This document shows positions 1 through 64,000 of a stretch of DNA of 64,000 nt, one piece after another; position 1 is the stretch's first letter, and every line of letters begins with the position of its first letter. The notes under the pieces are model-generated. The model ran no database searches and was not told the DNA's origin. It saw only the letters and a list, made by a program, of their open reading frames with translations. Location: assembly GCF_023516555.1 (NCBI RefSeq), contig NZ_JAMGBD010000001.1:1622501-1686500 (forward strand), in the 5' to 3' direction. Origin of the DNA: Sphingomonas alba. GTDB lineage: Bacteria; Pseudomonadota; Alphaproteobacteria; Sphingomonadales; Sphingomonadaceae. The position numbers and the translations under genes were made by a program.

Positions 1-2171
1 CTCGCCTGCTTGGTGATCAGCAGATACGGCGGCAGCTGGAGCATCGGCCCGTCCGGCTCGAACACCAAATGCTTGAGCCCCTGCACCTCTGCATCGACGG
101 GGCCGAACAGCTGCAAATAGAGCTTGCGGGCGCGGACCGCGTCGAACGGGTCGGTGATCGCCTTGTCGCCCTGGAAATAGACGATGCTGTCGCGGATCTT
201 GGCGACATCGTCGGCCATTTGCCGCTTGGTGGGATCGAGCCGATAGGCGCGCGCCGTGTCGTGCGTCGCATAGATGGCGTACATCCGGTCGCCGATGACC
301 ATCATCTTGTAATAGCCCTCGCCGGGGCGAAGCGCGGCGCGAACTTCGGCGAGCTCGGTCTGTTGCGGCGCCAATACCTTGTACCGCGGATAGTCGGCGA
401 GCTTGGCTTGCAACTGGGTCTGGTCGGCCTTCATCGAGTCGAGACTGGCCTTCGCCTGCGCAAGGTTGGTGAGGTCGCGGGCCGTCGGCGCCGGTTTGGT
501 TGACAGACGGGCGATATCGGCTTCGGTGCGGACGATTTCGCGGGTGCGCGCGACCGCCAACCGGAACATCGTCGAGGCCTCGTCATTGCCTTCCGACATC
601 TGGCGGGCAAGCACCGCCTGGGTCTGGGCGACGCCGGGGCGCTGCAAGGCCTGGCTAGCGCGGAACATGTTCGCCGCCGCATCGGCCGAACCATCGCGGG
701 AAAGCAGCCCAAAATAGGGTGCCAGCAACTCGCGCAGGGCCGTGCCGCTGTCCGGGATGGTCGAGCTCTGGTCGACGACCTCGGCATAAAGGGTGCGTGC
801 ACCGGCCTCATCGCCCGAGCGCGCGAGGTAGCCCGCCTTGCGGGCCTTGGTCGCCAGCAACATCGGCGACTGCGGGAAGTTCTGCTGGAGAATGCCGATC
901 GCCGTGTCGAAGGCGCCGATGGTCGAACCGTGGTCGCCGGAGGCTTCCGCGACCAGCGCTCGTTCGACGTCGATCTCGGCACTCAGCCATGCGGCCGATT
1001 GCAGCTTGCCTTCACGGACCTGCTGCAGCTTGCCGCGGGCCTGGCTGAGCAGGTTGCTAGCGTCCGCGAGACGGCCCTGCATACGGGCGGCGATTCCCGC
1101 GAGCTGGAGCGCCTGGGCATCGAGTACGGCCGCGCGCTCCGCTGGCCGCAATTCGTTGCCAAGGCCCGTGACCTGAGCGGCCGTGTTGGCGTCCTTGTTG
1201 ATTTCGTCCGCCAGCGGGAGCGTGATGAGCCCGCCGCGCAGGGAATCCTGGTCATCTGAATCGATGACATCCGCAACGGCGGTCTTCAGTGCAGCCAATG
1301 CCCCATTGGCGTCGTGCTGGTTCAACTCATTGATGGCGCGATAATTGCGGAGCAGGCGCTGGATGACGCCATTGCCCTTCGGCGAGGCGCGCTCCGCGGC
1401 GGAGAGAAGCCGCTCGGCGGCGGCGAAATTGGCGAGGTTGGACTGTTGCAGGCCCTGGTTGGCCAGCGCCTCGGCGCGCGATGCGGCATCATTGCCCTCG
1501 CGGTCGGCGAGATTTTCGAAAAACTCAGCGGATTCAGCGAAGCGGCCGCCGTTGTTGCGTGCGTAAGCCTCGGTCCGGGCGGCTGACGGATCGAAGGCGC
1601 CGGCCTGCGTCCGGGCGAAAGCCGCCGCGTCGCTGACCTCGGTCGTCGCGACCTGGATCGAACCCTGCTGCATGCGGTCAGTAACCACCGACGCCAGCGC
1701 CAGGCGCAGCGCCGGGTCATAACCGGCGAGGCCTTCGACCATGTAATTGGTGCGGCCCCGAGACGCAGTGTAGCGTTTATAGTCGAGCTTGCTGACGTCA
1801 TCGCGGCAATTGACGCCTGTGACATTGCCGACATTTTCGACGGTGGCCGCCGCCGGCGCAGTGCACGTGAGGGCGCCCGTCTTGATGATGCTTTGTTCGT
1901 TGGCAAGATCGATGGCGCGACGAACGGCAATGACGCTGCCGACGGCGCTCGCGGCGTCGCGGCAGGTCAGCACATAGGCGCGGTCGAAGACACCGGTCAG
2001 GCGGCGATCGGCCGAACGGATCTGCGCCGTGCACAGAACGCCGGCATCGCCCAGCCGGAAGCCGTTCATGGTCGAGAGAGGCTGCTCCGCCTTGCCGGAG
2101 GCGGCGCTGGCGGCGAGCAGGCTCGAGGCGAGAAGCGCCAGGCGCAGGCTATGTCCGAATACGCGGGTCAT
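1..2171 (-). CDS. Exported TPR/CHAT-domain protein (3' end beyond window)
   Basis: The visible 723 codons start with a cleavable signal peptide (MTRVFGHSLRLALLASSLLA, then AASA). A long alpha-helical region with TPR-like Ala/Leu-rich repeats follows (about residues 180-560). The last visible part matches the beginning of a CHAT peptidase-like domain (YLQLFGPVDAEV..LVFEPDGPMLQLPP). The catalytic His/Cys region lies outside the window, so activity cannot be judged. Its ATG overlaps the stop of the TpsA gene by 4 bp (ATGA), so it is very likely translated together with the two-partner secretion genes. CHAT proteins are caspase-like proteases (clan CD) often linked to TPR repeats. An export signal plus TPS linkage suggests a periplasmic or surface role; this is inference. 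Confidence 0.8.
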   Translation of the reverse strand, partial: MTRVFGHSLRLALLASSLLAASAASGKAEQPLSTMNGFRLGDAGVLCTAQIRSADRRLTGVFDRAYVLTCRDAASAVGSVIAVRRAIDLANEQSIIKTGALTCTAPAAATVENVGNVTGVNCRDDVSKLDYKRYTASRGRTNYMVEGLAGYDPALRLALASVVTDRMQQGSIQVATTEVSDAAAFARTQAGAFDPSAARTEAYARNNGGRFAESAEFFENLADREGNDAASRAEALANQGLQQSNLANFAAAERLLSAAERASPKGNGVIQRLLRNYRAINELNQHDANGALAALKTAVADVIDSDDQDSLRGGLITLPLADEINKDANTAAQVTGLGNELRPAERAAVLDAQALQLAGIAARMQGRLADASNLLSQARGKLQQVREGKLQSAAWLSAEIDVERALVAEASGDHGSTIGAFDTAIGILQQNFPQSPMLLATKARKAGYLARSGDEAGARTLYAEVVDQSSTIPDSGTALRELLAPYFGLLSRDGSADAAANMFRASQALQRPGVAQTQAVLARQMSEGNDEASTMFRLAVARTREIVRTEADIARLSTKPAPTARDLTNLAQAKASLDSMKADQTQLQAKLADYPRYKVLAPQQTELAEVRAALRPGEGYYKMMVIGDRMYAIYATHDTARAYRLDPTKRQMADDVAKIRDSIVYFQGDKAITDPFDAVRARKLYLQLFGPVDAEVQGLKHLVFEPDGPMLQLPPYLLITKQA

Positions 2172-5100
2172 TGGCCATTGTCCTTCACGGGAGTGGGGCA
2201 CTGCCCTTGCTCGCTCGCGTCGCAGTCGGCGTCGCTGCCGAGCAGTGCCGGGTTGCCGGTACCGGATACCGGATCATTGACGTCACCCGACGGGATCAGC
2301 GGCCGGGTGTCGAACAACGGCTGCGGCGGCACGATCGGGTTGGATGCGCCGTCATCACCTTCCTCATTGTCGTCGATATCCGGCTCGTTGCCGAACTCGC
2401 TGTCGCCGAGGGGGTTATTCGTGATGAGGTCGATCTGATTGTCGACCACGTTGGATGATGGCGGCGGCGCCGGCGGCCGGATGATGCATTCACCGGTCAG
2501 CGGGCAGCCGTTGATGGTGCTGTTCGACGTGAACGGCGTGATGTCGGTCTCTGGCGTGATCAATGCATCGCGGACGGCCACGCCAGTCAGCGTGCCCCCT
2601 TCGGTCACCAGCTGGCCGTTGACGATGAGGTTGATCGAACCTGCAGGTCCGGCGGTCTCGAAGTCTTCGTTGAGGAAGGCCTGGCGAACCAGGAAGCCGG
2701 CCGGCGCGCCATTCTGTCCGCTGGTGCCCATGTTCTGGATGAGCACGTCCTGCAAATTGTCGGACTCGATCCAGAGTGTGTCGGCACGCAGGACGCCTTC
2801 GGGTCGCTGGGTCGTCGCGGCCTTGTTCAGGTCGTCTTGGTAGTTGGTGTACGTCGGGTTGGCCGCCAACTTGTCGAGAATCGTACCTTCGGCAACGTGG
2901 ATGCGGTCTGCGTAGAGACCGAGCTCGCCGCTCAGGCTGCTGCCGTTCGATGTAATTGAAATCGACCCTGTCCCCGCATCAAGCTCGAAGCGTGTCGCAT
3001 AAAATTCCATGGACTGGCCGCTTGTGAAGTTCGGCGCATTGACATCGCCCACGACGCGGATGACGCCGCTCGGCGATTGAGTCTGCAGATTGCCGACCGC
3101 GAATACCAGGGCACCTGTCGGGCTGAGAATGGTGTGGCCGGTGGTCGCGTTGTTGACCGTGAGATCGCCCACCAGCATGTCCAGCGCCGCGCTTGCATCG
3201 CCGCGTCCGACGAGGGCCACGTTGCCGCCGGCAATCCGGCCGAACTCGGCATTGGACAGCGAGTAACCGCTTCCCGTGAAGCCGTCGCCGATCAGCATCT
3301 GCAGGGCGTTGCTCGACGCGATGGTCAGCGTGCCGTTCGCAATCATTTGACCCGTGCTGGTGATGTCGATGTTGTTGGACGTCAGCTGGGCGTCGTTGCC
3401 GACGTTCCACGCGCCGTTGATGGTCGCCGTGCCGCCGGCGCTCGCAGTCGCATTGGTTGCCGTCAGCGCCTGCGTCGTCAGGCCGGTGCCGGCGGCCGCG
3501 CGGAACGCGCCGGTCGTGACCGGACCGTTGATCGTGATCGACCCGCCGGTGGCAACCGGCGCAAGCGCGAGGACCGCATTCGCGTCGAAGAAGCCATCAC
3601 CGTTGATCGTGCCGCCGTGCGCGAAGAACATGGAGTCGTCGGCCATATAGACCTGGGCGCCCGGCGCGTTCGGCGTGGTGATGGAGCCTGTGGTCGTGTT
3701 GCCGCCAACCAGAGTCATGATGAGCTGGTTGGAGTTCAGGTCGCCGGTAACGAGGTTGGCGCTGGTCGCAAAGCCCACCGGCCCCGGCCCGGAGGCGTTG
3801 CCGACGGTGAGGTTGCCGACCGCCCCGATCCCGATTGAGAAGTCGCCGTCGAGCGACAACCCGGCGATGAGGTTGCCGAGGTTGATCGTGCTGCCAGCTC
3901 CGCCGGAGATTTCATTGCCCGCGGTGACATTGCCGCCGATGATCGATTCGTCGGAGTCAAAGTCGATTGCCCCGCCGATGCCGGCATTGCCGAAGGCCAT
4001 GTTGCCGGTCGAACTCAGGTCGGCATCATATCCGATGTCGAGATCGCCAAGCGTCATCGTTCCGCCGGCATCTGCATTGAGATAGCCGCCGGCATCGATG
4101 TCGTCGGTCAGCATGTTGCCACCCGAATAAAGCTCGACGAAGTCGAACGCATCGATGAGGCCGGTCGTCAAATTGCCGCCCGCATTGGCCCAGACGCCAT
4201 CGATAGAGCTGATGTCGCCGGTCGAGATGTCGCCGCCCGCGTCGAGCGAGATGCTCGCGCCCGGGAAGGACAAGGTGTGTATGCCGTCGAAGGCGAACAA
4301 CTGCAGGAATGCGGTCGTCAGGTCGCCGGTCGTGATGTCGTCGCCAGCGACGAGGTCGATGCTGCCGGCGAAGATGTCGCCGGTGCTGATGTCGTCGAAT
4401 GCATCCAGGGCCACGGCACCGGAAGCGTCGATGTCGCCCGTGTTGATGTCGCCGCCAGTGCTCGTCATGTTGACCGAGAAGGCAAGAATATCGCCGGTCG
4501 TGATTGACCCGCCATTAGCCAGCACGAAGTCGCCAACGTCGAGGTCGCCGGTCGTAATTGCGCCACCGGCATCGAGCGAAATGCCACTGTCGGTGTTAAG
4601 CAGGCCGATCGTCAGATCCGTGCCCGCGGCCGCGGTGAAGCTTGCTGCGTTGACGTCGCCGACCGTGATGGAGCCGCCGGTCTTCTTCGGCGTCGCCGCG
4701 AAGATGTCTTCGACGTCCCCGCCATCGTTGCTCGGGATGGTGCCCCCTGCATCGGTATACATCGCATAGTCCGCGAGCAGGACCCGATCGCCGGCCGTGA
4801 TGTCTCCCATGACGATATTGCCGTGCGCCAAGCCGAGCACGTCGTTGCCGGCATTGACGTCGCCGGTGTTAATGGTGCCGACCGAGATGAACGCGGCGCC
4901 ATAAGCCGCGTCGACAGTGCCTACGTCGATCGATGTCCCTGAAATGAGGCCAAGCGAGAAGTTGTCGTTCTGCGGCTGCGGATTGACGAACCCAACCGAG
5001 ATGTTGCCGTAGTGGATGGCGCCAAGCGCATCGGTGAAGAGAACGTTGCCGGTGGTCACGTCGCCGCCGGTAACGGACCCGAGCGCAGTGATGTCGGCCC

Positions 5101-8100
5101 CTCCTGCGGAATTGATGTCCGTGAGCGAAACCGAGCCGTCGCTGATGATCCGAATGGCGACCTGTCCGACCGATGCCGGACCTGCAACCAGATGGCCAAC
5201 CGTGACATCGTCGCCTGCTTCGATGCGGATGTCGGAACCCGCGGTCAGATTGAGGGCATCGACGGTACCGCCGGCATCCATATGGATCGAATGATTCGTC
5301 GTCGCATCATTCATCGAGATCAGACCGGCGGCGGTCAGGTTGATGTCGCCATCGGCGTGTATGTCGCCATCGGTAACCGGGTCGTCGCCTGCGACCAGGA
5401 AGAGATCGTTCCCCGCGTCCAAGGTGACGGTGCCGAACGTCGAAGTCAGGTTTTCGAGACTGATGTTGCCCGTCGTCGTCTGGGCATAGATGTTTCCGCC
5501 GGTCGTGATGTCTTCGCCGTGGATCGCGCCATCGGCAATCAGCGTGACAAAGCTGTTCGCGGTCAGGTTGCCGACCTCGATCGATCCGCCTGTCGATTCC
5601 TCGTAAATGCTCGTGCCCGCGCCGATGTCGCCGGTGTCGATATTGCCTCCCGCGACCAGGGACACATAGGTGCCCGCCGAGAAGCCGCCCTGGATGCCGA
5701 TCGAGCCGCCTGCCGTGAAATCAACGCCATTGTCGTCATGGATGCTGTCGAGCTCGATGAGGCCCGGCACGTTGACGAGGAAGGTGTTTGTCACATCCCA
5801 ATTGGCATCGGCAACGAAGTCGCCGTCGCTGGTGATGTTGACCGTATCGGCCGAAATCAGGCCGCTGTTGGTCCAGGTGCGACCGTCATAAATGAAGTTG
5901 CCCGCGCCGAGCGTGAGCGTTTCGACATTGAAGGCTGCATTGTCGACGAAAACAGCAAGATTGCCGATGGTGTTGAAAGTGAAATTGTCGGCCGTAACGT
6001 TGCTGCCGGTGATCGAGATGAGGTCGTTGTTAGCGCCGCTGCCCAAGACGTCGGCGCCGACTTCGAAGTCGAGCGAGCCGATGGTGCCGGTGGCGTTGAT
6101 GAATTGGACGAAATTGCCGCCCATGCTCGTGCCGACACCGTCGGCGGAGCCGAGGCCACCGGTCGCGCTGGCGCTTCCGTAGATCGTTCCGTTTGCCGCA
6201 TTCAGCGTGCCATGCTGTGCCGGGAACTGGAAGCGCGGGCTGACGAGGACCGCGATGCCGCCGTCGCCGCCGACCAATGCGTCGCCGCCGATGCCGTCGC
6301 CATCGCCGCCATAACCGCCGTCGCCGCCAAAGGCGTCTGCGTACATGTCGGCTTCGCCGGTCAGGTTGACCGTAGAGCCGCGGACCAGCAGCGTGACCGA
6401 TCCGCCCGTCGCGTCGCCGCCATTGCCGCCAACGCCATCCACTCCAAGGCTGCCCGAAAGGCCGGTGCCGCCGGCCGGAGTGCCAGGACCGCCGGTGCCG
6501 CCGGCGCCGGCCGATCCGCCAAAGCCGCCCGAACCGCCGCGACCACCATAAGCGCTCGCATCGGCCGTGACGTTCCCGAAGGTCGCGACGCCGAGGTTGC
6601 TACCGGTCGCTTCCGCAAATCCGCTGGACGTCCCGAAGTTGACCAGGCCGCCAATACCGGCGCCGCCGGTACCGCCCGTACCACCAGTCCCGCCGTTGCC
6701 GCCGGTCCCGCCGTTGCCGCCAGCCCCGGTGCTGCCGGTTCCGCCGGTTCCACCGGTGCCGCCAGTCCCGCCGTTGCCACCGGTCCCGCCCGAGCCGCCG
6801 TCGCCAGTCGCGGAAATATTCAGGCTATCGATGGTCAGCGAACCATTGCCGGCCGCCGCAAAGGCAAATGCAATTCCGCCCTGACCGATGCCGCCACTGC
6901 CGCCCGTACCGCCCGCGCCGCCGTTGCCGCCGGTACCGCCGTTGCCGCCCGTGAGGCCGTTGGTGCCCGGCAATCCGTCGAGGCCGCCCTGGCCGTCGAG
7001 GCCCACATCGCCGTCGCCGCCATAGCCGTCCGCGCTCACATAGGCGCTGGAATCAATTCCCTGAATCTTGACGGAGCTCGGGCCATCATCGCTGTTCGCT
7101 GCGAAGATGGACGCCCAGCCGCCGGTGCCGCCGCCGCCGTCGCCACCTGACCCGCCGGCAAAATAATAGCCCGCATCGCCGCCGTAGCCGTCCGATGAAA
7201 CGCTGGCCCCACCGAGAATGATCGAGCCATGCTCGGCGACGATGTGCGCGCCATTCGTCCCGGTGCCCGTGTCGATGTTGTAGACGCCGCCGCCGGTGCC
7301 CTTGCCGCCGGTGTCGCCGTTGCCGCCGTAACCATCCGTGGCGACGCTCGCATAGCCGATGGTCACGGTCGCGCCGTTGGATGCGTAGACTTCGGCGTTC
7401 TTGCCGCGGCCGTCGCCGCCTATGCCGCCGGAACCGTCGACGCTGCCATCGCCACCGCTGCCGATGGCTGTTCCGTAAAGGCTGTTGTCGATGGTGATCG
7501 AGCCGGCATTGCCATAGACGCCCGCGCTGCCGCCGGTACCGTCGCCGCCGATGTTGCCGCTGCCGCCGAAGGACGAGAAGCTGCCGCCGTAACCGTCCGC
7601 ACTGATGTAGGCGCTGCCGTCGATATTGAGTGAGACCGTGCCGGTCCCGAAGGTCAGGATTTCGATCGTTCCGCCGAAACCGTCGCCGCCGGTCGAAAGA
7701 TCGCCGCTATAGCCGCCACCGCCGTAGCCGTCGGCCTCCAGGGTGACATCATTGTCGATATCCACCGATCCGCCATCATATGCCGCAAGCTGCGCAAATC
7801 CGCCCGTGCCCTTGCCGCCGACGCCGCCATCGGCAGGCAAGCCGCCATAGCCGCTCGCATAAGCGTAGATGTTTCCGGCCGAATTGAGTGATGCGCCCGT
7901 CCCGTTCGCAGTCACGTAGACTTGGCCGCCAAAACCGTCGCCGCCGCCGCCGCAGCTGAAGCATTCGCCGCCGCCGCCGGCCGTACCTTCGGCATTCAGG
8001 GTCGTATCGAATGCGATGTCGACCTTGGCATTGGTGCCGCTTGCGCTCAGGGTGATATCGCCACCCCGTCCGTCGCCGCCGTTGACGAGGCTTCCAAACG

Positions 8101-10540
8101 TGTCGCCGCCGAAGCCTTGAGCGTAGGCGTAGATATAGCTGTCGATCGTCAGGTGACCGCCGGCCTGGGCATTGATGGCGACGCTGCCACCGGTGCCGTC
8201 TCCCGACGTGGCGCCCGAAGTCTCGGTTGATCCGCCCTCACCATTCGCCCGGGCATATAGATAGCTGATGTCCAGGATGCCGCCATTCGCGCTGACGCTG
8301 ATGCTGCCACCGTCTCCCGCGCCGCCATTTCCGCCGAATCCGTCGCCGCCAAAACCCTGTGCGTAAACATAGGCGTCACCGGGCAGATCGACGTTGCCGA
8401 CGCCAGAACTGTTGATGCCGGCGCTGCCGCCGTTGCCGGCGCCACCGACCAGGCCGCTGCCGCCAAGGCCGTTGCCTGTGAGCGAGACCGATCCCGAAAC
8501 ATCGACTTCAGCCCCGGCGCTGTAGATACCGGCCGTTCCCCCCGTGCCGGTGCCGCCGGTCAACAGGTTCGAGCCCCCGCCAAATCCGACGGCGTGGAAG
8601 TCTGCTGCGCCGTTGATGATATAATGATGCGCGTTCGCGGACAGGAGGGCGTTCCCGCCCTGACCCGCTCCGCCGTTACCGCCGTCGGAGAAGCCGCCGG
8701 TCCCGTCCGCGGACAAGGAGACATTGCCGTTGAGGGTCATCAGGCCGCCACTGGTCGAGCCGCTGGATTGGACCAGGTATGCACCACCGCCAATGCCGCT
8801 GCCGGCGGTCGCCGTATCATGGCCGCCGCCTTGGCCGTCGCTGGCGACATTGGTCGTTCCGTTGACCGTCAGACCCCCGTTCTGGCCGACGTAGACATAA
8901 GCCTGGCCACCGTGCCCGGTTCCGGATACGCCAGCACCGGTCGCATTGCCGCCGGTCCCGCTCGCATTGACGTCGACGTTGCCGGTGATTGTCAGTGTCG
9001 AACTGTTGTCGCCATGAATCCAGACCGTGCCGCCGGTGCCGTTGCCGGCGTTGACGCCGGAGACGAGGCCGTTGCCGCCCGTACCCAGAGCAGTGACGTC
9101 GAGCGCGTGGAGGTTCATCGGCCCGCCATTGGCGTTGACGTTGATAAACCCACCGGTGCCGCTGCCAGCTGTGCCGCTGGAAGAATCCGCGCCGGTGACA
9201 TTGGCGCTGAGATTCGTCGTGCCGGCAACCGTAAACGTTCCGCCGACTCCGGTCGAAAGCGAAATGTCGCTTGCGGTCAGGGACTGGCCGGCGGCGGCGG
9301 AGAGGTCGGTCGAAAGAACGAGATCGCCGCTAACGGTGAGCGACGCTCCCGCGCCAGATGCGTACATGCCAATGTCGCCGTCTGCGTGGACGGTCAGGTC
9401 ATTGTTGAACAGCGTGGTTTGACCGGCGTTGGAGAAGATATTGGCGTTGCCGGTGGCCTCGCCGAAGACATTGTTGGTGAAATGCGCGCCGGAGGCCTGG
9501 AAGCTCGCGGTACCGCTGCCGTGACCGGCCGACTTCGACCCGATCACTCCGTCGACAACGTCGTTGCCCGCCGAAAGGATGATAACGCCATTGTCATCGA
9601 CGGCCGTGTTGGCAAGCGTGAAGCCGAGATCGGCGCCGCTGCTGATGGCCATGGTCATGGCCTGGTTCTTCGGGACCGCAACCAAATAGATGCCCTGGCG
9701 ATCGGTCGGTCCCGATGGCGTCGGCCCGGTGATGTCGCCGGAAACGTTGATGCCCTGGCTGTCGCCGCTGCCGACCGTCACCTGGATGTCGAACAGGCCG
9801 TCTGGCGAGAAATTGATCGTCGCTGCTTCGGCGGCGACCAGCGCCGCAGCGCCATTGGCCGTAATTGTGCCGGTATGGACGACGCGCGGCGCGATCAGCG
9901 CAACATAGCTGTTGCTGGGCGGCAGGGCGCCAATGCCGCTGTTGTTGACACTGATGCTGCCGTTCACGGTGATTGAGGCGTTCGAGTTGGGCGCCTGGCC
10001 GAAGGTGATCGTGCCGAAGCCGTTGTTACCTGCGCCGGCGAAGCTCGCGTTGCTGATTGGCAGCGCCGAAAGCCCCAGGGAGCCGACGCTGACAATGCTG
10101 GTTCCACCGAGCAGGAAGCCGCCCGGCGCATAGAAATAGACGGCGCCGCGCTGAGACGTGCCGACGCGCGCCTGGATCGTGCCATTCATCTCCACGACAC
10201 GGGTGAGGCTGGCCGTATTGATGTTGTTGAGGACCGCGAAGTCGTTGCTCGCGGTGAAAAGCGCCGTCGTGCCGCTGTTCTGGAAGACGATGTTGCCGCC
10301 GGCCAGCGCATTGTCCGTTGGCGTCCAATTGATGACCGAATTGCCCGAATTCAGGGTGATCGTGGTCGTGCCGGCACCCGTCGCGATATTGGCGCTGCCG
10401 CCGCCGTTGACCGCAAACGTGCCGGTTCCGTTGAAACTCTGCGCCGCGGCGGGCGTGGCCCCGACTGCGAGCACGGTCGCAAGCGCGAGGACGGAGCAGC
10501 TTGGGCGGCTGCGGCGGCTGTTTCGGACGTTACGCATCAT
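2168..10540 (-). CDS. Giant TpsA exoprotein, filamentous-haemagglutinin-like
   Basis: This 2,790-residue secreted adhesin-like protein has an Arg-rich signal peptide ending TPAAAQ. A haemagglutination-activity (TPS) domain covers about residues 35-250 (NSGNSVINW, FLLGGTSIVSVG). Residues about 450-1470 are Gly-rich beta-helix modules of roughly 50 residues with recurring GYGGDG/GFGGDG. Inside them, about residues 1190-1330 are nearly pure GGTGG/GNGG repeats, similar in texture to mycobacterial PE_PGRS proteins. Residues about 1550-2450 use a different short repeat (TGDI, DAGGDI). The C terminus holds a Cys pair (GCPLTGEC), a Pro-rich linker and an acidic tail. It lies 3 bp after the TpsB gene and overlaps the CHAT gene, so it is probably exported by that TpsB. 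Its ligand is not predictable. Confidence 0.9.
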   Translation of the reverse strand: MMRNVRNSRRSRPSCSVLALATVLAVGATPAAAQSFNGTGTFAVNGGGSANIATGAGTTTITLNSGNSVINWTPTDNALAGGNIVFQNSGTTALFTASNDFAVLNNINTASLTRVVEMNGTIQARVGTSQRGAVYFYAPGGFLLGGTSIVSVGSLGLSALPISNASFAGAGNNGFGTITFGQAPNSNASITVNGSISVNNSGIGALPPSNSYVALIAPRVVHTGTITANGAAALVAAEAATINFSPDGLFDIQVTVGSGDSQGINVSGDITGPTPSGPTDRQGIYLVAVPKNQAMTMAISSGADLGFTLANTAVDDNGVIILSAGNDVVDGVIGSKSAGHGSGTASFQASGAHFTNNVFGEATGNANIFSNAGQTTLFNNDLTVHADGDIGMYASGAGASLTVSGDLVLSTDLSAAAGQSLTASDISLSTGVGGTFTVAGTTNLSANVTGADSSSGTAGSGTGGFINVNANGGPMNLHALDVTALGTGGNGLVSGVNAGNGTGGTVWIHGDNSSTLTITGNVDVNASGTGGNATGAGVSGTGHGGQAYVYVGQNGGLTVNGTTNVASDGQGGGHDTATAGSGIGGGAYLVQSSGSTSGGLMTLNGNVSLSADGTGGFSDGGNGGAGQGGNALLSANAHHYIINGAADFHAVGFGGGSNLLTGGTGTGGTAGIYSAGAEVDVSGSVSLTGNGLGGSGLVGGAGNGGSAGINSSGVGNVDLPGDAYVYAQGFGGDGFGGNGGAGDGGSISVSANGGILDISYLYARANGEGGSTETSGATSGDGTGGSVAINAQAGGHLTIDSYIYAYAQGFGGDTFGSLVNGGDGRGGDITLSASGTNAKVDIAFDTTLNAEGTAGGGGECFSCGGGGDGFGGQVYVTANGTGASLNSAGNIYAYASGYGGLPADGGVGGKGTGGFAQLAAYDGGSVDIDNDVTLEADGYGGGGYSGDLSTGGDGFGGTIEILTFGTGTVSLNIDGSAYISADGYGGSFSSFGGSGNIGGDGTGGSAGVYGNAGSITIDNSLYGTAIGSGGDGSVDGSGGIGGDGRGKNAEVYASNGATVTIGYASVATDGYGGNGDTGGKGTGGGVYNIDTGTGTNGAHIVAEHGSIILGGASVSSDGYGGDAGYYFAGGSGGDGGGGTGGWASIFAANSDDGPSSVKIQGIDSSAYVSADGYGGDGDVGLDGQGGLDGLPGTNGLTGGNGGTGGNGGAGGTGGSGGIGQGGIAFAFAAAGNGSLTIDSLNISATGDGGSGGTGGNGGTGGTGGTGGTGSTGAGGNGGTGGNGGTGGTGGTGGAGIGGLVNFGTSSGFAEATGSNLGVATFGNVTADASAYGGRGGSGGFGGSAGAGGTGGPGTPAGGTGLSGSLGVDGVGGNGGDATGGSVTLLVRGSTVNLTGEADMYADAFGGDGGYGGDGDGIGGDALVGGDGGIAVLVSPRFQFPAQHGTLNAANGTIYGSASATGGLGSADGVGTSMGGNFVQFINATGTIGSLDFEVGADVLGSGANNDLISITGSNVTADNFTFNTIGNLAVFVDNAAFNVETLTLGAGNFIYDGRTWTNSGLISADTVNITSDGDFVADANWDVTNTFLVNVPGLIELDSIHDDNGVDFTAGGSIGIQGGFSAGTYVSLVAGGNIDTGDIGAGTSIYEESTGGSIEVGNLTANSFVTLIADGAIHGEDITTGGNIYAQTTTGNISLENLTSTFGTVTLDAGNDLFLVAGDDPVTDGDIHADGDINLTAAGLISMNDATTNHSIHMDAGGTVDALNLTAGSDIRIEAGDDVTVGHLVAGPASVGQVAIRIISDGSVSLTDINSAGGADITALGSVTGGDVTTGNVLFTDALGAIHYGNISVGFVNPQPQNDNFSLGLISGTSIDVGTVDAAYGAAFISVGTINTGDVNAGNDVLGLAHGNIVMGDITAGDRVLLADYAMYTDAGGTIPSNDGGDVEDIFAATPKKTGGSITVGDVNAASFTAAAGTDLTIGLLNTDSGISLDAGGAITTGDLDVGDFVLANGGSITTGDILAFSVNMTSTGGDINTGDIDASGAVALDAFDDISTGDIFAGSIDLVAGDDITTGDLTTAFLQLFAFDGIHTLSFPGASISLDAGGDISTGDISSIDGVWANAGGNLTTGLIDAFDFVELYSGGNMLTDDIDAGGYLNADAGGTMTLGDLDIGYDADLSSTGNMAFGNAGIGGAIDFDSDESIIGGNVTAGNEISGGAGSTINLGNLIAGLSLDGDFSIGIGAVGNLTVGNASGPGPVGFATSANLVTGDLNSNQLIMTLVGGNTTTGSITTPNAPGAQVYMADDSMFFAHGGTINGDGFFDANAVLALAPVATGGSITINGPVTTGAFRAAAGTGLTTQALTATNATASAGGTATINGAWNVGNDAQLTSNNIDITSTGQMIANGTLTIASSNALQMLIGDGFTGSGYSLSNAEFGRIAGGNVALVGRGDASAALDMLVGDLTVNNATTGHTILSPTGALVFAVGNLQTQSPSGVIRVVGDVNAPNFTSGQSMEFYATRFELDAGTGSISITSNGSSLSGELGLYADRIHVAEGTILDKLAANPTYTNYQDDLNKAATTQRPEGVLRADTLWIESDNLQDVLIQNMGTSGQNGAPAGFLVRQAFLNEDFETAGPAGSINLIVNGQLVTEGGTLTGVAVRDALITPETDITPFTSNSTINGCPLTGECIIRPPAPPPSSNVVDNQIDLITNNPLGDSEFGNEPDIDDNEEGDDGASNPIVPPQPLFDTRPLIPSGDVNDPVSGTGNPALLGSDADCDASEQGQCPTPVKDNGQ

Positions 10541-10543
10541 CGA

Positions 10544-12304
10544 TCAGCTCCAGGGCAACAGACGGGTAGTGAACGTCAGCAGGAAACGGGGGCCGGGCTT
10601 GCGGCGCTCGTTGAGCAGGCCGGCTTCGTCGATCGGCACGGCGACGCTCATATCGAGCGCTGCGCGGTCGCTAAATTCGCCGCGGACACCCGCGCCAACG
10701 GATTTGAGGTGCCGGGGATCGTGCCAGTGAGCGCCTGGCTGGTCTTCGAGGAGCGCACCCTTGGTCCATGCCCAGGCAGCATCGCCGAAGGCATAAGGCT
10801 GTAGCGACAAAGGCATGCGCTGGAACGGAGACAGCCGCGGGCCGCGCAACTCGACGGCAACGCCGACGCCGCTGTCGCCGGTGATGATCGACGGCTCATA
10901 GCCCCGGCCGACGGTATAATTGCCAAGCGTGAACTGTTCGAACGACAGCAGCTTGTCGAACGCATATTGGGCGCGCGGGCTGACCGCGACCGCGAGCGAA
11001 TTGAACAGGCCGACCTCGGCCGTGCCGTTGAACCGGACGACCATCGCGGTCGGATCCGCGTCGATCCTTGCCTGCGGCGTCGATCCATCAGAGCATCCGC
11101 TTTGCGGGCAGCTTTCGCTGGCATCGAACACGTCGATGCCGTGACGAAGCTCCAGCGTGCCAGCGACGCGCCACTTCGGCCGGCGCGAGCGGAGGTCGAC
11201 GGCGTCGAAATCGGCCCGCGCCCAGATCACGCGCAGCCGGTCGCGGGCGATTGGGATGAGCAGGTTGGTGTTCTGGTTGACGAAATCGAAGCCGGCGCCG
11301 AGCGTCAGGTTCTTTTCCTGGGTCCGAATAAGCGGGTACGCCGCGCCGAGCGACGCGAACAATGTCTTGGACTTGAGGTTGTCCTCGACGTCGTCAAGCG
11401 CGGGCTGCGACCAGGCGTAGGTGAACTGGCCGCTGATCGTCAGGCCCTCGTTACCGGGCCGGAAGCTGTGGCTCGCCTGGAGGATCTGCTGCTCTTTGAA
11501 ATCCGACGTCGAATAGATGGAGACGGTGGTTTCATCGCCAAGGCCGGTGAGGCCAAATGCCTGGGCGCGGAGCTGCCCGCCCCAGCGGCCGGTTTCCTTG
11601 GCCGCGAGGTTGGAGACCATCGCGTCGACCGCATAGGCGCGCCGGATGACGTTGACCTCGCCGATCATTTCGCCCGGCGCAGTGCCGGCGGGTTTGAGGA
11701 CGAGCTGGACGTTGTAGCCGGGAAGGTCGCGGGCCAGCAGCAAATAGCGTTCTGCCCGGTTGCGATCGAAGATCTCGTCCTGGGTCAGCTTGCTCAGGTA
11801 ACCGGCAAGCTTCGCCTCGGCGCCGCCGGTCTGGCCGCGGGCGCGGATAGTGGTGACGCGCGCGTAAAGCAGTTCGAGCCGGACCTGCCCATTCTCGATG
11901 CGTTGGGTCGGCACCTGGACGGCGGCGAGATAGCCCTTGTTCCGCAAATAGGTCGCGGCGCGGTCGCGGATTTCGCAGATGATGGAAACGGGCTGGTCTG
12001 TGCCGGCATATTCGGCCCAGGTCTGCCGCATCTCTTCGGGCGTCGCGCCCTTGAGGTTATGGAAGTCGACGTTGGAGATCGTCACCCGGACGTCGTTGAA
12101 TTCGGGGTTGGCGAGCGGGCACGGTGAACGCTCGACTCCGCCGATGACGTTGAGCGTGGATTTGGCGGGAGGCGGCGCAAGCTGCGGCCGGGTCAGTTCC
12201 TCTCGAGTCGGCGCGACCGCCTGAGCCGCGACGGGAGTCTCCGCAAGGAGCCCGGCAGTCGCTGCCAGCGATCCCAGTACATAAACGCCAGCCCGAAGAT
12301 CCAT
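10544..12304 (-). CDS. TpsB outer-membrane transporter (ShlB/FhaC/HecB family)
   Basis: This 586-residue Omp85-superfamily pore moves the adjacent TpsA across the outer membrane (type Vb secretion). A signal peptide ends around AETPVAAQA. A POTRA_2-like region spans about residues 70-150 (VRVTISNVDF...YLRNKGYLAAVQVP). A 16-strand beta-barrel fills the rest, with the conserved loop-6 arginine in VGRGYEP near residue 465 and a terminal strand ending TTRLLPWS. Length is normal for the family. It is the first gene of a three-gene operon tpsB-tpsA-CHAT. An intrinsic terminator lies about 25 bp upstream of its start codon. Confidence 0.92.
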   Translation of the reverse strand: MDLRAGVYVLGSLAATAGLLAETPVAAQAVAPTREELTRPQLAPPPAKSTLNVIGGVERSPCPLANPEFNDVRVTISNVDFHNLKGATPEEMRQTWAEYAGTDQPVSIICEIRDRAATYLRNKGYLAAVQVPTQRIENGQVRLELLYARVTTIRARGQTGGAEAKLAGYLSKLTQDEIFDRNRAERYLLLARDLPGYNVQLVLKPAGTAPGEMIGEVNVIRRAYAVDAMVSNLAAKETGRWGGQLRAQAFGLTGLGDETTVSIYSTSDFKEQQILQASHSFRPGNEGLTISGQFTYAWSQPALDDVEDNLKSKTLFASLGAAYPLIRTQEKNLTLGAGFDFVNQNTNLLIPIARDRLRVIWARADFDAVDLRSRRPKWRVAGTLELRHGIDVFDASESCPQSGCSDGSTPQARIDADPTAMVVRFNGTAEVGLFNSLAVAVSPRAQYAFDKLLSFEQFTLGNYTVGRGYEPSIITGDSGVGVAVELRGPRLSPFQRMPLSLQPYAFGDAAWAWTKGALLEDQPGAHWHDPRHLKSVGAGVRGEFSDRAALDMSVAVPIDEAGLLNERRKPGPRFLLTFTTRLLPWS

Positions 12305-12330
12305 GCCGACAACCCCCTCGTCTCAGACAC

Positions 12331-12366
12331 GGAAAAAGACCGACCCACCCCCAGCGACTCGGTCTT
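12331..12366 (-). terminator. Intrinsic terminator between hutG-like gene and tpsB
   Basis: Arms AAGACCGA (12336-12343) and TCGGTCTT (12359-12366) pair perfectly, and on the minus strand a T-run follows. It can end transcription of the upstream ureohydrolase gene. Because only about 25 bp separate it from the tpsB start codon, any promoter for the secretion operon must lie upstream of it or almost on top of it, so it may also act as an attenuator. The 243-bp gap also holds a direct repeat of TCTGGTTA on the minus strand (near 12391-12410). No clear -35/-10 pair was recognised. Confidence 0.7.
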
Positions 12367-12547
12367 AGTCCCCTGTTAACTTTCGTGTAACCAGACTTAA
12401 CCAGAGTCAATTGAATAGGTTGGAAAAATTGTCCTGCATCGGGTCATTTTTCCTTGAGCAACAAGCCTGTCCGCCTCACGGTCGGAACCCGTGCTCATCT
12501 CGAGCATGCAAAGTTAACGGCGCCGATAGCGCCTACCGAGGCCGTGG

Positions 12548-13429
12548 CTAGCGCGCCTCGAAGCCCGCCAGCACCTCGGCCAGCCAGCGCCCCGCCGTCA
12601 GCGCGCTGAGGTCGGTCGGGTCGAGCGGCGGGTCCCACTCCGTAAGGTCCATGACCCGCACTTTCGGCTCCGTCGCCAGCATGCGGACCGCCGCGAAGAA
12701 ATCCTCGGCCCGCATGCCGCCCGGCCGTGCCCCCGGGGCGCCGGGAAATTGTGAACGGTCGATCACGTCGATGTCGCAGTCGACGACAATCGCGTCGCAA
12801 TGGGCAACATGATCGAGCGCGTGGTCGATGGCTTGGTCGATACCTGCGTCACGGACCTCGCCGATCGTGACGACCAGATGTCCGCCCTCGACCGCGTCAC
12901 GATGCATGTCAGCGGAATTGGCGAAGGGGGCGAGACCGATCTGGGCGATATTCCGGCCCGGTAGACCGTCCTCGATCAGGGCCCGGACCGGATTACCGTT
13001 GCCGAGGCCGCGGCTGAGATCGCGCATGTCGAAATGGGCATCGAGCGTAATCAACCCGACCTTGTTCAGCGGCAGTCCGAGGGCATGGACGCCCGGCCGG
13101 GTCACCGCATTGTTGCCGCCGATCAGCAGAGTCAGCCGATGCCGCTCCACGCTGGCCTTGCAGGCGGCCAAGATCGCGGGAGTCGCTTCCTCAATGCCGA
13201 GGCCGGCGACCGGCACGTCGCCATGGTCGGCGACCAACGTCTGTAGCTCGCGCAAGGTCTCGACGTCATAGCGCCCGATCCGCCGCAGAGTCGCCCGCAG
13301 CAGCCCCGGCGCTAGGTCGCACCGCCCGGGCGTCACCGATCCCATGTTGAGCGGGGCGCCGACCAGGCCGATTGGCGCATCGCTCGCCTTGTCGACGATG
13401 AGGTCGGAAAGGTTGGGCCAGCCGCTCAT
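12548..13429 (-). CDS. Ureohydrolase-family protein, HutG-like (formimidoylglutamase?)
   Basis: This 293-residue arginase-fold protein is divergent from hutI, with 29 bp between start codons. It probably handles formiminoglutamate at the end of histidine degradation. Two of the three Mn-site motifs are clear: LDAHFD (D130, H132, D134) and DCDIDVID (D219, D221). The first motif, normally GGDHS with a metal-binding His, reads GGNNAV (104-107), so that His is missing. The usual Pro after the last motif is Arg. The protein may bind metal differently or have lost activity. Agmatinase-like activity is an alternative. The link to histidine breakdown rests on gene context. Confidence 0.75.
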   Translation of the reverse strand: MSGWPNLSDLIVDKASDAPIGLVGAPLNMGSVTPGRCDLAPGLLRATLRRIGRYDVETLRELQTLVADHGDVPVAGLGIEEATPAILAACKASVERHRLTLLIGGNNAVTRPGVHALGLPLNKVGLITLDAHFDMRDLSRGLGNGNPVRALIEDGLPGRNIAQIGLAPFANSADMHRDAVEGGHLVVTIGEVRDAGIDQAIDHALDHVAHCDAIVVDCDIDVIDRSQFPGAPGARPGGMRAEDFFAAVRMLATEPKVRVMDLTEWDPPLDPTDLSALTAGRWLAEVLAGFEAR

Positions 13430-13458
13430 GGCTTTGACGCTAGCATCTGCCCCGCTTA

Positions 13459-14676
13459 ATGCCAGCCGCCATGTGGGATCGCCTGTTCGTCGACTGCAAT
13501 ATCGCGACCATGGACGCGCGCGCCGGCGACCCGCTCGGCATCGTCACCAATGGCGCCATCGCCATCGAGGATGGCCGCATCCTGCGTGTCGGCAAGCGTA
13601 CAGAACTGGCCGGATTCCGCGCAAAGGAAGTGGTGGCACTGGGCGGGGCATGGGTGACTCCGGGCCTGGTCGATTGTCACACGCACTTGGTTTTCGGTGG
13701 AACGCGCGCGGCTGAGCATGCCATGCGCCGGGCCGGCGCGACCTACGAGGAAATCGCCAAGGCGGGCGGCGGCATCGCCTCAACCGTCGCCGCGACGAAG
13801 AAGGCGTCCGACACTGAGTTGCTGGAACAGTCGCGCCGCCGCCTGCGGGCTCTGATGGCGGGCGGCTGCACCACGGTCGAAATCAAGTCCGGCTACGGCT
13901 TTGATACGGCCAGCGAACTGCGCTTGCTCGAAATCGCCCGAAAGCTCGGCGAGCAGGAAAAGGTGCGGATCGTTTCGACGCTCCTTGCTCTCCATGCCTT
14001 GCCGAAGGACGCGGACCGCGAGACCTTCGTCAAGGAAGCGACGGACAAGCTCATCCCCGAGGCCGCGCGCCGAAAGTTGGCCACCAGCGTCGACGCCTTT
14101 TGCGAGACCATCGCCTTCACGCCGGCCGAGGTCGAGCGCGCCTTCACCGCCGCCCGCGCCCACGGCCTCGGCGTTCGCCTTCACGCCGAGCAATTGTCGC
14201 ACCAGAAAGGCGCCGAGATCGCTGCCAGGTATAAGGCGCTCTCGGCCGACCATCTCGAGCACCTCGACGCCGCGGGCGCCAAGGCGATGGCGCGCGCTGG
14301 CACCGTCGCCGTACTGCTGCCCGGGGCCTTCTACGCGCTCAACGAAATGACCAAGCCGCCGGTGCAGTTGCTGCGCGACGCCGGGGTGCCAATCGCGGTT
14401 GCTACGGATTGCAATCCGGGCACAGCGCCGCTTCTCAATCCGCAATTGGCGATGAACATGGCTTGCACCTTGTTCGGGCTGACGCCGGAGGAAGCGATTG
14501 CCGGCATGACGATCAACGCGGCTCGCGCTCTCGGCTTGGCGCACGAGGTTGGCAGCATCGCCGCCGGCAAGGCCGCCGACCTCTGCGTCTGGCGCATCGC
14601 CGAACTGGCGGAGCTCGGCTATTGGGTCGGCATGCCCGGCCCGGAACGCCGCATCTATGGGGGAATGGATTCCTAA
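13459..14676 (+). CDS. hutI: Imidazolonepropionase
   Basis: The enzyme hydrolyses imidazolonepropionate to N-formimino-glutamate, the third step of histidine degradation, in the cytoplasm. It has 405 residues, or 401 from the second Met. The amidohydrolase zinc motif is DCHTH near residue 71. Further conserved stretches are KSGYGF, HAEQLS and DCNPGT, and the family ending GKAADLCVW is present. The stop codon TAA is followed immediately by the GTG of hutU, so hutI-hutU-hutH form a tight operon. It faces away from the ureohydrolase gene, so the 29-bp gap must hold promoters for both unless they lie inside the genes. Confidence 0.95.
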   Translation: MPAAMWDRLFVDCNIATMDARAGDPLGIVTNGAIAIEDGRILRVGKRTELAGFRAKEVVALGGAWVTPGLVDCHTHLVFGGTRAAEHAMRRAGATYEEIAKAGGGIASTVAATKKASDTELLEQSRRRLRALMAGGCTTVEIKSGYGFDTASELRLLEIARKLGEQEKVRIVSTLLALHALPKDADRETFVKEATDKLIPEAARRKLATSVDAFCETIAFTPAEVERAFTAARAHGLGVRLHAEQLSHQKGAEIAARYKALSADHLEHLDAAGAKAMARAGTVAVLLPGAFYALNEMTKPPVQLLRDAGVPIAVATDCNPGTAPLLNPQLAMNMACTLFGLTPEEAIAGMTINAARALGLAHEVGSIAAGKAADLCVWRIAELAELGYWVGMPGPERRIYGGMDS

Positions 14677-16338
14677 GTGACCGATCGACGCGACAATTCA
14701 CGCCATATCCGTGCCCGCCGCGGCAGCGACATCAAGGCGAAGCATTGGACGACCGAGGCCGCCGTCCGCATGCTGATGAACAACCTCGACGACGAGGTCG
14801 CCGAGGACCCGCAAAGCCTGGTCGTCTACGGCGGAATCGGCCGCGCGGCGCGCAATTGGGAGTCCTACGACCGGATCGTCGAGACGCTGGAGCGGCTGGA
14901 AGAAGACCAGACCCTGCTCGTCCAGTCGGGCAAGCCGGTCGGCGTCTTCCGCACGCACAAGGATGCGCCCCGCGTGCTCCTCGCCAACTCGAACCTCGTG
15001 CCCAAATGGGCGAACTGGGAAGTCTTCAACGACCTCGATCGCAAGGGGTTGATGATGTACGGCCAGATGACGGCCGGCAGCTGGATCTACATCGGTAGCC
15101 AGGGCATCGTCCAAGGAACGTACGAGACCTTCGCGGAGATGGGCCGCCAGCATTTCGATGGCGATCTCAGGGACAAGTGGATCCTGACTGCCGGCCTCGG
15201 TGGCATGGGCGGCGCGCAGCCGCTGGCGGCGGTCATGGCCGGCGCGCATTGCATCGCCGTCGAATGCCAGGAAAGCCGCATCGAGAAGCGGCTGGAGACG
15301 CGCTACGTCGACAAGCGCGCCACCAGCATCGACGAGGCGCTCGACATTATCAAGAACGCCACCGAGCCGACCAGCGTCGGCCTGCTCGGCAATGCCGCCG
15401 AAATCCTGCCGGAGATGGTTGCGCGGGGCATCCGCCCGGATGCGGTCACCGACCAGACCTCGGCGCATGATCCCGCCAACGGCTACTGCCCCGCAGGCTG
15501 GAGTGTCGCGAAGTGGCAGGAGATGCGTGAGAAGGACCCGGCCACCGTTGCTACCGCAGCGCGTCACTCGATGGCAAAGCACGTCGAGGCGATGCTCGCC
15601 TTCAAGGCGATGGGCATTCCGACCTTCGATTATGGCAACAACATCCGCCAGGAAGCCTATGACGACGGCGTCCTGAACGCCTTCGATTTCCCCGGCTTCG
15701 TTCCGGCCTATGTCCGCCCGCTCTTCTGCCGCGGCATCGGTCCGTTCCGCTGGGCGGCGCTGTCGGGCAACCCTGAGGACATTTACCGCACCGATCAGCG
15801 CGTCAAAGAGCTGATCACGGACGATGCGCACCTCCACCGCTGGCTGGACATGGCGCGCGAGCGCATCGCCTTCCAGGGCCTGCCGGCACGCATTTGCTGG
15901 GTCGGGCTCGGCCAGCGCCATCGCCTCGGCCTCGCGTTCAACGAGATGGTGAGGAACGGCGAAGTCTCGGCGCCGATCGTCATCGGCCGCGACCACCTGG
16001 ACAGCGGCAGCGTCGCCTCGCCCAATCGCGAGACCGAAAGCATGATAGACGGCAGCGACGCCGTTTCCGACTGGCCGCTGCTCAATGCCCTCCTCAACAC
16101 CGCCAGCGGCGCAACCTGGGTGTCGCTGCACCACGGCGGCGGCGTCGGCATGGGTTATTCACAGCATGCCGGCATGGTCATCGTCGCCGATGGCACGGAC
16201 GATGCCGCGCGGCGGCTGGAGCGGGTGCTTTGGAACGACCCCGGCACTGGTGTCATGCGCCACGCCGATGCCGGCTACGACATCGCCGTCGACTGCGCGA
16301 AAGAACAGGGCTTGGATTTGCCGATGGTGACGACGTGA
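14677..16338 (+). CDS. hutU: Urocanate hydratase
   Basis: Converts urocanate to imidazolonepropionate with tightly bound NAD+ as electrophile. It has 553 residues, normal for the family. Recognisable blocks are [14 protein letters not shown] (the nucleotide-binding glycine loop), [14 protein letters not shown] and [19 protein letters not shown]. The start is GTG, directly after the hutI stop. The last codons overlap the hutH start by 4 bp (GTGA). Confidence 0.97.
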
Positions 16339-17840
16339 AACTGAATCCGGAGAGCATCGACCTCACCACATTGCGCCAGCTTTGGCAGGGCGCCGATGCG
16401 CGTCTCGATGACGCTGCGATGGGGCGCATTGCGGGCGCCGCCGACAGCGTTAGCCGCATCGTTGCCGGCGGCGAAACGGTCTATGGCGTGAACACGGGCT
16501 TTGGCCTGCTCGCCAACACGGCGATTCCGGCGGAACGCCTCGCCGAGCTTCAGACCAACCTCATCCTTTCGCATAGCGCCGGGATCGGCGACCCCCTGCC
16601 ACGCCACGTCACACGGCTGATGATCGTCCTCAAGCTGCTCGGGCTCGGTCGGGGTTTCTCGGGCGTTCGGCCCTTGGTGATCGACGCGCTGCAGGCATTG
16701 CTCGACCGCGACGCAATGCCGGTCATCCCGAGCCAGGGGAGTGTCGGCGCTTCCGGCGATCTCGCACCGCTCGCGCACCTGATCTCGGCGCTAATGGGTT
16801 ACGGCAAGATCGACCTTGCAGGCACCATCGTGCCGGCCAAGGACGCGCTGACGAAACTGGGAATGCAGCCACTTGAGCTCGGCCCGAAAGAAGGCCTTGC
16901 ACTCATCAATGGCACGCAGGCTTCGACCGCCATCGCCCTCGATGCTTTGTTCGCCGCCGAGCGCGTCTTTGCTTCGGCCATCGCCGCCGGAGCCCTCTCC
17001 GTTGATGCCTTGAAAGGCAGCGCCAAGCCATTCGATCCGCGCATCTCCGCGCTGCGCGGCCAGCCCGGCCAGATTCGAGTCGCGGCCGTCATTGCCGAGT
17101 TGTTGGCGGGCAGCGAAATCCTCGACAGTCACGGCCGCTGCGGCAAAGTGCAGGATCCCTACAGCTTCCGCTGCCAGCCGCAGGTCATGGGCGCGTCGCT
17201 CGACCTCCTCGTCAATGCTGCGCGCACGTTGGTAATCGAGGCGGGCGCGGTGACCGACAATCCGATCGTCTTCCCCGACGAGGATTCGGCCATTTCGGGT
17301 GGCAATTTCCACGCGCAGCCGGTGGCGTTCGCCGCCGACACCATCGCCATTGCGTTGTGCGAGGTCGGCTCGATCTCGGAGCGGCGGACCAGCGTCCTGG
17401 TCGACCCGAAGATGAGCGGCCTGCCTGCCTTCCTGACCGACGATCCGGGCGTCAATTCGGGCCTGATGATCCCGCAGGTGACGGCCGCCGCATTGACCTC
17501 GGAAAACAAGAGCCTCGCCTTCCCGGCCAGCGTCGATTCCATCCCGACATCGGCGGGGCAGGAAGATCATGTGTCGATGGCGCCGATCGCCGCCCGCAAG
17601 GCCGGCCAGATCGCCCGCAACGCCGCCGGCATCATCGCCGTCGAGCTGATCACGGCAGCGCAGGGCATCGACCACCATGCGCCGCTGAAGACATCGGCAA
17701 AGCTGCGGAAGGTGCATGCGAAGATCCGCAACTCATCGCCGCATTTCGGCGCCGACCGCTATTGGGCGGATGAAATGACATTGCTGCAGTCGGCTGTGCT
17801 GGCCGGGGATTTCGGCACATTCGAAGCGGAAGGTCGCTAG
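16335..17840 (+). CDS. hutH: Histidine ammonia-lyase
   Basis: The first enzyme of histidine degradation, removing ammonia from histidine to give urocanate. It has 501 residues. The self-formed MIO cofactor comes from A139-S140-G141 in [14 protein letters not shown], and the catalytic Tyr is in VYGVNTGFG (Y50). The GTG start was chosen because it overlaps the hutU stop (GTGA); the reading frame is open further upstream but the family N terminus begins here. It is the last gene of the hut operon and meets the SRAP gene end to end, sharing the palindromic CTAG at the two stops. Confidence 0.97.
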
Positions 17841-18421
17841 GCCTGCGATACCTCAAGGCTTCCGGCAGGCAGCGGGCCGATCACATCTTTCGCGGGGACT
17901 TGGGGATCGAGCCAGTCGCGCCATTGGCTTCGGTTGAGCAGTGCGACCTGGCGCGTGTGATAGGGCGTAATGTCCGGGCCCGGCTCGGTCGTCAGCATCG
18001 TGAACGCTTCGCCGACTTGCGGATGCGTCCGCCACAGCCCCGCAATGCAGAACCAGGGCTCGTCCGCCTTGGTGAACAGCCAGCGGTCCTTGGGCCCCTT
18101 GCCGGCTGCCGGCGTCGTATATTCATAGAATCCGTCGGCGACGATCAGGCAGCGCCCTTGCGGGAATTCGCGGCCGTCCGAACGATAGTTGAAGACCGGC
18201 TTGCCGGTCGGGCCGGGCCAGCTCCAGCGGCGCTGCACTAGCTCTGGCGCGCCATCGTCGGCGGCACGGATGATGGTGCCCGTATCGGTGATGCAGATAT
18301 CCGTCGCCTGCAGGTTCGGCCGGCCTTCGGGGAAGCGCAGCGGGATGCGGATGTCGGAGATTTCGGTGAAGCCGACGTCGATCTCACCCAGCGTAATGGC
18401 GCGGCGATAGCGGTTGCACAT
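17837..18421 (-). CDS. SOS-response-associated (SRAP/YedK/HMCES) protein
   Basis: SRAP proteins form a covalent bond to abasic sites in single-stranded DNA through Cys2, after the initiator Met is removed. The start was set at MCNRYRR because Cys2 must be N-terminal; the open frame extends 22 codons upstream but lacks family similarity. Other conserved spots are the Asn in NYRSDG, the Glu in DGFYEY and the His in PYHTRQ. It has 194 residues. It follows imuA-imuB-dnaE2 and a DUF2147 gene on the same strand, which fits an abasic-site role next to a translesion cassette. A second SRAP gene lies in the island at 47.5 kb. Confidence 0.9.
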   Translation of the reverse strand: MCNRYRRAITLGEIDVGFTEISDIRIPLRFPEGRPNLQATDICITDTGTIIRAADDGAPELVQRRWSWPGPTGKPVFNYRSDGREFPQGRCLIVADGFYEYTTPAAGKGPKDRWLFTKADEPWFCIAGLWRTHPQVGEAFTMLTTEPGPDITPYHTRQVALLNRSQWRDWLDPQVPAKDVIGPLPAGSLEVSQA

Positions 18422-18438
18422 GGCGCCTGCACTAGCAG

Positions 18439-18837
18439 CTATTGCGGCAGCGGGTCGTCGTATTTGTTCCAATATTGCGTGTGGCAAAGGACGCCGGCGG
18501 CGCAGCCGGTGACCTTGAGCTGCCCTGGGCTGGTGAGCTGGATTTTTGCGGTGACGCGCATGTTGCGGTCCGGAACGAAGAGCTTCCCCTGCCAGCGGCC
18601 CGCCTTGGTCTCTTTAAGGTCGGTCAGCAATTGCGTTCCGATCAGCTGGCTGGTCGTCTTGGCGGCATCCTGCTTTGCCTTGTCGCTCGCCCAGGCAACG
18701 GTGCCGCAATAATTGCTGCCGCACGATGCGATCTCGATGATGCTGTTACCGCCGGGGCTCCGCCAGCGGCCCTCGATCTCTGCTGCTGCGAGCGGGGCGG
18801 ACGAACTAAGCAAGGCGATCGCTCCAAGAACGCGCAT
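18439..18837 (-). CDS. DUF2147 exported protein
   Basis: This 132-residue protein has a signal peptide (MRVLGAIALLSSSAPLAAAE). A DUF2147 domain follows, recognisable from IEGRWRSPGGNSIIEI, a CGSNYCG Cys pair, and the ending YWNKYDDP. The family forms small lipocalin-like secreted barrels of unknown function. It sits between dnaE2 (42 bp upstream) and the SRAP gene (17 bp downstream), all in the same direction, so it may be carried on the SOS transcript. Confidence 0.85.
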   Translation of the reverse strand: MRVLGAIALLSSSAPLAAAEIEGRWRSPGGNSIIEIASCGSNYCGTVAWASDKAKQDAAKTTSQLIGTQLLTDLKETKAGRWQGKLFVPDRNMRVTAKIQLTSPGQLKVTGCAAGVLCHTQYWNKYDDPLPQ

Positions 18838-18879
18838 ACCGACTCCTACTGGAGCCGCCTTTTAGCGGGTAAGTGGCGA

Positions 18880-21800
18880 CTAATGGAAATCCCGACTTTT
18901 CGGGATGACCTGGACGTCGCGCGGGTGGCGCCCGACCGGCTGCCGCCACGACCCACCGGCATCGCCCTGGTTGAGCGTCGACGGGAGCAATCCGTCACCT
19001 AGGTGCCGGAGCATGTCCGTCCCGTCTTCCAGCTTGCGGACGACGACATGGATGACCTCGCTGTCCGCATCGCGCTGGACGATGCCGCGGACGACCAGTA
19101 GCCGCGCGCCCATGACGACCCGGCGTTGCTTGTCGAACACGTCCGGCCAGACGATGAGATTGGCGACGCCAGTCTCATCCTCCAGCGTGATGAAGCAGAC
19201 GCCCTTGGCGCTGCCCGGCCGCTGGCGGGTCAGGATGACCCCGGCCAACAGCACGCGCTTGCCGTCGCGGATGGTCTTCAGCCGGTCGGCAGTGATGAAA
19301 CCCTTGCCCGCATAATGGTCGCGCAGGAAATGCATTGGGTGCGCCTTCAGCGACAAACGGACGGTCTGGTAATCGCTGACGACATGCTCGCTCAAAGGCA
19401 TTGCCGGCAGTTCGGCGGTTTCCATTTCGTCGCCTTCGTCGCGGGCATCGGCTGCGACGAACAGAGGCAAATCGAGCGCCGGTTTCAGCGCGCGCGCGTC
19501 CCATAGGGCGGCCCGTCGATCGAGGCCGATCGAGCGGAAAGCATCGGCCTCGGCCAGCCGTTCGATGGCATGCACCGGCAGCCCGCCGCGGCTACGCAAT
19601 TCCTCGACCGTCCGGTATGGCCGCGACCGTTTCGCGACCAGTTTATCCGCCGCGTCGCGGTGACAGCCTTCGACCTGGCGCAGGCCGAGCCTAAGCGCCA
19701 AGCTTCCAACTTCGTTCGTCCTGAGCGTAGTCGAAGGGCGAGCGATTGTTGGTTCAAGCGTGCAATCCCAGTCGCTGTGATTGACGTCGACGGCGCGCAC
19801 CTCGACGCCATGCTCGCGCACGTCGCGGACGATCTGCGCCGGTGCGTAGAATCCCATCGGCTGCGAATTGAGCAATGCCGCCGCGAACGCCGCCGGATAT
19901 TTCCACTTCAACCAGGTCGAAATGTAGGCGAGGTGCGCGAAGCTGATCGCATGGCTTTCGGGGAAACCATATTCGCCGAACCCCTTGATCTGGTCGAAGC
20001 AGCGTTGCGCGAATTCGCGGTCGTAACCGCGCCCGACCATCCGTCCGACCATCAATTCTTCCAGCTTGGCGATCGTACCGCGCGAGCGGAAGGTCGCCAT
20101 CGCCTTGCGCAATTCATTGGCTTCCTCGGGGCTGAACTTGGCGGCATCCAAAGCGATCTTCATCGCCTGCTCCTGGAAGATCGGCACGCCCATCGTTCGG
20201 TCGAGGATGCGCTTCAATTCGTCGGGTGGGCCATGTTCGGGAGATGGCGAAGGATAGGTGACCTTCTCCTTGCCGGAACGCCGCTTGAGATAGGGATGGA
20301 CCATATCGCCCTGGATCGGTCCCGGACGGACGATGGCGACCTGGATGGCGAGGTCGTAGAATTCGCGCGGTTTCAGCCTCGGCAGCATGTTCATCTGCGC
20401 CCGGCTTTCGACCTGGAAAACGCCGAGGGAATCGCCCCGGCACAGCATGTCGTAAACCGCCGGTTCTTCGCGCGGGACGGTCGCCAGGTCCCGGCGCTCG
20501 CCATGGTGCTGCGCGACCAGGTCGAACGCCTTGCGGATGCAGGTCAGCATGCCGAGGCCGAGCACGTCGATCTTGAGGATCTTCAAATCGTCGATGTCGT
20601 CCTTGTCCCATTCGATGAAGGTCCGCTCTTCCATCGCGCCATTGCCGATCGGCACCGTCTCGGTCAGCGGCCGCTCGGTCAGGATGAAGCCGCCGACATG
20701 CTGCGACAGATGGCGCGGCATGCCGATCATCTGCTGTGCGAGCTTGATCGTCCGCTTGAGATGCGGGTCGGAAAGGTCGAGCCCGGCATCGTTCGCGCGC
20801 TCCTCCTCAAGCTCGCCGCCGGCACCCCAGATCATCGACGCAAGCGCGCCGCACATATCCTCCGACAGCCCCATGGCCTTGCCGACTTCGCGGACCGCCG
20901 AGCGCGGGCGGAAATGGATGACGGTGGCGGCGATCCCGGCGCGGTCGCGGCCATATTTCTCGTAGATGTGCTGGATCACTTCCTCGCGCCGCTCATGCTC
21001 GAAATCGACGTCGATGTCGGGAGGTTCGCGGCGTTCTTCGGACAGGAAGCGCTCGAACAGCAAATCGTTCACGGCCGGGTCGGCATTGGTGATTTTCAGG
21101 CAATAACAGACCGTGCTGTTCGCCGCCGATCCGCGTCCCTGGCAGAGAATGCCGATGCTGCGGGCGAAAGCAACGATGTCGTGAACAGTCAGGAAATAGC
21201 GCGCGAAATCGAGCTTCGCGATGATCGCCAGTTCCTTGTCGATTTGTTTACGGACCTTCTTTGGAATGTCGCCGGGCCAATAATCTTCGGCGCCTTTCCA
21301 GGTGAGATAGGCCAACTGCTCCTGCGGCGTCCGGCCGTCGGGCACGCTTTCGCGCGGATATTCGTAACGCAGCTCATCGAGCGAGAAATGGAGGGCATCG
21401 GCGAACTCGCGCGTCGCGGCAATGGCATGCGGCCAGCGCGCAAAAAGGCGCCCCATCTCCTCCGGTGGTTTCAAATGCCGCTCGGCATTGGCGTGCAGCA
21501 GGAAGCCAGCTTCGGTGATGGCCGTTTTCTCGCGGATGCAGGTCAGTATGTCCTGCAGCGGTCGCCGGTCGGGCGCGTCGTAATGCACGTCGTTGGTCGC
21601 GAGGATCGTGCCGCCGATCCCGCGCGCCAGCCGGTCCAGCCGCTCGATCCGGGCAAGGTCGTCTCCGCGATAACAATGCGCGGCGGCGACATGGCGGAGT
21701 GACGGCAAGGCCGCCTTCAGCCGATGCAGCTCGCTTTCGAAACCGTCGAGATCGTCCGGCGGCCAGGCGATGAAGGCGACGCCTTCCTGGCGCCCGGCGA

Positions 21801-22191
21801 CATCGTTCAGCACCAGATGGCACTCGCCCTTGTCGGACCGCATCTTGCCGAGGCTGAGCAGGCTGGAAAGCCGGCCATAACCTTCGCGATCCAGCGGATA
21901 AGCGAGCAGGCTTGGCGCGTCGGCAAGGTCCAGGCGGCAGCCGATCAGCGGCCGCATCTTCGCGCCCTTGGCCGCGCTGTGCATCCGGACGACGCCGGCC
22001 AAAGTGTTGCGGTCGGCGATGCCGATGGCGTCGTACCCAAGGTCATAGGCGCACATCGCCAGTTCTTTCGCGTCGGACGCACCGCGCAGGAATGAAAAGG
22101 GCGACGTTACGCCGAGCTCGACGAACGGCGCCGGCGGGTTGGGCGGCCCTTCCAGGACCAGCCGGACCCGTGCATGGACATTGTCGGGCAT
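18880..22191 (-). CDS. dnaE2: Error-prone DNA polymerase III alpha subunit DnaE2 (ImuC)
   Basis: This is the catalytic subunit of the alphaproteobacterial translesion mutasome, 1,103 residues. Domains in order are PHP (about 15-220, ELGVTSPFSFLRGAS), C-family polymerase palm with catalytic aspartates in DIDVDFEHERREE, then thumb and fingers, helix-hairpin-helix (about 800-900) and a C-terminal OB fold (VLLAGVILTRQRPGSAKGV). The start is the ATG overlapping the imuB stop (TGATG); the frame is open 50 codons upstream but that stretch is not family-like. An intergenic-type repeat is inserted in frame near residues 816-828 (ARPSTTLRTNE). It is co-transcribed with imuA and imuB under the upstream LexA box. 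Confidence 0.96.
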   Translation of the reverse strand: MPDNVHARVRLVLEGPPNPPAPFVELGVTSPFSFLRGASDAKELAMCAYDLGYDAIGIADRNTLAGVVRMHSAAKGAKMRPLIGCRLDLADAPSLLAYPLDREGYGRLSSLLSLGKMRSDKGECHLVLNDVAGRQEGVAFIAWPPDDLDGFESELHRLKAALPSLRHVAAAHCYRGDDLARIERLDRLARGIGGTILATNDVHYDAPDRRPLQDILTCIREKTAITEAGFLLHANAERHLKPPEEMGRLFARWPHAIAATREFADALHFSLDELRYEYPRESVPDGRTPQEQLAYLTWKGAEDYWPGDIPKKVRKQIDKELAIIAKLDFARYFLTVHDIVAFARSIGILCQGRGSAANSTVCYCLKITNADPAVNDLLFERFLSEERREPPDIDVDFEHERREEVIQHIYEKYGRDRAGIAATVIHFRPRSAVREVGKAMGLSEDMCGALASMIWGAGGELEEERANDAGLDLSDPHLKRTIKLAQQMIGMPRHLSQHVGGFILTERPLTETVPIGNGAMEERTFIEWDKDDIDDLKILKIDVLGLGMLTCIRKAFDLVAQHHGERRDLATVPREEPAVYDMLCRGDSLGVFQVESRAQMNMLPRLKPREFYDLAIQVAIVRPGPIQGDMVHPYLKRRSGKEKVTYPSPSPEHGPPDELKRILDRTMGVPIFQEQAMKIALDAAKFSPEEANELRKAMATFRSRGTIAKLEELMVGRMVGRGYDREFAQRCFDQIKGFGEYGFPESHAISFAHLAYISTWLKWKYPAAFAAALLNSQPMGFYAPAQIVRDVREHGVEVRAVDVNHSDWDCTLEPTIARPSTTLRTNEVGSLALRLGLRQVEGCHRDAADKLVAKRSRPYRTVEELRSRGGLPVHAIERLAEADAFRSIGLDRRAALWDARALKPALDLPLFVAADARDEGDEMETAELPAMPLSEHVVSDYQTVRLSLKAHPMHFLRDHYAGKGFITADRLKTIRDGKRVLLAGVILTRQRPGSAKGVCFITLEDETGVANLIVWPDVFDKQRRVVMGARLLVVRGIVQRDADSEVIHVVVRKLEDGTDMLRHLGDGLLPSTLNQGDAGGSWRQPVGRHPRDVQVIPKSRDFH
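19714..19738. repeat. Dispersed repeat inserted in frame in dnaE2
   Basis: The 25 bp reads, on the minus strand, CCCTTCGACTACGCTCAGGA followed by CGAAC. This is a common interspersed palindromic sequence of alphaproteobacteria that normally sits between genes. Here it lies inside dnaE2 without breaking the frame and encodes ARPSTTLRTNE between otherwise conserved polymerase segments (CTLEP and LALRLGLRQVEGC). Confidence 0.8.
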
Positions 22192-23702
22192 CAGCCGAAA
22201 AGCCCGTGAAGGTACCATTCGGGCGCACCGCCGCGCCCGTCGCCGACCAGCCCTTCGCGGAAAATCCAGTAACGGCGGCCGTCCTTGTCCTCGACGCGAT
22301 AATAATCGCGAAGACGAGCGGTCGACCGTTCCCGCCACCACTCGGGCGCGATCCGCTCCGGGCCTTCCGCCTTGGCGATGTCATGCACCAGCCGCCGCCA
22401 GACGAAGCGGCGCGGCAGCCCCTCGGGCGTCGCATAAACGACGGCAATGGCTTCCGGCCGGTCGAGGAGATGTTGCGGACGCGTGCTCCCTCTCCCGCTT
22501 GCGGGAGAGAGTTGGGGTGAGGGTCTCTCTTCAACCGCTAACCGCCAGCCATTCGCCCGCTCGGGAAGATGGCTGGCAATGGGTTGCGGCCGCCGCACGC
22601 GCTGCGGCCCCAGCTTGACGCTCAGCCGGTCAACCAGCTTCGCCACTTCTGCCTCACCGCTTGGTTCGTCGACTAGGCTCTCCTGCGTGGCGCCGAGCGG
22701 CTCGCACCAACTTGCCGTCAAAGCGAAGGCATCGAAGCCGAATTCGGGATCGAGGACGGTCGCCTTGTCGATCAGCAGGCGCATCAGATGCTTCGGATCG
22801 CGGGTCGGGATGGCGGTAGCGACGCCGGTGCCGGCGACGCTGCCGTCGACCCGATAGCCCGCGAGATGCAGCCGCCGCGCGCCGAGCTTCCGGTCCTGCA
22901 ACTGCCGCGCCAGCCCCGGCACGAGGCGGCCTAACGCCTGGCCCGCCGCTTCCGGATGAGTTGCCGGCTCAGACAGCTTTGCAAGCACGCGGGGCGGGAG
23001 CTCGATACGCTCACCGGTCAGCGGCTCATCCTTGAGGCCCAACGCCCGATCGAGCGCATTCAGCGGATTATCCGCCTCGCGGAACCGCCGCTGCAGGCTC
23101 TTGCGGGGGACCTTCGCAAGCTGGCCGATGGTCTTGAGGCCCAGCCGTTCGAGGATCTGGATCGAACGAGCATCGAGCCGGAGGGCCGCGACGGGGAGGG
23201 GCGCCAAGGCCTTCGCCACATCCTTATCGACGACGCGGGGGGAGAATCGCGCCAATGCCCAGGCTGCTCCGGCGGTCGGGGCGATGGCGGTGCAGGCCGT
23301 CAGGCCAAGCGCGCCGAAGCGGCTCCGTATGTCTGTGGCCAAACCTTCCTCACCGCCGAACAAATGCGCGACGCCGCTGACGTCGAGCCGCAGCCCATCC
23401 TCGCCATCCACTTCGACCAAAGGCGACCAGCGTCCCGCCCACCGCGCCAGCCGCTTCAACAGCGCCGCATCGCCTGCCGGATCGGCCGGCTCGGCGAGCA
23501 ACTTTGGGTCGAGCGCGCGGGCATCGGTCAGGCGCATGCCGGGATGGGCGCCCCGTTCGGCGGCGGCGGGCGTGACGGCATGGATCAACTGGCCATGCGC
23601 GGCCTCGACGACGAGTGCGACCGGAGCCTCAGGCGCGTCGGCGAAACGGCTCCAGCGCTCGATCGCCAGTACCGGCAAGCAAATGGAAGCGATCCGTTTC
23701 AT
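22191..23702 (-). CDS. imuB: ImuB, Y-family polymerase-like mutasome hub
   Basis: This 503-residue protein has a Y-family polymerase fold and in other bacteria bridges DnaE2, ImuA and the sliding clamp. Where active Y-family polymerases have SIDE, this protein has VDGEDGLRLDVSG, consistent with the non-catalytic ImuB group. The start MKRIASICLP was preferred over a longer frame; it gives a 74-bp overlap with the end of imuA. The stop shares one base with the dnaE2 start. Near residues 393-405 a peptide (PSPQLSPASGRGS) is encoded by a dispersed hairpin repeat at 22487-22523. Confidence 0.93.
   Translation of the reverse strand: MKRIASICLPVLAIERWSRFADAPEAPVALVVEAAHGQLIHAVTPAAAERGAHPGMRLTDARALDPKLLAEPADPAGDAALLKRLARWAGRWSPLVEVDGEDGLRLDVSGVAHLFGGEEGLATDIRSRFGALGLTACTAIAPTAGAAWALARFSPRVVDKDVAKALAPLPVAALRLDARSIQILERLGLKTIGQLAKVPRKSLQRRFREADNPLNALDRALGLKDEPLTGERIELPPRVLAKLSEPATHPEAAGQALGRLVPGLARQLQDRKLGARRLHLAGYRVDGSVAGTGVATAIPTRDPKHLMRLLIDKATVLDPEFGFDAFALTASWCEPLGATQESLVDEPSGEAEVAKLVDRLSVKLGPQRVRRPQPIASHLPERANGWRLAVEERPSPQLSPASGRGSTRPQHLLDRPEAIAVVYATPEGLPRRFVWRRLVHDIAKAEGPERIAPEWWRERSTARLRDYYRVEDKDGRRYWIFREGLVGDGRGGAPEWYLHGLFG
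22487..22523. repeat. Dispersed hairpin repeat inserted in frame in imuB
   Basis: A perfect 9-bp stem, CTCTCCCGC (22490-22498), TT loop, GCGGGAGAG (22501-22509), is followed by AGTTGGGGTGAGGG. This is a widespread proteobacterial intergenic repeat. On the minus strand it translates in frame as PSPQLSPASGRG within the C-terminal third of ImuB. Confidence 0.8.
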
Positions 23703-24321
23703 GGGCGATGCCCCACGATCCCGGCGCATGCCCGCGCGCCCGGAACAGCTCCGCCTCCCAGGCCGGTGTGCCGGGCGCCTTTAAGTCGAAAGGGTGCGGC
23801 AGTGACGGCATGCTGCCCACCCGCCAGCGCATTCGCGCGCCGCTCAAATTGGCTGTGCCGCCCAGCCGCACCAGCCAGCAGGGCACTTGAGTTCGCTCCG
23901 CCGCGACCGCCAGCCGCCGCGTCGCGGTAAAGTCGAGGTTGACCGGATCGCCGTAAAGCTCGCCGATGACGGCGCCGATGCCAAAGCATCTCAGGCCCTC
24001 CTCCATCGCCCACAAGGCATCGCGCCCGTCGCGTGCTTCGACATGAATGAGTTCGATGCCCGGCAGGCCGGCAGGATGGACGCGGCCGGATTCGCGGATC
24101 GCCATCCGATCCTGGATCCAGAGCAAAGGCTTGGCCGCTTCCAGCTGGGGCAGGAGGAAGCCCGCCCAGCCGCCGTCCCGGGGACTGGACGCGAACAGCT
24201 CGCTAAGCGTCGGCTGGAGCGGCGCGGGTAGCCGGAAAGGTTCGCCCAACTCCCTCTGGAGCAGACGTTTTTCGGCCGCACGGCTTTCGCCGCCGGCGAC
24301 CAGGGTAAGACCTGCAGCCAC
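23629..24321 (-). CDS. imuA: ImuA, RecA/SulA-like mutasome protein
   Basis: First gene of the SOS-inducible imuA-imuB-dnaE2 cassette, 230 residues. It resembles the RecA-like ImuA family: LLWIQDRMA, GLPGIELIHVEARDGRDALWAMEEGLRC, and RTQVPCWLVRLGG. ImuA works with ImuB and DnaE2 in damage-induced mutagenesis. The start is a GTG 18 bp downstream of the LexA box; a TTG in another frame lies slightly upstream. The end overlaps imuB by 74 bp. Confidence 0.88.
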   Translation of the reverse strand: MAAGLTLVAGGESRAAEKRLLQRELGEPFRLPAPLQPTLSELFASSPRDGGWAGFLLPQLEAAKPLLWIQDRMAIRESGRVHPAGLPGIELIHVEARDGRDALWAMEEGLRCFGIGAVIGELYGDPVNLDFTATRRLAVAAERTQVPCWLVRLGGTANLSGARMRWRVGSMPSLPHPFDLKAPGTPAWEAELFRARGHAPGSWGIAHETDRFHLLAGTGDRALEPFRRRA

Positions 24322-24339
24322 ACGACTCGCAACGCTTAT

Positions 24340-24354
24340 GTTCTTCTTTTGTTC
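24340..24354 (-). promoter_or_regulatory. LexA (SOS) box of the imuA-imuB-dnaE2 cassette
   Basis: On the minus strand the sequence is GAACAAAAGAAGAAC, exactly the alphaproteobacterial LexA direct repeat GAAC-N7-GAAC. It ends 18 bp upstream of the imuA start, where a bound repressor would block the promoter. Confidence 0.88.
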
Positions 24355-24380
24355 TTATTCCCGTGAATCCGGGAACAGAG

Positions 24381-25214
24381 TCAAGGCTGCGACTCGGGAG
24401 CGCCCTTGAGGACCCGCGCCGGCGCCTTGGGTGAGGCTTCCGCCATCGGGTGAAGTTCGGGGGCGTTACCCTCCATTTCCGTGAGGAAGATGCCGATCTC
24501 CGCGACCACCCGGCTCAATGCCGGCCGGTAAACGGCGAAGCCCATGTGGTTGGTGTCGATTTCGACCGCCTTGTCGACCTCGGTGGCAAGGCCTCGCGCC
24601 GCGCTAGGCGCGACAATGCCATCGCGGCGTCCCCACAAAGCCAAAGTCGGTACGGGCGGTTTGTCATTATTCACCGGAAACGGCGGCCTGTTGACGTCGT
24701 GACCGGCGACCCGTTCGTAAATCTCGCGGACGTTGGTGTTGGTCTTGAGGTCGCCGGAGAAGGGCGAGGCGAGGGTGATCACCGCCCGCACCTTGTCCGG
24801 GCATTTGTGCGCCAGCTGCCGGGCGAACATTCCGCCGAGGCTCCAGCCGACGACCAGCACCTTGCGCGGATCCTCAAGGTCGGCGAGCCGCCTGCAGAGC
24901 AGGTTCAGCGTGTTTTTCTTCGCACCGCTGTTGATGCCGAGCAGCCAGGGATGTGCCCGCCATCCGGCCCGTGCCAGCGCCCGACGCAGGTCCATCGTCG
25001 TCCGGTCGGTGCCGAAGAAACCGGGGATGACCAGCACCGGAGGCCCGTCCTCGGGCCCGCGCGGGCCCAGCGGCCCAAGCCCCGAAAGCATGCGCGGCAT
25101 GTGCCAGGCGACTTCGCGAAAGCGGCTCCAGGCCGACGGCGCAACGTCGTCGGGATTAACCTCACCCTCGGCGGCCGGTGGGCCGGCGGGCGCAGGGGCG
25201 CGCAGCCACTTCAT
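24381..25214 (-). CDS. Alpha/beta hydrolase, paralogue A
   Basis: A 277-residue alpha/beta-hydrolase. The core begins at PVLVIPGFFGTDRTT. The nucleophile elbow is GWSLGG, the acid is in GRRDGIV, and the likely catalytic His is in NHMGF. No signal peptide is seen. The start at MKWLRAP was preferred over an upstream TTG. The next gene upstream on the same strand (13 bp beyond the open frame) is a clear paralogue. The C-terminal tail (HPMAEASPKAPA) is extra relative to the paralogue. The fold resembles PGAP1/lipase-like esterases; the substrate is unknown. Confidence 0.8.
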   Translation of the reverse strand: MKWLRAPAPAGPPAAEGEVNPDDVAPSAWSRFREVAWHMPRMLSGLGPLGPRGPEDGPPVLVIPGFFGTDRTTMDLRRALARAGWRAHPWLLGINSGAKKNTLNLLCRRLADLEDPRKVLVVGWSLGGMFARQLAHKCPDKVRAVITLASPFSGDLKTNTNVREIYERVAGHDVNRPPFPVNNDKPPVPTLALWGRRDGIVAPSAARGLATEVDKAVEIDTNHMGFAVYRPALSRVVAEIGIFLTEMEGNAPELHPMAEASPKAPARVLKGAPESQP

Positions 25215-25263
25215 GGGCCTGAAAATGGGGTCAATCCGCGAACGAAACAAGAATCGACGGTCG

Positions 25264-25914
25264 TCAGGGATGCTTTTTCAGGAAGCTGTCGATTTCCCGC
25301 ACCACCTTGCGAGTGGCCGATTGCGAAACCGCGAAGGCCATATGGCCGCAGGATAGCTCCACAGCTTCGTCGCTTTCGCCAGCCAGTCCCTTGGCAGCCC
25401 GGATGGCGACAATTCCGTCTTTAGGCGACCAGATCGCCAATGTGGGGACCGGAGGCTTTTCGAAGATTCGTTCGACCGGCGGCTCATCAACTTTGTGACC
25501 GGCGACCCATTCATAGAGCCGCCAGACGTTGTTCCAGTGCGCGTCACCCGAGAATGGCGAGCCGAGGGTAGTGACTGCCCGGACCTTGTCAGGCACAGCC
25601 CTTGCGAGCTCACGAGCGAAGATCCCGCCGAGGCTCCAGCCGATGATGAGTACCGGCCTGCCATCCCAGATTTCGTCGAGGCGCTTGCGAAGCCGGTCAA
25701 TGATGTCCTCGGTCGCGCCCAGGTTCCAGCCCATGCTCCACGGATAAACCCGCCACCCGGCCTCCGCGAGCGCGCGCCGCAGCTCCATGGTTGTCCGGTC
25801 ATTGGCGACAAAGCCTGGAATAACGAGTGCCGGCTCTCCGTCTTCCGGACCGCGCGCGTCGAGATGTCCAAAGCCATGAGCTGTCCGCGACAGGAGGTAG
25901 CCCGCTTCGGACAA
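25264..25914 (-). CDS. Alpha/beta hydrolase, paralogue B
   Basis: A 216-residue tandem paralogue of the preceding hydrolase. Matching segments are RGPEDGEPALVIPGF, DRTTMELRRALAEAGWRVYPW, nucleophile elbow GWSLGG, SPKDGIV and GHMAF. The start is uncertain. The open frame continues upstream of the TTG used here, and the extra residues (PPPGWRRLSEAG) align with the paralogue, but no ATG or GTG is available before the serS stop. The substrate is unknown. Confidence 0.75.
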   Translation of the reverse strand: MSEAGYLLSRTAHGFGHLDARGPEDGEPALVIPGFVANDRTTMELRRALAEAGWRVYPWSMGWNLGATEDIIDRLRKRLDEIWDGRPVLIIGWSLGGIFARELARAVPDKVRAVTTLGSPFSGDAHWNNVWRLYEWVAGHKVDEPPVERIFEKPPVPTLAIWSPKDGIVAIRAAKGLAGESDEAVELSCGHMAFAVSQSATRKVVREIDSFLKKHP

Positions 25915-25949
25915 TCGCCGCCAACCCGGCGGCGGACGCGTCTCATCCC

Positions 25950-27209
25950 TCAGAGATATTCTCCCCCCATCAGATCTTGCAGCGCCTTGGGCAGCCGCAC
26001 CCTTCCGTCCTCGACTTGGTGGTTTTCCAGTAGCGGAACCAGGATGCGTGGGCTGGCCAGCGCCGTATTGTTGAGCGTGTGCGCGAAGCGCACTTTCCCA
26101 TCGCTGCCGCGATACCGGATGTTCGCCCGCCGCGCCTGCCAGTCGTGCAGGGTCGAGCAGCTGTGCGTCTCACGATATTTGCCCAGGCTCGGCACCCAGC
26201 TTTCGATATCGTTCATGCGATATTTGCCGAGGCCCATGTCGCCGGTCGACGTCTCGATCACTTGGTAAGGGATTTCGAGGTCGGTCAGCAGACTTTCGGC
26301 GAGCGCCAGCAGCTTGGCATGGAATTCGGCGGACTGCGCATCGTCAGCCTCACAGATGACATACTGCTCCACCTTCACGAACTGGTGGACGCGCAACAGG
26401 CCGCGCACGTCCTTGCCGGCGCTGCCCGCCTCGCGACGGAAGCAGGGTGAATAGCCGGCATAAAGGATGGGCAGCCGGTCGGCCTCGATGATCTCGCCCG
26501 AATGGAGCGACGTCAGCGCGACCTCGGCCGTCCCCGCCAGCCAGACGTCGTCATTGGGCAGCTCGTAGGTCTCTTCCTTGTGGCCGGGAAACTGGCCCTG
26601 ATTGAGGAAAGCCTGCTCCCGGGCGATGGCGGGTACCGTGATCGGCGTGAAGTCGGCGGCGGCGATTTTCTCCAACGCCCAGGCCATCAGCTTCATTTCC
26701 AAGAGCGCCAGCCTGCCCTTGAGGCAGTAGGTCCGCGATCCGGAAACCTGGGTGATGCGGCTCAAATCCGCCCAGTCGTTCTTCTCGATCAGCGCGACAT
26801 GGTCGAGCGGCTCAAAGCTGAACTTGGGAACTGTCCCTTCCTGCCGGACGACGGTGTTGAAGCTTTCGTCCGGGCCAACCGGCGCGCCCTCATAAGGAAT
26901 GCCGGGAAGCTTCAGCATCAGGCCTTTGAGCGCCGCTTCCTTGTCATTCAGCCCATTCTCAAGCTCGCTCGCACGAGCGCCGGCTTCCTTCGCCTTGCGG
27001 CCAAGCTCGGCCTTCTCCTCGGCTGCTGCCTTCGGAAACTGAGCGCTGATGGCGTTGCGTTCGGCTCGAAGATTGTCGATCTCGGTCTTCAGCGACCGCG
27101 TCTCGCCGTCGAGCGCCAGCAATGCATCGAGGTTGAGGTCGACCCCTTTGTCCCGGATCGCTTTCTCGACCGTCTCGCGGTTCGCCTTGATAAAATCCAT
27201 CGCCAGCAT
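25950..27209 (-). CDS. serS: Seryl-tRNA synthetase (unusual motif 3)
   Basis: Charges tRNA-Ser with serine. It has 419 residues. An N-terminal tRNA-binding coiled coil covers about residues 25-110 (EIDNLRAERNAISAQF). Class II motif 2 is visible (FRREAGSAGKDVRGLLRVHQFVKVEQ), as are TAEVALTSLHSGE and YRETHSCSTLHDWQARR. Motif 3, usually GSGLAVGR, reads NTALASPR. This form looks unlike typical alphaproteobacterial SerRS and more like those of distant phyla, which suggests transfer; that is inference. The start MLAMDFIKANRE matches the family. Whether a second serS exists elsewhere cannot be seen. Confidence 0.93.
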   Translation of the reverse strand: MLAMDFIKANRETVEKAIRDKGVDLNLDALLALDGETRSLKTEIDNLRAERNAISAQFPKAAAEEKAELGRKAKEAGARASELENGLNDKEAALKGLMLKLPGIPYEGAPVGPDESFNTVVRQEGTVPKFSFEPLDHVALIEKNDWADLSRITQVSGSRTYCLKGRLALLEMKLMAWALEKIAAADFTPITVPAIAREQAFLNQGQFPGHKEETYELPNDDVWLAGTAEVALTSLHSGEIIEADRLPILYAGYSPCFRREAGSAGKDVRGLLRVHQFVKVEQYVICEADDAQSAEFHAKLLALAESLLTDLEIPYQVIETSTGDMGLGKYRMNDIESWVPSLGKYRETHSCSTLHDWQARRANIRYRGSDGKVRFAHTLNNTALASPRILVPLLENHQVEDGRVRLPKALQDLMGGEYL

Positions 27210-27263
27210 GGCCGGGTCGATGCGCGAATTGCGCCCCGACCGCAAGTTTCCTAAGCGCCCGCC

Positions 27264-28217
27264 ATGCCGTCCGGTCTAATCGCCCTCCTCGACGATGTCG
27301 CCACCATCGCCAAACTGGCGGCCTCCTCGATCGACGATGTCGCCGGCGCGGCCGGCAAGGCCAGCGCCAAGGCAGCGGGCGTCGTCATTGACGACACCGC
27401 CGTCACGCCGCGCTATGTGATCGGGCTGGCGCCGGAGCGGGAACTGCCGATCATCGGCAAGATTGCCCTCGGCTCGCTCAAGAACAAGTTGCTGTTCCTG
27501 CTCCCGGGCGCACTGCTGCTGACCGCTTTCGCGCCCTGGGCGATCGTTCCGATCCTGATGCTCGGCGGTTCCTATCTGGCCTTCGAGGCCGCGGAGAAAA
27601 TCGCCGAGGCTTTGCTCCATGAGCATCACCACAAGAAACAGCTGCTCGATTCGATCGACGACCCGAAGGAGCTTGAGCAGCTGCAGGTGAAAGGGGCGAT
27701 CCGCACCGACCTCATCCTCTCGGCGGAAATCATGGCGATCGCACTCTCCAGCCTCGAGCATTTGACGCTGGGCCGGACCGCCATCGCGCTGACGGTAGTC
27801 GCCTTCGCCATCACCTTCGGCGTCTATGGCGCCGTCGCCGTCATCGTAAAGCTCGACGACATCGGCCTGGAGTTATCGAAGCGGAAGCGGGGCCGCCGTC
27901 TCGGCAATCTGCTGGTGCGGATCGTCCCGGGTCTTCTCAGCTTCATTTCTACGCTGGGCACTGCGGCAATGCTGTGGGTCGGCGGCGGCATTCTGGTGCA
28001 CGGCCTCGAGGAACTGCACATCCTGACCGTCGTCCCGGAGACGATTCATCACCTGTCGCTGAAGGCCGACGTCGCGGCCGGCTCGCTCGGCCCGGTCGCC
28101 GAATGGCTGGTGAATGCCCTTGGCGGCGCGGTCGTCGGCCTCGTCATCGGCGGGATCATCGCGATGATCGTCCGCAAACTGACCAAGCACCCAGAAGACT
28201 TCGTCGTCGACGCCTAG
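27264..28217 (+). CDS. DUF808 (YedI-type) inner-membrane protein
   Basis: This 317-residue membrane protein is recognised from SGLIALLDDVATIAKLAASS, DDTAVTPRYVIGLAPERELPI and IGKIALGSLKNKLLFLLPGALLL. About six hydrophobic segments lie between residues 75 and 310. DUF808/YedI proteins are widespread, and their function is unknown. It starts 54 bp from the serS start on the other strand, and its stop overlaps that of the flavin reductase. Confidence 0.88.
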   Translation: MPSGLIALLDDVATIAKLAASSIDDVAGAAGKASAKAAGVVIDDTAVTPRYVIGLAPERELPIIGKIALGSLKNKLLFLLPGALLLTAFAPWAIVPILMLGGSYLAFEAAEKIAEALLHEHHHKKQLLDSIDDPKELEQLQVKGAIRTDLILSAEIMAIALSSLEHLTLGRTAIALTVVAFAITFGVYGAVAVIVKLDDIGLELSKRKRGRRLGNLLVRIVPGLLSFISTLGTAAMLWVGGGILVHGLEELHILTVVPETIHHLSLKADVAAGSLGPVAEWLVNALGGAVVGLVIGGIIAMIVRKLTKHPEDFVVDA

Positions 28218-28723
28218 TCGAAGTGAAGCCGCCGGTAGCTGCCGCGGAAATAGAGCAACGGGTCGAGCGCGGAATCGAAGGTCGCCTTGATGACCCTGCC
28301 GAGCAGGATGTGATGGTCGCCGCCCTCATGGACGGCGTGTGCCTCGCACTCGAATACGCCCAGCGACTGATTCAGGACCGGGGCGCCTAGCTCGCCCGGC
28401 GACCAGTCGTTCGGGCCGAAGCGGTCTTCGTGACGTGTTGCAAAGCGGATCGAGGCCGGCTGCTGGCCCGTCTGTAAAACGTTGATGGCGAAATGCCGGG
28501 CGGCGAGGAAGGCCGGCGCCGTGGTCGCGTTTTTCGCAATGCAAACCAGCAGCAACGGCGGATCCAGGCTGACGCTCGTCAGGCTGTTGACGGTCAGCCC
28601 TGCCGGCTGCCCGCCGCTGTCCACGCAGGTGACGACCGTTACCCCGGTGGCGAAGCAGCCGAGCGCGTCGCGCAAAGTGCGCGGGTCGCAGCCGGTGCGA
28701 TATTCGGAAGAGGCGTCGGCCAT
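28214..28723 (-). CDS. Flavin reductase-like FMN-binding protein
   Basis: A 169-residue HpaC/flavin-reductase-like split-barrel protein. Family marks are LRDALGCFATGVTVVT, GLTVNSLTSVSLDPPLLLVCI, HFAINVL, and a C-terminal GGDHHILLGRV block. Such enzymes reduce FMN or FAD with NAD(P)H, often for a two-component monooxygenase, but no oxygenase gene is next to it. The aromatic block 3-10 kb away is possible company only by proximity. Confidence 0.88.
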   Translation of the reverse strand: MADASSEYRTGCDPRTLRDALGCFATGVTVVTCVDSGGQPAGLTVNSLTSVSLDPPLLLVCIAKNATTAPAFLAARHFAINVLQTGQQPASIRFATRHEDRFGPNDWSPGELGAPVLNQSLGVFECEAHAVHEGGDHHILLGRVIKATFDSALDPLLYFRGSYRRLHFD

Positions 28724-28876
28724 TGCCCAAGGGCTATACCAGCCCCTTCACCACATGCCAGCGCGCCTCATGGCGAAGATGAACAAGATTTCATGTGTCC
28801 GACACAGCGAGGCAATTGGGCACCGCGTATTTCCCGTTTTCAGCCGGACCAATGCCGGCATCAGGAGATATGACCA

Positions 28877-29068
28877 ATGACCAAGCGTCTCATTGCCTCG
28901 TTCGCGGCCCTCGCCGTGCTTGCCGGGCCGGCCATGGCGTCGAGCACGGCCAAGCCTGCCGACACCACCAAGGTCCACAAGCAGTCGAAGAAGGAAAAGA
29001 AGAACGCCAACGCGACTGCCCAGAATGACAAGGTGAAGGTCGAAAAGACCGCCAAGCCCAAGAAGTAA
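28877..29068 (+). CDS. Small Lys-rich exported protein, unknown
   Basis: A 63-residue protein with a clean signal peptide (MTKRLIASFAALAVLAGPAMA). A short, very basic mature part of about 42 residues follows (KQSKKEKKNANATAQ, KPKK). A good ribosome-binding site (AGGAG) lies 8 bp upstream. It precedes the two-component system on the same strand. No family was recognised. The composition resembles small periplasmic polybasic proteins. Confidence 0.65.
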   Translation: MTKRLIASFAALAVLAGPAMASSTAKPADTTKVHKQSKKEKKNANATAQNDKVKVEKTAKPKK

Positions 29069-29094
29069 TTTCCTCCCTTTTCACGTGCCCCCTC

Positions 29095-29131
29095 GCCGCC
29101 CGGTGTTCCCCATTCCCTAACGCCGGGCGGC
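29095..29131. terminator. GC-rich hairpin after the Lys-rich gene
   Basis: GCCGCCCGG (29095-29103) pairs with CCGGGCGGC (29123-29131) around a 19-nt loop, 27 bp after the stop codon. There is no T-run, so this is a weak or Rho-assisted terminator candidate separating the gene from the response regulator. Confidence 0.4.
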
Positions 29132-29184
29132 ACCCGGCCATTGCCGCGCCGGCAGGCGGCATATTATGCAGGCGCCGGAGTGCC

Positions 29185-29865
29185 ATGGGCCGCAAGATCC
29201 TCATCATCGAAGACGACGCGGAAACCGCGGACTATCTCGCCCGGGGCCTGATGCAGGAAGGCCATATGGTCGAGCAGGCCGCGAACGGCCAGGACGGCCT
29301 CTACCGCGCCACCGACGGCAGCTTCGACCTTGTCATTCTCGACCGCATGGTGCCGATCATCGATGGCCTGTCCGTCCTCCGCGCGCTGCGCGCCGCCAAG
29401 ATCGAGACGCCGGTGCTGATCCTTTCCGCGCTTGCCTCGGTCGGTGACCGGATCGAGGGCCTCGAATGCGGCTCGGACGATTACCTCGTGAAGCCCTTTT
29501 CCTTCGCCGAGCTGTTGGCTCGCGCGAATGCGCTTTTGCGGCGGAGCGAGGCGCGCGTCGCCACCGATCCCAAGCTGACCGTCGGCGACCTCGTCATCGA
29601 TCCGCTGTCCCGTACCGTGAAGCGCGGTGGCAAAAAGCTCGACCTCAAGCCGCGCGAATATCTCCTGCTCGAATATTTCGCCCGCAACGAGGGCCGGGTC
29701 GTCACCCGCACCATGCTTCTCGAACAGGTCTGGGATTATCATTTCGACCCGGCGACCAACGTCATCGACGTCCATGTCAGCCGCCTGCGGCGCAAGCTCG
29801 AGGAGGGTTTCGACCGGCCAATGCTCCACACGGTGCGCGGCGCCGGCTACATGCTGGCGGCCTGA
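29185..29865 (+). CDS. OmpR/PhoB-family response regulator
   Basis: A 226-residue DNA-binding response regulator. The receiver domain (about 1-120) has the acidic pocket D10/D11, phospho-acceptor D53 (VILDRMVP), S81 and K103 (LVKPFS). The winged-helix effector (about 130-226) ends in VHVSRLRRKLEEGFDRP and VRGAGYML, typical of OmpR type. It is co-directional with the histidine kinase that starts 9 bp after its stop. Target genes and signal are unknown. Confidence 0.93.
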   Translation: MGRKILIIEDDAETADYLARGLMQEGHMVEQAANGQDGLYRATDGSFDLVILDRMVPIIDGLSVLRALRAAKIETPVLILSALASVGDRIEGLECGSDDYLVKPFSFAELLARANALLRRSEARVATDPKLTVGDLVIDPLSRTVKRGGKKLDLKPREYLLLEYFARNEGRVVTRTMLLEQVWDYHFDPATNVIDVHVSRLRRKLEEGFDRPMLHTVRGAGYMLAA

Positions 29866-29874
29866 GGCGGTTCC

Positions 29875-31236
29875 ATGTCGACCAAGCTCCGCATCGCCCT
29901 GCTGGCCGGCCTCCTCGCCTTCGCCTCCAACCTGCTGATCATCGGCTTCATCCATTTCCAGACTCGCGACGAGATCGTCTCGGAGCTTCGCCACCAGGTC
30001 GCCGAGCAGTCGGCGGCGTTGAACCAGGTTTACAGGAAGGGCGGTGTCGCAGCGCTAAAACGCGAAATCTCGGAAGCGACGGACGCCGACGACCCTCAAA
30101 CGGCGCTCGCCATCATCGATCGGTCGGGAACGCCCGTCTATGGCAATGTCGATTCCCTGCTGGCGCCGGACGTCGCGTGGTTCGCGAAATCGAGAAGCGC
30201 GGTCCTTCGCCTGAAGGGCGAAGATTCGGTGCTGGAAGCGTCCGTGAACTTCCGGCCGATCGCCGGCGGCCAATGGCTGCTGACCGGCCGCACCGTCTCC
30301 GCCGGTATCAGCCTGCGTGAAACGCTGGAGCGGTCGCTTGCTGTCGCGCTCGCCGTTTCGGTGCTGCTCGGACTGCTCTGCGGCCTGATCATCGGGCAAT
30401 ATGTCGATCGCCGGATCCACGACATCGTGCTCGTCGCCGACCGGGTCAGCGGCGGCGACATGTCCGAACGCGTTCCTTTATCGGGGGCGGACGACAGCTT
30501 CGCCAGGCTCTCGCGCCAGATCAACCAGATGCTCGACCGCATTTCGACCCTGATGGGCGAATTGCGAATGCTCACCGACAGCCTCGCCCACGACCTCCGC
30601 TCACCTGTCGGCCGGCTCCGCGCCGCCGCCGATGCAGCGTTGACCGCCGAGACTCCCGAAGAGCGCGACCAGATGCTCGGCGCCATCATCCGCCAGTCGG
30701 ATTCGCTGATGCGGATCCTGACGACGGCGCTGGAGATCGCCCGGTCCGAGGCTTTCACCAGCAAGAACCAGTTCAGCTGGTTCGACCCGGCCCAGCTCGC
30801 CGGCGAACTGGTCGAAATGTACGAGCCGGTTGCCGAGGAAGCGGGCGCGGCCATGCGTCTCGACCGCTCGCCGGTCGTCATCCCGGTCTTCGGCCATCGC
30901 CAGTTGCTCGCCCAGGCGCTCAGCAACCTCATCGAGAACGCCATCAAATATGCGGCATCGGGCGGCGAAATCGCCGTCCTCGTCCATGATGAGCACTCAA
31001 CACTGAAGCTGGGCGTCAGCGACCGCGGCCCCGGCATTCCCGCCGAGCGCCGCGACGAAGCCCGCCGCCGATTCGGCCGGCTCGACCCCAGCCGCGGCGA
31101 CGAGGGCGCGGGCCTCGGCTTGTCGCTGGTGCAGGCCATCGCCCATTTGCATCAGGGTGACCTGGCCCTGTTCGACAATGCACCGGGCCTGGTGGCGCTG
31201 GTCCAGATCCCCGTTCGCGCCGACCGGCGATCCTAG
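29875..31236 (+). CDS. HAMP-containing sensor histidine kinase
   Basis: A 453-residue inner-membrane kinase, partner of the upstream regulator. TM1 is about residues 7-28 and TM2 about 155-175. They enclose a sensor domain of roughly 125 residues of no recognised family. HAMP follows (about 175-225), then HisKA with H239 in SLAHDLRSPVGRLR, and an HATPase domain with N box NLIENAIKYA, G1 DRGPGIP and G2 GAGLGLSLV. The periplasmic domain is small and gives no clue to the signal. Confidence 0.93.
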   Translation: MSTKLRIALLAGLLAFASNLLIIGFIHFQTRDEIVSELRHQVAEQSAALNQVYRKGGVAALKREISEATDADDPQTALAIIDRSGTPVYGNVDSLLAPDVAWFAKSRSAVLRLKGEDSVLEASVNFRPIAGGQWLLTGRTVSAGISLRETLERSLAVALAVSVLLGLLCGLIIGQYVDRRIHDIVLVADRVSGGDMSERVPLSGADDSFARLSRQINQMLDRISTLMGELRMLTDSLAHDLRSPVGRLRAAADAALTAETPEERDQMLGAIIRQSDSLMRILTTALEIARSEAFTSKNQFSWFDPAQLAGELVEMYEPVAEEAGAAMRLDRSPVVIPVFGHRQLLAQALSNLIENAIKYAASGGEIAVLVHDEHSTLKLGVSDRGPGIPAERRDEARRRFGRLDPSRGDEGAGLGLSLVQAIAHLHQGDLALFDNAPGLVALVQIPVRADRRS

Positions 31237-31301
31237 GCCGCCGGCTGTTCCCAGAGCTCGATGGCATTGCCTTCGGGATCGTGCAGCCGCGCCGTGCGAC
31301 G
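31233..31301 (-). pseudogene. C-terminal remnant of a VOC/glyoxalase-type gene
   Basis: Directly after the phhA stop codon, in the same frame, the minus strand encodes RRTARLHDPEGNAIELWEQP-AA and then a stop. LHDPEGNAIELWEQ is the standard last strand of vicinal-oxygen-chelate proteins (DPxGNxxEL). Nothing of the rest of such a gene remains, so this looks like the tail of a deleted neighbour. Its stop overlaps that of the histidine kinase on the other strand. Confidence 0.6.
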
Positions 31302-32072
31302 TCAGAGCGCCAGCAGCCGCTCCGCCGTCATTTCCCGCACCTCGGCAATCGTCGCATCCAGCGACTCCGACACCAGGTAGCGCGGCTGGAAGGCATCATG
31401 TTTGTACGGCGTATGCACCGCCCGCTCGACCGAGAAGGGCAGCCGCTCCACCTCCCCGCTCTCCAGACTGAAATGCGCCTCGCCGAAGCTGGAGGCGAGC
31501 CCTGCACCGAGGATCTTGAGCTCGCCGCGCTCCGTCGCCAGCCCGAACTCGACGCTGTGCCAGTAAATGCGCGCGACCTTCTCGCCTTGCCCGGCGGCAA
31601 TCGCCGTCAGCCCGAGCCGGCCCATATGCTCTGCCATCTCCGCAAAATCGTGATGCGCCAGCATCGGGATATGGCCGAACATGTCGTGGAAGCAGTCCGG
31701 CGCCTCAAGGTAATCGAGCTGTGCCCGCGTGCGGATGAAATTGCCGACCGGAAAGACCCGTTCCGACAGCATGGCGAAGAAGGCCTCGTCCGGCACCAGC
31801 CCGGGCACCGCCACCACCCGCCAGCCGGTCCGCGGCGTCAGGATCGCGTTCAGCCCTTCGACGTCCGGTACCCCCGGATGCGACAGGCGCAGCAAATCGA
31901 TCCCGTCGAGGAACGGCGAAACCACCCGCGATCCCAGCAGCTCCACCTGCCGCGCGAACAGCAGGTCCCAGACCGCATGGTCCTCGGGCGTAAAGCTCTC
32001 CCAGCACTGCGGGACGACAAAGTCCTGCCACCGGCGGGCCTCGTCATCCCTGGTAATCACATCCTGAAGCAT
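31302..32072 (-). CDS. phhA: Phenylalanine-4-hydroxylase
   Basis: Monomeric bacterial aromatic amino acid hydroxylase that makes tyrosine from phenylalanine with Fe(II), O2 and tetrahydropterin. It has 256 residues. Iron ligands are H129 and H134 (CFHDMFGHIPML) and E175 (YWHSVEFGL). The start MLQDVITRDDE was preferred over an upstream TTG because AAGGA lies 8 bp before it. The pterin-recycling dehydratase phhB is on the same strand 2.2 kb upstream and hpd is nearby. Expression is probably controlled by the leader peptide and terminator just upstream (32097-32216). Confidence 0.96.
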   Translation of the reverse strand: MLQDVITRDDEARRWQDFVVPQCWESFTPEDHAVWDLLFARQVELLGSRVVSPFLDGIDLLRLSHPGVPDVEGLNAILTPRTGWRVVAVPGLVPDEAFFAMLSERVFPVGNFIRTRAQLDYLEAPDCFHDMFGHIPMLAHHDFAEMAEHMGRLGLTAIAAGQGEKVARIYWHSVEFGLATERGELKILGAGLASSFGEAHFSLESGEVERLPFSVERAVHTPYKHDAFQPRYLVSESLDATIAEVREMTAERLLAL

Positions 32073-32096
32073 TTCGTCGTCCTTCAATCGGGCAAT

Positions 32097-32127
32097 AAAA
32101 AACCCGCCGAGCGGAGGCCGGGCGGGT
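32097..32127 (-). terminator. Intrinsic terminator in the phhA leader (attenuator)
   Basis: On the minus strand, ACCCGCC (32127-32121) pairs with GGCGGGT (32108-32102), followed by six T residues. It lies between the Tyr-rich leader ORF and phhA, 25 bp upstream of the phhA ATG, so it sits in the transcribed leader. The segment CCGACCTCG directly before it (32136-32128) can pair with CGAGGTTGG inside the leader ORF, giving a candidate competing structure. Confidence 0.85.
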
Positions 32128-32156
32128 CGAGGTCGGTCGTCAGAACTGAACGCGCG

Positions 32157-32216
32157 TCAGCTGCTCCCAACCTCGTCGGGATAATAATAAGGAGCGCTGG
32201 TCGTGCGGCGGTTCAT
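32157..32216 (-). CDS. Tyr-Tyr-Tyr leader peptide of phhA
   Basis: A 19-codon ORF, MNRRTTSAPYYYPDEVGSS, with a ribosome-binding site (AGGG) about 8 bp before its ATG. Three consecutive TAT codons (32181-32189) lie in the loop of a short hairpin, GCTCC (32195-32191) with GGAGC (32167-32163). An alternative 9-bp pairing, including one G-U, joins CGAGGTTGG (32175-32167) to CCGACCTCG (32136-32128). An intrinsic terminator and then phhA follow. The layout is that of ribosome-mediated attenuation as in trp and phe leaders. Stalling when charged tRNA-Tyr is scarce would favour the alternative pairing. Function is inferred from layout. Confidence 0.78.
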   Translation of the reverse strand: MNRRTTSAPYYYPDEVGSS

Positions 32217-32267
32217 TGCCTGCCCTCTATGTCAGGTGTGGAATGAACGTTCAATGGACGTCTTGGT

Positions 32268-32363
32268 TCAGAAGCCGAGCAGCACCGAGCCCAGCCAGAC
32301 GAGGCCTCCACACAGGCCCATGCCGATCAGCGCAATCCAGAAGGGAGAGAGGTCGCGGGTCAT
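32268..32363 (-). CDS. 31-residue single-span membrane microprotein
   Basis: The ORF starts MTRDLSPFWIALIGMGLCGG and ends with a hydrophobic stretch VWLGSVLLGF. This is one transmembrane helix with almost no soluble part. Its ATG overlaps the stop of the 62-residue gene (ATGA), the coupling used throughout this genome, which argues that it is real. It is upstream of the phhA leader on the same strand. Function unknown. Confidence 0.55.
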   Translation of the reverse strand: MTRDLSPFWIALIGMGLCGGLVWLGSVLLGF

Positions 32364-32548
32364 GATGCTGCTTTCTCCGGAGTGCTGACGACGGCGACCA
32401 GCCGCGATTCCTGCCAGACCTCGCACGGCATGGCGAGCAGCTCGCGGACGCGGGCGACCGCTTCCTCGTCGCTGGCGGCGATAATCACTTCGGGCGCGGT
32501 CAGGATGCGTCCTGAACCGTCACGTCGGTATAGCCGGTATTCGGTCAT
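32360..32548 (-). CDS. 62-residue small conserved-type protein, unknown
   Basis: Starts MTEYRLYRRDGSGRILTAPE and contains ASDEEAVARVRELLAMPCEVWQESRLV. The pattern Y-x-LY, then D-x-E/Q-A, then E-[LV]-WQES-x-L recurs in the 59-residue gene at 33542-33721, so the two are paralogues. A palindrome CTTAAC-N4-GTTAAG (32557-32572) lies just upstream of the start and may be an operator. It is coupled to the 31-residue membrane ORF. The function is not known. Confidence 0.65.
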   Translation of the reverse strand: MTEYRLYRRDGSGRILTAPEVIIAASDEEAVARVRELLAMPCEVWQESRLVAVVSTPEKAAS

Positions 32549-32556
32549 ACCCGCTC

Positions 32557-32572
32557 CTTAACTTGGGTTAAG
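32557..32572. promoter_or_regulatory. Palindrome upstream of the 62-residue gene
   Basis: CTTAAC-TTGG-GTTAAG is a perfect 6-bp inverted repeat 8 bp upstream of the start codon at 32548, a position suitable for a repressor site. No cognate regulator is apparent. The rest of the 235-bp gap to the EF-hand gene shows nothing recognisable. Confidence 0.35.
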
Positions 32573-32783
32573 CAGGCACTCCCATCTCCCAAGCGCCGAA
32601 TTCGTTAAGAATTCCTTACCAAAAGGGGCCCAGGCGCCCGCTGGCCGAGTCTTCGCGGCAAACCGTCCAGTTTCGGTCCAGCCGTTCAGGTAAAACCCGA
32701 TGGTGGAAATCCTTGATGGTTGTCGCCATTGCCGTCAGGCGGCATTCATCCCAGTCCTGCTCTTGCCAACCAAAAGGAATCCC

Positions 32784-33383
32784 ATGCGCCGGCAAGCATT
32801 GATCGTCACGGCTTTCGCCATTGGCCTCGCGGCCCAGCCCGCATTGGCTAAGAGCGGCGTTTATCTCAGCCTGATGGGCGAGCCTTTCCGGACGAGCGCC
32901 AGCGGCGAAGACCCGTTCGACCAGTGGTTCAAGCTCGCCGACGACAATGGCGACGGCAGCATTTCGCGCCTCGAGTTCCGCCACGACGCGGAGGCCTTCT
33001 TCAAGATGCTCGACGCCAACGACGACAAGGTGATCGACGGCCAGGAAATGGCCGCCTACGAGCAATTGGCGCCCTCGCGGACCAGGGTTGCTGGCGGCGG
33101 AGGACCGGAAATATCGAGCGCCCGGCCCACGGCCAAGGCCTCATCGAAGGTGGAGAAGGGGCAGGTCGCGCTGGTCACCACCGGCGACGCGCCGTCCGCC
33201 ACCCGCATCCATCCCGGCGACACCACCGTCAATTTCTCCGAAGTGCCGCAGCCGGTGGCCATGGCCGACCTCAATATCGACGGCCGCGTGACTCTGGACG
33301 AATTCCTGAAAACCGCCGGCAAGCGCTTTACCAACTACGACGTCAACCAGGACCAGAAGCTGACGCGAGAGGAACTGCGCTAA
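32784..33383 (+). CDS. Exported EF-hand calcium-binding protein
   Basis: A 199-residue protein with a signal peptide (MRRQALIVTAFAIGLAAQPALA). It has four EF-hand loops: DDNGDGSISRLE (about 53-64), DANDDKVIDGQE (about 77-88), DLNIDGRVTLDE (about 158-169) and DVNQDQKLTREE (about 184-195). The linker between pairs is Ala/Ser-rich. The start was placed at MRRQ because AAGGA lies 7 bp before it. Likely a periplasmic calcium sensor or buffer; partner unknown. Confidence 0.85.
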   Translation: MRRQALIVTAFAIGLAAQPALAKSGVYLSLMGEPFRTSASGEDPFDQWFKLADDNGDGSISRLEFRHDAEAFFKMLDANDDKVIDGQEMAAYEQLAPSRTRVAGGGGPEISSARPTAKASSKVEKGQVALVTTGDAPSATRIHPGDTTVNFSEVPQPVAMADLNIDGRVTLDEFLKTAGKRFTNYDVNQDQKLTREELR

Positions 33384-33512
33384 GCTGAAGCCACCGAGCG
33401 CAGCGCCGCCGACGCGGAACGCGTCGCCGGAGCAGCGCGGAGAGATGGCGATAGCCGGCCGGCCTGCCGCGCAGCGGACAGGACCGACGCCACGAATTTA
33501 CTTCGTGAGGGC

Positions 33513-33544
33513 CAATGTCCGCTTTCGACCCTTTACGGACATTA
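33513..33544 (+). repeat. Dispersed repeat copy R1 (forward)
   Basis: Core TCCGCTTTCGACCC, ending CGGACATTA. It is the first of nine copies of a roughly 30-bp imperfect palindrome in this window. About 130 bp of GC-rich sequence before it (33384-33512), including the hairpin CACGAA-TTTAC-TTCGTG, appears to be part of the same repeat block and codes for nothing convincing. Confidence 0.8.
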
Positions 33545-33721
33545 AGTTCGGCAATCCCAGTGTTTGATGAGATTGCTTTCCTGCCACAGCTCCGCTGGCG
33601 GTTGCTTGACCAGCTCATTGGCGATCTGGATCGCGGCCTGATCTCCGTCGGCCTCGTAGCTATGCCAGCCCAAGACCACGGCCTTCTCCGTCGCAAATAA
33701 ATAGAGGTCGTAGACTTTCAC
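33542..33721 (-). CDS. 59-residue small protein, paralogue of the 32.4-kb gene
   Basis: From a GTG start the protein reads VKVYDLYLFATEKAVVLGWH, with DGDQAAIQIANEL and PAELWQESNLIKHW later. It shares the Y-x-LY and WQESxL pattern with the 62-residue protein at 32360-32548. Its 3' end runs into repeat copy R1. Longer frames upstream add residues unlike the paralogue. Function unknown. Confidence 0.6.
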   Translation of the reverse strand: MKVYDLYLFATEKAVVLGWHSYEADGDQAAIQIANELVKQPPAELWQESNLIKHWDCRT

Positions 33722-33804
33722 TGCCCCAGCGCCCAACCCTGCTCTGGCTATGTAATAAACATAACCTATGTCATAACCAATCGGCCCGGCAGACCGGAGA
33801 GCCA

Positions 33805-34236
33805 ATGCCCGACAGCCTCATTGCCCGAGATATGTTTCTATCCGAAGCCTCGGGTCGCTTTGCACTCGGCCACGTATTTCGCACCTCGCAAGAGGTTGAA
33901 GGTGCGAGCGGAGCGATCGCGGACGATATCGGAAGGTGGAGGTGCGACATCATCGAAGGCGACCAGCTTACCTGGTCCAAAAAGGTCTACGAGCTGTTTG
34001 GGCTCCCTGCTGGAAAGCCCGTTGTACGGGAGCAGGCCGTTCGCTGTTACAAAGAGCATTCTAAGAGCGTTCTCGACCGATTGCGGAACGACGCTATCAG
34101 GCACAAGTGCGCATTCATCCTGGACGCTGCAATCGAGGTGACAGGAAAGGGCACTAAGTGGATTAGGGTGCTCGCCGTCCCCATCCTGCAGGGTGATCGC
34201 GTGATTGGGCTGCACGGCTTGAAACGCGCACTCTAG
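33805..34236 (+). CDS. Stand-alone PAS-domain protein
   Basis: A 143-residue protein whose body fits a PAS fold of the type found before GGDEF or kinase domains: IGRWRCDIIEGDQLTWSKKVYELFGLPAG, then AAIEVTGKGTKWIRVLAVPILQGDRVIGLHGLKR. No output domain follows, so it may be a sensor or adaptor, or a fragment of a larger protein. It is bracketed by repeat copies R1 and R2, with R2 starting in its last codons, which points to an accessory gene. Confidence 0.7.
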   Translation: MPDSLIARDMFLSEASGRFALGHVFRTSQEVEGASGAIADDIGRWRCDIIEGDQLTWSKKVYELFGLPAGKPVVREQAVRCYKEHSKSVLDRLRNDAIRHKCAFILDAAIEVTGKGTKWIRVLAVPILQGDRVIGLHGLKRAL

Positions 34237-34262
34237 AGTCCGTTTTCCACCCAAATCGGACC
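34233..34262 (+). repeat. Dispersed repeat copy R2 (forward)
   Basis: Core AGTCCGTTTTCCACCC, then AAATCGGAC. Same orientation as R1. It covers the stop of the PAS gene and reaches the phhB stop. Confidence 0.7.
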
Positions 34263-34513
34263 TACCCCGCCAGCCGGTTGATCGCTTCTGCCAGCTTGAT
34301 GTCGCGGGTGGTGACGCTGCCCGTCTCGTGCGTCACCAGCCGGAAATCGACGCGGTTCCAGACGCTGGTGAACTCCGGATGATGGTCGACCTTCTCGGCA
34401 TAGTCGGCGACGCGGGTCAGGAAGGCGAAGGCCTCCGCGAAATCCTTGAAGGTGAAGCTGCGGGTCAGCGCCTTGCACGTACCCTCTTCGGTCCAGCCGT
34501 CCGGCACTTCCAT
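34262..34513 (-). CDS. phhB: Pterin-4a-carbinolamine dehydratase
   Basis: Dehydrates the 4a-hydroxypterin formed by PhhA so the cofactor can be reduced and reused. It has 83 residues. The conserved active-site block is DHHPEFTSVWNRVDF, with a following His in LVTHETG. Of two adjacent ATGs the second is used because GGAG lies 6 bp before it. It follows the outer-membrane gene by about 11 bp on the same strand, and phhA lies 2.2 kb downstream, so the two phh genes are near but not adjacent. Confidence 0.93.
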   Translation of the reverse strand: MEVPDGWTEEGTCKALTRSFTFKDFAEAFAFLTRVADYAEKVDHHPEFTSVWNRVDFRLVTHETGSVTTRDIKLAEAINRLAG

Positions 34514-34524
34514 CATCTGCTCCC

Positions 34525-35445
34525 CTAAATTCCGCCGCCCCAGCGATACTGCAATGCAATGCCGTAAAGGTCGAAATTGTTTCCGGTCCGCGTCGACACG
34601 CCGGTACTGGCATTGGCCTTCAACGAGAAGCGGCGGTTGATCGGCGCGGCGAAGATCAGGCCCGCCCGCCAATTCTGTTGCAAATTGTCGTCTTCGACCC
34701 CGTCGATGCTGGTCCGGCCGCCCGCGAACCAGCTGAGGTTCCCGGCCAGCCACATGCCCGGCTTCAAATTGTAGATGATATGGCCCTGGGCCGAATAGAT
34801 CGGCTTCTGCGTTCGTTTGTGGCCGCCGAAGAAATCATTGTTGGCGGTATAAAGAGTCACGCCCAGCGCCGTCTCCACCGTCCATCGCCCCCAGGTCTTG
34901 GATGCACCAAGCTCTGGCTTGATCGACCAGCGGTTGCCGCCAAGGTTGATCAGCCGCTCATGGTCATATTGCCCCATGGGGATCGACACCTGGACGCTGG
35001 CGCCGAGCAGAAGGTCCTGCCGGTAGCCGCGAAACTCGGCCGCATTCATCGCCGGCGCGCCGTGGAACAGGATCGTCAGTCGCGCCAGCGGATCGCTAAG
35101 GCCCCGGATGTCGCGCTCGACCGGCTCACCGAAATAGGTCGCCTCACCCTTCAAATGGGCGATGGGGACGATCAGGTCGAACTTGCCGGATTCGCCGAAC
35201 AGGTTCACCGACCGGGCATAGGCCGCCAGCACCGCATCTACATGCAGGTCGATATCGGACAGCGGCAATGCCGGGTCGACCGGGATCGCGCCCTTGGACT
35301 CACTGAAGGCGACAATCGCGAAATTGGTGCCGACCGGCGCGGGCGAGTAGGCGCGCGGCTCGATGCTCTGCGCGTCGGCGGGGGTTCCCTCCAATGAACC
35401 GGCCAATACAATGGCGAACGCAAGGCAGGCGGGCACGAAACGCAT
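34525..35445 (-). CDS. Outer-membrane protein, phenol MetA-pathway transporter type
   Basis: A 306-residue protein with a signal peptide (MRFVPACLAFAIVLAGSLEG, then TPADAQ). An even beta-strand pattern follows, fitting the Phenol_MetA_deg family (GTNFAIVAFSESKG, LARLTILFHGAPAM, GASVQVSIPMGQYD) and ending in an aromatic residue run (LYGIALQYRWGGGI). Such proteins are predicted outer-membrane channels near aromatic catabolic genes. It is directly upstream of phhB and next to divergent hpd, which fits uptake of aromatic compounds, but the substrate is not shown. Confidence 0.82.
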   Translation of the reverse strand: MRFVPACLAFAIVLAGSLEGTPADAQSIEPRAYSPAPVGTNFAIVAFSESKGAIPVDPALPLSDIDLHVDAVLAAYARSVNLFGESGKFDLIVPIAHLKGEATYFGEPVERDIRGLSDPLARLTILFHGAPAMNAAEFRGYRQDLLLGASVQVSIPMGQYDHERLINLGGNRWSIKPELGASKTWGRWTVETALGVTLYTANNDFFGGHKRTQKPIYSAQGHIIYNLKPGMWLAGNLSWFAGGRTSIDGVEDDNLQQNWRAGLIFAAPINRRFSLKANASTGVSTRTGNNFDLYGIALQYRWGGGI

Positions 35446-35557
35446 AGGCGATTCCCCTGTCGCGCGGCTTGTCGCAAGGGACTATAGCGCCACCGCACGC
35501 GCGCTTGAAATGCGCTTGGCCCGCACGCACTTGGGCCACCGAAAAGGAGTTGAAACC

Positions 35558-36667
35558 ATGGCTTCCACCGCCGCCCCCTCCATCGAGCTCGGCCCTCTCG
35601 GCCTTGAGAATCCGATGGGCACCGACGGCTTCGAGTTCGTCGAATATACCGCGCCGGACATCGAGCTCTTGCGCTCGCTCTTCACCAAGATGGGCTTTCC
35701 AGAGGTCGCCCGTCACAAGAGCAAGGACGTCACGCTCCACAAGCAGGGCGACTGCAACTTCATCATCAATGCCGAGCCGGGCAGCTATGCCCAGGATTAT
35801 GCCAACGCCCATGGCCCGTCGGCCTGCGCCATGGCATTCCGGGTCAAGGACGCCAAAGCCGCGCATGCTCGGGCGGTGAAGCTCGGCGCCACCAATGTCG
35901 ATGTGAAGCGCGGCGATGGCGAGCTCGACATTCCGGCGATCGAAGGCATCGGCGGCTCACGCCTGTTCTTCGTCGACCAATATGGCGAGGGAAAGGGCAT
36001 CGACGGGTCGATCTACGAGGTCGACTTCAACTTCCATCCCGACTGGCAGGAGCGGATGGAGTCGGCGGACTCGAAGCTGACCTACATCGACCACCTCACC
36101 CACAATGTGAATCGCGGCAACATGAAGACCTGGGCCGACTTCTATGAGCGGCTCTTCAACTTCCGCGAGATCCGCTACTTCGACATCGAGGGCAAGCAGA
36201 CCGGCCTTTTCTCCAAGGCCATGACCTCGCCCTGCGGCAAGATCCGCATTCCCTTGAATGAGAGCCAGGACGACAAGAGCCAGATCGAGGAATTCCTGCG
36301 CGAGTACAAAGGCGAAGGCATCCAGCACATCGCGCTCGGCACGTCGGACATTTACGAGGCCGTCGACATCATCCGCGAGCGCGGCATTCCCTTCCAGGAC
36401 ACGCCCGACACCTATTACGAAATGCTCCCCGAGCGCATCCAGGGCCACGACGAGAACATCCCCGAACTCGAGAAGCGCCGCATCCTGATGGACGGCGCCC
36501 CGACCGAAGGACAGGGCCTGCTGCTGCAAATCTTCACCCAGAACGTCATCGGCCCAATCTTCTTCGAGATCATCCAGCGCAAGGGCAACGAAGGCTTCGG
36601 CGAGGGCAATTTCAAGGCGCTGTTTGAATCGATCGAATTGGATCAGATGCGCAGGGGTGTGATTTGA
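35558..36667 (+). CDS. hpd: 4-hydroxyphenylpyruvate dioxygenase
   Basis: Converts 4-hydroxyphenylpyruvate to homogentisate, the committed step of tyrosine degradation. It has 369 residues in two VOC-type halves. Fe(II) ligands are H179 (IDHLTHNV), H257 (GIQHIALGT) and E337 (IFFEIIQRKG). The start MASTAAPS has AAGGAG 11 bp upstream; the longer open frame overlaps the leader region of the divergent gene. It lies between phhB and the thiolase, so phenylalanine and tyrosine breakdown genes cluster here. Confidence 0.97.
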   Translation: MASTAAPSIELGPLGLENPMGTDGFEFVEYTAPDIELLRSLFTKMGFPEVARHKSKDVTLHKQGDCNFIINAEPGSYAQDYANAHGPSACAMAFRVKDAKAAHARAVKLGATNVDVKRGDGELDIPAIEGIGGSRLFFVDQYGEGKGIDGSIYEVDFNFHPDWQERMESADSKLTYIDHLTHNVNRGNMKTWADFYERLFNFREIRYFDIEGKQTGLFSKAMTSPCGKIRIPLNESQDDKSQIEEFLREYKGEGIQHIALGTSDIYEAVDIIRERGIPFQDTPDTYYEMLPERIQGHDENIPELEKRRILMDGAPTEGQGLLLQIFTQNVIGPIFFEIIQRKGNEGFGEGNFKALFESIELDQMRRGVI

Positions 36668-36681
36668 TCGAACTCGCATGT

Positions 36682-36759
36682 TCCCCGGCGAAGGCCGGGG
36701 CCCAGGCCGCTGTGAAGCAGCGGTACCCGCTGCCCTGGACCCCGGCCTTCGCCGGGGAG
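36682..36759. repeat. Intergenic inverted repeat between hpd and thiolase
   Basis: Two copies of a palindromic unit (TCCCCGGCGAAGGCCGGGG) face each other about 30 bp apart, giving arms of about 25 bp including CCAGG. This is a common sphingomonad-type intergenic repeat and could also end transcription in both directions. It ends 10 bp before the thiolase ATG. Confidence 0.8.
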
Positions 36760-36768
36760 CGCTGAAAA

Positions 36769-37967
<1,199 letters not shown>

Positions 37968-37971
<4 letters not shown>

Positions 37972-38405
37972 CCACCGGCTCCATCTGGGCCGTGCTGCGG
38001 TCGGTCATGGATCCGGAAATCCCGGTCGTCTCGGTCGTCGACCTCGGCATCGTCCGCGACGTCACTCCCGGTGAGGTGACGATCACACCGACGTACTCCG
38101 GTTGCCCGGCGACCGACGTCATCGAGCGCACCATCCGCGAGGAACTGGACGCGGCCGGCTATCGCGATGTTGCCATCAAGACCGTCCTCTCACCGCCGTG
38201 GACCACCGACTGGATCAGCGAAAAGGGCAAGGAGGAGCTGGTTGCCTACGGCATTTCGCCGCCCGATTTGGCGAAACTGGCGACCTGCCCCCGCTGTGGC
38301 TCGACCGATACGGAGGAAGTCAGCCGGTTCGGTTCAACCCCGTGCAAGGCGCAGTGGCGCTGCAAGTCCTGCCTGGAGCCGTTCGACCGCTTCAAATGTC
38401 ACTGA
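37968..38405 (+). CDS. paaD: PaaD, phenylacetyl-CoA epoxidase accessory subunit
   Basis: A 145-residue protein. An N-terminal MIP18/DUF59 domain covers about residues 8-95 ([31 protein letters not shown]). The C-terminal zinc-ribbon-like tail carries four cysteines ([23 protein letters not shown]). The combination is specific to PaaD, which helps mature the PaaABCE epoxidase. The GTG start overlaps the thiolase stop (GTGA). No paaA, B, C or E gene is in the window, so it is detached from the usual operon here. A more general Fe-S assembly role is possible. Confidence 0.88.
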
Positions 38406-39316
38406 CCGCCGCACTGCCCCCGATGCAGCAGCTTGTGATCCGCCAGCACTAGAGCGACCATCGCCTCGACCACCGGCGCGCCGCGGGTGGCTACACAGGG
38501 GTCGTGCCGGCCCTTGATGCCGAAGCTTGAGGTCGGCTTGAACGCGACGCGCAGGACAATCGGATTGCCGGTCGAAATGCCGCCGTCGATACCGCTGACG
38601 CGCATGCCCTCGACATTCTCGCTGCCTTTGCGCCGCCCCGCCGCAAAACCCTCGCCAATCTCGACGCCTTTGACCGCATTGATGCCCATGCACGCTGCTG
38701 CCAGCTCCGCATCCAGCTTGGCATAGACCGGCGCGCCCCATCCCGCCGGCACGCCGCTGGCGACGCATTCAACAATCCCGCCCAGCGAATCTCCCGCCGA
38801 TTTTGCCGCCTCGATCATCGCGCTCCAGCGGCTTGAATCCGCCTCGCCACCCATCTCGACGAGCCCGGCCTCGATCGTGACCTCGGGGATGACGAGTCTC
38901 GCCACCGCGCCAGCCGCGACCCGCGCCGCAGTCTCCCGCGCCGAAGCCCTGCCGCCACCCCTAGGATCGCGAATTCCATATTTGTTTTCATAGGCTTGGT
39001 CGGCATGGCCAAGCCGCGGCGGCAGCCCCTCGTAGTCCGCCGGCCGGGCGTCGACATTCTCGATCATCAGGCTGATCGGCGTCCCCGTCGTCCGGCCCTC
39101 GAACACGCCCGATAGGATTTGCACCCGGTCCGGCTCCCGCCGCGCCGACACCTGCGCCGAAGTGCCGGGACGCCGTTTTGCAATCCACTGCTCTATCCAT
39201 TTCTCATTGAGCTGCAGTCCCGGCGGGCAGCCGTCGACCACTGCGCCGATCGCCGGCCCATGGCTCTCGCCCCAGGTCGTCATGGTCAGCAAATGACCGA
39301 AGCGGTTGATGCTCAT
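38399..39316 (-). CDS. aroC: Chorismate synthase, compact form
   Basis: Makes chorismate from EPSP using reduced FMN. Hallmarks are [69 protein letters not shown] and RHDPCV...PVVEAM. At 305 residues it is about 50 shorter than usual. The losses are in three loops: after the IPEVTIEA strand, before GGISTG (the usual SNxAGGI segment is absent, leaving [10 protein letters not shown]), and before KGRHDPC. Core catalytic stretches remain. It overlaps aroA by 4 bp, so the pair is co-translated. The missing loop normally touches FMN or substrate, so activity needs testing. Confidence 0.9.
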
Positions 39317-40590
39317 TCGATGTTGGCCCCCAGCGCCCGCATGGTCTCGGCGAATCCCGGAAAGCTGGTGCTGATCATCTCTGCGCTGTCAACTGTGACC
39401 GGCTCGTCGCTGGCGAGGCCCAGCACCAGGAACGCCATTGCGATGCGGTGGTCGCCCTGCGCCGCGATCCGCGCGCCACCTCGTACCCTGCCGCGTCCGA
39501 CGATGTGCAGGCTATCACCCCCGGCGACCACGGTGACCCCGCAGGCCGTCAGCCCGGCAATCACGGCGTCAAGCCGGTTGCTCTCCTTGTGTCGCAATTC
39601 GGCAAGCCCATGGATGGCGCTCTCGCCGTCGGCAAAGGCGGCAGCCACTGCGAGCAATGGGATCTCGTCGATCATCGCGGGAATACGCTCGGGCGGAATT
39701 TCGATCGGCTGTAGCGGCGCGTGGCCGATGCGAAGCGTGGCGACGACCTCGCCAGATTGAAGGCGCTTGTCAGACAATTCGACGTCGGCGCCCATCTCGT
39801 CGAGCGATTCGAACAGGCCGGTGCGCAGCGGATTGACCAGCAGGTCGCGGACCTCGACCGACGATCCCGGCACGATCGCCGCCGCAGTGAGCGCGAACGC
39901 CGCGGATGAGGGGTCCGCCCCAATGGCGATTTCGCAACCGGTCAGCTCGCGCATATCTCCCAACGCTACGAAATCGTCGCCCTGCACGACATCGCAGCCA
40001 AACTCGCGAAGCATGATTTCGGTATGATCGCGGCTCAGGGAAGGCTCCCGCACTGTAACTGCGCCGTGAGCCTTCAACCCCGCGAGGAGGAGGGCGGACT
40101 TTACCTGGGCGGAGCTTGGCTCGTTGACCCAGTCAATGCCGCCGAGTCTGCGGCCCCGCAGCGTGATTGGAAGCCTGTCGCCGCCACCCAGCTCGGCGCC
40201 CATCCTCGCCAAGGGCTGCATCACGCGCGCCATCGGCCGCCGCGACAAGCTGTCGTCGCCGGTAAATGTCGCAGTAAGGTCGAATCCCGCTGCTGCCCCC
40301 ATGAGGATCCGCGCGGTCGTGCCGCTGTTCCCGCAGTCGATTGGACCGGGCGGGCTGCGCCACTTGGCACCCGTGACGCGCCACTGGCTGTCAACCTCTT
40401 CTACCCGCGCGCCAAATGCCTCCACGGCCCGGCGTGTAGCCATGACGTCTTCTGACACCAGCAACCCGGAAATCCGCGTTTCACCGTCCGCCAGAGCCCC
40501 TAGAATCAACGCGCGATGCGAACAGCTTTTGTCGCCCGGAATCTCGGCAATGCCGCTGATCGGCCCGGATCGCATCGACCGAAGATCCAT
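39313..40590 (-). CDS. aroA: 3-phosphoshikimate 1-carboxyvinyltransferase (EPSP synthase)
   Basis: Joins PEP to shikimate-3-phosphate to form EPSP, the substrate of AroC. It has about 425 residues from MDLRSMRSG. Family motifs include [18 protein letters not shown] (Cys where Ile is usual), [13 protein letters not shown], the Arg in [46 protein letters not shown] and GDHRIAMAF. The open frame extends 11 codons upstream, but those residues are not family-like. It sits 4 bp after the SURF1 stop on the same strand, so it may share transcription with the cyo operon. Confidence 0.95.
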
Positions 40591-40594
40591 CCGC

Positions 40595-41302
40595 TTAGCG
40601 TTCCCGCCGGAAAAGCATGGCAAGACCCGCCAGCGACAGCGCCGCCAGTCCGAACCAGGTCAAAGCGTAGACGAGGTGCATATTGCGGAACGTCACGACG
40701 GTCATGCCGCCGATGGGATAGCCGCCGGGATTGGGCGTTGCGTCCGCGTCGATGAAATATGGCGCGACATTGCTCAAGCCTCGCGCTTTGGCGATCGCGG
40801 CGACGTCGCGCGAATACCAACGGTTCTCCGCTGGTCGATTGGGACGGAGGATTCGGCCCTTGGGCTCGGTCATCCTCAGCAGGCCAGTTACCGTAACAGG
40901 CTCGGTCACCTGACCTTCGGCTTGGGCTGCCGACGGGGTTCGTTCCGCAGGTACGAAGCCCCGGTTGATCAGGATTGTGCCGTCCGCGGTCTGCAACGGC
41001 GTAACTACCCAGAAACCCGCGCCGCGCTCAGTCAGCGCATCGACCAGGGTTTCACGGTTGTTGAGCAAGAGACCCGATGCACGAACATGGCGATATTCGT
41101 CATCCTTCGCGTTGACCCTTGCCCACGCAGTCCGGGCAGGCAGGGGTTGGACGGGCGCAGCCACGCGCGCATTGACGCGCGCTATCAGGTCCAGCTTCCA
41201 GTCGCGCCGCTCGACCTGCCAAACTCCAAGCGCGGAAAAGAGAAGGAAACCAAACAGGCAAAGCAGGATGAGGAAGCGCCGCTTGCCTCGCGATGCGGTC
41301 AC
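40595..41302 (-). CDS. SURF1-family oxidase assembly protein (cyo-linked)
   Basis: A 235-residue protein with two transmembrane helices, near residues 10-30 (FLILLCLFGFLLFSALGVWQ) and close to the C terminus (HLVYALTWFGLAALSLAGLA). The SURF1 signature is present: LGVWQVERRDWK, ILINRGFVP, and a C-terminal THLVYALTWFGL-type end. SURF1 delivers heme to haem-copper oxidases. The GTG start overlaps the cyoD stop (GTGA), so this copy belongs to the quinol oxidase operon; a second copy is in the cox cluster. Confidence 0.92.
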   Translation of the reverse strand: MTASRGKRRFLILLCLFGFLLFSALGVWQVERRDWKLDLIARVNARVAAPVQPLPARTAWARVNAKDDEYRHVRASGLLLNNRETLVDALTERGAGFWVVTPLQTADGTILINRGFVPAERTPSAAQAEGQVTEPVTVTGLLRMTEPKGRILRPNRPAENRWYSRDVAAIAKARGLSNVAPYFIDADATPNPGGYPIGGMTVVTFRNMHLVYALTWFGLAALSLAGLAMLFRRER

Positions 41303-41688
41303 AAACTGTTGGCGGCCTGCGCGGGCACGCTCGGCATCATGTTCGAATTGAGGTGGTACATGATCCACAATGAGCCGGCGATCGTGATGATGAGCAGGAT
41401 GGCCGTGAACATATAGGCCATCAGCGTCCAGCCACCCTCGGCCTCGCTGTTGACGTGCAGGAAGCAAACGGTGTGCACCAGGATCTGCAACGCAGCGAAG
41501 ACGATGACGAACGCCGCCGTGACGCCAGCGTTGGCGATCGGGTGCGCCATCACCAGCCAGAACGGCACTGCGGTCAGGATGACTGAGAGGATGAAACCTA
41601 TCGTATAGCTGCGATAGGAGCCATGACCGTGCGTATCGCCATGGGCGTGAAGTTCGGCGTCCAGATTGGCTTCGCTGTGGATGCTCAT
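41299..41688 (-). CDS. cyoD: Cytochrome bo3 quinol oxidase subunit IV
   Basis: A 129-residue protein with three membrane helices. The N terminus is His-rich (HAHGDTHGHGSYRSY). Helices follow from YTIGFILSVILTAVPFWLVM through IVFAALQILVHTVCFLHV to LMAYMFTAILLIITIAGSLW. It stabilises the CuB site in the bo3 complex. It overlaps cyoC by 4 bp and the SURF1 gene by 4 bp. Confidence 0.93.
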   Translation of the reverse strand: MSIHSEANLDAELHAHGDTHGHGSYRSYTIGFILSVILTAVPFWLVMAHPIANAGVTAAFVIVFAALQILVHTVCFLHVNSEAEGGWTLMAYMFTAILLIITIAGSLWIMYHLNSNMMPSVPAQAANSL

Positions 41689-42317
41689 CTCAGGACCCCA
41701 AGCAAATAGACGAAGGTGAAGACGCCGATCCAGACGACGTCGAGGAAGTGCCAGAACATGCCGAGGCACATCAGCCTGCGCTTGTTGGCGACGATCAGGC
41801 CGCGCTGGCCAATCTGGGCCAGCATGACGAAGATCCAGACGATCCCGGCAGTGACGTGCAGCCCGTGCAGCCCGACGAGCGTGAAGAAGCCCGACAGGAA
41901 ACCGCTACGTTGCGGTGTCGCGCCTTCGGCGATCAGACTGCCGAACTCGTAAAGCTCGACGGCAACGAACGAGGCGCCGAGAAGCGCTGTCACGAGCAGC
42001 CAGGCCTGAGTCGAGCGGACTTTGCCCGGCTCCATCGCCAGCATGGCAAATCCGAAGGTGATTGAAGAGACGAGCAGGATCGCCGTATTGAGCGCGACCA
42101 GCGGCAATTCGAAAATCTCGCGCGGCGTTGGGCCGCCCGCATAAGCGCTGCTGAGCACGCCGAAGCTCGCGAACACTGCCGCGAACAGCAGCGCGTCGCT
42201 CATTAGGTAAATCCAGAAGCCGAGCAGCGTGCCCCCGCCGGCGCCATGCTCGTGACTGTGCGCCTCGACCAAGTGGAAGGTCGGATCGGGAAGGGTCTGT
42301 TCGGTGACCGTCGCCAT
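41685..42317 (-). CDS. cyoC: Cytochrome bo3 quinol oxidase subunit III
   Basis: A 210-residue protein with five membrane helices, typical of bo3 subunit III, which lacks the first two helices of the aa3 form. Marks are LLGFWIYLMSDALLFAAVFASF, the Glu in VAVELYEF, HGLHVTAGIVW and FWHFLDVVWIGVFTFVYLLG. The start MATVTEQTLPD was chosen because it begins 4 bp after the cyoB stop and matches the family. Confidence 0.95.
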   Translation of the reverse strand: MATVTEQTLPDPTFHLVEAHSHEHGAGGGTLLGFWIYLMSDALLFAAVFASFGVLSSAYAGGPTPREIFELPLVALNTAILLVSSITFGFAMLAMEPGKVRSTQAWLLVTALLGASFVAVELYEFGSLIAEGATPQRSGFLSGFFTLVGLHGLHVTAGIVWIFVMLAQIGQRGLIVANKRRLMCLGMFWHFLDVVWIGVFTFVYLLGVLR

Positions 42318-42321
42318 CGCC

Positions 42322-44319
42322 TCAGGCCCCCGCCACCGCTGGACGAACGCGCGCATTCTCGACTTGCTCAACCTCATCGGCCGGCACGTAATAGTCGCGG
42401 TTGTAGTTGAACGTGTGGATGATGATCGCCGCGATGAGTGACACAAATGACAGCGCTGCAAGCCACCAGATGTACCAGATCATTGCGAAGCCCATGACCA
42501 TGGCGATGGCCGAGATTATGACTCCGGCGCCGGTGTTGTGCGGCATGTGGATCGGACGGAAGCCGCCGCTCGGTTTTTGGTAGCCGCGGTCCTTCATGTC
42601 GTACCAGGCGTCGAGGTCGCTGACGACCGGCGTGAATGCAAAATTGTAGAACGGCGGCGGAGAGCTGGTCGACCATTCCAGCGTGCGCCCGTCCCACGGA
42701 TCGCCGGTCGTGTCGCGCAGCTTCTCGCGATTCTTGATGCTGACCGCGACCTGGATGACGAAACCGATGATGCCGACGCCGATGATCAGGGCGCCGATTG
42801 CGGCGACGACGAACCAGGGCTGCAGCGTCGGATCGTTGAAGTGGCTTACGCGGCGCGTCGTTCCCATCAGGCCGACGATGTATATTGGTGTCCAGGCGAC
42901 CCAGTAGCCGATGACCCAGCCCCAGAACGCGACCTTGCCCCAGAATTCGTCGAGCTTGAACCCGAATGCCTTGGGGAACCAGTACGTCATCCCCGCGAAC
43001 ATCGCGAAGACGACGCCGCCGATGATGACGTTATGGAAGTGCGCTACCAGGAACAGGGAGTTGTGAAGCACGAAGTCGGCAGGCGGCACGGCGAGCAGCA
43101 CGCCGGTCATGCCTCCGACGGTGAACGTCAGCATGAAGGCGACCACCCACATCATCGGCAGTTCGAAACGGATCGAGCCGCGATACATCGTGAACAGCCA
43201 GTTGAAGATCTTCGCTCCCGTCGGGATCGAGATCACCATCGTCGCGATTCCGAAGAAGCTGTTGACGCTGGCGCCCGAGCCCATGGTGAAGAAGTGGTGC
43301 AGCCAGACGATGTAGCTGAGGATGGTGATGACCACCGTCGCATAGACCATCGACGAATAGCCGAAGAGCCTCTTGCCCGTGAAGGTCGAGGTGATCTCGG
43401 AATAGATTCCGAACGCCGGCAGGACCAGGACGTAGACTTCCGGATGACCCCAGATCCACACCAGGTTCCAATACATCATCGGGTTTCCGCCGAGATCGTT
43501 GGTGAAGAAGTTGGTGCCGACGTAACGATCGAGCATCAGCAGCGCGAAGGCACCCGTCAGCGCGGGGAAGATGGCGATCGCGAGGACGTTGCTGCACAAA
43601 GCCGTCCAGGTGAAGACCGGCATCTTCATCATCGTCATGCCCGGCGCACGCATCTTGATGATGGTCGTGACCATGTTGATCGCCGACAATGTCGTTCCCA
43701 CGCCTGCTATCTGCAGCGCCCAAAGATAATAATCGGGCCCCGTCCCTGGACTGTTCTGCAGGTTCGCAACCGGCACGTAATTGAGCCAGCCGGCCGTCGA
43801 GAATTCGCCGATGAAGAGCGAGATCATCACCAGCACGGCGCCAGCGACCGTCAGCCACAGACTGAGGCTATTAAGGAACGGGAACGCGACGTCGCGCGCG
43901 CCGATCTGCAGCGGCATGACCAAATTGACGAGGCCGACCACCAGCGGGATCGCCACGAAAAAGATCATGATCGTTCCGTGGGCGGTGAACACCTGATCGT
44001 AATGGTGCGGCGGGAGATATCCCTGGTTGGCGCCGAAAGCGATCGCCTGCTGGGCGCGCATCATGACGGCGTCGGCGAACCCGCGCACCAGCATTATGAT
44101 GCCCAGGATCAGGTACATGATACCGATCTTCTTGTGGTCGACCGAGGTCAGCCACTCACGCCAAAGATAGCCCCACAACTTGAACTTCGTGACGGCGGCC
44201 AGAACCGCGATCCCGCCCAGCGCGACCACAATGAACGTGCCAAGCAGGATCGGTTCGTGGAGCGGAATGGATTCCCAACTCAATCGTCCGAAAATGATTT
44301 TGGAAAGCGACTGGTCCAT
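42322..44319 (-). CDS. cyoB: Cytochrome bo3 quinol oxidase subunit I
   Basis: The catalytic haem-copper subunit, 665 residues with about 15 helices. It oxidises ubiquinol, reduces O2 and pumps protons. The CuB/haem region is clear: [20 protein letters not shown] (His-Tyr crosslink), [10 protein letters not shown], and [18 protein letters not shown] with paired histidines near the C-terminal helices. The N-terminal extension ([20 protein letters not shown]) is typical of quinol oxidases. It overlaps the stop of cyoA by one base. Confidence 0.97.
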
Positions 44320-45395
44320 TAGTGCGTCGGCCCCTTGTCCGCCTCGTTCCCCGGAGCGACGAACCGATTCCGGTTGGGCTGTGCGCCCTTCTCGCCCGGT
44401 GACTTCATGAGCGCGCCTTCGGGTTTATTGGTCGGCATCGACTCGCGGCCTGCGGGCATGGCGCCGGCTCCCATCGGTTCGTGTGCCATGACTTCGGTCG
44501 CGCAGGGTTTGCCGGGCTCGACGCAGCGCTCGAGGATGCGCCGGTATAGGTCCTGGTCGACACCGGCGAACCGCATCGCCGGCACTTTCTCGCTCGGCTT
44601 CAGCAGCTGCAGGTAAGTTGGCAGGTCGAGCGTCCGACCGCTGCCCTTTGAAGATGCGACCCACTGATCGAATTTGCCCGAGTCGACGCCATGCAAGGCG
44701 AAGCGCATGTCGCTAAAGCCGCGGCCGCTGTAGTTGGCGGAGAAGCCCTCGTCGTCGACGGGCCTGTTCAGCACCGCATGCAGCTGGCTCTGCATTCCCG
44801 GCATCGCGTAGATCATGCCTGCTAATGTCGGCGCGTAGAAGGTGTTCATCATGTTGGTGGAGGTGATGTCGAACCGCACCTCCCGGTTGACCGGCAGCAC
44901 CAGCTCATTGACCGTGGCTATCCCTTGGTCGGGATAAATGAACAGCCACTTCCAATCCATCGACACAACCTGGACGTGCAGGGCTTCCTGGCGAGGTTCG
45001 GCGGCCAGCGCTGGATCGGTCGTGACCCGGTCGAGTGGCCGGAACGGATCCAGCAAATGCGTACTCGACCAGGTGAGGGCACCCAGCATGATGATGATCA
45101 GGAGCGGCGCCGACCAGATGACCAGCTCCAACGAGGTCGAATGGTCGAATTCGGGATCGTAGGTGCCGCCTTGGCCCTTGCGGTAGCGCCAGGCGAAAAT
45201 GACGATCAGCAACATCACCGGAACGATGATCAGCAGCATCAGGCCGGTCGAGATGTAGATGATGTCGCGTTGTTGCCTGGCGACGTCGCCCGCCGGATTG
45301 AGCACTCCTCGCTGGCAAGCCGATAACAGACCGACAGCAGCGACCAGAATCAGCGTGCCAAAACGCCGCGTCCGGGGGTGGAGTCGCTGAGTCAT
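44319..45395 (-). CDS. cyoA: Cytochrome bo3 quinol oxidase subunit II
   Basis: A 358-residue lipoprotein subunit. The lipobox is LLSAC, with Cys27 as the acylation site. Two membrane helices follow (about 45-70 and 88-110), then a cupredoxin-like domain without the CuA ligands, consistent with quinol rather than cytochrome c as donor. The long tail is Met/Gly/Ala-rich ([15 protein letters not shown]). It is the first gene of cyoABCD-surf1. The 154-bp gap to the divergent transporter must hold both promoters; TATAGG near 45408 on the minus strand is a weak -10 candidate. Confidence 0.95.
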
Positions 45396-45549
45396 TGCGC
45401 CGCCCTATACAAAGCAAACGCGGTTTCGACACTGGGACTTTTCTCGATTTCGCCAAACAGATGTTTTGCGGAAGAAAAGCGCGCCGCTCTTGCATTGATG
45501 GCCGGAGCGAGTGAATAGGGCCGCCGCGCCTGCTGGAGATGATTGCAGC

Positions 45550-46884
45550 ATGACCCCGCCTCTATCCGCGTCCAGTTCGAGGCCACTTGAACGAGACGCC
45601 CTGATTGTCAACGCTCGCCACGGCACGATCTCGCCGGGTGACATTGCGATCGGCGTCATTATCGGCCGCACCAGCGAGTTCTTCGACTTCTTCGTCTACG
45701 CGCTCGCCGCCGTGCTTGTTTTCCCGGCGATGGTGTTTCCTTACGCGGACCCGGTCACGGCGACTCTTTATTCTTTCGCGCTCTTCTCGCTGGCCTTCGT
45801 CGGCCGTCCGTTCGGCACCTTGATCTTCACCGCCCTCGACCAAAAGCACGGCCGCGGCGTGAAGCTGACGATCGCTTTGTTCCTGCTCGGCGGCTCCACC
45901 ATGGCGATCGCCTTGTTGCCCAGTTACGATCAGGTCGGGGTCCTCAGCGCCTGGCTGCTCGGTTTCTTCCGTTTCTGCCAGGGCGTCGCGCTGGGAGGGT
46001 CCTGGGACGGTTTACCGTCGCTGCTATCGTTGAACGCGCCGAAGAAATATCGCGGCTGGTATGCGATGATTCCGCAATTGGGTGCGCCGCTTGGCCTGTT
46101 CGTCGCCAGCGGTCTCTTCGCTTATTTCCTTGGCATTCTCACGGCCGATGATTTCTTCCGTTGGGGCTGGCGTTATCCCTTCTTCGTCGCGCTGGCGATC
46201 AACACAGTGGCGCTGTTCGCGCGGCTGCGGCTGGTGGCAACGCCGGAGTTCCAGCGCCTGTTCGAATCACGCGACCTGCAACCATCGCCGCCCTTCCAGG
46301 CTCTTTTCAGCGAATGGCGGACGATCGTACTCGGCGCCTTCGCGCCGCTCGCGAGCTTTGCGCTTTTCCACCTGGTGACAGTGTTTCCGCTTTCCTGGGT
46401 AAAGCTGATGACCCAGGACGATCCTGTCCGCTTCCTGCTGATCGAAGCTGCCGGCGCCATCATCTGCGTCACTGCAATCGGTGCATCCGGCTTCATCGCC
46501 GACAAGGTCGGCCGGCGCGCGGTGCTCGGCGTTTCGGCGGCGTTGATCGGCGCCTACAGCGGATTCGCGCCGCAGTTGCTCGCCGCCGGCCAGGTCGGCG
46601 AAATCGTCTACATGTTCACGGGCTTCGTGCTGCTCGGCCTTGCTTTCGGCCAATCGTCGGGCGCGGTGAACAGCAATTTTTCCGACTATCACCGCTATAC
46701 GGGCGCCGCGATCGTCTCCAACTCGGCCTGGTTCATCGGCGCCGGATTCGCGCCTTTGGTTGCCTTGTTCCTGGCAAGCCGGCTCGGCCTTTGGGCGGTC
46801 GGGATATACCTGCTGTCGGGCGTCCTCTGCACGCTCGCCGCGTTGTTCATCAACCGCGAATGGGCCAAGCGCGAAGCTGATTGA
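45550..46884 (+). CDS. MFS transporter, metabolite:H+ symporter-like
   Basis: A 444-residue transporter with 12 membrane helices. Signature pieces are IIGRTSEFFDFFVYALAAVL (the FFD motif of MHS-type symporters), GRPFGTLIFTALDQKHGRG, RFCQGVALGGSWDG and ADKVGRRAVLG. The family moves organic acids or osmolytes with protons; the substrate is unknown. An earlier GTG would add 13 residues. It is divergent from cyoA. The tRNA-Ser island begins 2 bp after its stop codon. Confidence 0.87.
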   Translation: MTPPLSASSSRPLERDALIVNARHGTISPGDIAIGVIIGRTSEFFDFFVYALAAVLVFPAMVFPYADPVTATLYSFALFSLAFVGRPFGTLIFTALDQKHGRGVKLTIALFLLGGSTMAIALLPSYDQVGVLSAWLLGFFRFCQGVALGGSWDGLPSLLSLNAPKKYRGWYAMIPQLGAPLGLFVASGLFAYFLGILTADDFFRWGWRYPFFVALAINTVALFARLRLVATPEFQRLFESRDLQPSPPFQALFSEWRTIVLGAFAPLASFALFHLVTVFPLSWVKLMTQDDPVRFLLIEAAGAIICVTAIGASGFIADKVGRRAVLGVSAALIGAYSGFAPQLLAAGQVGEIVYMFTGFVLLGLAFGQSSGAVNSNFSDYHRYTGAAIVSNSAWFIGAGFAPLVALFLASRLGLWAVGIYLLSGVLCTLAALFINREWAKREAD

Positions 46885-46885
46885 G

Positions 46886-46904
46886 GCAAGTGGCGGAGCG
46901 GGAG
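46886..46904 (+). repeat. attL core of the tRNA-Ser island
   Basis: GCAAGTGGCGGAGCGGGAG, identical to 52938-52956. The shared 19 bp includes the last 14 nt of tRNA-Ser(GGA), so integration at the other end rebuilt the tRNA gene. From here to 47205 (about 320 bp) there is no gene: only this site, an arm-type repeat and repeat copy R3. Confidence 0.9.
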
Positions 46905-46968
46905 TCCGTATAAGTATGCCGCCTAACGTCTTGAATGTTTGATACTTAATCAAAATCTATCAACCGCA

Positions 46969-46988
46969 CTCCCACACTTTCTCCCACG
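46969..46988 (+). repeat. Putative integrase arm-type site, left end
   Basis: CTCCCACACTTTCTCCCACG is a doubled CTCCCAC motif. It matches 18 of 20 positions with 52811-52830 at the other end of the island, in the same orientation. Position near each core and next to int suggests integrase binding sites; this is inference. Confidence 0.65.
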
Positions 46989-47145
46989 CCAGCCGGTCGT
47001 CACCCCGTATTTTCGCCTATTTTACGGTCGCCGCCGCGTGCGCCCGCGTGGAGTGCGCGAAAATGCCTTGTGTCCGATCCGACGACACGCTCCGCTCTCA
47101 TTATCTAAAGTAGAGAAATGTAGAGCGACCCCACACACGTTTTTC

Positions 47146-47177
47146 CTAGAGTCCGGTTTCGACCCATTGCGGACATT
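47146..47177 (+). repeat. Dispersed repeat copy R3 (forward)
   Basis: Core GTCCGGTTTCGACCCATTGC, then GGACATTA. It lies immediately upstream of the 69-residue membrane gene, which R4 closes on the other side. Confidence 0.8.
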
Positions 47178-47205
47178 ACCGCCGACCTTCATACCCACCG
47201 ACGAA

Positions 47206-47415
47206 GTGGATAGGGATTTGGCCAAGTCGATTATTCTGTCGCTGATCCTTGTGATAATTCTTGTTCTCGGACTTAAATTCAGGACGATCGGTGTAAGAGG
47301 CGTGGCTTACGACCGTGACGACAGTCCGGCTTTATATTGGTCCGGGATTGCGCTCCTCTCTGTAGCGCTCGTCACATTGTTGGTCTCTGTGGGGTTTACG
47401 CTAGCCAGAATGTAA
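47206..47415 (+). CDS. 69-residue two-span membrane protein, unknown
   Basis: From a GTG start it reads VDRDLAKSIILSLILVIILV. After a polar stretch (VRGVAYDRDDSPALYW) a second hydrophobic span follows (IALLSVALVTLLVSVGF). No family was recognised. It is framed by repeat copies R3 and R4 inside the tRNA-Ser island. The open frame upstream of the GTG is mostly repeat sequence and was not used. Confidence 0.55.
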   Translation: MDRDLAKSIILSLILVIILVLGLKFRTIGVRGVAYDRDDSPALYWSGIALLSVALVTLLVSVGFTLARM

Positions 47416-47431
47416 TAAGGACGGACTTCGA

Positions 47432-47465
47432 GCAATGTCCGCTCTCCACCCAAAACCGCCACTAG
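47432..47465 (+). repeat. Dispersed repeat copy R4 (forward; inverted partner of R5)
   Basis: Core TCCGCTCTCCACCCAAAACC, then GCCACTAGC. Reverse-complemented it is nearly identical to R5 at 49056-49091, including the outer GCCACTAGC half that other copies lack. The pair encloses the second SRAP gene, a small ORF and a tyrosine recombinase. Confidence 0.8.
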
Positions 47466-47498
47466 CGTTCCGGCCGGACCGGTCGCAAAATGGGCAGC

Positions 47499-48098
47499 AT
47501 GTGCAACCTCTACAATATGCGCAAGAACGTGGACGAGGTGGCGCGGCTCTTTAAGGCTGATCCCGACCCACGCGGCAATGCGGGCGAGACTGTCTATCCC
47601 GGCTATCCCGGCCTAGTCGTTGCGGAAGGCAGGGTCCGGCAAATGACCTGGGGCTTCCCGTTGACCCTCAAGGGGAAGAACGGCCAGCCGCTGAAACCCA
47701 AGCCGGTCAACAATGCCCGCACGGACAAGCTCGATAGCTTCATGTGGCGTTACAGCTTCCAGGAGCGCCGCTGCCTCATCCCCGTGACAAGCTTTTGCGA
47801 AGCCGAAGGCGAAAAGGGCGCGAAGACTCGCACATGGTTCTCGCTGCCGGACCAGGAGCTGTTCGCTGTCGCCGGTATCTGGCGCGACACCGACGAATGG
47901 GGACCGGCTTATTCGATGATTATGACGGAGGCTTGTGAGCATGTGCAGGGCGTCCATGACCGAATGCCTGCGATCCTGCCGCCTAGCGACTGGCAGGACT
48001 GGCTAGACGGCCCTCCAGACGCGGCAGGCATCCTTTGCCGACCCTTTGAAGGGGTAATGACCGTAGAGCGCACACAAGAGCCTTGGGTGAGGCGCTAA
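47499..48098 (+). CDS. SRAP/YedK-type abasic-site protein, island copy
   Basis: A 199-residue protein with all canonical SRAP positions: Cys2 (MCNLYN, after Met removal), NNARTD, the Glu in SFCEAEG and the His in VHDRMPAIL. The start was placed at MCN because Cys2 must be exposed; a Met three codons earlier is in frame. Compared with the chromosomal copy at 17.8 kb it is closer to the classic YedK consensus (HDRMP versus YHTRQ), so it is not a recent duplicate. It is carried on an integrated element inside the R4/R5 inverted repeats. Confidence 0.9.
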   Translation: MCNLYNMRKNVDEVARLFKADPDPRGNAGETVYPGYPGLVVAEGRVRQMTWGFPLTLKGKNGQPLKPKPVNNARTDKLDSFMWRYSFQERRCLIPVTSFCEAEGEKGAKTRTWFSLPDQELFAVAGIWRDTDEWGPAYSMIMTEACEHVQGVHDRMPAILPPSDWQDWLDGPPDAAGILCRPFEGVMTVERTQEPWVRR

Positions 48099-48373
48099 GA
48101 TCGGGACTGGTCAGCAAAGGGTAGCTGGACGCCGCGCCATTCATAAGGCCGTGCCGAGCCGAATACGGCGCAAGCCTTCAATCGATCGGCCAGGGCATTC
48201 GCCACCTTCCGCGCTGCCTCATCAGCTTTGGTGGCGTCCCGGCCGTAGAGGTCGCTCCGGACCCGCTTGGGAAGCGTCCGGATCGCGAAATAGAGAAGGC
48301 TGGCAATCTCTTCAGCCGTCATCTGCTTCCAGCCGTGGCCTTGATTGTCGGTAGGGTCCTCGACTCGAAGCAT
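48095..48373 (-). CDS. Hypothetical island protein, 92 residues
   Basis: A soluble, helix-rich protein. Its middle reads QMTAEEIASLLYFAIRTLPK, with KADEAARKVANALADRLK later. No family was recognised. Its stop overlaps that of the SRAP gene by 4 bp, and it lies downstream of the small recombinase on the same strand. Confidence 0.55.
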   Translation of the reverse strand: MLRVEDPTDNQGHGWKQMTAEEIASLLYFAIRTLPKRVRSDLYGRDATKADEAARKVANALADRLKACAVFGSARPYEWRGVQLPFADQSRS

Positions 48374-48428
48374 GGCCGCGATAGTGGAACATCATGAGAA
48401 CATCTGGCTAGGCCAATTTACGGCCGGA

Positions 48429-49022
48429 CTAGATTTCCAGTGCCTCAGACAGCGCCAGGGCGTCGTCTAGCTCCACTCCCAGATAGCGGACGGTGCTCTC
48501 CAGCTTGGTGTGACCAAGCAGGAGCTGGCAGGCTCTGACGTTGCCGGTCTTACGGTAAAGCATGGCAACCTTCGTTCGCCTCAGGCTGTGGCTTCCATAA
48601 GCGGCCGGCTCCAGGCCAATGAGCGCGACCCACTCCTTCACGAGCCGCATATATTGGCGGGTGGATAAGTGAGCGCTTCGATCCATCCGGCTGGGAAAGA
48701 GCCAGCCGTCCGCCTCTCCCCGCCTGACCTCCAGCCAATCGGCAAGCGAGCGACGCGCGGTCTCCGTAATCTCGAATTGGACGGGGCGACCGGTCTTCTG
48801 TTGGATCACGCTGGCGCGGCTCCGGATCGCACCGGCTGACAGTATGTCGGGGAGCCTCAGCGCCAATACATCGCAGCCCCTCAGCTTACTATCCAAGGCA
48901 ATGTCGAACAGCGCCAGGTCTCGGACGCGGCGGGCCATCTGGAGGCGGACGCGGATCGCCCAAACGTGCATCGGCCGGAGAGGGAGCTTTGCTCCGACTA
49001 TCACTTGCGGCGGCTGGCTCAT
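48429..49022 (-). CDS. Small tyrosine recombinase (catalytic domain only)
   Basis: A 197-residue site-specific recombinase without the usual N-terminal core-binding domain. The complete catalytic set is visible: R48 (KLRGCDVL), K76 (QQKTGRP), H145 and R148 (HSLRRTK), H171 (LLGHTKLEST) and nucleophile Y180. It resembles short XerC-like recombinases found on plasmids and genomic islands. It lies inside inverted repeats R4/R5 within an island that already has its own P4-type integrase, so it may act on different sites. Confidence 0.85.
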   Translation of the reverse strand: MSQPPQVIVGAKLPLRPMHVWAIRVRLQMARRVRDLALFDIALDSKLRGCDVLALRLPDILSAGAIRSRASVIQQKTGRPVQFEITETARRSLADWLEVRRGEADGWLFPSRMDRSAHLSTRQYMRLVKEWVALIGLEPAAYGSHSLRRTKVAMLYRKTGNVRACQLLLGHTKLESTVRYLGVELDDALALSEALEI

Positions 49023-49055
49023 CGATCGCTCCCTTGGGTAGAGCGATATTCAACG

Positions 49056-49091
49056 AGCTAGTGGCGGGTTTGGGTGGAAAGCGGACGCTAG
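49056..49091 (-). repeat. Dispersed repeat copy R5 (reverse; inverted partner of R4)
   Basis: GCTAGTGGCGGGTTTGGGTG followed by GAAAGCGGAC. It is R4 in reverse complement with a few differences. It also begins the R5-R6 direct pair that encloses the 126-residue gene. Confidence 0.8.
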
Positions 49092-49112
49092 CAATCGCGA
49101 CCTCTTCTGATC

Positions 49113-49493
49113 TCATTTGCGATAAAAAACGAACTCTTGCTTGCAGTGTGAGACGCCACAAAGAGTGAAAGCCTTTCGGTCCTGAGAGAAAGAGATGACC
49201 GTATAGGTTCGGCCACCCGCAACACTGACACGGTTGCCAGAAACCACGACATTCTGCGTTGGATGACCGGTAAGGCCGAACTTCATATTTTCGAGTGTGA
49301 AGGGGACAGGAGTGCCATCAATGAGCATCGACCCGTCTCTGAGTTCGACGGGCGCACAGCAAGCATTCCGATAGACGCCATTCACGACCGCGACCGGAGG
49401 TCGGTGGATGCGGCCGTAGACGTACCAACCCGACGCAAGAAGCAGCAGCACGACCAAGGCCACACGCTGGGTTGCAGGCATCGATAACTGCAC
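49113..49493 (-). CDS. Membrane-anchored or exported hypothetical protein
   Basis: A 126-residue protein with an N-terminal hydrophobic segment (QRVALVVLLLLASGWYVYG), then a small soluble domain rich in beta strands with four Cys (YRNACCAPVEL, LCGVSHCKQEF). No family was recognised. It is bracketed by repeat copies R5 and R6 in direct orientation. Confidence 0.55.
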   Translation of the reverse strand: MQLSMPATQRVALVVLLLLASGWYVYGRIHRPPVAVVNGVYRNACCAPVELRDGSMLIDGTPVPFTLENMKFGLTGHPTQNVVVSGNRVSVAGGRTYTVISFSQDRKAFTLCGVSHCKQEFVFYRK

Positions 49494-49517
49494 GTCACGA
49501 GTTATGAAACTTCATCT

Positions 49518-49550
49518 TAGTGTCCGCAATGGGTCGAAAGCGGACTCTAA
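49518..49550 (-). repeat. Dispersed repeat copy R6 (reverse)
   Basis: Core TCCGCAATGGGTCGAAAGCG, then GACTCTAAT. Same orientation as R5. It lies 25 bp upstream of the 126-residue gene. Confidence 0.8.
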
Positions 49551-49654
49551 TATTTTCCGCTATTTTATTCGGAGCACCGCACTGCCCGCATAGTGGACTG
49601 TAAAAAAGCTGGCTGGGTCATGGCAATGCGGCGGCCGGTGGCGGCTAAACATTG

Positions 49655-50503
49655 CTACTTTAGTAATCGAGACCGTGCAGTCCGGTTGATGTTCTCGCTC
49701 ATCCCGTAGCGCTTGCCCCATAGCTCGCCGCCAGGACGCCTCAGAGCCAATCCAAGCGCCTCCGCCGCCTTCGGCTCCGCACCCTTCACAATGTATTCCA
49801 GAACGCCCCTGAGGGCGTCCGAGTAATGCTGGCCGAATTGGATCTCATAGATACTGTGCTTGAGGCTCATGCCGACCGGCACCGACTTGAAAGCTCGCTT
49901 GCATGGCTTCGCGCCCATGAGCTTGCGCCAGCCGCGTTCGCGCTTGGCAAACTCTCGGCTCAAGAGAGGCGGAACATACCAAAGGATGTGGACGTGATCG
50001 CCTTTGCCATCGCCCGCTTCGCGCACCCAAATATATCGGAGCGCCTCTCCCTTGGTCCTAAGCCAGTCGCCAGCGAGCTTCATGAGCCGGCCGATTGCCC
50101 AGACAGGATCAGCTATCTTTGCCGCCTCAAAATGAATGGTCGTGAAGCGGTTGAAGCCACGGTGTTCTCTCGGTGTATTATCACCGGCAGCGAGGATGTT
50201 TTCGACGTCCCTTTTTCGCAGTCCCGTGGATCGCCTTCCCCGTCTCAATGTGGCGACAGGCTGATGCATCGCGCTACTAGTATCTATCCCTTTAAATGCA
50301 AGCGTCGTGCCAGCCTTTTTACGGCTACGGAAAACGGCGCTTTCGGGGTTATTGGATGCCTTTACGCGCGGGCGCGCGAGGGCGCGCGTATCTGCCGACC
50401 AGTCAGCCTGTTTTCTGCCTGTATTAACAGGCATTTCGCCCGCTTTTGTTAGCGGCAAAAGAGCGGCCGGATTCGCAAGTTTTGATGGGTAGGGACGCAA
50501 CAC
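49655..50503 (-). CDS. Probable HUH-type replication initiator
   Basis: A protein of 282 residues from a GTG start; a later ATG (MPVNTGRK, residue 24) is an alternative. The C-terminal two thirds look like a rolling-circle Rep: a beta strand FNRFTTIHF (motif 1), HVH at 170-172 in GDHVHILWYVP (the HUH metal motif), and Y237-x-x-K240 in LEYIVKG (nicking Tyr plus Lys). The basic N terminus may bind DNA. On a tRNA-integrated element this suggests excision followed by rolling-circle replication, as in phage satellites or mobilisable islands. The family call is by motif only. Confidence 0.7.
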   Translation of the reverse strand: MLRPYPSKLANPAALLPLTKAGEMPVNTGRKQADWSADTRALARPRVKASNNPESAVFRSRKKAGTTLAFKGIDTSSAMHQPVATLRRGRRSTGLRKRDVENILAAGDNTPREHRGFNRFTTIHFEAAKIADPVWAIGRLMKLAGDWLRTKGEALRYIWVREAGDGKGDHVHILWYVPPLLSREFAKRERGWRKLMGAKPCKRAFKSVPVGMSLKHSIYEIQFGQHYSDALRGVLEYIVKGAEPKAAEALGLALRRPGGELWGKRYGMSENINRTARSRLLK

Positions 50504-50575
50504 AGACTCAAGCGGCCGGAGCGTTGGAAAAAGGGCGGAGCTACGGCTAACCGCACCCCCGCCCAGATTAGGCCT

Positions 50576-50953
50576 CTAGGCCGCGTCCTGAGCTGTTTCA
50601 GACTCATTGGCAGCTAAGTAACGACCAAGGCTCTCGTGGAGGCCGTGGAGGCCGCTAAGAGGGACGGTGCAGCCCTTCCTGCCGTGCAGCCACTCGTCGC
50701 CGCGCCGAAAGAAGCGACGAAGGTCCGCGAAGCGGCTGCCGTTTAGCTCGGAAATGCCAAAGCGGATTAGCTCGGCTCCGTGCTCACGTTCCCAAATGAC
50801 CCCCAACGGGAAATCCTCTGGGTCCGGCCGGATTGCCAATTCCGATTGGCTTGGGCTATCGGGGGGCGTTCCTTGACGAAAGAGAACAACCCTGGCCTCC
50901 GTTGCGGCTGCAACCGCGCGGGGGCCATTTCCTTGGCTTCGGTCTGTCATCAA
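50576..50953 (-). CDS. PC4/p15-like single-stranded-DNA-binding protein
   Basis: The C-terminal 65 residues of this 125-residue protein match the transcriptional coactivator PC4/YdbC pattern: RFGISELNGSRFADLRRFFR, then GRKGCTVPLSGLHGLHESL. PC4-like proteins bind single-stranded DNA. The N terminus is low complexity. The gene lies between the HTH gene (ATGA overlap) and the putative HUH Rep, so a role in element replication or in controlling it is plausible; this is inference. Confidence 0.6.
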   Translation of the reverse strand: MMTDRSQGNGPRAVAAATEARVVLFRQGTPPDSPSQSELAIRPDPEDFPLGVIWEREHGAELIRFGISELNGSRFADLRRFFRRGDEWLHGRKGCTVPLSGLHGLHESLGRYLAANESETAQDAA

Positions 50954-51111
50954 GCGGCCTCCCCTTGTGCGAGAGCCTTGACGCTATCGACGCGGACCAA
51001 GCGGCGGCGACCGATATTCACCGTCAACAAACGGCCTTCGCTAATCAGCTCGTAGGTTTTTGAGCGAGAGAGACCCAGAGCGGTGCAGGTCTGCGGGATG
51101 CTGTAGAGCAT
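50950..51111 (-). CDS. AlpA/excisionase-type HTH protein
   Basis: A 53-residue winged-helix protein from MLYSIPQT. CTALGLSRSKTYELISEGRL is a MerR/AlpA-type helix-turn-helix, followed by the wing NIGRRRLVRVDSVKAL. Such proteins act as excisionase or activator for P4-type integrases. A GTG in frame 69 bp upstream would add 23 residues. It overlaps the PC4-like gene by 4 bp. Confidence 0.8.
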   Translation of the reverse strand: MLYSIPQTCTALGLSRSKTYELISEGRLLTVNIGRRRLVRVDSVKALAQGEAA

Positions 51112-51236
51112 GGGTTCGATTGCGTTACTCAAATACTCGTCCTTTCGACTTTGAGTGTGCACGGACAGATTCCGGCACACACCCAGAGTCTAAGGGAGTG
51201 ACCCCTCGTTCAAGGTCAGATTCGGGCAGAAATCAT

Positions 51237-51629
51237 TTACCTGTGGATAAATGCAAGCTGCTCTAAGGTTCGAAAGCGGGCTTCGAAGAGCAGCTCCTCG
51301 TCTTCGATCTCCAGCTTCGTCATTAGATAATCGTCTATCGACACAGCGTCCTGGTGCGCAGGTTCTCCAGGTTGCGCACGGCCGATTCCCTCCTTGCGGG
51401 CAAGCTTCCATGCTGCTTCGATCCGCCTCGTTGAAACCAGCATTCCAGTCTGTGATGTGTAATGTATGGCGGCAGCAAGCAGGACATACGGGCGATAGTA
51501 ATATGGCCGCCGGTCGTAGCCGCTCAGCCAATACCAGACCCGCTCGCAAGCGGTCCCTATTCGCCTCATTTGATGATCATCTAGGACGCGCGGGCGACCC
51601 GCTCCTTCGCGCTTGCCGCCGCGCGTCAC
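51237..51629 (-). CDS. Hypothetical protein coupled to the integrase
   Basis: A 130-residue protein starting at a GTG that overlaps the integrase stop (GTGA). The N terminus GGKREGAGRPRVLDD is a basic motif seen at the start of many phage and island proteins. A Tyr-rich stretch (RRPYYYRPYVLL) and an acidic end (KLEIEDEELLFEARFRTL) follow. No family was recognised. Coupling to int suggests a role in element maintenance. Confidence 0.6.
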   Translation of the reverse strand: MTRGGKREGAGRPRVLDDHQMRRIGTACERVWYWLSGYDRRPYYYRPYVLLAAAIHYTSQTGMLVSTRRIEAAWKLARKEGIGRAQPGEPAHQDAVSIDDYLMTKLEIEDEELLFEARFRTLEQLAFIHR

Positions 51630-52804
51630 CGAACAGCCAGTCGAACAACCTTTGCCGTTTCCCGCACAGAATAGTCCGCCCAAGCGTCCATGAGCTTGCG
51701 CCTCTTGTCCAAGAGGTTGCCGCGTCGGTAGGCCGCTTCCGTCTTGTCCTTCACGGCGTGGGCTAAAGCCGCCTCGGCCAAGTCGCCGGAGAAATAACTT
51801 TCCTCTGACACCCAATCGCGGAACGTGGAGCGGAAGCCGTGGACCGTGAAGGGCAGCTTCATATCGCGGAGTAGCTTGGTCAAAGTCATATCGCTCATGG
51901 CCTTGCTCGGCTTGCCGCCCTGAAAGACGAACTTGCTGCCAGCGACGCGAAGCTCAGTAGCGCGCCGGAATACCCGCAGAGCCGGTTCAGAGAGCGGGAC
52001 AACATGCTCCCGCTTGGCTTTCATTCGTTCGGCCGGGACGGTCCAAAGCCTCTTGTCCAGGTCGATTTCGTCCCAAGTCGCTCCCCGTATCTCGCCAGAG
52101 CGGGCGGCAGTCATGATCAGAGCCTCCAGCGCTAGGCGGCTCCACGTTTCCTTCTCGTGCAGCCGATCGATGAAGTCCGGCAGGTCCGCATAGGGCATAG
52201 CTGCAAAGTGTTTGGCCTTGGCCTGTCGCTTTGGAAGGCCCTTGAGGATCGCTGCGCGGGAAACCTCAGTCGTGCGATAGCCCTTGGCTACCGACCAATG
52301 GAGCACGGTCAGGATGCGTTGCAGGACGCGCTTCGCGGTCTCTGGCTTGTCGGTCCAGATCACGACCAACAGATCGCGGATCGCCGCCGTGTCGATGGCG
52401 CTGACCGACTGATCGCCAATCTCCGGATAGGCGTAAGTTTCCAGCGTGTTGATCCACTGGTCCTGATGTTTCCCGTTTTTCCAGGTTTTTTTATTCTCTC
52501 CGTGCACGATCACGGCGGCTTCTCGGAATGTGGGAATGCCAGCCGCCTTCTTGCGCTCTTTGACAGGATCGATGCCGGTCTCGATGAGCTTCCGCGTTTC
52601 GTCGGCACGGTCTCGTGCCAGACTGAGGCCAACCTTCTTGAAGCTGCCAAGTCCGATGTCGCGGCGCTTGCCGTCCTTCTGGACACGGAGCACCCATGAG
52701 CCGCTGCCAGGTTTCGCTACTTGCAGGAAAAGGCCGTCGCCGTCGCCATACTTACCAGCCGCCTTGAGGGCCGCTGTGACCGCCGTTGCCGTGAGCTTAC
52801 CCAT
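51626..52804 (-). CDS. int: P4-type tyrosine integrase of the tRNA-Ser island
   Basis: A 392-residue integrase. The N-terminal arm-binding DUF4102-like part (about 1-90) includes GDGDGLFLQVAKPGSGSWVLR. A core-binding domain follows, then the catalytic domain with Arg in MTAARSGEIRG, H-x-x-R in HGFRSTFRDW, and His and Tyr in LAHAVKDKTEAAYRRG. The start MGKLTATAV fits the family. The gene reads away from tRNA-Ser and starts 139 bp from it. Doubled CTCCCAC motifs lie directly upstream of its start, so it may repress itself. Confidence 0.95.
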   Translation of the reverse strand: MGKLTATAVTAALKAAGKYGDGDGLFLQVAKPGSGSWVLRVQKDGKRRDIGLGSFKKVGLSLARDRADETRKLIETGIDPVKERKKAAGIPTFREAAVIVHGENKKTWKNGKHQDQWINTLETYAYPEIGDQSVSAIDTAAIRDLLVVIWTDKPETAKRVLQRILTVLHWSVAKGYRTTEVSRAAILKGLPKRQAKAKHFAAMPYADLPDFIDRLHEKETWSRLALEALIMTAARSGEIRGATWDEIDLDKRLWTVPAERMKAKREHVVPLSEPALRVFRRATELRVAGSKFVFQGGKPSKAMSDMTLTKLLRDMKLPFTVHGFRSTFRDWVSEESYFSGDLAEAALAHAVKDKTEAAYRRGNLLDKRRKLMDAWADYSVRETAKVVRLAVR

Positions 52805-52810
52805 GCTACT

Positions 52811-52830
52811 CTCCCACAATTTCTCCCACA
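52811..52830 (+). repeat. Putative integrase arm-type site, right end
   Basis: CTCCCACAATTTCTCCCACA, 18 of 20 identical to 46969-46988. It occupies the int promoter region. Between it and the core lies an inverted repeat TGATTTC-N8-GAAATCA (52894-52915), another possible protein site. Confidence 0.65.
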
Positions 52831-52937
52831 CTGTATCGTGGCTGTGGGCGACTGGCAATGGACACCAGCGGACAGAAAGTGGCAGATTTGCTTTGATTTC
52901 CGTTGATTGAAATCAACTGACGAACGTCTGGGAATGT

Positions 52938-52956
52938 GCAAGTGGCGGAGCGGGAG
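52938..52956 (+). repeat. attR core of the tRNA-Ser island
   Basis: Second perfect copy of GCAAGTGGCGGAGCGGGAG, overlapping the 3' end of tRNA-Ser. The distance to the left copy gives an element of 6,052 bp. Confidence 0.9.
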
Positions 52957-53033
52957 GGATTCGAACCCTCGATACGGTTTTGCCGTATACTCACTTTCCA
53001 GGCGAGCGCCTTCGACCACTCGGCCACCGCTCC
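52943..53033 (-). tRNA. tRNA-Ser (anticodon GGA)
   Basis: 91 nt on the minus strand. The acceptor stem GGAGCGG pairs with CCGCTCC, followed by discriminator G and encoded CCA. The D arm GTGGCCGAGTGG, anticodon loop CTGGAAA (GGA at 52999-52997), long variable arm typical of Ser tRNAs, and T loop GGTTCGAATCC are all visible. It reads UCC/UCU codons. Its 3' end is the integration site of the island. Confidence 0.97.
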
Positions 53034-53118
53034 GCATGCTCTGGAGGAAGGCGCCCTTTAGGGCGGGACTCCGCCCTCGGCAAGTTGCATGGAACGACGG
53101 CTCGGCTATGCCGCTGCC

Positions 53119-53517
53119 ATGGATCGGCGGTTCGGGACGGCGCCCAGCGCAGCAGAGATCGAGGCGATCGCGCGCGCCTCTCTCGAACGCTTGCCCGAAC
53201 CATTTGCGGCCCACCTGAAAGACGTGGTCCTGACCGTCGAGGAATTCGCCGACGACCGCACGCTCGACGAGATGGGAATTGAAGACCCCTTCGAACTGAC
53301 CGGCCTCTATCATGGCCTTCCGATAGGCGAGAAAAGCGTCGACCAAAGCGGTGCCTTGCCCGACCGCATCTTCCTTTATCGCCGCGCCGTTCTCGATGAA
53401 TGGGCAAGCGAGGGCGAAACCCTGGAGCATCTCGTCCACCACATCCTCGTCCATGAGGTAGGCCACCATTTCGGCCTCAGCGATGCCGACATGCACGCGC
53501 TCGAGGACGAAGCGTGA
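53119..53517 (+). CDS. Zincin-like metallopeptidase (DUF1025 family)
   Basis: A 132-residue protein from MDRRFGTAPS; an ATG 30 bp upstream is also possible. The family is recognised by EDPFELTGLYHGLP, RIFLYRRAVLDEWA and the zinc motif HEVGHHFGLSD near the C terminus, with Glu in the following acidic stretch as a likely third ligand. It is a compact minimal metalloprotease fold; the biological substrate is unknown. It overlaps ccmA by 4 bp. Confidence 0.85.
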   Translation: MDRRFGTAPSAAEIEAIARASLERLPEPFAAHLKDVVLTVEEFADDRTLDEMGIEDPFELTGLYHGLPIGEKSVDQSGALPDRIFLYRRAVLDEWASEGETLEHLVHHILVHEVGHHFGLSDADMHALEDEA

Positions 53518-54062
53518 GGCTGCTCGACGGCACGAACCTGGCCCTGATCCGTGGAGGCCGCCTGCTGTTCGAGAGCCTCGACCTGCATCTCGATGCCGGC
53601 GAGGCGCTGCACGTGACCGGTCCCAACGGTTGCGGCAAGTCGAGCCTCTTGCGGCTGGCGGCGGGACTGTTGCGGCCGAGCACCGGGCGTATCGAACATG
53701 GCGGGGTGGCCCTCGCCGACGAACATCTGGCTTTGGATCGTGAACTACCGTTGGGACGAGCGTTAGCCTTTTGGAACGGCGATACGGCTGGCGGCATGAA
53801 TGCGATGGGCATCGGCCACCTTGCCGATGTTCCCGTGCGCCTGCTGTCGACCGGCCAGGCCCGGCGGGCACGGCTTGCCCGTGTCATCGGCTCGCAAGCG
53901 TCACTTTGGCTGCTCGATGAGCCGCTGAACGGCCTGGACAGCGACGGCGCGGACCGGCTCGCCACAGCTATCGCCGCGCATCGCAAGGCGGGTGGAGCGG
54001 TGCTGGCCGCGAGCCACCAGCCCCTTGCGTCCGACTGGCGGCAGCTGGAGCTAGGCGCGTGA
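53514..54062 (+). CDS. ccmA: Heme exporter ATP-binding protein CcmA
   Basis: ATPase of the CcmABCD complex in cytochrome c maturation, 182 residues. Walker A is GPNGCGKSS, the signature LLSTGQARRARLARV and Walker B WLLDEPLNGLD. It is short for an ABC ATPase but normal for CcmA. The GTG start overlaps the metallopeptidase stop, and the end overlaps ccmB by 4 bp. Confidence 0.93.
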   Translation: MRLLDGTNLALIRGGRLLFESLDLHLDAGEALHVTGPNGCGKSSLLRLAAGLLRPSTGRIEHGGVALADEHLALDRELPLGRALAFWNGDTAGGMNAMGIGHLADVPVRLLSTGQARRARLARVIGSQASLWLLDEPLNGLDSDGADRLATAIAAHRKAGGAVLAASHQPLASDWRQLELGA

Positions 54063-54697
54063 CGGGCGCGCTGATCTCCCGCGAAGTCCGTCGCGCTTTG
54101 CACGGCGCCGCGTGGCTCCCCGCCATCTTCTTTCTGCTGGTCGCGACCCTTGTACCCTTCGCCGTCGGCCCGGACGCAAAACTCCTGGCGCGCATTGCAG
54201 GCGGTACATTGTGGATAGCCGCTTTGACGGCGGCACTCCTGCCGATTGAACGCCTTATCGAACCGGATCGTGCCGACGGCGTGCTCGACCAATTGGCAAT
54301 CGCAGGGACCAGTGAGGAGGCCATCGGCGTCGCCAAGATCGCCGGTCATTGGCTCACATTCGGGCCTTTGCTATTGCTCGCCGCGCTGCCGGGTAGTTTC
54401 CTGCTCGGCCTTGAAGGCCAATCGCTTGTCGCGCCGCTGATCGCGCTGGCAGTCGGCACCCCGGCATTGGCCGCCTTGGCTGTCGCGGTTTCGGCTTTGA
54501 CTGCCGGCTTGCCACGTTCAGGCGCACTCGGCGGGTTATTGCTGATGCCTTTAGCTATACCCCTGCTCATCTTTGGCGCAGCCGCCGCCAGTGGCGAAGG
54601 TGCGGGTCCGCTCAAGCTGGAAGCGGCGATTGCGCTCTTGATCCTCGCCGGCGCGCCGTTCGTGACTGGCGCTGCCATTCGCGCCGCAAGGACCTAG
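54059..54697 (+). CDS. ccmB: Heme exporter membrane protein CcmB
   Basis: A 212-residue permease with six hydrophobic segments. It is recognised by ISREVRRALHGAAWLPAIFFLL at the N terminus and DGVLDQLAIAGTSEEAIGVAKIAGHWLTFGPLLLLAALPG in the middle. It works with CcmA. No ccmC or ccmD follows; the next gene is convergent and overlaps the stop by 4 bp, so the rest of the ccm system must be elsewhere. Confidence 0.92.
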   Translation: MTGALISREVRRALHGAAWLPAIFFLLVATLVPFAVGPDAKLLARIAGGTLWIAALTAALLPIERLIEPDRADGVLDQLAIAGTSEEAIGVAKIAGHWLTFGPLLLLAALPGSFLLGLEGQSLVAPLIALAVGTPALAALAVAVSALTAGLPRSGALGGLLLMPLAIPLLIFGAAAASGEGAGPLKLEAAIALLILAGAPFVTGAAIRAART

Positions 54698-55554
54698 CGC
54701 GACCACCTCGCGAAAATGGCCGTCGGCAGCAACAGGCCGCGCGCTTCTTCGCGCACGGCCATCTCTCCGCATTCAACCGTGCCGCCAAGGTCGGCCATCA
54801 CTTGGCTGACGAGCTCACCGATCGCCAGCGCCGACATCCGGACCGCGTAAACCGTCAGAACGAGAAAGCGGCTGTTCTCGTCGAGCAGCTTGCGGCAGTC
54901 GGCGAGCAAGGGCGCGAGATGCTCTTCCAGCCGCCAGACCTCGCCTTCGGGTCCGCGCCCGAACTTCGGAGGGTCGAGCAGGATGCCGTCGTAACGCCGT
55001 CCGCGCCGGACCTCACGCGCCGTAAACTTGGTCGCGTCGTCGACGATCCAACGGATGGGCCTGTCTTCAAGGCCTGACAGCGCCGCGTTGGCCTTGCCGC
55101 CGTCGACCGACTTCTTCGAAGCGTCGACATGGACGAGTCGGCCGCCGGCTTCGCTTAGGAGCAATGTCCCGACGCCCGTGTATCCGAACAGGTTGAGGAT
55201 ATCGGCGTCGTCGGCGCGGTCGCGCATCCAGTCCCATTGCGGCGCCATGTCGGGAAAGAAACCAAGGTGACGGAACGGGGTCAGCGACGCATGGAACCGA
55301 ACGTCGCCACGCCCGAGCGGCCAGCTCTTGGGGACGGGCTTGTCCTGCACCCAGCGGCCGCCGCCCTCCTCGTCCGACCCGGGGACGAACGTCGCGTCCG
55401 CCCGCCAGTCATCGGAAGCCGGCGCCCACATGGCCTGCGGCTCCGGTCGGATGACCCGGACCTTGCCATAGCGTTCGAGCTTGCGGCCATGGCCGCTGTC
55501 GATCAGCCCCCAGTCGACCCAAGGCTCGGCGACAATCGTCTCCAGGTCGGTCAT
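54694..55554 (-). CDS. Class I SAM-dependent methyltransferase (RlmI-like)
   Basis: A 286-residue methyltransferase. The SAM-binding motif I is NLFGYTGVGTLLLSEAG. The acidic loop is VDASKKSVDGGKANAALSGL, and the catalytic segment is LLDPPKFGRG (DPPxF), typical of RlmI/RlmL-type rRNA cytosine methyltransferases. The usual N-terminal PUA domain is not obvious. The exact target is not known. It overlaps the upstream M16 gene by 4 bp. Confidence 0.85.
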   Translation of the reverse strand: MTDLETIVAEPWVDWGLIDSGHGRKLERYGKVRVIRPEPQAMWAPASDDWRADATFVPGSDEEGGGRWVQDKPVPKSWPLGRGDVRFHASLTPFRHLGFFPDMAPQWDWMRDRADDADILNLFGYTGVGTLLLSEAGGRLVHVDASKKSVDGGKANAALSGLEDRPIRWIVDDATKFTAREVRRGRRYDGILLDPPKFGRGPEGEVWRLEEHLAPLLADCRKLLDENSRFLVLTVYAVRMSALAIGELVSQVMADLGGTVECGEMAVREEARGLLLPTAIFARWSR

Positions 55555-56783
55555 GCGGCGCGGGCCGCAGGCATGCCGATGGTGGCGCGCGCGCCAGGCC
55601 CCGCGATCATTCGGGCGCCGGCGGCACAGACGTCGTCGAGCTTCACCGCTAACAATGCGTCGATGACTTCGGCAGGATCGACCAGCCGGCCGTGAACCGA
55701 TAGCTGACGGGCGACATAATGCGCCTGGCCCCAAGGGGTTTCCAGCGACATCAGCAAGCCGGCGCGGGTCTGCGTACGGACTCGGTCGAGCTCGCGCTGG
55801 GTCACCGATGACACGGTGCCATGGACGATTTCCTCGATCAGCTGCAGCGCCGAAGCCGCCTGCCGGCGCGATGTGGCGGCGTAGATGTAGAACATGCCGA
55901 TGTCGGCATAAGGGTGAAGTGTCGAACTCACGGAATAGGCCAGCCCGCGATCCTCACGCACCTGCTGGAACAACCGCGACGAGGCGCCTCCACCGATGAT
56001 GTCGGAGAACAGCCGCGCTGCGTAATAATCGGGCGCATCGTCGCACGGGCCTGGGAAGCCAAGCGTCAGCTGGGCCTGCTCAGTCGGGTGCCGGACGGCC
56101 CGTGTCCCGCCGACGAACCGGGCGATCTCGTGCGCCGCCTTTGGCCCAGCCGGGATTGCAGACAGATGCCGCTCGGCAAGATCGACCAGCTGGTCGTGGT
56201 CGACCTTGCCAGCCGCGACGAGCGCGACATCCTCGCCGCGATAGTGGAGATCGCGCCAGTGATGCAGGTCGGCGACGGTGACGGCGCCGATGGTCGGTTC
56301 CTCGCCCAGGATCGAGCGGCCAAGGCTCTGGCCCTCGAACGCCGCCGCCCACAAGGCGTCGAACACCATGTCGCTTGGCGTGTCGCGGGCCTCCGCGAGC
56401 TCCTGGAAGACGACATCCTTCTCGCGCTCGAGGTCGACCTCGGCGAAATGCGGACGGAGGATCAGGTCCGAAATGAGCTCCACCGCCAGCGGCACATGCT
56501 CGGCCATGACGGTTGCGGTGAAATTGGTCGCGTCGCGCTCGGTCGAAGCGTTGAGATCGCCGCCGACCTCCTCGATCGCCTCGTTGAGGTCACGGGCCGA
56601 ACGGCCGCCGGCGCCCTTGAACACCATATGTTCGAAGAGATGGGCGATGCCGTTTAGCGCCGCCGGCTCGTCGCGCGATCCGACCTCGGTGAACAGGCCG
56701 ACCGCGGCGGTCTGCAGGTCCGGCATGCTGTGGGTCGCGACCCTCAGGCCATTGGCCAATGTCGTCAGCCGCATCGCGGTCAT
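55551..56783 (-). CDS. M16-family zinc peptidase (processing-peptidase-like)
   Basis: A 410-residue single-unit M16B peptidase. The inverted zinc motif is HLFEHMVFKG (HxxEH), with the downstream Glu in LNEAIEEVGG. A later Arg/Tyr pair, typical of M16B enzymes, appears in SSRLFQQVREDRGLAYSVSS. It resembles the beta subunit of mitochondrial processing peptidase; bacterial members act on peptides. It overlaps SURF1 and the methyltransferase by 4 bp each, so it is co-expressed with the cox cluster. Confidence 0.92.
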   Translation of the reverse strand: MTAMRLTTLANGLRVATHSMPDLQTAAVGLFTEVGSRDEPAALNGIAHLFEHMVFKGAGGRSARDLNEAIEEVGGDLNASTERDATNFTATVMAEHVPLAVELISDLILRPHFAEVDLEREKDVVFQELAEARDTPSDMVFDALWAAAFEGQSLGRSILGEEPTIGAVTVADLHHWRDLHYRGEDVALVAAGKVDHDQLVDLAERHLSAIPAGPKAAHEIARFVGGTRAVRHPTEQAQLTLGFPGPCDDAPDYYAARLFSDIIGGGASSRLFQQVREDRGLAYSVSSTLHPYADIGMFYIYAATSRRQAASALQLIEEIVHGTVSSVTQRELDRVRTQTRAGLLMSLETPWGQAHYVARQLSVHGRLVDPAEVIDALLAVKLDDVCAAGARMIAGPGARATIGMPAARAA

Positions 56784-57385
56784 GGGCGGGCTTGCCTCCA
56801 GCGCTTGCGAAGGGCGAGCCCGTAAATCACCAGCGCAATCAGTGCCAGGCCGAACCAGGTCGCGGCATAGCCGTGATGCACCGCCGGAGTGATCGGGCTG
56901 ACTGAGCTGACATCGGGTACTCGGCTCGGTTCCAGCCCGGCGGGTGCCGTCGCCGCGACCAGCCGGATCTGTGAAAGCCGGTCGGGAACGATGATCCCGC
57001 TGACCGGCCCGCCGTTCCAGCTGAACTTCGCATTCGGGTCCTGCGACCAGCCCACCTCGACCGCCATTCCCGGACCTTCGGCACCGGTGGAGCAATCGAC
57101 GATTTGCGCATAGCCGCTGTCGCCTTTGGCATTCTCACCGGCGATTGCCCGCTTGCCGACGGGGCGCAGGCAGACACCGGTGGCATGGCGGAAGTAAGGA
57201 ACATCGTCTTTCGCCAGCGGGATCGTCGGCCAGCTGATCGGCGGCAATTTCTCCGCTGCTTCATATTTGGCGAGCAGCTCGGCTTTCCAGTTGGCGCGCT
57301 GCATTTGCCAAATGCCAAGCCAGATCATGACCAGCACGGCAGCCGCAACGGCCAGCGTCGGCAACAATGGAATGCGCTTCGTCAT
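56780..57385 (-). CDS. SURF1-family oxidase assembly protein (cox-linked)
   Basis: A 201-residue protein with N- and C-terminal membrane helices (LLPTLAVAAAVLVMIWLGIW and TWFGLALIALVIYGLAL). SURF1 marks are LGIWQMQRANWK and a C-terminal HHGYAATWFGLA. It helps insert haem into the aa3 oxidase encoded around it. The DUF983 gene lies directly upstream, overlapping by 4 bp. Confidence 0.9.
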   Translation of the reverse strand: MTKRIPLLPTLAVAAAVLVMIWLGIWQMQRANWKAELLAKYEAAEKLPPISWPTIPLAKDDVPYFRHATGVCLRPVGKRAIAGENAKGDSGYAQIVDCSTGAEGPGMAVEVGWSQDPNAKFSWNGGPVSGIIVPDRLSQIRLVAATAPAGLEPSRVPDVSSVSPITPAVHHGYAATWFGLALIALVIYGLALRKRWRQARP

Positions 57386-57726
57386 AAGCGCCGGCCCTCT
57401 TGGGCGCCCGTTTCATATTCGCGGGCGAGGAGGAGGGCCTTGGCGACCCTGAGGCCTCCGAGCGTCAACGCCGCCCCAATCGGGATCCAGACGAGGTGCA
57501 CCCACCAGGGCGGCTCGAACGACAGTTCGACGGTGATCGCACTCGCGGTGAGGATCGCCCCGACGATCAGGATCAGGAAGGCCGCCGGTCCGTCGCCGAC
57601 GTTGAAGCCGGCGAAGTCCAGCCCGCAGCCACTGCACTTGGGAGCGAAGGCGGCGGCGCCGTTGAACAGGGTCCGCTCGCCGCAGCGAGGGCAGGCCCCC
57701 TCAAGCGCCGCCGTCAGCCTGGACAT
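57382..57726 (-). CDS. DUF983 zinc-ribbon membrane protein
   Basis: A 114-residue protein with an N-terminal zinc ribbon (CPRCGERTLF, CSGCGLDF), then two membrane helices (AFLILIVGAILTASAITVEL and LVWIPIGAALTLGGLRVAKA). DUF983 genes regularly lie between cox subunit III and SURF1; the role is probably oxidase assembly, not proven. Start and stop overlap its neighbours, the ATG overlapping the ctaE stop (TAATG). Confidence 0.9.
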   Translation of the reverse strand: MSRLTAALEGACPRCGERTLFNGAAAFAPKCSGCGLDFAGFNVGDGPAAFLILIVGAILTASAITVELSFEPPWWVHLVWIPIGAALTLGGLRVAKALLLAREYETGAQEGRRL

Positions 57727-58568
57727 TAGCCGTGGATCGGCGCGCCCCAGCCGCCCCAAACGTAGATGGAGACGAACAGGAACAGCCAGACGACGTCGAC
57801 GAAGTGCCAGTACCAGGCCGCCGCCTCGAAGCCGAAATGCTGCTTGGGGGTGAAGTCGCCGTTGTAGGCGCGCTTCAGGCAGACGGCGAGGAAGATCGTG
57901 CCGACGATGACATGGAAACCGTGGAAGCCGGTCGCCATGAAGAAGGTCGAACCATAGATGTTGCCCGGGTCCGTTTCGTTCAGGCGCGAGAAGCTGAACG
58001 GCGCGTGCGCATATTCCCAGCCCTGGATGAAGGTGAAGGTGAGGCCAAGGAGGATGGTGCACCACAAGCCCTTCTTGAGGCCTTCGCGGTCGCCGTGGAT
58101 CAGCGCGTGGTGCGCCCAGGTGACGGTCGTACCGGAGCAGAGCAGGATGAAGGTGTTGAGCAGCGGAAAGCCGAACGGGTTGAGGACTTCGGTTCCCTTC
58201 GGCGGCCATTGCGCACCCACCACATCGACCGCTGATGGGAAGAGTGCGGACGAGAAGAAAGCCCAGAACCAGGCGACGAAGAACATCACTTCCGAGGCAA
58301 TGAACAGGATCATGCCGTAGCGCAGGTGAAGCTGGACGACGGGCGTGTGATGACCCTCGTGCGCTTCCTTCACGGTGTTCGACCACCATGCGTACATGGT
58401 GTAGAGGACCATCGCCAAGCCGCCGCCCATGACGAACTTGCCGTACGGATTGTCATGCATCCACATGACCAGTCCGCCGAACAGGCCCAGCGCCGAAAAT
58501 GCGCCGATGATCGGCCAGGGATCGGGCGGCAGGATGTGATAATCATGGTTAGGCTTGGTTGCAGCCAT
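57726..58568 (-). CDS. ctaE: Cytochrome c oxidase subunit III
   Basis: A 280-residue protein with seven membrane helices. Family blocks are HHTPVVQLHLRYGMILFIASEVMFF, the Glu in WEYAHAPFSFS, FYMATGFHGFHVIVGT-type sequence and WYWHFVDVVWLFLFVSIYVWG. The start MAATKPNHDYHILPP is typical. It belongs to the aa3 oxidase cluster with ctaD and coxB at the right edge of the window. Confidence 0.96.
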   Translation of the reverse strand: MAATKPNHDYHILPPDPWPIIGAFSALGLFGGLVMWMHDNPYGKFVMGGGLAMVLYTMYAWWSNTVKEAHEGHHTPVVQLHLRYGMILFIASEVMFFVAWFWAFFSSALFPSAVDVVGAQWPPKGTEVLNPFGFPLLNTFILLCSGTTVTWAHHALIHGDREGLKKGLWCTILLGLTFTFIQGWEYAHAPFSFSRLNETDPGNIYGSTFFMATGFHGFHVIVGTIFLAVCLKRAYNGDFTPKQHFGFEAAAWYWHFVDVVWLFLFVSIYVWGGWGAPIHG

Positions 58569-58600
58569 GGATGCGTCCCTCAAAATGCTTTGGTGCGGCT

Positions 58601-59146
58601 CTAGCCGGTCGTTTCGCCAGATTCCACAGGGTAAAACGTATAGCTCAAGGTGATCTCGTCGATCGTCTTCGTATCCTCGTCCTTCAGGATCTTCGGATCG
58701 ACGAAAAACACGACCGGCATGATCACGCTTTCGCCCGGTTTCAGGGTCTGCTCGGTGAAGCAGAAACAGGCGATCTTGTTGAAATACGGGCCGGTTTCTT
58801 CCGGCGTCACGTTGAAGATGGCCTGCCCAGTCGTCTTCCGCGCCGTGAGGTTCGTCGCCCGGTAATAAATCGTCGTCCTCTCGCCCGGGTGGACGCGGAC
58901 TGTTTCCTGAACCGGCTCGAACCGCCACGGTAGCTTGGAGTCAATATTGGCGTCGAAGCGGACGCCGATCTCCCCGGCCACCGCGCCCGGTGCTCTCTCG
59001 GCCCGCTGGGTCGTGCCGCCAAAGCCCGTGGCCTGGCAGAAGGCGCGGTAAAGCGGCACGGAAGCGAAGGCGAGGGCGACCATCGCCACTGCAACCAGCG
59101 CCAGTCGCAGGCCGGTCTTGGCGTTCTTGGCGGCGACAGCCGTCAC
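58601..59146 (-). CDS. ctaG: Cytochrome c oxidase assembly protein CtaG/Cox11
   Basis: A 181-residue copper chaperone that inserts CuB into subunit I. One N-terminal membrane helix (LRLALVAVAMVALAFASVPL) precedes a periplasmic Ig-like domain with the copper motif CFCFTEQTLKPGE. It overlaps the 43-residue gene by 4 bp. Confidence 0.95.
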   Translation of the reverse strand: MTAVAAKNAKTGLRLALVAVAMVALAFASVPLYRAFCQATGFGGTTQRAERAPGAVAGEIGVRFDANIDSKLPWRFEPVQETVRVHPGERTTIYYRATNLTARKTTGQAIFNVTPEETGPYFNKIACFCFTEQTLKPGESVIMPVVFFVDPKILKDEDTKTIDEITLSYTFYPVESGETTG

Positions 59147-59274
59147 CGGTTCACCGTCATTTTGGCGATGCTGATGGCGAAGATCAGGACGACGAACAGG
59201 CCGAGCAGGATGGCGGTGATCCGCGCCCGCTCGCGCTGGCGCTTGCGGACTTCGGGTTCGAGGTCGGGGGTCAT
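59143..59274 (-). CDS. 43-residue single-span protein in the cox cluster
   Basis: Starts [20 protein letters not shown], then one membrane helix ([20 protein letters not shown]). It is coupled by ATGA overlaps to ctaB before it and ctaG after it, so it is surely translated. Small proteins of this kind (CoxF-like) sit at the same place in other alphaproteobacterial cox operons. Longer frames through ctaB are shadows. Confidence 0.8.
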
Positions 59275-60185
59275 GCCAGCATCCATTTGTCGACGACCAG
59301 GGCGGCGAACAGGCAGAATAGGTAGAGGATGGAGAAAGCGAAGAGGCGCTTTTCCGGCCCCATTTCCTTGGGCTCGGTCGCGCGGTTGGCGGAGACGTAA
59401 AGCGCCAGGATCAGGAAGGCGGCGCTGAGGCCGACGGCGACGGCGCCATAGATCCAGCCGGTGAGGCCCAAAGCCCAGGGCGCGACCGCGGCGGCGATCA
59501 TCGGCAGCGTGTAGACGAGGATGTGGCGGCGGGTGGACTGAACGCCGGCGACGACCGGCAGCATCGGCACGCCCGCGGCGGCATAATCGGAGCGGACGAA
59601 CAGCGACAGCGCCCAGAAGTGCGGCGGCGTCCACAGGAAGATGATGGCGAACAGCAGGACCGGCAGGGTCGAAACGTCGCCGGTCGCGGCAGCCCAGCCA
59701 ATCAGCGGCGGAAAGGCGCCTGCCGCGCCGCCGATGACGATGTTCTGCGCGGTGCGGCGTTTGAGCCAGACGGTATAGACGAGGACGTAGAAGAGGATCG
59801 ACACCGCCAGGATGATCGCGGCCAAATGGTTGGCGGCGAGATCCATGAGGATGACCGAGAAGAAGGACAGGCCGACGCCGAAGTGGAGCGCGGTCTGCCT
59901 GTCCATGCGCCCGCCCGGCAGGGGCCGAGAGGCAGTGCGCTTCATCTTGGCGTCGAGGTCGGCCTCGTACCACATGTTGAGCGCACCCGCCGCGCCCGCG
60001 CCGAGGGCGATGCAGAGCACCGCCGCGAAGGCCAAAACGGGGTGAACGTGGACCGGCGCCGCCAGTAGGCCGCACAGCCCGGTGAAGACCACGAGACTCA
60101 TGACGCGCGGCTTGGTCAGCGCGAACAGGTCGCGTGAAGTGGCGGGCAGGTTGGCCGCGTCTTGGCTGATCGGCAGGGAAGTCAC
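59271..60185 (-). CDS. ctaB: Protoheme IX farnesyltransferase (haem O synthase)
   Basis: A 304-residue UbiA-family membrane prenyltransferase with about nine helices. Asp-rich motif 1 is [15 protein letters not shown], and [11 protein letters not shown] follows. The second conserved region is [17 protein letters not shown]. It makes haem O for both the aa3 and bo3 oxidases. Normally it follows ctaD closely; here it is 2 kb away. Confidence 0.95.
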
Positions 60186-60228
60186 GCGGGCGGGCTATAA
60201 GGGGTTGGCGACAAGAGGAAAAGGGCGC

Positions 60229-60298
60229 TGTTCCCCTGCGCAGGCAGGGGTCCAGTTGTTCTTGGAAGGACTGAGCTCCTGCCTCCGCAGGAGCACTG
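60229..60298. repeat. Intergenic hairpin repeat between ctaB and the cyclophilin gene
   Basis: Two adjacent hairpins, CCCCTGC...GCAGGGG (within 60235-60250) and CTCCTGC...GCAGGAG (within 60272-60293). It is a variant of the repeat seen at 36682-36759 (CCCCxGCxxAGGxxGGGG then TCCAG). It lies in the shared leader of the two divergent genes. Confidence 0.65.
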
Positions 60299-60332
60299 CA
60301 TTTGTTCAGGAAATCGACGCTAAGAGCAGCGA

Positions 60333-60944
60333 ATGAAAACGCGAATCGTGATCGCCGCTTGCCTTGCCGCCATTGCGGCGCCCGCCCCGGCCCAGCCGGC
60401 GCCAATGGGCATATTGAAGCCGGTACCCAGGGACGACCTCGTCAAGGTGGCGCTGGAGACGGACAAGGGCCGTATCGTCCTTGCGCTCGACCGCGGCCGG
60501 GCGCCGCTGACCACAGCCAATTTCCTCGCCTATGTCGACAAGCACTGGTTCGACGGAGAGGCCTTTTACCGCGCCTTCCAATATGGGAGCGGCGGTATCA
60601 TCCAGGGCGGAGTGAGGAGCGGCGGCAAGCAGCTGCCGCCGATCGAGGTGGAGACGACCGCCAAGACCGGCCTCAGCAACAAGGCCTGGACCATCGCCAT
60701 GGCCAATGCCGGGCCGGGGACGACGCACAGCGATTTCTTCATCATGACAACCGACATTCCGGCCTTCGACGCCAAGGGCGCGGACATCGGCTTCGCCGCC
60801 TTCGGCCGTGTTATCGAAGGGCAGGAGGTGGTGAAGGCGATCCTCGCCGCGCCGGTCTCACCGGACAAGGGCGAAGGGTCGATGAAGGGCCAGATGCTGG
60901 AACCGGCCGTGAAGATCGTGAAAGCCGAGCGGGTGCCGGGCTAG
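60333..60944 (+). CDS. Exported cyclophilin-type peptidyl-prolyl isomerase
   Basis: A 203-residue protein with a signal peptide (MKTRIVIAACLAAIAAPAPA). The cyclophilin core follows: VALETDKGRIVLALDRGRAP, FYRAFQYG (active-site Arg), IIQGGV, MANAGPGTTHSDFFIMTTD and FGRVIEGQEVV. It folds proteins in the periplasm. It is transcribed against the cox genes that flank it. Confidence 0.92.
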   Translation: MKTRIVIAACLAAIAAPAPAQPAPMGILKPVPRDDLVKVALETDKGRIVLALDRGRAPLTTANFLAYVDKHWFDGEAFYRAFQYGSGGIIQGGVRSGGKQLPPIEVETTAKTGLSNKAWTIAMANAGPGTTHSDFFIMTTDIPAFDAKGADIGFAAFGRVIEGQEVVKAILAAPVSPDKGEGSMKGQMLEPAVKIVKAERVPG

Positions 60945-61086
60945 GGTAACGCCCAAGCCTACGAAAACGGGGGGTCGTTACCTCCGTTACCTTTGCCCCG
61001 AAACGGGATTGGAATCGACGCTGCGAAAGAGCCGTGAGCGGCGTGACATGGGTCTGTGGCTGTAGGACAGCGAAATCTAATGGCAG

Positions 61087-61109
61087 GAATGGGTGGAAAG
61101 CGGACTCTA
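61087..61109 (-). repeat. Dispersed repeat copy R7 (reverse, shortened)
   Basis: GAATGGGTGGAAAGCGGACT. It covers the stop of the 73-residue gene. Its right-hand partner is R8. Confidence 0.7.
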
Positions 61110-61328
61110 CGCTTCGTCGCCCCGCGTCTTCGCGACAGCAACGGACTGGACGGACCTAGCAAGTTCCCACAGTCCGATTGCGACAAGCGCCAGGCCACCA
61201 GCCAAAATCCAATTTAGCGTCTCGCCTTCGACGGCGCTGGAAGGTGGCGAGATGAAGTTGGCTCGCCATGCCATGAAGGTGAGTCCAAGAACAAATGCGC
61301 CGGGCAATCGCATAGAAACGAGCTTCAC
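61107..61328 (-). CDS. 73-residue two-span membrane protein, unknown
   Basis: MKLVSMRLPGAFVLGLTFMA and a second span ILAGGLALVAIGLWELA. No family was recognised. It lies between repeat copies R7 and R8 in the accessory insert splitting the cox cluster. Confidence 0.5.
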   Translation of the reverse strand: MKLVSMRLPGAFVLGLTFMAWRANFISPPSSAVEGETLNWILAGGLALVAIGLWELARSVQSVAVAKTRGDEA

Positions 61329-61375
61329 GAGATGGCTCCTATCGGGTTTTACGAGACGAAAATGTCACTCGCCGC

Positions 61376-61409
61376 CAATGTCCGCAATGGGTCGAAAGCG
61401 GACGTTGCC
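61376..61409 (-). repeat. Dispersed repeat copy R8 (reverse)
   Basis: AATGTCCGCAATGGGTCGAA, then AGCGGACGTTG. It is the best-preserved copy together with R9. It is shared as the boundary between the 73-residue gene on one side and the next membrane gene on the other. Confidence 0.8.
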
Positions 61410-61421
61410 TTCCGTCCGGTT

Positions 61422-61808
61422 ATGAACGAGACAATCAGCATGAAGGAATGGGTGTTTTGGGCCTACGCGGCTGCAAGCTTGGCCGCGTTAAAGGTCGTTC
61501 TGATTGTGCCGTTTATCGGCTTGTTGGTGGTCGGTGTCGGCGTCGCCCTTTGTGTTGTCAGCTTTCGACGCGAACCAAAGGCGGCCGGCAATCCGGCAAT
61601 CGGTCTTCTCGGCAACGTAGTTTTTATGTCGGGCGTATTCGGATTAATCGCCATGCCGACCGTCGTTCTGAACGACTGGGCCTACTACCTGATAATGGGC
61701 GTCATCTTCAGCGGCATGGGCATCATACTGCTTTGGATTTTCGTCAACGCATGGCGGAAAAGAGCGGCTTGGGAGGCGCGACAGTCGGACGCAAACGTGG
61801 GGGGCTAG
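61422..61808 (+). CDS. Three- or four-span membrane protein, unknown
   Basis: A 128-residue protein from MNETISMKEW. Hydrophobic segments are FWAYAAASLAALKVVLIVPF, LLVVGVGVALCVVSF, GLLGNVVFMSGVFGLIAMP and YLIMGVIFSGMGIILLWIFV. An open frame 30 codons further upstream is only repeat R8 translated. The stop codon is inside R9. No family was recognised. Confidence 0.55.
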   Translation: MNETISMKEWVFWAYAAASLAALKVVLIVPFIGLLVVGVGVALCVVSFRREPKAAGNPAIGLLGNVVFMSGVFGLIAMPTVVLNDWAYYLIMGVIFSGMGIILLWIFVNAWRKRAAWEARQSDANVGG

Positions 61809-61837
61809 TGTCCGCTTTGGGTCGAAAGCGGACATTA
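61805..61837 (-). repeat. Dispersed repeat copy R9 (reverse)
   Basis: TCCGCTTTGGGTCGAAAGCG, then GACATTAGCG. It closes the R8-R9 pair. Confidence 0.8.
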
Positions 61838-61904
61838 GCGTCATCTTGAACCGAATCTCCGGTTCCAAGCGTTGCGGGGGCGACACTTGGCAAAGGAGAG
61901 AGTC

Positions 61905-61985
61905 ATGCGTTCCGCGTTATTGTGGCTGATCGGTATCCCGATCCCGCTCATTTTGCTGGTCGCTTTCTGCACCGGGCACCTTTGA
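61905..61985 (+). CDS. 26-residue membrane microprotein
   Basis: Reads MRSALLWLIGIPIPLILLVA and ends FCTGHL. A strong ribosome-binding site (AAAGGAGAG) lies 4-12 bp before the ATG. One hydrophobic helix broken by the IPIP motif resembles tiny conserved hypothetical membrane proteins of proteobacteria. A good terminator follows 35 bp after the stop. Function unknown. Confidence 0.6.
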   Translation: MRSALLWLIGIPIPLILLVAFCTGHL

Positions 61986-62020
61986 TCGCCCGCTGCCGGT
62001 TACCACAACAGGCAAAGAAA

Positions 62021-62056
62021 AAGGGCCGCCCCACCGGAAGTGGGACGGCCCTATTT
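62021..62056. terminator. Bidirectional intrinsic terminator
   Basis: AGGGCCGCCCCAC pairs with GTGGGACGGCCCT around CGGAA, with one mismatch, followed by ATTTT and preceded by AAAGAAAA. It can stop the 26-residue gene on one side and ctaD transcription on the other. Confidence 0.85.
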
Positions 62057-62233
62057 TCATGTCCGGAGTGGTAGCCGGTCACTTCACGGCGCGCTCACAA
62101 TGCTGCGCATTGTTGACGCTTGCTTCGTGACGTCGGTCGGGCTGGCCTTGGCGGCCACCCGCCGTCCGCATTTCGGCGGCTCTTCGACGTAAGTCAGGTT
62201 TCGCTGCGCAAAACCCGCCTTACCCTCGGCGCC

Positions 62234-63922
62234 TCAATGTTTCCCGTCGTCGATCACCGGAAGCGTTTCGAACTGGTGGAACGGCGGCGGGCTGCTTAGC
62301 GTCCACTCCAGCGTCGTCGCGCCTTCGCCCCACGGGTTGCCGGGAGCCTTCTTGCCGGCGGCCAGCGACCAGGCGAGGTTGATGAAGAAGATCGCCATGC
62401 CGGCAATCGTCACCATGTAACCGTAGGTCGACACCTGGTTCCACTTCTCGAACGCCGGTGTGTAGTCCGGGATACGGCGCGGCATGCCGTCGAGGCCGAG
62501 GAAGTGCTGCGGGAAGAAGATCAGGTTCACGCCGACGAACATGATGAAGAAGTGCAACTTGCCGAGCGCTTCGTTGTACATTTTCCCGCTCATCTTCGGG
62601 AACCAGTAGTAGAAGCCGGCGAAGATGGCGAAGACGGCGCCGAGGCTGAGCACGTAGTGGAAGTGCGCCACCACGTAATAGGTGTCGTGCATGTAATTAT
62701 CGACACCGCCGTTGGCGAGGACGACGCCGGTGACGCCGCCGACCGTGAACAGGAAGATGAAGCCGATCGCCCACAGCATCGGCGTTTCGAAGCTGATCGA
62801 TCCGCCCCACATCGTCGCGATCCACGAGAAGATCTTCACGCCCGTGGGCACGGCGATGATCATCGTCGCGGCGGTGAAGTACATCTTCGTGTTCACGTCC
62901 ATGCCGATGGTGAACATGTGGTGCGCCCAGACGACGAAGCCGACGACGCCGATGGCGACCATGGCATAGGCCATGCCGAGGTAGCCGAAGACCGGCTTGC
63001 GGCTGAAGGTGGCGATGATCTGGCTGACCATGCCGAAGCCCGGCAGGATCATGATGTACACTTCGGGGTGGCCGAAGAACCAGAAGAGGTGCTGGTACAG
63101 CACTGGGTCGCCGCCCGCCGAAGCATCGAAGAAGCTGGTGCCGAAGTTGCGGTCGGTCAGCAGCATGGTGATGGCGCCGGCGAGGACCGGGAGCGCGAGC
63201 AGCAGCAGGAAGGCGGTGATCAGCACCGACCAGACGAACAGAGGCATTTTGTGCAGGGTCATGCCCGGCGCGCGCATGTTGAAGATGGTGGTGATGAAGT
63301 TGATCGCACCAAGGATCGAGCTGGCGCCCGCCAAGTGGAGCGAGAAGATCGCCATATCGACCGCGGGCCCCGCGGACCCTGAGGTCGAGAGCGGCGCATA
63401 GACCGTCCAGCCTGTCCCGGCGCCAAGGCCGGTGCCGCCGCTGACGAAGCTTGAGCCAAGCAGCAGGATGAAGGCCGGGACCAGCAGCCAGAAGCTGATG
63501 TTGTTCATGCGCGGGAAGGCCATGTCCGGAGCGCCGATCATCAGCGGCACGATCCAGTTGCCGAAGCCGCCGATCATCGCCGGCATGACCATGAAGAAGA
63601 CCATGATCAGGCCGTGGGCGGTGATGAGCACGTTCCAGTGGTGCAGCGCCTCGTCGAAATTGGCGCCGGCGCCGGCGCCAAGCGGCCAGGCGTGATTGAG
63701 GATCTGGATGCCCGGGTGCATCAGCTCGGCACGCATGATGCCGGAAATGCCGCCGCCGATGATGCCCGCGACGATCGCGAAGATCAGGTAGAGCGTGCCG
63801 ATGTCCTTGTGGTTTGTCGACATGAACCAGCGGGCGAAGAAGCCCGGCTTGTGATCGGCATCGTGATGCGCGTGGTCGTCGTGGGCCTTCAGCGCAACGG
63901 CGTCGGCGGGAATGGTGCTCAT
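62234..63922 (-). CDS. ctaD: Cytochrome c oxidase subunit I (aa3)
   Basis: The catalytic haem-copper subunit, 562 residues with 12 helices. Key regions are [21 protein letters not shown], the CuB ligand and crosslinked Tyr in [26 protein letters not shown], and [21 protein letters not shown] with the haem ligands. The N terminus is His-rich. It follows coxB by about 18 bp. After its stop there is 178 bp before the terminator, including an open stretch of 46 codons in the same frame with no start codon. Confidence 0.97.
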
Positions 63923-63940
63923 GGTCTCTACTTCCGCGTC

Positions 63941-64000
63941 TTAGTTCTGGGCCGTGGCGGCTTGATTGGTAGCAGGCTGGGCCGTCGCCGGAGCAGCGCC
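63941..64000 (-). CDS. coxB: Cytochrome c oxidase subunit II, last residues only
   Basis: Only the final 19 codons are visible (GAAPATAQPATNQAATAQN, then TAA). An Ala/Gln/Thr-rich tail upstream of ctaD on the same strand is what subunit II looks like in this position. Identification rests on gene order, not on the sequence itself. Confidence 0.55.
   Translation of the reverse strand, partial: GAAPATAQPATNQAATAQN

Follow-up and report, generated by a model that had tools for sequence, protein, structure and literature searches.

A candidate tyrosine-codon transcription attenuator upstream of phhA in Sphingomonas alba and related sphingomonads

The window analyzed here is a stretch of 64,000 nucleotides from Sphingomonas alba (RefSeq assembly GCF_023516555.1, contig NZ_JAMGBD010000001.1, forward-strand positions 1,622,501 to 1,686,500), and all coordinates below are counted from its first letter. 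Its minus strand carries phhA, the product of which matches the profile of biopterin-dependent aromatic amino acid hydroxylases (PF00351 Biopterin_H, E 1.1e-42, profile search) and has phenylalanine-4-hydroxylases as its closest solved chains; phhB and hpd lie close to phhA within the window. The region directly upstream of phhA contains the following features, listed in the direction of transcription:

32254-32226, minus strand: predicted promoter with -35 element TTGAAC (32254-32249), a 17-nt spacer and -10 element CATAGA (32231-32226), a layout common to many relatives
32216-32157, minus strand: leader peptide ORF of 19 codons, MNRRTTSAPYYYPDEVGSS followed by a stop (from the ORF list and its translation)
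32189-32181, minus strand: run of three TAT (Tyr) codons, taken to be the sensor (from the sequence)
32175-32167, minus strand: putative anti-terminator strand 2, CGAGGTTGG, beginning 14 nt past the first nucleotide of the first Tyr codon (from fold and covariation)
32136-32128, minus strand: putative anti-terminator strand 3, CCGACCTCG, flush with the terminator (from fold and covariation)
32127-32097, minus strand: intrinsic terminator with a 7-bp stem of ACCCGCC (32127-32121) and GGCGGGT (32108-32102) and six T (32102-32097)
32072-31302, minus strand: phhA, phenylalanine-4-hydroxylase of 256 aa with its ATG at 32072, the proposed regulated gene (from PF00351 and solved relatives)

Most of this layout had been described in a first-pass annotation of the window as a candidate tyrosine attenuator, and its landmarks largely stand. 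The ORF and its TAT-TAT-TAT run are exact, the 9-bp pairing of strand 2 (CGAGGTTGG) with strand 3 (CCGACCTCG) is likewise exact and present in the predicted fold (-59.1 kcal/mol, z -2.21), and the terminator directly abuts strand 3, with the phhA ATG 24 nt past its last T. The element matched no Rfam family at gathering score, the best sub-threshold matches being far below theirs (Trp_leader RF00513, for instance, reached 14.5 of 41 bits).

The occurrence of the element among relatives was assessed with a finder that asks for a leader ORF in which one or more Tyr codons lie close to the stop, and then for a terminator. It covered 141 loci and found 101, from which L155 was dropped as a false leader, leaving 100 kept loci with 71 unique leaders. 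An intrinsic terminator between leader ORF and phhA is thus present in the window and at all 100 kept loci, and like the Tyr codons it is a criterion of the finder and so not an independent finding among the 71 unique leaders. Two loci marked by an earlier, cruder scan (L081 and L148) were also judged false. The count within the genus is independent of these criteria, the loci having been picked by PhhA: this protein was found in 65/71 genomes at 69 loci, and a Tyr leader with a terminator stands at 66/69 of these, in 64/65 PhhA-bearing genomes. Leaderless are L079 and L084, both in G007, and L083, one of two phhA copies in G010, the other of which (L068) does carry the leader. Relatives that bear a name (L002-L024) are mostly labelled Sphingomonas or Sphingomicrobium.

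Leader and terminator extend to two neighbouring genera, g49 (2/2 sampled genomes; L143 and L144) and g58 (4/4 sampled PhhA-bearing genomes; L146, L147, L151 and L154). Further afield in the family, the upstream regions of 48 of the 260 genomes with PhhA were examined (the 30 best loci together with those of TyrA-less genomes), and none of the 16 phhA loci from TyrA-bearing genera had a Tyr leader. The comparison with other alphaproteobacterial families used 59 phhA loci (left of 70 PhhA matches from beyond the family once 5 near kin and 6 fragments were removed). A rule that recovered 83/101 of the leaders gave a single match there, L232, which we judged spurious, and none of the 42 distant non-sphingomonad loci scanned, out of 43, gave a match. 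In a tree of 87 PhhA rows, built without the genus loci L109-L138 for which only upstream DNA was fetched, the leader label requires three changes, and 37/39 leaderless rows fall into one supported group (100/99). A covariance model made for the window's clade, run with strict filters and E up to 0.01, matched in 59/71 genus genomes and once in the window's own genome, before phhA; five matches lay away from phhA, namely two Thr/Ile-rich leaders and three apparent plain terminators.

Tyr makes up 10.7% of the residues of the 71 unique leaders, with YYY in 37/71, YY or YxY in 67/71 and a single Tyr in 2/71. The final Tyr stands 8 codons before the stop in 53/71, and the residue is encoded by TAT 164 times and by TAC 25 times. 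Much of the remaining peptide is variable, including its N-terminal part, and its length ranges from 14 to 40 residues; the codons that make strand 2 vary less than the rest. Such an ORF with repeated Tyr codons is what the leader of a trp-type attenuator would be expected to look like. The leader stop reads TGAC in 43/71 unique leaders and is often followed by GCGCG, a motif (32156-32151 in the window, and its counterparts in relatives) to which we could assign neither a pairing partner nor a role.

Judged by the predicted promoter, transcription would start at about 32219, some 3 nt before the leader AUG, and upstream of the terminator, so that the leader mRNA would be leaderless or nearly so. 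Many relatives show a similar layout (TTGnnn-17-nATAnn) ending 6-10 nt before the leader ATG, and the two-element motif was found by a crude rule in 43/71 unique leaders; a generic promoter scan returned no promoter. The GAGGG that had been annotated as ribosome-binding site of the leader is doubtful, because the predicted start is downstream of it and the site therefore probably outside the transcript.

Strand 2, which directly follows the Tyr codons, pairs across the leaders with a strand 3 located ahead of or within the first terminator arm, and covariation shows this 2:3 pairing to be conserved. Across the 71 leaders, strand 2 pairs with its own strand 3 at -20.4 kcal/mol versus -17.0 kcal/mol for swapped partners (z -10.3, 0/10,000; a first version of this test had given 0/20,000), and 27 representatives below 80% similarity gave z -6.0 (0/10,000), with a negative control at z -0.8. 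The covariation involves above all the stretch upstream of the terminator arm (z -8.5) and is weak with the arm alone (z -2.6, 49/10,000). Taken separately, the window's clade of 23 leaders (z -4.0, 0/10,000) and clade C (z -5.0) both show it, and it is weak in clades B and D alone (z -1.8 and -1.7), three rows of the test being shared by clades C and D. Compensatory exchanges within the window's clade affect 2/9 helix pairs: pair 1 is C-G or G-C in 13 and 7 leaders, and pair 6 is T-A or C-G in 13 and 8. These pairs were counted by script because the MAFFT alignments put strand 3 one column off between subgroups; the anchor of the script set L014 in the wrong register among the 23 rows, and L094 paired poorly (7/9). 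The first-pass annotation had pointed to a sphingomonad comparison for a conserved Tyr-run ORF with covarying stems, and in that comparison the ORF, the Tyr codons and the 2:3 pairing prove to be the conserved parts.

This does not extend to the 5-bp hairpin GCTCC/GGAGC that had been proposed around the Tyr codons. It can be drawn in the window and is not conserved, given that strand 1 does not covary with strand 2 (z -0.2 for the 71 leaders, 0.1 for the 27 representatives), so that a 1:2 protector hairpin is not supported; covariation of strand 1 with the stop region is weak (z -2.5, 55/10,000). Protector hairpins of this kind are not treated here as obligatory for trp-type attenuators.

The spacing of the element is tightly kept, with the stop codon 25-35 nt before the terminator arm at 99/100 kept loci (15 nt in L106) and the strand 2 helix starting 11-20 nt past the first Tyr codon in 63/71 unique leaders. 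How far anti-terminator and terminator overlap differs between clades. The longest unbroken 2:3 helix shares 1-10 nt with the terminator arm in 42/71 unique leaders, so that the two structures would compete; it ends 0-3 nt short of the arm in 26/71, the window included, and further off in 3. Overlaps of 6-7 nt are found in 12/16 leaders of clade B, of 5-10 nt in 8/10 leaders of clade D and mostly of 1-4 nt in clade C. For L143 and L144 of clade D the longest-helix rule picks another helix, and the stalled fold takes 5/7 arm bases. That the alternative stem abuts the terminator without overlapping it, which had been noted as a weak point of the proposal, is borne out for the window's clade as a whole, where in 23/23 leaders 1-3 nt separate the end of the helix from the CCC arm of the terminator.

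The leaders were also folded with a ribosome placed on them. A ribosome with the first Tyr codon in its A site left a hairpin of -18.6 to -37.2 kcal/mol to form before the second terminator arm, and with the ribosome at the stop the same RNA folded to only -0.3 to -10.2 kcal/mol. Stalling at the first Tyr sequestered at least 3 arm bases in 40/71 leaders and fewer than 3 in 31/71, with none at all in L001 and 21/23 leaders of the window's clade (the exceptions being L006 and L094); at least 3 arm bases were sequestered in 19/71 leaders even with the ribosome at the stop. Equilibrium folding was uninformative as a test of switching: the terminator, which is strong and stable on its own, nearly always forms, its probability falling below 0.5 in 7/71 leaders with the first Tyr stalled and in 1/71 with the ribosome at the stop, and any switch must therefore be kinetic. 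Two further pairings were considered for the window's clade and set aside. In the window, the terminator loop offers strand 2 a second partner (GAGGTTGGG with CCCGGCCTC), but this was spotted by visual inspection alone and does not hold throughout the clade. An outer helix looping out the terminator arm is likewise confined to some members of the clade, and a ribosome on the first Tyr would partly cover it.

We consider it very likely that the element is a transcription attenuator of the trp type, in which a translating ribosome senses charged tRNA-Tyr and so governs phhA. Transcription would start at the promoter directly upstream and yield a leaderless or nearly leaderless transcript with the Tyr codons in its first ORF. 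When Tyr-tRNA is plentiful, the ribosome would reach the stop codon and cover strand 2, leaving strand 3 unpaired, whereupon the terminator would form and transcription would end before phhA. If Tyr-tRNA runs short, the ribosome would stall at the Tyr codons and leave strand 2 free to pair with strand 3 before the second terminator arm is made, with read-through into phhA as the presumed outcome. For the flush helix of the window's clade, the two structures may exclude each other by competition for the lowest base pairs, or the terminator may be crowded by the helix together with the stalled ribosome.

The tyrosine supply of these bacteria is compatible with such a switch. TyrA (PF02153) was over the cut-off in 4/71 genus genomes in a profile search with 14/14 controls positive, which gave no match in the window's genome and weak sub-cut-off matches in 8 more genomes; three leader-bearing genomes of the genus have kept it (G004, G070 and G010, with G070 70% and G010 86% complete). 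Across the family, TyrA was over the cut-off in 264/298 genomes (13/14 controls positive in that run). The remaining 34, 13 of which were identified by subtraction from the list, comprise 13 with a leader before phhA, 19 with leaderless phhA and 2 in which no PhhA was found. A strict link between leader and TyrA loss is thus broken by the 19, which belong to other genera (g15, g25, g56, g59, g64, g69, g82 and g84). Prephenate dehydratase (PF00800) and chorismate mutase (PF01817) were over the cut-off in 14/71 and 44/71 genus genomes, respectively, with no match for either in the window's genome (G000). Because chorismate mutase, prephenate dehydratase and TyrA are all without match there, the window's species is probably a phenylalanine auxotroph that would obtain tyrosine solely via PhhA.

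A switch that turns phhA on under starvation fits because PhhA makes tyrosine from phenylalanine and no TyrA was found in the genome. Gene order in two relatives points the same way: G003 has chorismate mutase, aroA, prephenate dehydratase, aroC and aroB followed by phhA with its leader, and in G007 a leaderless phhA closes a similar aromatic cluster that also includes DAHP synthase and aroE (in G007, aroB and aroC were identified by reading, and the prephenate dehydratase match contains an in-frame stop). Together with the absence of TyrA, this makes PhhA look anabolic in these bacteria and strengthens the earlier suggestion that it serves as a tyrosine source, and the nearby phhB and hpd in the window would also fit a catabolic role. 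Biosynthetic phenylalanine hydroxylases have been described in the TyrA-less Dyella and Legionella, and beside a TyrA in Echinicola (PMC7311316).

The alternatives to a tyrosine attenuator differ in how much of this pattern they explain. An ordinary terminator preceded by a chance short ORF, with no tyrosine regulation, could draw on the strength and stability of the terminator alone, but we regard it as extremely improbable and strongly disfavour it, given Tyr runs that are conserved and strands that covary over many species, and scans that gave one spurious match at 59 loci of other alphaproteobacterial families and none at 42 distant loci. It is also quite unlikely, if less so, that the leader acts chiefly in trans or post-transcriptionally as a small RNA or leader peptide, in the way reported for rnTrpL and peTrpL of Sinorhizobium meliloti, with a terminator that just makes the small RNA. 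The element would indeed release a short leaderless RNA like rnTrpL (PMC7298713), and it has several weak matches to Rfam small RNAs, all sub-gathering. Yet the conserved parts are those that an attenuator needs (Tyr codons, the 2:3 strands and the terminator), whereas the N-terminal part and the length of the peptide vary, and the single match of the covariance model in the window's genome stands before phhA itself.

A third possibility concerns the window's clade, where a Tyr attenuator by descent may have left the flush 2:3 helix as a relic or as a pause or processing hairpin, with the terminator constitutive or otherwise controlled. The predicted fold contains both the helix and the terminator, and the modelled stall at the first Tyr leaves the arm bases free in nearly the whole clade; however, selection still acts there on the helix and the Tyr codons, as the clade's own covariation indicates, and the spacing is close to that of the overlapping forms, so we think this unlikely, though somewhat less so than action in trans. 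Compared with these, we would entertain more readily, as a tentative proposal, an elaboration of the attenuator reading: that in a lineage without TyrA, and in the window's branch apparently also without chorismate mutase and prephenate dehydratase, tyrosine comes only via PhhA and phhA is under the first tyrosine-specific ribosome-mediated attenuator, with the flush helix and a closely packed stalled ribosome in the window's clade keeping the base of the terminator from closing although no bases are shared.

Well-known attenuators respond to Trp, His, Phe, Thr or the branched-chain amino acids. The proposed phhA attenuator shares with trpL of E. coli and trpLE(G) of Sinorhizobium meliloti the consecutive codons of the regulated amino acid, the anti-terminator and terminator alternatives and a terminator before the structural gene; the S. 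meliloti trp leader RNA also starts at the leader ATG (PMC7298713), much as predicted for the phhA leader. It differs from these systems in the use of Tyr instead of Trp, in serving a single hydroxylase gene, in the lack of a detectable conserved 1:2 protector hairpin and, for the window's clade, in an anti-terminator that is merely flush with the terminator. The pheL-pheA and pheST attenuators of E. coli also sense an aromatic amino acid via charged tRNA and a leader (PMC11802643) but respond to Phe and control chorismate mutase-prephenate dehydratase or Phe-tRNA synthetase. The aroR leader of Corynebacterium glutamicum (Phe-Tyr-Phe) has a Tyr codon before an aromatic-pathway gene and is the sole Tyr-containing leader that we found in print in the open-access literature searched; it responds to Phe limitation, tyrosine availability being without effect in the account of the same review (PMC11802643). 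The cysS leader uORFC-8-2 of Rhodobacterales is, like the element described here, a predicted alphaproteobacterial attenuator with tandem codons that was found by comparison, but it has Cys codons before a tRNA synthetase gene in another order of bacteria (PMC8632094). Control of phhA itself is described for PhhR/TyrR on phhAB of Pseudomonas and other gammaproteobacteria, there by a DNA-binding regulator in a catabolic setting (PMC1173090 and PMC5343134), and a listing of putative tyrA attenuators dates from 2005 (PMC1173090). The open-access literature searched, which did not cover a 2004 survey of proteobacterial attenuators, yielded no described Tyr attenuator on phhA, no Tyr-specific attenuator and none on a hydroxylase. 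The class of attenuator is thus known, and the amino acid (Tyr) and the gene (phhA) look new.

The leader would mark a branch of bacterial PhhA as biosynthetic, while phhA is best known as a catabolic gene in Pseudomonas, and a Tyr leader could serve as a simple sequence signature for biosynthetic PhhA. The overlapping, partly overlapping and abutting anti-terminators of related species moreover form a natural series bearing on how much overlap antitermination needs. Separately from phhA, the two Thr/Ile-rich leader ORFs picked up by the covariance model are followed by terminators and stand directly before aspartokinase-homoserine dehydrogenase genes, in G003 (L247, 9114-9209, reverse strand) and in G007 (L248, 13342-13439, forward strand); they have the layout of the phhA leader, used for another amino acid.
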